Shown here: positions 1-20,021 of the stretch, in pieces
How the letters are laid out: every line of letters starts with the position of its first letter
Position numbering within the stretch: the stretch's first letter is position 1
IMG/VR virus record: IMGVR_UViG_3300047323_000485
Location: 1-20,021 of that record
Origin: a virus
Strand: one strand, 5' to 3'
Length of the DNA stretch: 20,021 nucleotides
Program-made: the position numbers and the translations under genes
Notes under the pieces: generated by a model
The model's input: the letters and a program-made list of their open reading frames with translations, nothing else
Told to the model about the DNA's origin: nothing
Databases searched by the model: none

Positions 1-478
1 ACTTGCGCACGCGCTCGGCAATCTGCGCGACCGTCCAGCCAAGCCTCACGCGGTCCCGGCACTTGCGGCCCTGTTCGAGCCGCGTCAAGAGCAACTGCCC
101 CGAACTGTTGAGAACGTGGATATCCGCGTCCTCATCATTGCCGTTGAACTGGCGCACAGCCACGAGCAGGATTTCCTTGCCCTCGGCGATCAGTTCGTGG
201 AAGGCGACAAGGCGGCAGTGACCTTCGACCACATAGATTTGGTCGCCCTCAACGCGCACTTCGAGCGGCGGCATCGTGTCACCGGCGCGGATGAACCCCT
301 TCAGGTTGTCGATGTGCTCGCGCGTGCGGCGGCTCATGTTGACCATGTCGCGCGCGTTGAAACCGGGCTTGATGCTGATTGCGCGCGGATCAAGCATGTA
401 ATCGGTCACCTTTTTGATGCCGATTTCCGCCTGATCCTTGTTCTCGGCGATCTTTTTCAGGCTGACAAGGTTCGTCAT
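1..478 (-). CDS. ParB-like N-terminal domain protein (C-terminus beyond window)
   Basis: Translating the minus strand from the ATG at 478 gives about 159 residues with no stop before the window edge, so the gene is partial. The central part has the ParB/Srx fold signature: a segment ending in MPPLEVRVEGDQIYVVEGH, with GHCRLVAF matching the G-x-R-R-x-x-A box II that binds CTP in ParB proteins. The end visible here (LGWTVAQIAERVRK) looks like the start of a helix-turn-helix, as in chromosomal ParB. The start codon shares one base with the upstream stop (TAATG), so it is translationally coupled to the RdgC-like gene. Phage ParB-like proteins may act in DNA binding, as nucleases or in regulation; which applies cannot be told. 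No ParA partner is visible. Confidence 0.75.
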   Translation of the reverse strand, partial: MTNLVSLKKIAENKDQAEIGIKKVTDYMLDPRAISIKPGFNARDMVNMSRRTREHIDNLKGFIRAGDTMPPLEVRVEGDQIYVVEGHCRLVAFHELIAEGKEILLVAVRQFNGNDEDADIHVLNSSGQLLLTRLEQGRKCRDRVRLGWTVAQIAERVRK

Positions 479-1638
479 TACTTGACCTCCCGCACGAGGA
501 CGCGGCGCTCGCTGCCCGTCGTCATACCGCTGACGATGCCCGCCTTTTCCAGTTCCTCCAGAATCGCCGCTGCGCGGTTGTAGCCGATGCGCAGGTGACG
601 CTGCACGAGCGAGATAGATGCGCGGCGATGGACGATAACGATGGTTTTGGCCTGCTCGCACAGCGCGTCATCGTAGACATAGGGTGTCGCCTCGGCGACG
701 TCCTGCGCGGGCGCATCTGTCGGCTCGACGTCGTCGGTGTCCGCTTCGTCGGCCAGGTCGGCGGCCGTCTTTATACCGTCCAGCGAGTCGGCCAGTGCGC
801 TCACGAGCGTCGAGAGGGTCGATGCCATCAGCAGGAAATCAGCGGCGGCCGTCTGCTCGCTTTCGCCCTTGGGCTCTTTGAGCACGTCGAGCGGCGCGAT
901 GCGGCGCAGCACGAAACCCGACGAAAGCACGAACGAAAGCCGGTCGGCGTGCGTCATCGCGAGGCGCGTCACCAGCTTGCCCGTTTCAATCTGCCGCTTG
1001 ACGTCGGCCTGCTCGATGCTGACTTTCGAATACTTGACCGCGCCGCCGTTGGTGCCCGCGAACGTCGTATCGTCGTCAATCGTGAAGTCGGCGGGCGGCT
1101 CGCCAGCAACCCATTCCGTCATCGCCTGTACGGCGTTTTTCGTGGTTTGCAGCGTGCGCAGGCCGATATCCGTTTCAATGGCGCGGATCAGGTGCGAGAT
1201 AAAAAGCTCGGCGGCCGTTTGCGAGGCGGTATCAATCGCGAGCATGTTCGAGCGCAGGTCGATCCAGCCGCGCACGGTCTTGCGCACGGAGAACGCCTGC
1301 GAGAGCAGGGCATCCGTCACGTCCTCGCGAATCTCAGCCTTCTGTTTGCGGCCGGGCTTGAACCCTTGTTGACGCTCAACGAGCGTGCAGCGCGCGGCAA
1401 GCTCATCGAGCACGACGGACGCTGGCAGCACCTTGCGCTCGACGCACAGCGAGAGCATCAGGTGCTGATCGATGGCGAACACGAGCGAGGCGTTATCGCC
1501 ATGCGGCGGCACGAAGCCCGACGACTCCTTTTGCATGTCCGTGCACGGCGCATAGCGCTGGCGCGCGAGCGCTTCGTTGAGGCGGTCAATGCCCGGCATC
1601 GCGGCGAACGGGTAGAGGGTGAGATTGCGAAACCACAT
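478..1638 (-). CDS. RdgC-like recombination protein with C-terminal FtsK-gamma domain
   Basis: A 386-aa protein. The N-terminus (MWFRNLTLYPFAAM) and the next ~290 residues match RdgC, a ring-forming dsDNA-binding protein that modulates RecA; E. coli RdgC is about 300 aa. An acidic linker (about 293-322, with DEADTDDVEPTD) joins it to residues ~323-384, which match the FtsK gamma winged helix (RRASISLVQRHLRIGYNRAA, then ILEELEKAGIVS). That domain normally reads KOPS sequences and contacts XerD at the end of the FtsK motor, but no motor is present here. In the recognition helix, host FtsK has YNRAAR whereas this protein has YNRAAA. It lies downstream of the annealing protein and exonuclease and overlaps the ParB-like gene by one base. 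The ribosome site is weak (AGGAA about 13 nt before ATG). Domain calls are firm; the function is inference. Confidence 0.88.
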   Translation of the reverse strand: MWFRNLTLYPFAAMPGIDRLNEALARQRYAPCTDMQKESSGFVPPHGDNASLVFAIDQHLMLSLCVERKVLPASVVLDELAARCTLVERQQGFKPGRKQKAEIREDVTDALLSQAFSVRKTVRGWIDLRSNMLAIDTASQTAAELFISHLIRAIETDIGLRTLQTTKNAVQAMTEWVAGEPPADFTIDDDTTFAGTNGGAVKYSKVSIEQADVKRQIETGKLVTRLAMTHADRLSFVLSSGFVLRRIAPLDVLKEPKGESEQTAAADFLLMASTLSTLVSALADSLDGIKTAADLADEADTDDVEPTDAPAQDVAEATPYVYDDALCEQAKTIVIVHRRASISLVQRHLRIGYNRAAAILEELEKAGIVSGMTTGSERRVLVREVK

Positions 1639-1664
1639 GGTGTGTATCCAGTTCCTTTAGGGTA

Positions 1665-1709
1665 CGGTAACCCGTTACCGGGTGACATGACACTGATACC
1701 AACTGGTAT
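1665..1709. promoter_or_regulatory. Two dyads in the gap upstream of the RdgC-like gene
   Basis: The 104-bp gap between the exonuclease gene and the RdgC-like gene holds two perfect dyads. CGGTAAC-cc-GTTACCG is at 1665-1680 and ATACCA-ac-TGGTAT at 1696-1709. The first overlaps a competing dyad, ACCCG-ttac-CGGGT at 1670-1683, so two exclusive hairpins are possible. No convincing -35/-10 pair was found around them. They may be a regulator binding site or an RNA structure in the leftward transcript. Confidence 0.45.
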
Positions 1710-1742
1710 GAGTGATTGGGCTACAACTGCGAAGTCAGAAAA

Positions 1743-2450
1743 CTAGAACGCGGGCCGCGCGAGTGGATCGAGCAGGGCGGCGGCCTCGGCGATGACGGCC
1801 GGGTCACCCTGAAAGCGCTGAACCAGCTTGAGGCGGTATTCCTCAACGAGGTTGTCAAACGCAACGAGGTCAAGCGCCATCCTGTCGATGAAGTCATCGT
1901 CACGGCGCACGCGCCAGCGCACGAAATGACCATTGACCGGGCGCATGGCGGGGCAGTAGACGCAGAAGTCCCACCAGCTTTTATTCGTGATCCACATGCC
2001 GCCCATCACCTGATCCTCGAACTTGCCGTAGTCGTAGTCCAGATAGACCTTGCGCAGTTCGAGCGGGCTCACGAGGCACTTGTATTCGCTGCCGCCATCG
2101 CCTTCCGGGTCGCGGTCGATGGCACCGTCCGCGCTCGCGCCAAACTTGCGGTCATCGGTGAGCACGAGGCCCACCTGCCGCACGCGGCGACCAATGTCCT
2201 GCATGTGATGGTCGCGCGCCTCCGGTTCGAGTTTCTGGCCACGCGTCATCTGCCACGTTTGATGACCTTCATCGAGCGGCACGCCGCTGATACGCTCGAT
2301 GGCGAGGCGGAAAGCGTAGTTCTTTGCCGTCTCGGCGATTTCGCCGCCCGCCGTGTACTTGCGGGCAGTCGAAAACATGCTGGCGGTGATGACGCCAGCA
2401 CGCATCGCGTGCCATTCGGGCGTGCCCTGATCGCAAGCGAGTTCGATCAC
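1743..2450 (-). CDS. YqaJ-type viral exonuclease (lambda Exo-like)
   Basis: A 235-aa PD-(D/E)XK nuclease, the usual length for phage YqaJ recombinases. Visible motifs in order: QGTPEWHAMRAGVITAS (8-24), typical of the family N-terminus; GQKLEPEAR (71-79) with the conserved Glu; FGASADGAI (103-111) with the metal-binding Asp; and SEYKC (121-125), the E-x-K catalytic pair. The role expected from the family is 5'-3' resection of dsDNA ends to give 3' single strands for the partner annealing protein. Its ATG overlaps the stop of the ERF gene by 4 bp (2447-2450), giving a coupled exonuclease/annealase pair as in lambda Red. All key residues appear intact. Confidence 0.93.
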   Translation of the reverse strand: MIELACDQGTPEWHAMRAGVITASMFSTARKYTAGGEIAETAKNYAFRLAIERISGVPLDEGHQTWQMTRGQKLEPEARDHHMQDIGRRVRQVGLVLTDDRKFGASADGAIDRDPEGDGGSEYKCLVSPLELRKVYLDYDYGKFEDQVMGGMWITNKSWWDFCVYCPAMRPVNGHFVRWRVRRDDDFIDRMALDLVAFDNLVEEYRLKLVQRFQGDPAVIAEAAALLDPLARPAF

Positions 2451-3232
2451 AGGTCATCCTTGGGCGCGGCCTGCTGCGCGGCGGCCGGTGCTGCGGCCTT
2501 GCTCGTGCCGGTCGTAGCCGCCTTGGCGTTCGCAGCGGCGGGCGTGTCCAGTTCAGCGAGCAGGCGCTCATAGTGCGCCCGGTAGCGTTCCTTGTTTTCG
2601 GGCGAAAACTTGTTGAACGCTGCCGACAGTTCGCGCACGCTTTTCGCGTCGCGCAGCAGCGGCGATTCTGCCGGGTTCGAGGGTGCCGGATTGCGCGGCC
2701 CGCTTGCCGGTTCCGACGAATAGCTCGGTCCATCCATCGGGCCGTCATCGTCAGGATGCGCGTCTAGATCATCATCGGCCGCGACGCCAAGCATCGGCCC
2801 GACGATGTAACGGCGTAGGTACGTGATATACCCACCGAAATCCTTCAACTCGCCCTCGCGGCCTCGCGGGACGTCGAGCGTCGCCTCAATTCGTGCGCCG
2901 CTGCTGTGACCGAGAATCGTGCGGATCATCACACCGCCTTTATCGCTCGGCTTGTTCGTCACCAGTTGCGTGAGCGCGAGGTTGTTCGCGGCGCGCCCGG
3001 CCTTCGTCTTGTCCAGAATTTCGGAAAGGTCCGCGTACTTGAACGAATAGGATGCCTTGCCCTCGCGCGCCTTGATAAATGCGCTCTGATTTTTGGTGAT
3101 GGCTTCGAACGCGCCCTGAGCGGCAGCGAGTGCCGCGAAGAAATCGCCCATGTGACCGTTAGGCAACGGGATCAGGTTCAGGTCAACAGCAGGGAAAGCC
3201 TGCTCGCGCGTCATTTCGAGAGGTGCATTCAT
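2447..3232 (-). CDS. erf: ERF-family single-strand annealing protein
   Basis: A 261-aa protein with the ERF (P22 essential recombination function) core at about 35-157: YSFKYADLSEILD (62-74), LALTQL (85-90), and the signature GGYITYLRRYIVGPMLGVAA (133-152) followed by DDD. ERF proteins form rings that anneal complementary single strands and circularise or recombine phage DNA. The C-terminal ~100 residues are low-complexity, rich in Pro/Ala/Ser, and end in KDDL, probably a flexible tail. The ribosome site GGGGAG lies 8 nt before ATG, inside the end of the upstream coiled-coil gene, and the next gene (exonuclease) starts within this one. Partnership with YqaJ is the standard arrangement. Confidence 0.92.
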   Translation of the reverse strand: MNAPLEMTREQAFPAVDLNLIPLPNGHMGDFFAALAAAQGAFEAITKNQSAFIKAREGKASYSFKYADLSEILDKTKAGRAANNLALTQLVTNKPSDKGGVMIRTILGHSSGARIEATLDVPRGREGELKDFGGYITYLRRYIVGPMLGVAADDDLDAHPDDDGPMDGPSYSSEPASGPRNPAPSNPAESPLLRDAKSVRELSAAFNKFSPENKERYRAHYERLLAELDTPAAANAKAATTGTSKAAAPAAAQQAAPKDDL

Positions 3233-3238
3233 GGCGGC

Positions 3239-4582
3239 TTACTCCCCTTGTGCGGTTGCAATGGCGGCGTCGATACGGTCGGCGAGGTCACTCGTCGGGA
3301 CGTGCGCGCGCGCTTCGATGAGCAGGTCGAGCAGCGTTTCTGCGACGGCCTCGGCACGCTCGCGGGCGACGCGTGCGGCTTCCTCTTTCTCGCTCTGGAT
3401 GCGTGCGGCCTCATCGCGTGCCGCCTGCTCGGCGGCTTCTGCTGCTTCGCGTGCCTCGCGTGCCGTGCGCTCTGCTGCCTCGCGCCGCTCGCGCTCGGCA
3501 TTTTCTGCGGCCGTAGCTGCCGCTTCATCGCGACGCTGCTTCTCCGCGCGCAGTTCGGCAAGTTCGGCAGCGTCGGCCGCTGCCTGACGTGCTGCTGCTT
3601 CGTTCTTCAGCGCAGCGTCGAGCATGGTTTGCAGGACATTGCGCGTGTTCTCGATAGCGGCCGTCGCTTCGCCCGCCAGTTCATCAAACGTGGCCGGGTC
3701 GGTCTGATCGATGCGCGCCAGCTTGCGCGAGATTGCCTCGCTCGTTGCATCGACAACAGTCGTGGAAGCAAGCTCGATGTTGTGGATGCGCTCGCGCAGT
3801 GCCTCCTTGCGCTCGCGTGCGAGGTCTGCCTGCTGCTGTTCGGCCTGCAACCGCGCCAGCGATTCGCGCGCCCTTGCGTTTTCGAGGTGCTGATTCAGCG
3901 TCGCAATGCTGGCGCGGATCGCATCAGTTGCGGCGGGCACGTACTCCTGCCAGTCGCGGCGCGCGAGGTAATCGAACGAGGAAATCTCGGCAATGACCTT
4001 GGCAATGGTTTCCGACGTAGCCGACAGATACTGCGTGGGCATGTCGGTGAGTACCTTGAGGGCGGCCGTGTGCCCCTCGATGCGCTCGCTCTCGATGCGA
4101 GCCTTGCGGATGCTTTCCTCTTTCTCTTTTGCCGTCTGCGCGTCAATCTGCTCTTTGATCGGCGTGAGAATCGAATCGACCTCGGCAACGATGTAATCGC
4201 GCTTGCCGCGCGCGTCAGCCGTCATTTCCAGAATCGGGCTGTTCCAGGCGGTGTACGCCTCCTTCATTTCCGTTTTCAGCTTGGACAGGCGCGAGGTGAC
4301 TTTCTTCGCCTGCTGCATGCCTTCCGGCGTTTCGACTGCGAACCGTGCGCCGTCGAGAAAGTGGTGCAGCGCTGCGATGTGCAGATCGCGTACCGGGTAT
4401 TGCAGCGGCGTGATGTTGGCGATGATTTCGCCCTCGCCGGTGACAAACGGCTTGTCAATAAACGGCTTGATTTTGAGGGGTTCCGGTGCCTCGACAATTG
4501 CCAGCGTGCGCGTGACGACGTCCATATCGTCGGCTGCGGCTGCGGTGTCGATCACTTCTGAAACGTCGCTCATGTTCGTCAT
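3239..4582 (-). CDS. Long coiled-coil protein of the recombination operon
   Basis: A 447-aa protein, not firmly assigned. Residues ~90-160 are helical and charged (KVTSRLSKLKTEMKEAYTAW, then KRDYIVAEVDSILTPIKEQI), a pattern like phage DUF1351-type proteins that accompany annealing proteins. Residues ~335-430 form an almost continuous Glu/Ala/Arg coiled coil (stretches such as AERERREAAERTAREAREAA). No catalytic motif was seen. It ends 6 bp before the ERF gene and shares its leftward transcript, so a structural or loading role beside the annealing protein is plausible but inferred. The strong periodic codon bias makes a long false frame on the opposite strand. Confidence 0.8.
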   Translation of the reverse strand: MTNMSDVSEVIDTAAAADDMDVVTRTLAIVEAPEPLKIKPFIDKPFVTGEGEIIANITPLQYPVRDLHIAALHHFLDGARFAVETPEGMQQAKKVTSRLSKLKTEMKEAYTAWNSPILEMTADARGKRDYIVAEVDSILTPIKEQIDAQTAKEKEESIRKARIESERIEGHTAALKVLTDMPTQYLSATSETIAKVIAEISSFDYLARRDWQEYVPAATDAIRASIATLNQHLENARARESLARLQAEQQQADLARERKEALRERIHNIELASTTVVDATSEAISRKLARIDQTDPATFDELAGEATAAIENTRNVLQTMLDAALKNEAAARQAAADAAELAELRAEKQRRDEAAATAAENAERERREAAERTAREAREAAEAAEQAARDEAARIQSEKEEAARVARERAEAVAETLLDLLIEARAHVPTSDLADRIDAAIATAQGE

Positions 4583-4626
4583 TTGGTGTCTCGCGTGGTG
4601 GTTGCGATGGAAAGGGCCGGGCGGCC

Positions 4627-4767
4627 TTACTGGGCGGTGACGCGGATTTTGCAGAGGCCGAACTTCGTCACGGCCTCATCCCATGCGTCAAAGCTATGTG
4701 CGGCGCGCGTGGTGTAGTGGCGCGCGATGCCTGCCCAGTTCGTTACGGTCACTGCAAACGTCAACAT
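4627..4767 (-). CDS. 46-aa hypothetical protein, first gene of the left operon
   Basis: Starting at the ATG at 4767 gives 46 residues (MLTFAVTVTNWAGIARHYTT to the end at KIRVTAQ). A good ribosome site (GAGGGAG, about 8 nt upstream) supports this start over an upstream in-frame ATG at 4875, which would lie in the promoter and operators. No family is recognised. It is the promoter-proximal gene of the leftward recombination operon, with a 44-bp gap to the coiled-coil gene. Small proteins in this position in phages are sometimes host-targeting inhibitors, but nothing in this sequence shows that. Confidence 0.65.
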   Translation of the reverse strand: MLTFAVTVTNWAGIARHYTTRAAHSFDAWDEAVTKFGLCKIRVTAQ

Positions 4768-4803
4768 TGCTCGCTCCCTCAGTAAGGTTTCCGGGACATA
4801 GAC

Positions 4804-4817
4804 ATAGATATGTCTAT
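4804..4817. promoter_or_regulatory. Left operator site 1
   Basis: ATAGATATGTCTAT, an imperfect 14-bp dyad of the family shared across the window (consensus near ATAGACGCGTCTAT). It lies just past the expected start of the leftward transcript. It is embedded in a longer perfect inverted repeat, CATAGACATA-ga-TATGTCTATG (4797-4818). Confidence 0.75.
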
Positions 4818-4825
4818 GAGGGACG

Positions 4826-4853
4826 ATTATAGATACATCAATAACGACGTCAA
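4826..4853 (-). promoter_or_regulatory. Leftward early promoter (PL-like)
   Basis: On the minus strand TTGACG (4853-4848) is followed after 16 bp by a perfect TATAAT (4831-4826), with an expected start near 4819. This is a strong sigma70-type promoter driving the recombination operon. An A/T tract (4876-4893) lies upstream where an UP element could sit. Operator dyads overlap the -10/spacer, flank the -35 and cover the start site, so repressor binding should block it. Confidence 0.8.
4829..4842. promoter_or_regulatory. Left operator site 2
   Basis: ATAGATACATCAAT overlaps the -10 element and spacer of the leftward promoter. Its centre is 25 bp from site 1 and 24 bp from site 3, close to the spacing of lambda operators that allows cooperative repressor binding. 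Confidence 0.7.
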
Positions 4854-4866
4854 TAGACGCGTCAAT
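4853..4866. promoter_or_regulatory. Left operator site 3
   Basis: ATAGACGCGTCAAT matches the shared consensus at 13 of 14 positions and sits directly upstream of the leftward -35 element. Confidence 0.75.
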
Positions 4867-5160
4867 GAAGCACACAAAAAAACCGGGTTTTTTGGCGAAC
4901 AGAGGGGGGTGTTGCAGGGATCAGACAGTTAAGTAAGGCTCAGATTATTTTTGACGTCGCCCCACGCAAGACTTTGTTGCGCTTGGTGACATAATTTTTG
5001 GGTAAGCCTTATGACTGACGTCTTTTATGCAATGAATCGGAAACGGAAGGAAGGTTCGTGAAAGGCGCAAGCGTTTGCACCTCGGAAACATGCGATGAAA
5101 GTAGGTAAGGTCTACCGAAGTGGCGCACCAATAGTATGCGCAAAGTGCAATCGTCAGAAC

Positions 5161-5186
5161 AAATGCCCGCTTGCGCGGGCATTTTT
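5161..5186. terminator. Bidirectional intrinsic terminator
   Basis: A perfect 10-bp stem (AAATGCCCGC / GCGGGCATTT) with a TTGC loop. It is followed by a T run on the plus strand (ATTTTTC) and a weaker one on the minus strand (ATTTGTTC). It lies about 60 bp past the repressor stop, so it probably ends the repressor transcript and insulates the left promoter. The better plus-strand T run would also stop any rightward transcript from the gap. Confidence 0.8.
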
Positions 5187-5208
5187 CTATGGTTAAATGC
5201 GACTCCCC

Positions 5209-5232
5209 TAACAAACACGTAAGCGTTTGTTA
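5209..5232. repeat. Inverted repeat just after the repressor gene
   Basis: TAACAAACAC and GCGTTTGTTA are 10-bp arms with one mismatch and a 4-bp spacer, starting 13 bp past the repressor stop. There is no T run on either side, so it is not a clear terminator. It may be an mRNA 3' structure or a protein site. Confidence 0.45.
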
Positions 5233-5244
5233 CAGAAGTGTGGG

Positions 5245-5976
5245 CTAACCCTGACGGTAAATGTAACGACCGATCAGCATGAGGCTCGCCGCCTTGTCGG
5301 CGGTGTACTCCTCATCGGGATAGCGGACCTTGTCCGGGTTATCGCACGAGAGAATAACGTGACCATCACTGCGCCGGAACACACGTTTGATGCGAGGCCC
5401 GTCCGGTGTGTCGAGCACGTAGATCAGGCCGTTCTCCAGGCGATCGGTTTGTGTTGTGTGAATTAGTACGGTGTCTCCATGCACGATGAAGTTTGCCCCG
5501 CTGTCCCCGTCTGCAATGACGGCACGCACATCATCCGGCTTAACCCCGAGCCGATCAAAAAAAGCCTGATCCTTGTAGACGCGGCCGACAGCCTTCTGAA
5601 TATCCGCCACGTCTGGCTTGCCGCTCGCATTGCCGCCACAACTGCCTCGCGAGGACGGAAGGAAATCAATTCTGTATTCCGGCTCGGTGCCGTGTGCAAA
5701 GGTGCGGCGCAAGCCACTTGGCTGTCCTGTTGGTTTCTTTTCCCCGAGCCCTGTTTCGAGCCATAACGCTGAGACGTTGAGGGCGTGTGCGAACGACCCG
5801 ATGCTGTAAGAGGTAGTCGACTCGTTTCGCTCCAGCGCTGAAATCGTTGGCTGAGTGACGCCAACGACTTTCGCAAGCGCTCCCTGTGAAAGCCCCATTT
5901 CGATCCGGCATTGGCGGATGCGGTCGCCCAACTGCGTGACGGGCGGCGGCGACTCGTGCGCGTTCTTTTTTGTCAT
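5245..5976 (-). CDS. CI-like phage repressor (XRE HTH plus S24/LexA-type domain)
   Basis: A 243-aa repressor. The ATG at 5976 is chosen because GAGAG lies 6 nt upstream and the HTH begins soon after; a longer frame would run into the operators. Residues ~16-72 form an XRE helix-turn-helix (IRQCRIEMGLSQGALAKVVG, then VTQPTISALERNES). Residues ~131-240 resemble the S24 domain: Ser159 in DGDSGANF and Lys197 in PRIKRVFR fit the Ser/Lys dyad, 38 residues apart. The usual D-S-M-x-P is altered to D-S-G-A-N. Cys113-Gly114 (GSCGG) is a candidate self-cleavage site, though 46 residues before Ser159 is longer than usual. It is divergent from the Cro-like gene and is the likely binder of the dyads described here. 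Confidence 0.9.
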   Translation of the reverse strand: MTKKNAHESPPPVTQLGDRIRQCRIEMGLSQGALAKVVGVTQPTISALERNESTTSYSIGSFAHALNVSALWLETGLGEKKPTGQPSGLRRTFAHGTEPEYRIDFLPSSRGSCGGNASGKPDVADIQKAVGRVYKDQAFFDRLGVKPDDVRAVIADGDSGANFIVHGDTVLIHTTQTDRLENGLIYVLDTPDGPRIKRVFRRSDGHVILSCDNPDKVRYPDEEYTADKAASLMLIGRYIYRQG

Positions 5977-6013
5977 TGCTCTCAAATTTATAGGCTCGGA
6001 AATACTTGTTTTT

Positions 6014-6068
6014 ATAAGTTTGTCTATGACCCAACAGGCGCACTTATAGCACGGAAAAGCGCGTCTAT
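6014..6068. promoter_or_regulatory. Operator cluster upstream of the repressor gene
   Basis: Three candidate 14-bp dyads lie 20-21 bp apart centre to centre: ATAAGTTTGTCTAT (6014-6027), ATAAGTGCGCCTGT read on the minus strand (6034-6047), and AAAAGCGCGTCTAT (6055-6068). They lie in the 5' region of the repressor gene. A TATAAA at 6016-6011 on the minus strand could be the repressor -10, but no good -35 is seen. The middle site is the weakest. The arrangement suggests repressor autoregulation. Confidence 0.55.
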
Positions 6069-6116
6069 GGAAGCGAAAACGCAACTTTTGATATTTCTTA
6101 ATCTATACCCTCAGAT

Positions 6117-6130
6117 ACAAGCGCATCTAT
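6117..6130. promoter_or_regulatory. Right operator site, upstream of PR
   Basis: ACAAGCGCATCTAT matches the shared consensus at 10 of 14 positions. It lies just upstream of the -35 of the rightward promoter. Confidence 0.6.
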
Positions 6131-6137
6131 GTTCGCC

Positions 6138-6166
6138 TTGTCACAAACAATAGACATGCTTATACT
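6138..6166 (+). promoter_or_regulatory. Rightward early promoter (PR-like)
   Basis: TTGTCA (6138-6143) and TATACT (6161-6166) are separated by 17 bp, a strong sigma70-type promoter with an expected start near 6173 and a leader of about 44 nt before the Cro-like ATG. An operator dyad lies in its spacer. Confidence 0.8.
6150..6163. promoter_or_regulatory. Right operator site inside PR spacer
   Basis: ATAGACATGCTTAT matches the shared consensus at 10 of 14 positions. It occupies the spacer and the first bases of the -10 of the rightward promoter, so bound repressor would exclude RNA polymerase. Confidence 0.65.
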
Positions 6167-6216
6167 CTGCATCGCCTCATGTAAGGTCGTCTCGATTGGA
6201 CAACAACAGGTAGAAA

Positions 6217-6432
6217 ATGCAGATAGCAGAAGATATTCGCGCCCTGCGCACCATTGCGGGCCTGACGCAGCAGCAGATAGCCGACGCCATTGGTTGCACG
6301 CAGCCGCACGTATCGCATCTGGAAAACCACACCGCGACCAAGCCGCGTACGAGCGCAGCCGTGGTTGCTGGCATCACGAAGCTGAAGCGCAAGTACGCGA
6401 AGAAGCTCGCCGCCGCCACGCAGGCATCGTAA
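6217..6432 (+). CDS. Cro-like XRE DNA-binding protein
   Basis: A 71-aa protein that is almost entirely one XRE helix-turn-helix (IRALRTIAGLTQQQIADAIG, then CTQPHVSHLENHTA), followed by a basic tail (KLKRKYAKKLAAA). It is the first gene after the rightward promoter, divergent from the repressor, which is the position of Cro in lambdoid phages. AGGT lies 5 nt before the ATG. It could instead be a CII-like activator, but its size and place favour Cro. Confidence 0.82.
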   Translation: MQIAEDIRALRTIAGLTQQQIADAIGCTQPHVSHLENHTATKPRTSAAVVAGITKLKRKYAKKLAAATQAS

Positions 6433-6444
6433 GAGGACCGCACG

Positions 6445-6948
6445 ATGCCCGCCAGCAAGAAACCCCGCCGCAAGTTTCGGCCGAAACACAAGAACCCGCT
6501 TGCCGCGTTCGAGGTGTTGAACCGGTCGCATGTCATTTCAGAAGTCCTGACGAACTTTCACAAGCCGCTTCACGAGCAGGATCAGCGCGACGTCGCGCTT
6601 GCGTTCGGATTGAGCATCGACGCCATTTCGAAGGGCAAGGGCGAGATTTCGCACGCGGAAACGCTCGCGTGCATGTGCAACACGTCGCTCGTGCTCGCAG
6701 AGCGCGGCTTTGGCCCGGAGCACGAGAACGACCTCATCGCCGCGCTCGATGCACTGTTCCGCCTGCAACTGCGGTTCAAGCGTACCGGGAAACTGGGTTT
6801 TGACGCTCCGGGCCTGCAAGCCTTGCGCAAAGCGTTTGATATTCACACAGCCCAGGTGGAACACGCCGGGCAGGGTGAATTAATGGCGGCCGGTAGTGAA
6901 GTGGACCGGCGCATCAAAGAAGGTAACTACTATCGCGAGGCGGCCTAA
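6445..6948 (+). CDS. Hypothetical early protein, 167 aa
   Basis: Not recognised. The N-terminus is strongly basic (PASKKPRRKFRPKHKNP), suggesting nucleic-acid contact, followed by a mostly helical body with no catalytic motif. The start is 12 bp after the Cro-like stop with AGAGGA upstream, so it is co-transcribed from the rightward promoter. The second position in the right early operon is where lambdoid phages put CII-type regulators, but no HTH of that type is evident. Confidence 0.75.
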   Translation: MPASKKPRRKFRPKHKNPLAAFEVLNRSHVISEVLTNFHKPLHEQDQRDVALAFGLSIDAISKGKGEISHAETLACMCNTSLVLAERGFGPEHENDLIAALDALFRLQLRFKRTGKLGFDAPGLQALRKAFDIHTAQVEHAGQGELMAAGSEVDRRIKEGNYYREAA

Positions 6949-7021
6949 AGCCGTGACCGTCTCGACGGGGTTTCAGTTGTAAAGAGAGCACGCAACATTT
7001 TTTATCTGGCCGGGAATCATA

Positions 7022-7351
7022 GTGAACAACGACATAAAAACCGCACCTTCCTGTAACAACCGTTTTGCCGTGCGCGAGCACATGACCAACGTCGACGGGC
7101 ATTACACCATTGGCTATATCGCCAATTTTCTCGGCCGCGCCGACCTGAGCGCGCGCATGATCGCCGACGGCCTTCTGTGCGAGGACGGCATGCCGACGGC
7201 GCAACACGCGGCGATGTTCGCCGTTGTCGAGAACGAGCACGGCGAGCCTGAAGTGCTCGTTACGCCCGACGGTTCGAGCGCGCTGTATCACCGCTACGGT
7301 ATGACGGACGATGCCCGTATCACGCATCAGGCGGCCCTCGCAATCCAGTAA
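7022..7351 (+). CDS. Hypothetical early protein, 109 aa
   Basis: A GTG start at 7022 with GGGA upstream gives 109 residues; an internal ATG at 7082 (MTNVDGHYTIGYIANFLGRA) is a possible shorter start. The middle (TIGYIANFLGRADLSARMIA) looks like a small winged or helical DNA-binding unit, but no family is assigned. It follows a 73-bp gap in which no convincing promoter was found. Confidence 0.65.
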   Translation: MNNDIKTAPSCNNRFAVREHMTNVDGHYTIGYIANFLGRADLSARMIADGLLCEDGMPTAQHAAMFAVVENEHGEPEVLVTPDGSSALYHRYGMTDDARITHQAALAIQ

Positions 7352-7360
7352 GAACACCGA

Positions 7361-7543
7361 ATGAACGTCGCCGATCCGAATGCGATTGCGAAGTTCCGCG
7401 AGACAACTGCACAGTCGTTGCAGTTGTCTCATGTTCGCAAGCGGTGTCCCGCGCCCTGTAACAAGGTCGTGACCTCTATCCAGCTTCAACGCTACGGCAT
7501 GTGCGCCGCCTGCTATAAGAAACAGCAGAAAAGCACTCAGTAG
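7361..7543 (+). CDS. Small four-cysteine zinc-ribbon-like protein
   Basis: A 60-aa protein with CPAPC and CAAC separated by 17 residues (C-x3-C-x17-C-x2-C), a likely zinc-binding treble-clef or ribbon, and a basic C-terminus (YKKQQKS). The ATG lies 9 bp after the preceding gene. The first third of the gene is overlaid by a perfect 12-bp inverted repeat (7400-7430), which constrains the peptide RETTAQSLQLSH. Small zinc proteins like this in phage early operons may bind nucleic acid; the role here is unknown. Confidence 0.65.
   Translation: MNVADPNAIAKFRETTAQSLQLSHVRKRCPAPCNKVVTSIQLQRYGMCAACYKKQQKSTQ
7400..7430. repeat. Perfect 12-bp inverted repeat inside a coding gene
   Basis: GAGACAACTGCA (7400-7411) and TGCAGTTGTCTC (7419-7430) are exact complements around the 7-nt loop CAGTCGT. 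No T run follows, and the gene reads through it in frame. Confidence 0.8.
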
Positions 7544-7573
7544 TACCCAATCCCTTCACCTGAGAACACTGAC

Positions 7574-8170
7574 GTGAGCCGAATCACCGAATCGGCACGC
7601 GGGGAAGCGTGCACCCTGAATTTCCCCCTTGTTTGCAACTGGGACTGGGATACGACCGTATGGGCGCACTCGAACTGGCACGACGGCGGCAAGGCGAAGG
7701 GCAAGAAGCTCGCGCGCGCCGATCACCTGGGCTGTTACGCATGCTACGCGTGTCACATGGTGCTCGACGGGCAGGCCCGCTTGCCCGCGCACCTGTCGCG
7801 CGAGTTCGCGATGACGCGCTTTGCGGTGGCGATGGCCGCGTGCGAGGTGATTCTGAAGCGTAAGGGGCTCTGGCCGACGGAAGAGTTTCTGGCGTCCAAG
7901 CCGGTGACGGCGCACAGGCCGATCACGAAGAAGGTCACGCCGTTGGCGGCGCGCACCGTCGAAAAGAAAGTGACGTCGTATGAAGAACGAAGCCGCGAGC
8001 CTGTTGGCGGAGGTCGCGGCCTGTCAAAAGGTAAAGCTGTGAGAGCCGCGATTGTACCGGCAAAGCTCAGTAAGGAAAAGCCGACCATCAAGAGTGAAGC
8101 CCGCTGGCCGAAAGGCCGCAAGCTCGTGTCGGCGAGCCGCCTGCAATCGCGTCCGTTCGGGAGTCGTTAG
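7574..8170 (+). CDS. DUF1364-type phage nuclease-like protein
   Basis: A 198-aa protein from a GTG start. Residues ~7-67 match DUF1364: ARGEACTLNFPLVCN (8-22), then TTVWAHSNW (27-35), then ADHLGCYACYACHMVLDG (49-66). The Cys13/Cys21/His32/Cys57/Cys60-His61 set resembles an HNH or Ref-like zinc nuclease fold, and phages often carry this family near replication and recombination genes. The C-terminal ~90 residues are basic (many Lys and Arg) and poorly conserved in appearance. Its TAG overlaps the GTG of the replication gene by one base. The family's enzymatic role is not well defined. Confidence 0.8.
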   Translation: MSRITESARGEACTLNFPLVCNWDWDTTVWAHSNWHDGGKAKGKKLARADHLGCYACYACHMVLDGQARLPAHLSREFAMTRFAVAMAACEVILKRKGLWPTEEFLASKPVTAHRPITKKVTPLAARTVEKKVTSYEERSREPVGGGRGLSKGKAVRAAIVPAKLSKEKPTIKSEARWPKGRKLVSASRLQSRPFGSR

Positions 8171-9180
8171 TGCATCACATGTTTGACACGGACCATGCGC
8201 GCCTCTATGGGCTGGAGGAAGCCGTGCTAATCCACAACTTCACTTTCTGGATCGCGCGCAACCGCGCGAACGGTGAGAACGTTCGGGATGATCGCGTCTG
8301 GTCGTATAACTCGGTCGCCGCGTTCGGCGAACTGTTCCCGTACCTCTCGAAAGACCGCATCCGCCGCACGCTCGATAGCCTCATCAAGCAGGGCGTGCTC
8401 ATCAAAGGCAACTTCAACGAGCAGAAAACCGACCGCACGCTGTGGTACGCGTTCGCCGATGAATCGGCGTTCGTGCCCGACGGCAAGCATTTCGCAGATT
8501 CGCCAAATGGAAATGGCGATACCGGGCATGTCCATCCGGCGAAATTGCCAAATGCAAAGGGCGATACCGCCGACTCCCTATATAGGGCAGATGGTAAACC
8601 AGATGGAAAACCAGATAGCAGGCGCGGCACGCGCCTTCCGAAAGACTGGGAACTGACGACTGACGCCCTCTCGCGAACCGTCGCCGTGACGGTCACCTAC
8701 GCCGACAAGCTCACCGAATGGAAGGGCGGCGCGTGGGACGTCGAGCACACGAAATTTGAGGCTGAGAAGTTCCGCGACTACTGGTGCGCGAAGTCGGGTA
8801 AGGACGCAACGAAAACCGACTGGCCTGCGACGTGGCGCAACTGGGTCCGCAATGCCGGGCCGATGCGCGTGGCAAAGACGGGCGGCGGCGGCAAATGGTG
8901 GGCGTCCGACGAACTGGCGCTTGCCAAGGCTAGCGAGGTCGGCGTTGGTCGCGCGCATCAGCACGAGAGCCGCGACGCATGGCATGCGCGCATTAAGGCC
9001 GCCATCGACAACGGCGGCACGCCGCCCGCGCCGCGCCCGCGCCCCGTCACCCCTTCCGCAGGCCCAGTCAAGGTCGACGCGCCGCGCGCCGCCATGCCTG
9101 AGGACACGCGCGCCGCGCTGCGCGACTTCGCCAAGCGCAACAGCGTACCCAAGCACCTCAACGGAGACACCGCCCCATGA
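8170..9180 (+). CDS. Putative replication initiator with winged-helix domain
   Basis: A 336-aa protein from a GTG start coupled to the previous stop (TAGTG). Residues ~10-95 look like the winged-helix N-terminus of phage replication proteins (VLIHNFTFWIARNRAN; YLSKDRIRRTLDSLIKQGVL). Residues 110-151 are low-complexity and include DGKPDGKPDS, and their DNA forms a repeat cluster like the origin inside lambda O. Residues ~155-240 (TRLPKDWEL ... KFRDYWCAKSGKD ... WPATWRNWVRNA) match the C-terminal half of phage replication proteins of this type. The tail is Pro/Arg-rich. No helicase motifs are seen, so it would recruit the host DnaB, which is inference. The next gene overlaps by 4 bp. Confidence 0.75.
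   Translation: MHHMFDTDHARLYGLEEAVLIHNFTFWIARNRANGENVRDDRVWSYNSVAAFGELFPYLSKDRIRRTLDSLIKQGVLIKGNFNEQKTDRTLWYAFADESAFVPDGKHFADSPNGNGDTGHVHPAKLPNAKGDTADSLYRADGKPDGKPDSRRGTRLPKDWELTTDALSRTVAVTVTYADKLTEWKGGAWDVEHTKFEAEKFRDYWCAKSGKDATKTDWPATWRNWVRNAGPMRVAKTGGGGKWWASDELALAKASEVGVGRAHQHESRDAWHARIKAAIDNGGTPPAPRPRPVTPSAGPVKVDAPRAAMPEDTRAALRDFAKRNSVPKHLNGDTAP
8500..8623. other. Candidate phage replication origin inside the initiator gene
   Basis: Two 22-bp direct repeats, GCCAAATGGAAATGGCGATACC at 8502-8523 (one base over the limit if joined, so read it as GCCAAATGGAAATGGCGATA plus CC) and its copy at 8547-8568, differ at two positions and lie 45 bp apart. Half-sites TCGCCA/TGGCGA recur in both orientations (8500, 8514, 8539, 8545, 8559). 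Then come a perfect palindrome CCCTATATAGGG (8576-8587) and 12-bp tandem units CAGATGGTAAAC, CAGATGGAAAAC and CAGATAGCAGGC (8588-8623). The stretch is A/T-richer than its surroundings. Iterons plus an A/T-rich element within the initiator gene is the lambda plan. Confidence 0.6.
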
Positions 9181-10292
9181 CTCGCCGTATCGTTTGCTGG
9201 CTCACCAATGACCCGGCCTCGCTCGCCGCAACGAAGCTCGCCATCCGCGAAAACGAACACAGCGCAAACGCGCTGCAGCTCGTTGTCGTCGCGCTGCGCG
9301 CCGATATCGACGCCGACTGGCTGCGCGCCGCGCTCGAATGGCTCGCCGTTCCCGTCGTGCTGCTCGATGACCCGGCCGCCGCGATCACGGAACCGCTGGC
9401 CGCTGTCGATCAGACGGGCCTATACCGGCTCGAAACGGATGCGCATGTCATTGGGGTGCCCGTCGAAGAACAGGGCCGCTATGACGCGTACATGAACGCG
9501 TACAACGGTTTCGCGGTGTATGCCATCCTCGCGGATCGCGGGCTGTCGCGCGCCGACTGTGTCGAGTTCGTCACGCGCGCGGGCATAGCGATACCTGAGG
9601 TGAGCCCATTGCAGGTCGTGGGCCGTGTCGACGTCGCGGCGAGCGTCGCCGAACACAGGTTCGTCATTGAAGCGCTGGCGGCGGCGCATGTGCTCGACAC
9701 GAGCGAGGACCGCGAGGAAGGCGACGTCGTCGTTGGCACGATGAACACGCAGAAGGTCGAGCTATACGGGTGGGGCCGCCACGTCGGCGAGCACGTCGAC
9801 GCGACGGGCTATGTGTACCTCGTGGCGCTCACCGATGGCCACAGCATGCTGAACGTGCGCACGAAGAAAGGTGAGATTCATTGTCAGCGTCTGCCCGTCG
9901 GCACTGTCGTTCGCCTGGACGATTACGCGGTGCACTGGACAGAGGACGAAAAGCCGCGCGCGTGCGCCTTTCTCGGCTCGTATGTGGCACCGTGCGACGC
10001 CGCGGCTATTCGCCTGTTGCAAAACGCGGTCAACACGCTCGCGCGCGGCGACTACTACGGCGCGCCGCGCGTGCGCGATGGCTTCCGTGCGCTCCAGCCG
10101 GACGAATGTCTCGTGCCCGATGACGACTGGACATTCTGCGACCCGATGCTGCTCGCGGACGCCCGCGCACAGAACAAGCACATCGAGACGTGCGCGCACT
10201 GCGCCGCGCCCGCCGTGCGTGTCGACGCACACTTTCCTTACTTCACTGACGCGAACAAATGCCGCGCGCACCTGAGCGGGGTGAGCGCGTGA
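9177..10292 (+). CDS. Degenerate PAPS-reductase-like PP-loop protein with extra C-terminal domain
   Basis: A 371-aa protein overlapping the initiator stop by 4 bp (ATGA). Residues 3-23 (RRIVCWLTNDPASLAATKLA) align by eye with the start of phage PAPS-reductase-family proteins, whose usual form is RRIVCWFSCGAASAVATKLA. The PP-loop S-G-G/C-G-x-x-S is thus replaced by T-N-D-P-A-S. Residues ~32-66 keep the spacing of the alpha/beta core (LQLVVVALRADIDADWLRAA, ending VPVVLLDD). From ~160 on is an unassigned region, and the end has CAHCAAP with a further Cys, a possible zinc knuckle. Nucleotide activation is unlikely with this loop. Confidence is high that the gene is real, moderate for its ancestry. 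Confidence 0.65.
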   Translation: MTRRIVCWLTNDPASLAATKLAIRENEHSANALQLVVVALRADIDADWLRAALEWLAVPVVLLDDPAAAITEPLAAVDQTGLYRLETDAHVIGVPVEEQGRYDAYMNAYNGFAVYAILADRGLSRADCVEFVTRAGIAIPEVSPLQVVGRVDVAASVAEHRFVIEALAAAHVLDTSEDREEGDVVVGTMNTQKVELYGWGRHVGEHVDATGYVYLVALTDGHSMLNVRTKKGEIHCQRLPVGTVVRLDDYAVHWTEDEKPRACAFLGSYVAPCDAAAIRLLQNAVNTLARGDYYGAPRVRDGFRALQPDECLVPDDDWTFCDPMLLADARAQNKHIETCAHCAAPAVRVDAHFPYFTDANKCRAHLSGVSA

Positions 10293-10534
10293 CGTACTGG
10301 GCCTATCGCGTTGATGAGGCGGTCATTTTCCGGCCGCGCCGCGCGCCGCCCATGTGGCCGCTTGTCGGCCAACTGTGCACTGTGCGCGCCCGGTACGAGG
10401 GCATGGTGCTCGCGTCAGGTGAGCGCATGGCAACGTTCGGCGGCGTGTACGACGTCGAGTTTGCGACGGGTGAGACTCTTTGTGCGTGGGAGCACGACCT
10501 CATCGCAATGGGAGCGCGGCGTTGGATCAACTGA
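10289..10534 (+). CDS. Hypothetical protein, 81 aa, small beta-rich
   Basis: A GTG at 10289 overlapping the previous TGA by 4 bp (GTGA) is chosen over an upstream ATG at 10259. The 81 residues (from VTYWAYRVDEAVIFRPRRAP) contain alternating hydrophobic strands and WPLVGQLCTVRARYEGM, then YDVEFATGETLCAWEHDLIA, suggesting a small beta-barrel such as an SH3-like fold. No family is assigned. It sits in the middle of a run of coupled small genes in the right early operon. Confidence 0.65.
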   Translation: MTYWAYRVDEAVIFRPRRAPPMWPLVGQLCTVRARYEGMVLASGERMATFGGVYDVEFATGETLCAWEHDLIAMGARRWIN

Positions 10535-10755
10535 AGCGCTGCCCGCTCGATGAGGCGTTTTCCGGGTTCTACAGCAACTTCTGCCGGTGCTGTCAGGTCC
10601 GCTTGCTGGCGAACCTGCCTAAGGAAAAGCGGCGGCGCGAGTATGTCCGCATCGAAGCACACAGCGGCCGGGAATCGCTCGCACTGGTGATAGAACTGGT
10701 GAAGGCCGAATACCAGCGGGGCGTCGAGCACCGCGCGAAAACAGGGAAAAAATAG
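10522..10755 (+). CDS. Hypothetical cysteine-containing protein, 77 aa
   Basis: A TTG at 10522 with GGAG 7 nt upstream gives 77 residues (LDQLKRCPLDEAFSGFYSNF onward). An earlier GTG at 10480 would lie deep in the previous gene. The CRCCQ cluster and a basic helical C-terminus (PKEKRRREYVRIEA; RAKTGKK) suggest a small nucleic-acid-binding or metal-binding protein. The stop codon falls inside an operator-like dyad (10752-10765). No family is recognised. Confidence 0.55.
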   Translation: MDQLKRCPLDEAFSGFYSNFCRCCQVRLLANLPKEKRRREYVRIEAHSGRESLALVIELVKAEYQRGVEHRAKTGKK

Positions 10756-10765
10756 ACGTGTCTAT
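10752..10765. promoter_or_regulatory. Operator-like dyad between two early genes (stoperator-like)
   Basis: ATAGACGTGTCTAT is the most symmetrical copy of the shared dyad. It covers the stop of the 77-aa gene and the GTG start of the next gene. No promoter is visible on either strand here, so a bound repressor might block elongation rather than initiation. Confidence 0.7.
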
Positions 10766-10997
10766 ACCGTTGATGAGCGTCGAGACGATCCTGCGCAACC
10801 GGATCGACATGCTCGAAAAGACCATGTACGCCTATGACCGGCGCATGAATACGCGGGCCGTGGATGAGGACCGAAAACGCATACAGGCTCTGGAAGATGC
10901 GTTGGTCGACCTGCTGCCGCTGATCGCGCAGCATGCCCCGGAAAAGCTCACCTTTGCCGAAAGTCTCCTAGCTAAAAAAATTTGGCCCGGAATATAG
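10758..10997 (+). CDS. Hypothetical helical protein, 79 aa
   Basis: A GTG at 10758 with AGGG 11 nt upstream gives 79 residues (MSIPLMSVETILRNRIDMLE onward); an ATG at 10773 is an alternative but lacks a ribosome site. The protein is predicted mostly helical with charged heptad-like segments (NRIDMLEKTMYAYDRRM; DEDRKRIQALEDALVDLLPL), so a small coiled coil is likely. Its start overlaps one operator-like dyad and its end another (10994-11007), an unusual framing. Function unknown. Confidence 0.6.
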   Translation: MSIPLMSVETILRNRIDMLEKTMYAYDRRMNTRAVDEDRKRIQALEDALVDLLPLIAQHAPEKLTFAESLLAKKIWPGI

Positions 10998-11038
10998 ACG
11001 CATCTATATAATGTGGCGCAAACGATAAACGGGTCTAT
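10994..11038 (+). promoter_or_regulatory. Internal early promoter with two operator dyads
   Basis: A perfect TATAAT lies at 11007-11012. ATAGACGCATCTAT (10994-11007) abuts and overlaps its first base, and ATAAACGGGTCTAT (11025-11038) lies just after the expected start near 11019. No good -35 is visible, so the promoter may be weak or activator-dependent. The layout suggests a second repressor-controlled unit for the membrane protein and downstream genes. Confidence 0.6.
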
Positions 11039-11044
11039 TTGCGC

Positions 11045-11278
11045 ATGATTCAGACGGTAATTCTCGTGTCCGGTGCGCTCGCGATATGGCTCACGCAACT
11101 GGGGAGCCTGCGAGCGAGCCGCGCCGCGTGCGTGATTGGTCTGATCGGCCAGCCCTTCTGGCTGTATGCCACGTTCACGGCCGCGCAGTGGGGCATGTTC
11201 GCGCTGTCGCTGTTCTACACCGGCGCATGGCTCGCGGGCATCCGTACCTACTGGCTCAAGAGGAAACCGGCCGTATGA
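11045..11278 (+). CDS. Small integral membrane protein, 77 aa
   Basis: The ATG at 11045 (an in-frame TTG lies 6 bp upstream) gives 77 residues with two or three hydrophobic helices: ~2-20 (IQTVILVSGALAIWLTQLG), ~28-45 (ACVIGLIGQPFWLYATF) and ~48-66 (QWGMFALSLFYTGAWLAG), ending in a basic tail (WLKRKPAV). Inner-membrane placement is inferred. No ribosome site is obvious; the start is about 26 nt from the proposed transcript start and directly after an operator dyad. Similar small membrane proteins are common in phages without known role. The stop overlaps the next start by 4 bp. Confidence 0.75.
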   Translation: MIQTVILVSGALAIWLTQLGSLRASRAACVIGLIGQPFWLYATFTAAQWGMFALSLFYTGAWLAGIRTYWLKRKPAV

Positions 11279-11751
11279 ACCGCTCACACGCGCGCCGCCT
11301 GCGCGGCAAGTCATCGACGCGCAAGCGTCTCACGGAAGCTGAGTTCGCCGCGTTGCAGGCGAATCTCGCGCATTGCAGGCCGGGCCGCATGGAAGCGGCG
11401 AGCAAGGCCGAACCCAAGGCCGGGAAGTACAAGAGCAAGCGCGTGACCATCGGCGAGCGCACTTTCGCCAGCATGCGCGAGGCAGACCGCTTTCTGGTGC
11501 TCAGTGCGCGGCAGGACGCGGGCGAAATCTGCGAACTGCAATGCCAGGTGCGCTTTGTCCTCGCGCCCGCTGCGGACATTGGCGAGAAGCGAAAAAAGCC
11601 CGCGCTGCGCTACTTCGCCGATTTCGTCTACGTCGTCGTCGCGACGGGTGAGCGCGTGGTTGAGGACGCCAAGGGTGTGCAGACACCGGAATACCGCACG
11701 AAAAAGCACCTCATGAAGACGGTGCACGGCATCGACATAAGCGAGGTGTGA
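11275..11751 (+). CDS. DUF1064-type PD-(D/E)XK nuclease
   Basis: Starting at the ATG overlapping the previous stop (11275-11278) gives 158 aa. The sequence follows DUF1064 closely: KYKSKRVTIGERTFASMREA (51-70) with Glu69, GEICELQCQVRF (83-94), YFADFVYV (113-120) with Asp116, and VVEDAKG (128-134) giving the E-x-x-K pair Glu130/Lys133, then TPEYRTKKHLM. These are the metal-binding and catalytic positions of this restriction-endonuclease-like fold. The N-terminal ~45 residues are basic. The role is probably phage DNA processing (branched DNA or ends), inferred from family and context. Confidence 0.85.
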   Translation: MNRSHARRLRGKSSTRKRLTEAEFAALQANLAHCRPGRMEAASKAEPKAGKYKSKRVTIGERTFASMREADRFLVLSARQDAGEICELQCQVRFVLAPAADIGEKRKKPALRYFADFVYVVVATGERVVEDAKGVQTPEYRTKKHLMKTVHGIDISEV

Positions 11752-11754
11752 TCC

Positions 11755-12228
11755 GTGGAAGTGCTGCTCATCAAGCGCGCGGACGGCTCTTTCGTGCCCG
11801 CCGATGCCGAACAGGCCGAACTGGCGGCGCGCCTGCCCGTCGGCAAGGTGATCCGTTCGGACCTCAAGCGCATGCGCAACCCGCGCTTTCATCGCAAGTT
11901 CTTTGCGCTCCTGCAGATCGGTTATGAGTCGTGGGAGCCGCCGCTCAAAGAGTACAGAGGGCACGAGGTGCAGGCCACTTTCGATCAGTTCCGCGCCACG
12001 GTGACCATCCTCGCGGGCTATTTCGACGTTAGCACGAGCCTCAACGGTCGCGTGCGCGTGACGCCCAAAAGCATCAGTTTCGGCTCGATGCCTGAAGAAG
12101 AGTTCGAGCAGCTTTACAGCAAGGCGATTGACGTCCTGCTGCAAAACGTGCTCGTGCGCTACACCCGCGCCCAGTTGGACGCGGCCGTGAATGAGAAGGT
12201 AGACCGCCTACTGGGGTTCGCTGGATGA
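11755..12228 (+). CDS. DUF1367-type phage protein
   Basis: A 157-aa protein from a GTG 3 bp after the previous stop, with AGGTG upstream. The N-terminal pattern is typical of DUF1367: LIKRADGSFVPADAEQAELA (5-24), then GKVIRSDLKRMRNPRFHRKF (30-49), then FALLQIGYESWEP. The family occurs in many temperate phages next to replication and nuclease genes; its biochemical role is not established. Its TGA overlaps the next ATG (ATGA), indicating coupling. Confidence 0.82.
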   Translation: MEVLLIKRADGSFVPADAEQAELAARLPVGKVIRSDLKRMRNPRFHRKFFALLQIGYESWEPPLKEYRGHEVQATFDQFRATVTILAGYFDVSTSLNGRVRVTPKSISFGSMPEEEFEQLYSKAIDVLLQNVLVRYTRAQLDAAVNEKVDRLLGFAG

Positions 12229-12935
12229 AAAACAGAACAGCCGTAACGGACGCGCAGCGTGACGCACAGGTCCGGCAAGCCCTCAAGCGCTTCGTGCGCA
12301 ACAAGAACAAGCCTGAGGAACTGGAGAACTTGCGCTACAACCTGATCGTCGCGCGCGTCATGTCGGGTATGACCGCCGTTGAGGCGGCGCAGCGCTTTGG
12401 CTACAAGAACTCGACGCAGATCAGCCTCATTGAGTCGGGTGACCGGCCCACGCCGCGCGATCATCAGTTCCTGCGGCAAGCGTCTGAGGTCTATTCCGTC
12501 TCGTGCGATTTCCTGTTGGGGCTCTCGCCGCACATGGAGTACGACGGCCGCGTGGCGCATCAGCACGCCCTCATGCGCGGTACGGAGTCGATATTGGGCG
12601 GGATAGCCGCGCAGTTCGCCACGGTGATGATCCAGTTCACGCAGCAGACGCAGCCGGTCCCTGAGGACTTTGAGCGCGTCGCGACGGCCGCCGAAAAGGT
12701 CGGCAGCGCAATCGCAACCATGCGCGAGCGTTTCGGGCTCGATGAGGTGCTAGGCAGTGCAACGCTGCTCGCCGCATCTGAAGAACTCAGCAAGGCAGTC
12801 GAGCCGCTTCGCCAGAAGGTGATGCGCTACCGCGCCATCGACAGCTATTTCGATGAGATGCGCGCCGGGAAGCTGCAACCCATTCAATACCTCACCGAAC
12901 GCTACAGCCAGCAAGAGCTAGGGCTCGACGGCTGA
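12225..12935 (+). CDS. XRE-type DNA-binding regulator, 236 aa
   Basis: Residues ~36-100 form a helix-turn-helix (LIVARVMSGMTAVEAAQRFG, then YKNSTQISLIESGDRPTP) followed by the usual packing helices (DHQFLRQASEVYSVSCDFLL). The long C-terminal part (~105-230) is helical with no peptidase motif, so it is not a second LexA-type repressor; it may be a dimerisation or effector domain. Lying last before the terminase genes, it is well placed to act as a late-gene regulator, but this is inference. It overlaps the DUF1367 gene by 4 bp. Confidence 0.78.
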   Translation: MKNRTAVTDAQRDAQVRQALKRFVRNKNKPEELENLRYNLIVARVMSGMTAVEAAQRFGYKNSTQISLIESGDRPTPRDHQFLRQASEVYSVSCDFLLGLSPHMEYDGRVAHQHALMRGTESILGGIAAQFATVMIQFTQQTQPVPEDFERVATAAEKVGSAIATMRERFGLDEVLGSATLLAASEELSKAVEPLRQKVMRYRAIDSYFDEMRAGKLQPIQYLTERYSQQELGLDG

Positions 12936-12971
12936 CGCACGCATACGCACGCACACACGTAAGGAAACACG

Positions 12972-13790
12972 ATGGCAACTCGCAAGACACCGGGCGGGCG
13001 GCGCGCAGGGAAGGGCGCACCGGATCAGCAGCCCGCCAATGAGCCGGTAAAGCAGCCCGGTAAGCAGCCGCGCAAGGCACCCGCGCAGAAGGGCAAGGCC
13101 AAGCCTCAGGCGGCGCGCAAGGTGCCTGCAAAGAAGGCCGCCAAGGCACCGGCACGCGGTAAGGGTGCCAATCCGCTGAAAGACGGCACGCCCGCACCGA
13201 TGCCGCCCGTAGAGAAGAAAGAGACGGCCAGTGTGCTCAAGCGACTGGTGGGGCGTCCGACTGTCTACCGCGATGAGTTCGTGGACATGATCCTTGTGTT
13301 CTTTCGCATCGACATTGAACGGCAGGTAGAGGTGACAAAGCCGGGACCGGACGGTAAGCCAATGAGCGTCACTGAGATTGTGCTCAATCGCTTCCCGACT
13401 CTCGAACGCTTCGCCGACTCAATCGGGGTCACGCGTCAGACCCTGCACGATTGGTCCGTGTCCACGGAAAAGGACGGCAAGACGCTCAAGCACCCGGAAT
13501 TTTCTTACGCCTACGCGCGCGCGCGCGACCTGCAAGCCGCTTTGCTTCAGGAGGGCGGGATAGGCGGGCAGTATGAATCGCGGGTCGCAACCCTTGCGCT
13601 TAAGAACATCGCAGGCTGGCGCGAGCAGGTCGAGCAGCAGGTGACAACAACTCTCACCACTGCGACAACGGATGAACTGAACGCCGTATATGCGGAAGGT
13701 ATCGAGCGGTCGCGGCGTGCTCGCGCAGAGGCAGAGGCCCGCAGGCAGGCGGAATTGCAGCTAGGTGAACAGAGCGGGCAGGGCGAGTAA
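12972..13790 (+). CDS. Terminase small subunit with basic N-terminal tail
   Basis: A 272-aa protein with AAGGAAA before the ATG. Residues 1-~70 are rich in Lys/Ala/Pro (segments like KQPRKAPAQKGKAKPQAARK and VPAKKAAKAPARGKG), resembling histone H1 tails. Residues ~94-230 match phage DNA-packaging small subunits: GRPTVYRDEFVDMILVF, a helix-turn-helix TLERFADSIGVTRQTLHDWS (143-162), HPEFSYAYARARDLQAALLQ (174-193), then IGGQYESRVATLALKNIAGW. It would bind the packaging site and regulate the large subunit. It is directly followed by that subunit with no gap. The tail is unusual and may help bind DNA. Confidence 0.85.
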   Translation: MATRKTPGGRRAGKGAPDQQPANEPVKQPGKQPRKAPAQKGKAKPQAARKVPAKKAAKAPARGKGANPLKDGTPAPMPPVEKKETASVLKRLVGRPTVYRDEFVDMILVFFRIDIERQVEVTKPGPDGKPMSVTEIVLNRFPTLERFADSIGVTRQTLHDWSVSTEKDGKTLKHPEFSYAYARARDLQAALLQEGGIGGQYESRVATLALKNIAGWREQVEQQVTTTLTTATTDELNAVYAEGIERSRRARAEAEARRQAELQLGEQSGQGE

Positions 13791-15347
13791 GTGGCGATAT
13801 CCCGTATCACGCTGCCGCTGGACCCGCGCTACAAGGCGTTCGTAGAGCGGTACGCGTTCGATTGCACCCGGTTCGCTATCGAGGTGTGCGGGCTCGCCGC
13901 GCCGACGTGGCAGCAGATCGAACTGTTCAGCAGCGTCAGCGAGCCGGGCTCGCGCACGTCGGTATCGTCGGGCCACGGTACGGGCAAGACGTCCGGCTTT
14001 GCCATCATCGCCTTGTGGCACCTGCTCTGCTACTTCTGCTCGAACACGATTCTTACCGCGCCAAAGATCAAGACGGTGTCGGACGGCGTCTGGAAAGAGT
14101 TCGCCGACCTTTCGACCAAAATCCAGAACGGGCCGCAATCGTGGGTGCGCGACTACTTCGAAATTGAGTCAGAGCGCGTCTATGTGAAGGGCTTCAAGCT
14201 CAATTGGTTCGTGATCGCGAAGACCGCACCGCGTGGCGCACCGGAAAACCTCGCCGGTGCTCACCGTGACTGGCTCCTGTGGCTCGCCGATGAGGCGTCC
14301 GGTATTCCCGATGCGAACTTTGGCGTTATCACTGGCTCGCTGACGGACGCGAACAACCGCATTGCCATTGCGTCGCAGCCGACCCGGCCGACGGGCTTTT
14401 TCTATGACACGCATCACCGGCTGTCCAGAAGCAAGGGCGAAATGTGGAATGCCCTCGTGTTCAACAGCGAGGACTCGCCGATTGTGTCGTCGGCGTTCAT
14501 TCTGGAAAAGCGCTCCCAGTACACCGACGAAGAATACTCGATCAAGGTGCGCGGCGAGTTCCCTGAGAACAGCAGCCGCTTTCTGCTCGGACCCAAGGCT
14601 ATCGAGGCCTGCAAGGGGCTCGAAGTCATCAAGCCGGGCGAGCCCTACGGCTGGCTCTTGCCGCTCGACGTCGGCGGCGGCGGCTATCGCGACTGGTCGG
14701 TTATGCCCGCGTTCAAGATCGCAGGCCAGGGCGAATACGGCCCGGACGCGCGCCGCGCACAGCTCGCGACCGTGCCGCTGCACTCGAACAGCGTCAACCC
14801 GGCCGAACTGCATGGGCACGTCGTCACGGCCGCGCGCGAGCGTGCGAACTCATCCGCGCTGATCGACGCGGGCGGCATGGGCCTCATCGTCTGCAAGCAA
14901 CTGGACCTTGACGGCTTCGCCAACTACAGCAAGGTCAACTGGGGCAATCCGAACTTCGCCAACGAATACAAGGAACGCTATTTCAATCAGCGCGCGCAGG
15001 CCATTTGCGGGCTGTCTCGCGCGGTGCAGGAAGGCCGGTTCGGTATCTCCAAGGACGTGCCTAGCGGCTTCGTCTCCAAGCTCGTAGAGCAGGGCTCGCG
15101 CATCCCGTACAGCTATGACGAAAAGGCCCGGCGCGTGATCGCGAAGAAAGAGGACATGCGCAAGGAAGGCATTCCCTCGCCGGACATTTGGGACACGTGC
15201 GCGTTCGTGTTTCTCGAACAGGCGCATGTCTCGCTCGCAGAGGACTTTGACACCGGCCCGACGGCCGACACCAAGGCCGCCGCACGTGCGCGCGTGATGG
15301 ACAGATTGCGGGCTCGAACCGCAGAGAACGCCGCTCAGGCGAACTAG
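13791..15347 (+). CDS. Terminase large subunit (packaging ATPase and nuclease)
   Basis: A 518-aa protein from a GTG directly after the small-subunit stop. Walker A is GHGTGKT (61-67), Walker B WLLWLADEA (161-169) with Asp167/Glu168, and the coupling region lies around ASQPTRPTG (194-202). The C-terminal RNase H-like nuclease shows LPLDVGGGG (Asp293), ALIDAGGMG (Asp359) and PDIWDTCAF near residue 475, giving the acidic triad. It drives ATP-dependent DNA packaging into the prohead and cuts the concatemer. Length and motifs are complete. The next genes are small unknown proteins rather than the portal gene usually found here. Confidence 0.95.
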   Translation: MAISRITLPLDPRYKAFVERYAFDCTRFAIEVCGLAAPTWQQIELFSSVSEPGSRTSVSSGHGTGKTSGFAIIALWHLLCYFCSNTILTAPKIKTVSDGVWKEFADLSTKIQNGPQSWVRDYFEIESERVYVKGFKLNWFVIAKTAPRGAPENLAGAHRDWLLWLADEASGIPDANFGVITGSLTDANNRIAIASQPTRPTGFFYDTHHRLSRSKGEMWNALVFNSEDSPIVSSAFILEKRSQYTDEEYSIKVRGEFPENSSRFLLGPKAIEACKGLEVIKPGEPYGWLLPLDVGGGGYRDWSVMPAFKIAGQGEYGPDARRAQLATVPLHSNSVNPAELHGHVVTAARERANSSALIDAGGMGLIVCKQLDLDGFANYSKVNWGNPNFANEYKERYFNQRAQAICGLSRAVQEGRFGISKDVPSGFVSKLVEQGSRIPYSYDEKARRVIAKKEDMRKEGIPSPDIWDTCAFVFLEQAHVSLAEDFDTGPTADTKAAARARVMDRLRARTAENAAQAN

Positions 15348-15355
15348 GAAAACCG

Positions 15356-15631
15356 ATGGACGGTAAGGAAAAAACGCTCTCGATAATCAGCCGTGCAGAT
15401 GCAGCGGCGGCCGGGCTTGTCCGGTTCTTCACCGGCAAGGCATGCCGTCACGGCCATACGGTCGAGCGCTATGTGAAGTCAGGGCTGTGTGTGGAGTGCA
15501 ACCGCGCACGCTCGCGGGTGACGGTCAAGGCGCACTACGGCCGCCACAAGCAACGGATTCTGGACAGCAAGCGCGTGTACTACGCGACGAAGAAACAGCA
15601 GCAACAGGCCGCCACGCAGGCGACGGAATAA
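15356..15631 (+). CDS. Small zinc-finger-like phage protein, 91 aa
   Basis: Starts 8 bp after the terminase stop. The core GKACRHGHTVERYVKSGLCV followed by ECNRAR gives a C-x2-G-H ... C-x2-C metal site of a type frequent in phage proteins with HNH/endonuclease-VII-like zinc fingers, but no nuclease residues follow. The C-terminus is basic and Gln-rich (KKQQQQAATQ). It may bind DNA near the packaging machinery; unproven. Confidence 0.7.
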   Translation: MDGKEKTLSIISRADAAAAGLVRFFTGKACRHGHTVERYVKSGLCVECNRARSRVTVKAHYGRHKQRILDSKRVYYATKKQQQQAATQATE

Positions 15632-15651
15632 CCCTCAACCAACCCATAACT

Positions 15652-16209
15652 ATGACGAACAAGGTAATCGCGCTGACGGCTCTCGACGGCAGCAAGTGGC
15701 ATATCCCCGCCAAGGTCGTAGAGGGCTCGTATAACGCCTACTACAAGGGCAAACGCGTTGCGGATGATGATGACCTGATCGACTGGGCTCAGAACAATAT
15801 GAACTGGTCGGACGTCAAGGCACACGCGGTGCAGGTGCAGGAAGCCGACGAAAACAACATGGAAGATTCGTGGGTGAATGGCGAAATGGAAGCTATCGAC
15901 GCGCCGCCGCCTGAGCCCTCAGAGCCGCCCGCGCCGCGCGCGCCTGCCGTCGCTCAGGCATTCCCTATCGCCCGCAAGATGCCGACCAATGCGCTCGACA
16001 AGCTCTTTCAGAAAGCGGGCCTCGTGCGCGGTGTCGAGACGTCGATTGTGCTTGGTCACGATGCCGACCCGCTCGAAGTGATTCAGGCCATTGCCGTCGA
16101 CAGTCTCCAGACGGAAAAGACGCAAGAGCGTCGCCTCGTGCTCGAAGCGATCCGCCTGGCATGCGAGCGCACGATTGCCCTGCAACAACCGGCGCAGGTG
16201 AAGGCATGA
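15652..16209 (+). CDS. Hypothetical protein, 185 aa, two domains with Pro-rich linker
   Basis: The ATG at 15652 is chosen; upstream in-frame codons overlap the zinc-finger gene. No clear ribosome site is seen. Residues 1-~75 form a small domain (KVIALTALDGSKWHIPAKVV; DDDLIDWAQNNMNW). About 83-103 is a Pro/Glu/Ala linker (APPPEPSEPPAPRAPAV), and ~105-183 is helical (NALDKLFQKAGLVRG; RRLVLEAIRLACERTIALQQ). No family is recognised. The stop overlaps the next ATG (ATGA), starting a chain of coupled genes. Confidence 0.7.
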   Translation: MTNKVIALTALDGSKWHIPAKVVEGSYNAYYKGKRVADDDDLIDWAQNNMNWSDVKAHAVQVQEADENNMEDSWVNGEMEAIDAPPPEPSEPPAPRAPAVAQAFPIARKMPTNALDKLFQKAGLVRGVETSIVLGHDADPLEVIQAIAVDSLQTEKTQERRLVLEAIRLACERTIALQQPAQVKA

Positions 16210-16586
16210 GCGCGGCCGACGTCATGCAGAAACTGACGGTCGCGCGTCCTGAAGATACGGTTTTCATTTCGCTGCCGGGGGAAATGACAGCAGCGGAAGC
16301 GCACGACTTCACAACCGACCTCGGCAGGGAACTGTTCAAGGCGCACCGGGACGGAAAGCCCACGCCGCATTGTGTCGTCATGCGCGGCGGCGGCATCGCG
16401 TTCGCCAAGGGCGTTGCGGACCTCATGACGCGCGCCGACATGCTGGCCATCTACAACGGCATGAAAGAGGACGCGCCCGCGATCCTCGCGAACGTCGAGC
16501 CGGGCGATCACGGTGATGCGATTCTGGAAGCGTTCGGGCGGCGCGTGATCGAGGCGGCAATGCTGCGCATGGGGGAACTGGAATGA
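16206..16586 (+). CDS. Hypothetical protein, 126 aa
   Basis: Starts at the ATG overlapping the previous stop by 4 bp. The sequence (KLTVARPEDTVFISLPGEMT, then AAEAHDFTTDLGRELFK) alternates strands and helices and includes CVVMRGGGIAFAKG, a glycine-rich turn, but no nucleotide-binding motif can be claimed. The last 40 residues are helical. Not recognised; coupled to both neighbours by ATGA overlaps. Confidence 0.7.
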   Translation: MSAADVMQKLTVARPEDTVFISLPGEMTAAEAHDFTTDLGRELFKAHRDGKPTPHCVVMRGGGIAFAKGVADLMTRADMLAIYNGMKEDAPAILANVEPGDHGDAILEAFGRRVIEAAMLRMGELE

Positions 16587-17059
16587 TCCGCAGTCTCATG
16601 AAGGCTTTCCGCGCCCACCGCGCGCAGCGGCGCAATGACCAGTTTGCGCTCGCATCGTACCGCTCGCACATTCCCCTGTTGCGTCGCTGGCTCGCGGATA
16701 TGCCCGACGTCTGCGCGCTGCTGGATCAACTGGCATACGAGGCGGGCGACAAAGGTATCGACGCAAGCCTGCGCTGCTGTGGTCCAGGCGAACTGCGCGA
16801 CCGGCTGCGCGACGCTCGCCGCGCGCAGCACCGCGCCGCGCACGAAAAGACGCTCAGGGACGCACTCTCGCACCTGCGAGTGCTCGCGCGTGAGATTGAC
16901 GGAGTGGACCCGAAATGGGCCGATGAGCGGCGGCGCGCCTCTCTAACTGGCGGCTCCCTGACGCTCGGCGAACTGCGCGCCGCCAAGCGCTTTCTTGACC
17001 GTATCGACCTTGAGCGAATCACCGCTCGTGAAAAGACAACCAAAGGGGAAAAGGCATGA
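16583..17059 (+). CDS. Hypothetical Arg-rich helical protein, 158 aa
   Basis: Starts at the ATG overlapping the previous stop. It is almost entirely helical and rich in Arg/Ala/Leu (FRAHRAQRRNDQFALASYRS; GELRDRLRDARRAQHRAAHE), with a basic character suggesting nucleic-acid or membrane-surface contact. No membrane helix or catalytic motif is visible. It overlaps the membrane-protein gene by 4 bp. Confidence 0.68.
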   Translation: MIRSLMKAFRAHRAQRRNDQFALASYRSHIPLLRRWLADMPDVCALLDQLAYEAGDKGIDASLRCCGPGELRDRLRDARRAQHRAAHEKTLRDALSHLRVLAREIDGVDPKWADERRRASLTGGSLTLGELRAAKRFLDRIDLERITAREKTTKGEKA

Positions 17060-17637
17060 TGGGTATCGCACTGGTTCTGGCGTTGAACTTCGTCGTTAGC
17101 TGGATCAACTGTTGGTCTGTGGGCGGCATCTGGCGCGAGTCGCGCGCACTGGGCGGATGGGTGCGCCTCGTAGCGTGGTGCGCAGCCGCACAATCGGTGA
17201 TCGGCTTTAGCAGCGTGTTCGGCTTCATCGCAGGCTATGCGCTCGTGACGGCCGGTTACCTGCCTATGGCGGCGGCAAAGGCGGCGGCCTCGCTTTGGTA
17301 TCTCATCGTGATCCTGCCCGCCATCGGCACCGGCCTCGTGCTCACTATCCAGTCGTGGATTGTCGCGTTTCGCACGCGGCGGATTCTGGACATGGGCGTC
17401 GCGGCATACAACACCTATGCGCAGGTGCGCAACATGGCAGGCGCACTCGAAGGCATCGGCGATGCGTTCTCCAGCCTGGGCGATTTCCTCAAATCGGACA
17501 AAGACGATGAGGGCGGCGCGCTCGTGCTGCTCGTGATCCTGCTCGTGCTGTTCGCGCTCGCGGGCGGCTTCATCCTTACGGCCGTCCTGATTCGCCGCTA
17601 CTCGCGCCGCCTGTCGATGCCGCAAGAGGTTGCATAA
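17056..17637 (+). CDS. Four-helix membrane protein, 193 aa
   Basis: Four hydrophobic segments are visible: ~2-23 (MGIALVLALNFVVSWINCWS), ~40-68 (including AAAQSVIGFSSVFGFIAGYA), ~80-105 (LWYLIVILPAIGTGLVLTIQ) and ~155-179 (ALVLLVILLVLFALAGGFIL), ending RRYSRRLSMPQEVA. Between helices 3 and 4 is an amphipathic, partly acidic loop (KSDKDDEGG). Basic residues at both ends of the last helix suggest a cytoplasmic C-terminus. It is not a recognisable holin. A membrane protein just after terminase might serve superinfection exclusion or a lysis-related role; both are guesses. Confidence 0.75.
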   Translation: MMGIALVLALNFVVSWINCWSVGGIWRESRALGGWVRLVAWCAAAQSVIGFSSVFGFIAGYALVTAGYLPMAAAKAAASLWYLIVILPAIGTGLVLTIQSWIVAFRTRRILDMGVAAYNTYAQVRNMAGALEGIGDAFSSLGDFLKSDKDDEGGALVLLVILLVLFALAGGFILTAVLIRRYSRRLSMPQEVA

Positions 17638-17639
17638 GC

Positions 17640-17744
17640 ATGGGCCTCAATCCGTGGCTCGCATGGGCTCTTTTCTGGCAGGTGATGACAAAGGCCTGCA
17701 ACCCCTTCAATCCGCAACAGACAACGCAGCAGGTGAAAGAATGA
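17640..17744 (+). CDS. 34-aa microprotein
   Basis: An ATG 2 bp after the membrane-protein stop opens a 34-codon frame: MGLNPWLAWALFWQVMTKAC then NPFNPQQTTQQVKE. Its TGA overlaps the next ATG (ATGA, 17741-17744), matching the coupling pattern of the rest of the cassette. The Trp-rich hydrophobic N-terminal half could insert in a membrane. The exact fit between neighbours is the main evidence that it is translated. Confidence 0.6.
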   Translation: MGLNPWLAWALFWQVMTKACNPFNPQQTTQQVKE

Positions 17745-18544
17745 GCGACATTCGAGACGAATTGCTGGCGGCAAACCCGCATGCTTTTGACAAGGTCCGC
17801 TACGGCGGTGCCAGCAGCGCGCACGCGCACGGCGTCACGCTCCAACCCGGCGCGCACGCACATGAAACGGAACATGTGCACGTCGTGACGCCTGGTGACT
17901 ACTGGAAGCCCGGCCAGCACTCGCACGGTACGCCTGGGGCGGTGCTCGTGCAGGGCATGCTCGATGCGAACGGCGGCGCGCTCGATACGCTCATCGGCCT
18001 CGTTGAGCGCGGCCCGTTGTGGGATGGCGACGTGCCAAGCAAGGCGGGCCGTGAAACGCTGTTCGAGTACGGGCTCGCGGCGCGCGTCATTGTCGACGGC
18101 GAGGAAGGCTTTACAGCGGCCACGTATGCGGGCGCGGCGGCCTTCACGCAGCGTTACGGCGGCGGGAACATCAGGCAGGCCATGCAGGCGCGCAAAACGG
18201 CCCGCAACGCGTCCCGCGCCGTCAGCGAGAGCGTTCGGTATGCGGTGATGGTCGGTGACCTCGTGGTGTCGCATTTGATGCTTCCGCCCGGCCGCGAGGG
18301 CAAAGAGGTGCGACTCACGGTTGAGGGCGTCGAATCGACCGCGCTTGTCGGCCGCCTTGTGGCTGATCCTGCGCCGATGATGCGCGTATGCGACGGCCCT
18401 CATGTGGATAGAACCGGCCCTGCTCGCGCGTGCAATTGCCATCCGGGCATGTGCGCCGACCTGAGCGGCATGAAGTGCGCGCAACCGCACCTGTGCGGCG
18501 GCAATCAGCATCGAGTGCATTTCACCGGCGTTGGCGGCGCGTGA
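17741..18544 (+). CDS. His- and Cys-rich phage protein, 267 aa
   Basis: Starts at the ATG overlapping the microprotein stop. Residues ~27-62 are packed with histidines (AHAHG, HAHETEHVHV, QHSHG). The centre (PSKAGRETLFEYGLAARVIV, then AATYAGAAAF) resembles a family of short phage proteins of unknown role. The C-terminus has a Cys/His cluster (RACNCHPGMC, KCAQPHLCGG) fit for zinc. It looks like a fusion of metal-binding ends to that core. A role in metal sequestration or virion assembly is speculative. Confidence 0.7.
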   Translation: MSDIRDELLAANPHAFDKVRYGGASSAHAHGVTLQPGAHAHETEHVHVVTPGDYWKPGQHSHGTPGAVLVQGMLDANGGALDTLIGLVERGPLWDGDVPSKAGRETLFEYGLAARVIVDGEEGFTAATYAGAAAFTQRYGGGNIRQAMQARKTARNASRAVSESVRYAVMVGDLVVSHLMLPPGREGKEVRLTVEGVESTALVGRLVADPAPMMRVCDGPHVDRTGPARACNCHPGMCADLSGMKCAQPHLCGGNQHRVHFTGVGGA

Positions 18545-18741
18545 TGATTGCGGCCGTCATCGCCCTTTGCGTGCTGCTCGTGCTCGCCCTCATCGGGTGG
18601 GCATGGTGCGCGGATGCCTGCGCGTCGCACCGCGAGCGCGCCGACAAGCTCGAACAGTACAACGGATGGCTCGAAACCCGCGAGGCGCTCGTGACCCGTC
18701 AACTCGCCCAACTGCGGGCGCAACTTCAGGAACCGCAGTGA
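18544..18741 (+). CDS. Single-pass membrane protein with coiled-coil tail, 65 aa
   Basis: The ATG at 18544 shares one base with the previous TGA; a GTG at 18541 is an alternative. Residues 2-22 form one membrane helix (IAAVIALCVLLVLALIGWAW), then a charged helical tail (HRERADKLEQYNGWLETREA). This is an inner-membrane spanin-like outline, but it is shorter than known Rz proteins and no outer-membrane partner is nested here, so it is left unnamed. Confidence 0.68.
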   Translation: MIAAVIALCVLLVLALIGWAWCADACASHRERADKLEQYNGWLETREALVTRQLAQLRAQLQEPQ

Positions 18742-18742
18742 T

Positions 18743-19069
18743 ATGCGCGAACTGATACTGATCGGCGTGTGGTCCGTCGAAATGACGGCCATGATCGCGC
18801 GGGCGTTGGGCGACGGCTCGCGCATCGTGGTGATGGACGCGCCGCCTGAGCGGCTTGTCGATGACCTCTCGCGCGACCGGCTCGACCTGCTCAAGCCGTT
18901 CGATATCGACCGCCTGCTAGGCCGCTATGACGTCGAGCCGTGCGCAGTATCGGCCGAACCATTCGAGCGGCACAGCGAGGCCGGAAACCTGCGCCGCGAG
19001 CATCACTGGCGCGAGAAGCAGACGCGCTCAATGATTAACGCGCGCATGAAGGCGCAGCGGCGCAAATAG
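18743..19069 (+). CDS. Hypothetical protein, 108 aa, end of cassette
   Basis: Starts 1 bp after the previous stop. The N-terminus (RELILIGVWSVEMTAMIARA) resembles the first strand and helix of a Rossmann-like fold, but the loop is not a standard nucleotide-binding motif. The middle (LDLLKPFDIDRLLGRY) is helical and the tail is basic (MINARMKAQRRK). It is the last gene before the 710-bp gap. Not recognised. Confidence 0.68.
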   Translation: MRELILIGVWSVEMTAMIARALGDGSRIVVMDAPPERLVDDLSRDRLDLLKPFDIDRLLGRYDVEPCAVSAEPFERHSEAGNLRREHHWREKQTRSMINARMKAQRRK

Positions 19070-19145
19070 GCGCGTCGCCGTGGCGATTGTTCTCGCAGAG
19101 CGCCAGATACGCGACACTATCTCGCGAGAAGTTGTAACGAGGTAT

Positions 19146-19172
19146 TTGACAAACGGACCTTTGTGCTAAATT
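19146..19172 (+). promoter_or_regulatory. Strong promoter with extended -10, possible late promoter
   Basis: TTGACA (19146-19151) and TAAATT (19167-19172) are 15 bp apart, with TGC directly before the -10, an extended -10 form that tolerates short spacing. The expected start is near 19179. No operator dyad overlaps it, so it is probably constitutive. Confidence 0.65.
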
Positions 19173-19191
19173 TGTAGTGCGCGTTTGGCAG

Positions 19192-19213
19192 GCCGCCCGG
19201 CGAACCGGGCGGC
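19192..19213 (+). terminator. GC-rich hairpin near the start of the leader
   Basis: GCCGCCCGG and CCGGGCGGC form a perfect 9-bp stem with a CGAA loop, followed only by TTACC. It may be the terminator of the upstream operon, or a pause/antitermination structure about 15 nt into the leader RNA. Confidence 0.55.
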
Positions 19214-19328
19214 TTACCACTAGCCACTCATCGCATGATGATGTGGATTACGGCCAAACAGCCGTAAAAAAACGCCTCTACGTAGCGCGCGCACATGGGA
19301 TCTCTCCTATCAAAGTGCGTTACACAAT

Positions 19329-19374
19329 GCGGCCCGCCCCAAGTTTCCTAGGCCGAAGGCGGGCCGCTCCTTTA
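19329..19374 (+). terminator. Second GC-rich hairpin, likely terminator
   Basis: GCGGCCCGCC (19329-19338) and GGCGGGCCGC (19358-19367) are exact 10-bp complements around a 19-nt loop, followed by TCCTTTAT. The T run is modest but the stem is very stable. Confidence 0.6.
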
Positions 19375-19479
19375 TGGGATTCGTGCTGCAATCCCCAATT
19401 CATCCTAAACCCTTTTAAATTTTTTTTCACGAACTACGTTGTGAAAATCGCGCCACAGCTAGCACTGGCCTACCTCTGC

Positions 19480-19508
19480 TTGATGACGTAAAGCCTTTGC
19501 TGTATAGG
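19480..19508 (+). promoter_or_regulatory. Candidate promoter for the downstream gene
   Basis: TTGATG (19480-19485) and TATAGG (19503-19508) are 17 bp apart, upstream of the gene beginning at 19780. The long leader (about 265 nt) weakens the call. Confidence 0.35.
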
Positions 19509-19779
19509 CTTGCGCGCGTATGTACTTTTACGCACATACGCAGAGCACGCTGTTTGCCTGCATACATTACTTCGTCTTGCGCGTGCCTGCGGTGTATGTG
19601 ACTCACTTAATGCGCGCATCGCTTGCGACGACTGCGTTCTCGCTGTGTTACAGCGCATGTGCGCTAACGCGCATTTTCTGCAGACCGTCGATTCGCGACC
19701 TCGCCCAATACTCCCATCGTCACGTTGTTCGCGATAATCTGCATCATGTCCGGGCATCGGCCTATCCTTGGAGCGCTCA

Positions 19780-20021
19780 ATGCCGCAATACCGATACGAA
19801 GTCGAGCCGCGTACCGAATCCGTCGGCGGCGGCTATCAACTGCGCCTGTTCGAGGACGATACGGAAATGGGCGGCGGCGTGTTCCCGGCCGACCGGCATA
19901 AGGAACCGTACAAGGGCGTCGCGTGGTTCAACAGCCTGCCGGAAAAGGAGCGCGCGCGCTGGCTGAAAGAGGCGAAAAGCGCGCGGCCAATTGATGGCTG
20001 GGGCGCGTACCTGCAAATGCT
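19780..20021 (+). CDS. Hypothetical phage protein (C-terminus beyond window)
   Basis: The ATG at 19780 has GGAG 6 nt upstream and opens a frame of at least 80 residues to the window edge: MPQYRYEVEPRTESVGGGYQ, then LRLFEDDTEMGGGVFPADRH, then LPEKERARWLKEAKS. The pattern looks like a small phage protein of unknown role with an N-terminal beta hairpin and a charged helix. It is the first gene after the 710-bp gap, so it may open the next (late or lysis) unit. Partial; function unknown. Confidence 0.7.
   Translation, partial: MPQYRYEVEPRTESVGGGYQLRLFEDDTEMGGGVFPADRHKEPYKGVAWFNSLPEKERARWLKEAKSARPIDGWGAYLQM

Follow-up and report, generated by a model that had tools for sequence, protein, structure and literature searches.

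The window analysed here is the whole 20,021-nucleotide stretch of the IMG/VR virus record IMGVR_UViG_3300047323_000485 (positions 1 to 20,021). It carries a pair of terminase genes followed on the same strand, at positions 15356-19069, by nine open reading frames, g1 to g9. In the list below, related loci are cited by their L numbers, and fractions refer to the 14 relatives used for presence counts.

12972..13790, + strand: TerS (PacA position), 272 aa; a homologue adjoins TerL in relatives, and its pBVIE05 counterpart belongs to phrog_309, terminase small subunit
13791..15347, + strand: TerL, PacB family, 518 aa; phrog_2 terminase, E = 4e-28; Walker A motif SGHGTGKT
15356..15631, + strand: g1, 91 aa, zinc knuckle and basic helix, endonuclease VII-like; phrog_1081, E = 2e-20; 8/14
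15652..16209, + strand: g2, 185 aa, N domain (g2N, about 1-83, with NMNWSDV) and C domain (g2C, about 112-178); phrog_17928 and AF2 model; g2N 7/14, g2C 5/14
16206..16586, + strand: g3, 126 aa, conserved C-terminal PGDHGDAI domain; 6/14
16583..17059, + strand: g4, 158 aa, Arg-rich helical protein in a variable slot; 2/14 (L009, L010)
17056..17637, + strand: g5, 193 aa, polytopic membrane protein with five long helices; phrog_37671, E = 6.9e-94, residues 1-192; 3/14 (one a remnant)
17640..17744, + strand: g6, 34-aa microprotein; 3/14 (L002, L087, L010)
17741..18544, + strand: g7, 267 aa, His-rich HxH segment, winged-helix-like core (about 77-168) and Cys-rich tail; phrog_4365, E = 5e-10; 4/14
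18544..18741, + strand: g8, 65 aa, one TM segment (1-28) and a short coiled coil; 2/14 (L002, L087)
18743..19069, + strand: g9, 108 aa, putatively Rossmann-like start and basic tail; 9/14

Coding status of the block and type of the terminase

All nine frames were recovered by two codon-usage gene callers and, since every one of them has homologues on other contigs, they are more than chance ORFs; the nine-gene run that the initial annotation placed behind the terminase is real. Its descriptions of the individual products also hold, namely the zinc knuckle of g1, the two domains of g2, the Arg-rich g4, the four hydrophobic segments of g5, the 34-aa microprotein g6 (which is conserved), the His/Cys-rich g7, and the single TM segment and coil of g8. 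Ka/Ks ratios calculated against the nearest relative (L002) are 0.12 for g1, 0.28 for g2, and 0.45-0.61 for g3, g6 (based on 34 codons), g7, g8, and g9; for g4, the ratio against L010 is 0.60. The eight junctions comprise four overlaps of -4 (ATGA), one of -1 (TGATG), and three gaps of 20, 2, and 1 bases, and the -4 overlap is found in 4 of 21 same-strand gene pairs of the window outside the block. The genes do form a run that is probably translationally coupled, although the original wording, “mostly” joined by ATGA overlaps, was too strong for four junctions out of eight. A promoter scan of positions 12900-20021 found none; terminator-like sites numbered 13, versus 7.0 (standard deviation, 3.2) in shuffled sequences. 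An Rfam search for a noncoding RNA 3' of the block gave no match. Searches of Pfam, PHROGs, PADLOC, NCBIfam, and Rfam provided no functional assignment for any of the nine proteins, and the same was true of a PDB sequence search with g5, the one protein for which it was run. In keeping with the earlier statement that none of these proteins is recognisably structural, no head or tail PHROG was matched by g1-g9 at E values up to 1.

The block had originally attracted attention as the place where a portal gene would be expected. However, TerL aligns with the PacB proteins of P1, P7, and D6 with 35-36% identity over about 470 aa (E values of about 1e-73 to 1e-76) and is 73% identical to the TerL of pBVIE05, a plasmid of Burkholderia vietnamiensis G4; judged by these alignments, the window phage has a TerL of the P1 PacB type. 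In P1, pacB (91.7-93.2 kb) is directly followed by c1, and the portal gene prt is at 17.3-19.0 kb. The portal is likewise at least 32 kb from TerL in all eight relatives tested, and it is 35 kb away in pBVIE05, a separation known from the relatives, as the window itself is too short to show a portal. With a PacB-family terminase and a portal located elsewhere, the premise of a missing portal fails. Independently, P1-like plasmids with ORFs inserted between pacB and c1 are reported in PMC6906374; such plasmids resemble the window in having a PacB-type terminase without an adjoining portal and an accessory site behind pacB. In P1 itself, unlike in the window, pacB is followed by c1, coi, imcB, and imcA, which are encoded on the opposite strand. 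pBVIE05 encodes a RepB-type initiator, and a ParB-like frame was noticed by eye at the left end of the window. The window phage is most probably a phage-plasmid of Burkholderiaceae, with both host and plasmid state read entirely from the relatives.

Composition of the block in related loci

A total of 28 TerL loci were examined along with the window, and the presence counts use the 14 relatives in which more than 7 kb could be read behind TerL. The loci outside the counts have less than 7 kb behind TerL (L004, L088, L092, L095, and L097, of which L004 is cited for gene fusions alone), have a TerL gene that was not called in full (L030, L090, L098, L099, and L101), or are more distant (L032, L037, L038, and L039). 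This synteny survey showed the block to be a variable island in related phages, as had been proposed for checking. None of the nine families is found in 4 of the 14 relatives, and a single relative has as many as eight. The conserved anchors are g1, just behind TerL, and g9, the last gene, whereas in the middle and distal part small soluble and membrane proteins are swapped between relatives. These include a DUF3307 membrane protein in L010 and its look-alike in L087 (DUF3307 was scanned in L010 only), Phage_gp49_66 in L003 and L087, an HNH protein in L009, and 2- to 3-TM and lipobox proteins in L002.

The relative with eight families is a contig of Paraburkholderia sp. C35 (NZ_QBUY01000024.1; 93,160 bases; L002), which has a TerL 89% identical to that of the window and the same gene order but differs in having a coiled coil in place of g4, a 71-aa in-frame remnant of g5, and three extra membrane or lipobox genes. 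On pBVIE05 (CP000621), the genes Bcep1808_7699 to Bcep1808_7693 behind TerL include g1, g2N, g5 (78% identical), and g9 in the order of the window, whereas g2C, g3, g4, g6, g7, and g8 were not recognised there and other small genes are found instead.

Based on this pattern, we consider it likely that the block forms the accessory end, distal to the packaging genes, of the TerS-TerL transcription unit and is an accessory-gene slot in P1-like phages or phage-plasmids of Burkholderiaceae, so that the site behind PacB-type terminases would be such a slot in the relatives of P1 in this family. It looks like an ordinary, rapidly changing accessory set, put together from families of small phage proteins that are also found at other loci. 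Through start/stop coupling, its genes would be translated together with the terminase, with g1-g3 acting as soluble helpers on the nucleic acid or terminase side, and with g5, like the slot's other membrane proteins, being an individually useful accessory (for host takeover or superinfection exclusion) that may have been recruited singly and not as part of one nine-component machine. A point against a mere slot is that g2N is found behind TerL in half of the 14 relatives and g3 in six, more than random cargo would be; the coupling, too, could reflect a required stoichiometry.

The initial annotation suggested a single membrane-based exclusion or defence system. The coupling of the genes is consistent with it. 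In addition, seven complete blocks from relatives (L002, L087, L010, L003, L009, L100, and L035) each encode one or more predicted membrane proteins, which lends some support to a membrane-based role as such. However, it is not always the same membrane protein, the gene set is not inherited together, and g5, g2N, and the g7 core also occur alone elsewhere. Further, no PADLOC family gave a convincing match, the best being low-scoring ones to g2 (E = 0.01) and g4 (E = 0.027). Taken as one nine-gene machine, this system is therefore highly improbable.

The other suggestion, a lysis-timing cassette with g8 as an i-spanin-like protein and g5 as a holin or antiholin, draws on the topology of g8 and its match to an Rz-like PHROG (E = 0.026). 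Nevertheless, pBVIE05 has its own cassette of holin, GH19 endolysin, and Rz-like spanin about 20 kb away, the relatives in which an endolysin was found (7 of 8) have it separated from TerL by at least 18 kb, and the PHROG search revealed no endolysin or holin match among g1-g9. We regard a lysis function as extremely unlikely; the missing portal and the lysis cassette are both false leads that can now be cleared. No match to g8 was found in a search of phages. The strongest stray match for any of the nine proteins, that of g8 to a model of the type II secretion protein GspM (E = 0.0012), was rejected, since its score of 18.6 bits is far below the cut-off of 60.

The core of g7 is encoded by genes for 87-152 aa in all 15 other loci examined, some on near-identical contigs. 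Its winged-helix appearance was read from the sequence pattern alone; the analogue in L003 matches PadR with an E value of 0.069.

The g1-g3 genes and the NMNWSDV domain

The g2N, g2C, and g3 domains are combined differently in different relatives. The first two are fused in the window, L002, and L087 and are encoded separately in L003, L004, L009, and L100, whereas g2N is fused with g3 in L003, L004, L010, and L100; in L009, all three are separate. These varying fusions and splits suggest that the three work together, possibly in one complex, an association that comes from domain fusion and does not imply a mechanism. On visual inspection, L003, L004, and L009 seemed to encode the N-domain of g3 as a gene of its own; this idea was dropped when a profile search scored no higher than the shuffled controls.

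The g2N family comprises at least 83 viral loci and has no Pfam entry. Residues 13-83 match the C-terminal domain of phrog_17928 in a profile search (E = 3.1e-8), and the NMNWSDV domain is also shared with the C-terminus of phrog_5902; unlike in g2, the domain in these families is joined to a recombination-operon coiled coil or a PacB-like ATPase region. The locus scan kept 80 of the 83 loci. Among 72 loci examined, the domain gene was not called in 4, and in 59 of the 68 called loci it stands alone, mostly encoding about 100 aa. In Xanthomonas phages, by contrast, g2N is joined to a coiled coil encoded next to the Erf recombinase, and in a degenerate paralogue of PacB, a form of terminase found in at least 162 plasmid records, it takes the place of the nuclease. 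It is thus a small domain repeatedly joined to other proteins, a degenerate terminase among them.

The AF2 model of g2 was built from an alignment of 39 of the 59 g2N proteins, six relatives, and the window. It had no Foldseek match in PDB at E ≤ 0.001, and the second-look Z-score for its C-terminal helices was 7.0, a value that, by the tool's own guidance, is common among helical bundles.

These combinations, together with the location of g1-g3 directly behind TerL, would fit a complex of g1, g2, and g3 with a regulatory role in PacB-type packaging, be it in cutting at pac, in completing the headful, or in handling DNA ends. The resemblance of g1 to endonuclease VII zinc proteins points the same way, with a match to phrog_1035 endonuclease VII (E = 3.6e-5) that reflects zinc-knuckle similarity. 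The His-Me catalytic motif could not be seen by eye among 11 g1 sequences, and L093 retains only the basic-helix part. We consider such a packaging role rather doubtful: most g2N genes stand alone with no terminase nearby, and 4 of the 14 TerL relatives have none of g1-g3. More speculative still, and in our opinion unlikely, is the notion that NMNWSDV is a widespread unrecognised phage module docking on DNA-end machines (terminase, recombinases), which behind PacB-type terminases would work together with g2C, g3, and g1 either to regulate packaging or to serve as a decoy that counters competing phages, with P1-like phages carrying a pseudo-terminase that has the domain in place of its nuclease.

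The g5 membrane protein family

Like g2N, g5 provides a testable handle on a large phage protein family that has no Pfam model. The family was found at 41 viral-contig loci, is widespread in large phages of many types, and has invariant Gly, Trp, and Asn positions. Its Ka/Ks ratios are 0.19-0.25 (0.19 against pBVIE05). The fold alignment, with 32 homologues of 170-230 aa from the 41 loci (duplicates removed) plus the window, produced an AF2 model with a pLDDT of 92.6, a pTM of 0.85, and five helices, compared with the four hydrophobic segments predicted from sequence. The g5 product is a confidently predicted membrane protein, common to elements from P1-like ones through jumbo phages. Foldseek searches of PDB and BFVD returned no match to the model at E ≤ 0.001, and its best second-look Z-score, 9.8 over 81 residues, is again in the range regarded as common for helical bundles; for neither g5 nor g2 should the absent matches be taken to indicate a new fold.

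The phrog_37671 members from BcepSauron, Dolphis, UAntarctica, phiT5282EW, and ST4 are 44-54% identical to g5 over at least three quarters of the protein but, in the stretches retrieved around them, do not follow a terminase as g5 does in the window. TerL is present in 3 of the 48 stretches around g5, a set that contains duplicates (e.g., BcepSauron twice) and two stretches in which the g5 gene was not called (L049 and L062). One genome of the TerL clade carries g5 on the opposite strand, at a distance of 14 kb. The gene is therefore position-independent. It is also dispensable, given the remnant in L002 and the lack of any match in 6 of the 8 relatives searched genome-wide.

Such properties would suit a stand-alone protein of the inner membrane, with or without g6 and g8, that blocks DNA entry by rival phages or alters the host membrane for takeover, the rest of the block being unrelated. 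We see this as a tentative alternative, considerably less probable than not. It draws on the conservation and wide distribution of the family, its low Ka/Ks, its loss from some relatives, and the confident model; in Aeromonas phage ST4, the neighbours of g5 (methyltransferase and phosphatase genes) look like an early accessory region. However, the PADLOC, Pfam, and fold searches returned no match supporting exclusion, and the protein is carried by phages of 262 kb and more, in which other membrane roles are possible. Clustering of the neighbours in the 48 stretches revealed no constant partner of g5; the commonest neighbouring family, of about 240 aa, is near g5 in 5 of them, and two named phages have it annotated as a phosphatase.

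The packaging operon and the location of the portal gene

The nine small plus-strand genes behind the terminase large subunit (TerL) gene, g1 to g9 (15356-19069), are best read as the accessory end of a packaging operon of the P1 type, a real feature of an ordinary kind. The window, which is the entire virus record of 20,021 bases, encodes a TerL (13791-15347) of the P1 PacB family that is 35 to 36% identical to PacB of P1, P7, and D6, 42% identical to that of Xanthomonas phage Rb1, 73% identical to that of pBVIE05 (an 88-kb plasmid of Burkholderia vietnamiensis G4), and 89% identical to one in a contig of Paraburkholderia sp. C35. Same-terminase relatives searched whole are records of 82 to 98 kb. 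RdgC-, RecE-like exonuclease-, and Erf-type genes lie opposite the terminase operon in the window, and a ParB-like frame, recognized by eye on the minus strand (2-661), extends beyond the record at its left edge. A 657-aa TerL in locus L100 (8988-10961) carries an intein-like insert within Walker A, and two further plasmids have TerL annotated with a Hint-domain homing endonuclease. In the Pseudomonas phage-plasmids L038 (9120-9908) and L039 (6387-7682 and 9203-9925), additional TerL-like fragments directly precede the real TerL, and in none of them was Walker A matched intact.

The initial annotation expected a portal gene behind the terminase, but P1, pBVIE05, and all 8 relatives searched place the portal far from TerL; no portal is missing from this site. 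In P1, the genes after pacB (91.7 to 93.2 kb) are c1, coi, and imc; prt, which encodes the portal, maps to 17.3 to 19.0 kb. In the assay of one study (PMC10695390), prt, pacA, and pacB are reported to be essential, and c1 and coi are not. In pBVIE05, 35 kb separate TerL from the portal gene (phrog_1497, E 1e-173); in the 8 relatives the distance is 32 to 55 kb along the record, and on circular records the opposite arc would measure 36 kb or more. A GH19 endolysin family is present in 7 of these 8, no closer to TerL than 18 kb by the shorter arc, and holin, endolysin, and Rz-like genes form a separate cassette in pBVIE05.

All nine block genes were called by two codon-based gene callers and have homologues elsewhere, and their Ka/Ks values of 0.12 to 0.61 indicate that they are mostly under constraint (the value for g6, a microprotein gene of 34 codons, is weak). 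The nine genes proposed earlier are thus real and coupled, but they are not mostly joined by ATGA overlaps, which occur at only 4 of the 8 junctions, with TGATG at one more. Since 4 of the 21 same-strand pairs outside the block also have a −4 overlap, such overlaps are a habit of the genome and do not mark this block alone.

A variable slot behind TerL

We compared 14 relatives, each read for more than 7 kb behind TerL (L002, L087, L010, L003, L005, L091, L093, L094, L006, L096, L007, L009, L100, and L035; L002 is the Paraburkholderia sp. C35 relative). Block composition differs among them, as in the variable island that the initial annotation proposed to look for. The full set of nine genes is found in none of the 14, and 4 (L005, L091, L094, and L007) have none of the nine families. 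The families are represented as follows: g1 in 8 relatives (only its basic helix part in L093), g2N and g2C, the N and C domains of g2, in 7 and 5, g3 in 6, g4 in 2, g5 in 3 (one a remnant), g6 in 3, g7 in 4, g8 in 2, and g9 in 9. The ends of the slot, g1 and g9, are conserved, and its middle and distal positions are occupied in relatives by other genes.

Other genes in the slot of relatives
L010, middle/distal: DUF3307 membrane protein (E 5e-8)
L087: DUF3307 look-alike, recognized by eye
L003 and L087: N4 gp49/Sf6 gp66 family proteins (E 8.5e-15 and 4e-11, respectively)
L009: HNH protein
Relatives' blocks, middle/distal: coiled coils, proteins with 2 or 3 TM segments, one lipobox protein

One protein of the L002 block (15069-15275, 68 aa) has a start that resembles a lipobox, LSGC. 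ORFs inserted between pacB and c1 are independently described for P1-like plasmids in PMC6906374. Behind the window block, about 700 bases (19070-19767) hold no called plus-strand gene; their GC content is 0.54, compared with 0.60 to 0.62 in the corresponding gaps of relatives (480 to 1,148 bases), and the fetched loci show no similarity to them until the next gene onward.

The g2N domain and a pseudo-terminase

The interest of the block lies in two protein families, g5 and g2N, for which no description was found in Pfam or in a non-exhaustive literature check, and in the link of g2N to a pseudo-terminase. The literature check covered pBVIE05, BcepSauron, and a terminase pseudoenzyme, and yielded no paper on the first or the last. 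Window g2 is a fusion of two domains, which in L003, L004, L009, and L100 are encoded by separate genes, C domain first. In L003, L004, L010, and L100, g2N is joined to the C-terminal domain of g3 (PGDHGDAI motif), and in L009 g2N, g2C, and the g3 domain are all separate. Of the signs that some block members may work jointly, this alternation of fusions is the strongest. The AF2 model of g2 has a confident N domain (block means of 82 to 96, residues 1 to 90) and a helical C domain, with no PDB match at E ≤ 0.001.

No Pfam family matched any of 46 aligned g2N proteins. A scan of viral contigs placed g2N at 83 loci, of which 80 were kept. Its gene was called in 68 of the 72 loci outside the terminase group: 59 are stand-alone, 8 have an N- or C-terminal extension, and 1 (L159) is a fusion with a PacB-like region. 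Xanthomonas phages SAC and CP2 have g2N as the C terminus of a coiled-coil protein, whose gene in SAC adjoins those for Erf recombinase, exonuclease, and SSB. In P1-like E. coli elements, it forms the C terminus of a 364- to 366-aa protein. Over residues 1 to 270 this protein resembles the ATPase region of PacB (35%, E 2e-49), but its Walker motifs are degraded (Walker A is not intact and Walker B has lost its DE), and the nuclease domain is absent altogether.

Pseudo-terminase loci and the P1 counterpart
L126 (MH422554), 3194-4288: pseudo-terminase, g2N in the nuclease's place
L127 (NZ_CP104667), 4188-5288: pseudo-terminase, g2N in the nuclease's place
L211, 2070-3032: P1 isaA
L211, 3127-3894: IS1

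The pseudo-terminase is covered to at least 80% by 162 plasmid records. P1 IsaA (residues 57 to 320) is 97% identical to the product of the gene preceding the pseudo-terminase in an intact relative, and similarity of P1 to the intact pair ends near IS1, so the partner pseudo-terminase gene seems to have been lost in P1.

The membrane protein g5 and other block genes

The membrane protein g5 (phrog_37671) has 17 invariant columns across 33 aligned sequences. Homologues are encoded by the jumbo phages BcepSauron and BcepSaruman (54%), Pseudomonas phages Dolphis and UAntarctica, Enterobacter phage phiT5282EW, Aeromonas phage ST4, and a 595-kb uncultured phage; among plasmids, only pBVIE05 has one. 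It occurs at 41 loci on viral contigs that range from 8.6 to 607 kb. Of 48 fetched stretches surrounding g5, only 3 include TerL, and no neighbouring family is shared by more than a few of them. The L002 copy is a 71-aa in-frame remnant that keeps the first and last parts. The g5 model is confident (pLDDT 92.6, pTM 0.85) and has no Foldseek match at E ≤ 0.001. Our leading guess is a role in superinfection exclusion or another host-membrane function.

The g7 core, which may be winged-helix-like, is a gene of 87 to 152 aa in all 15 other loci examined. HxH and GHSHG motifs are repeated in the N-terminal part of window g7 (17741-18544) and in L002 (13591-14358); the HxH repeats presumably resemble those of phage tail fibres. 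The g1 protein consists of a zinc knuckle and a basic helix, and in g9, examined by eye, the first strand looks Rossmann-like and the basic tail is conserved.
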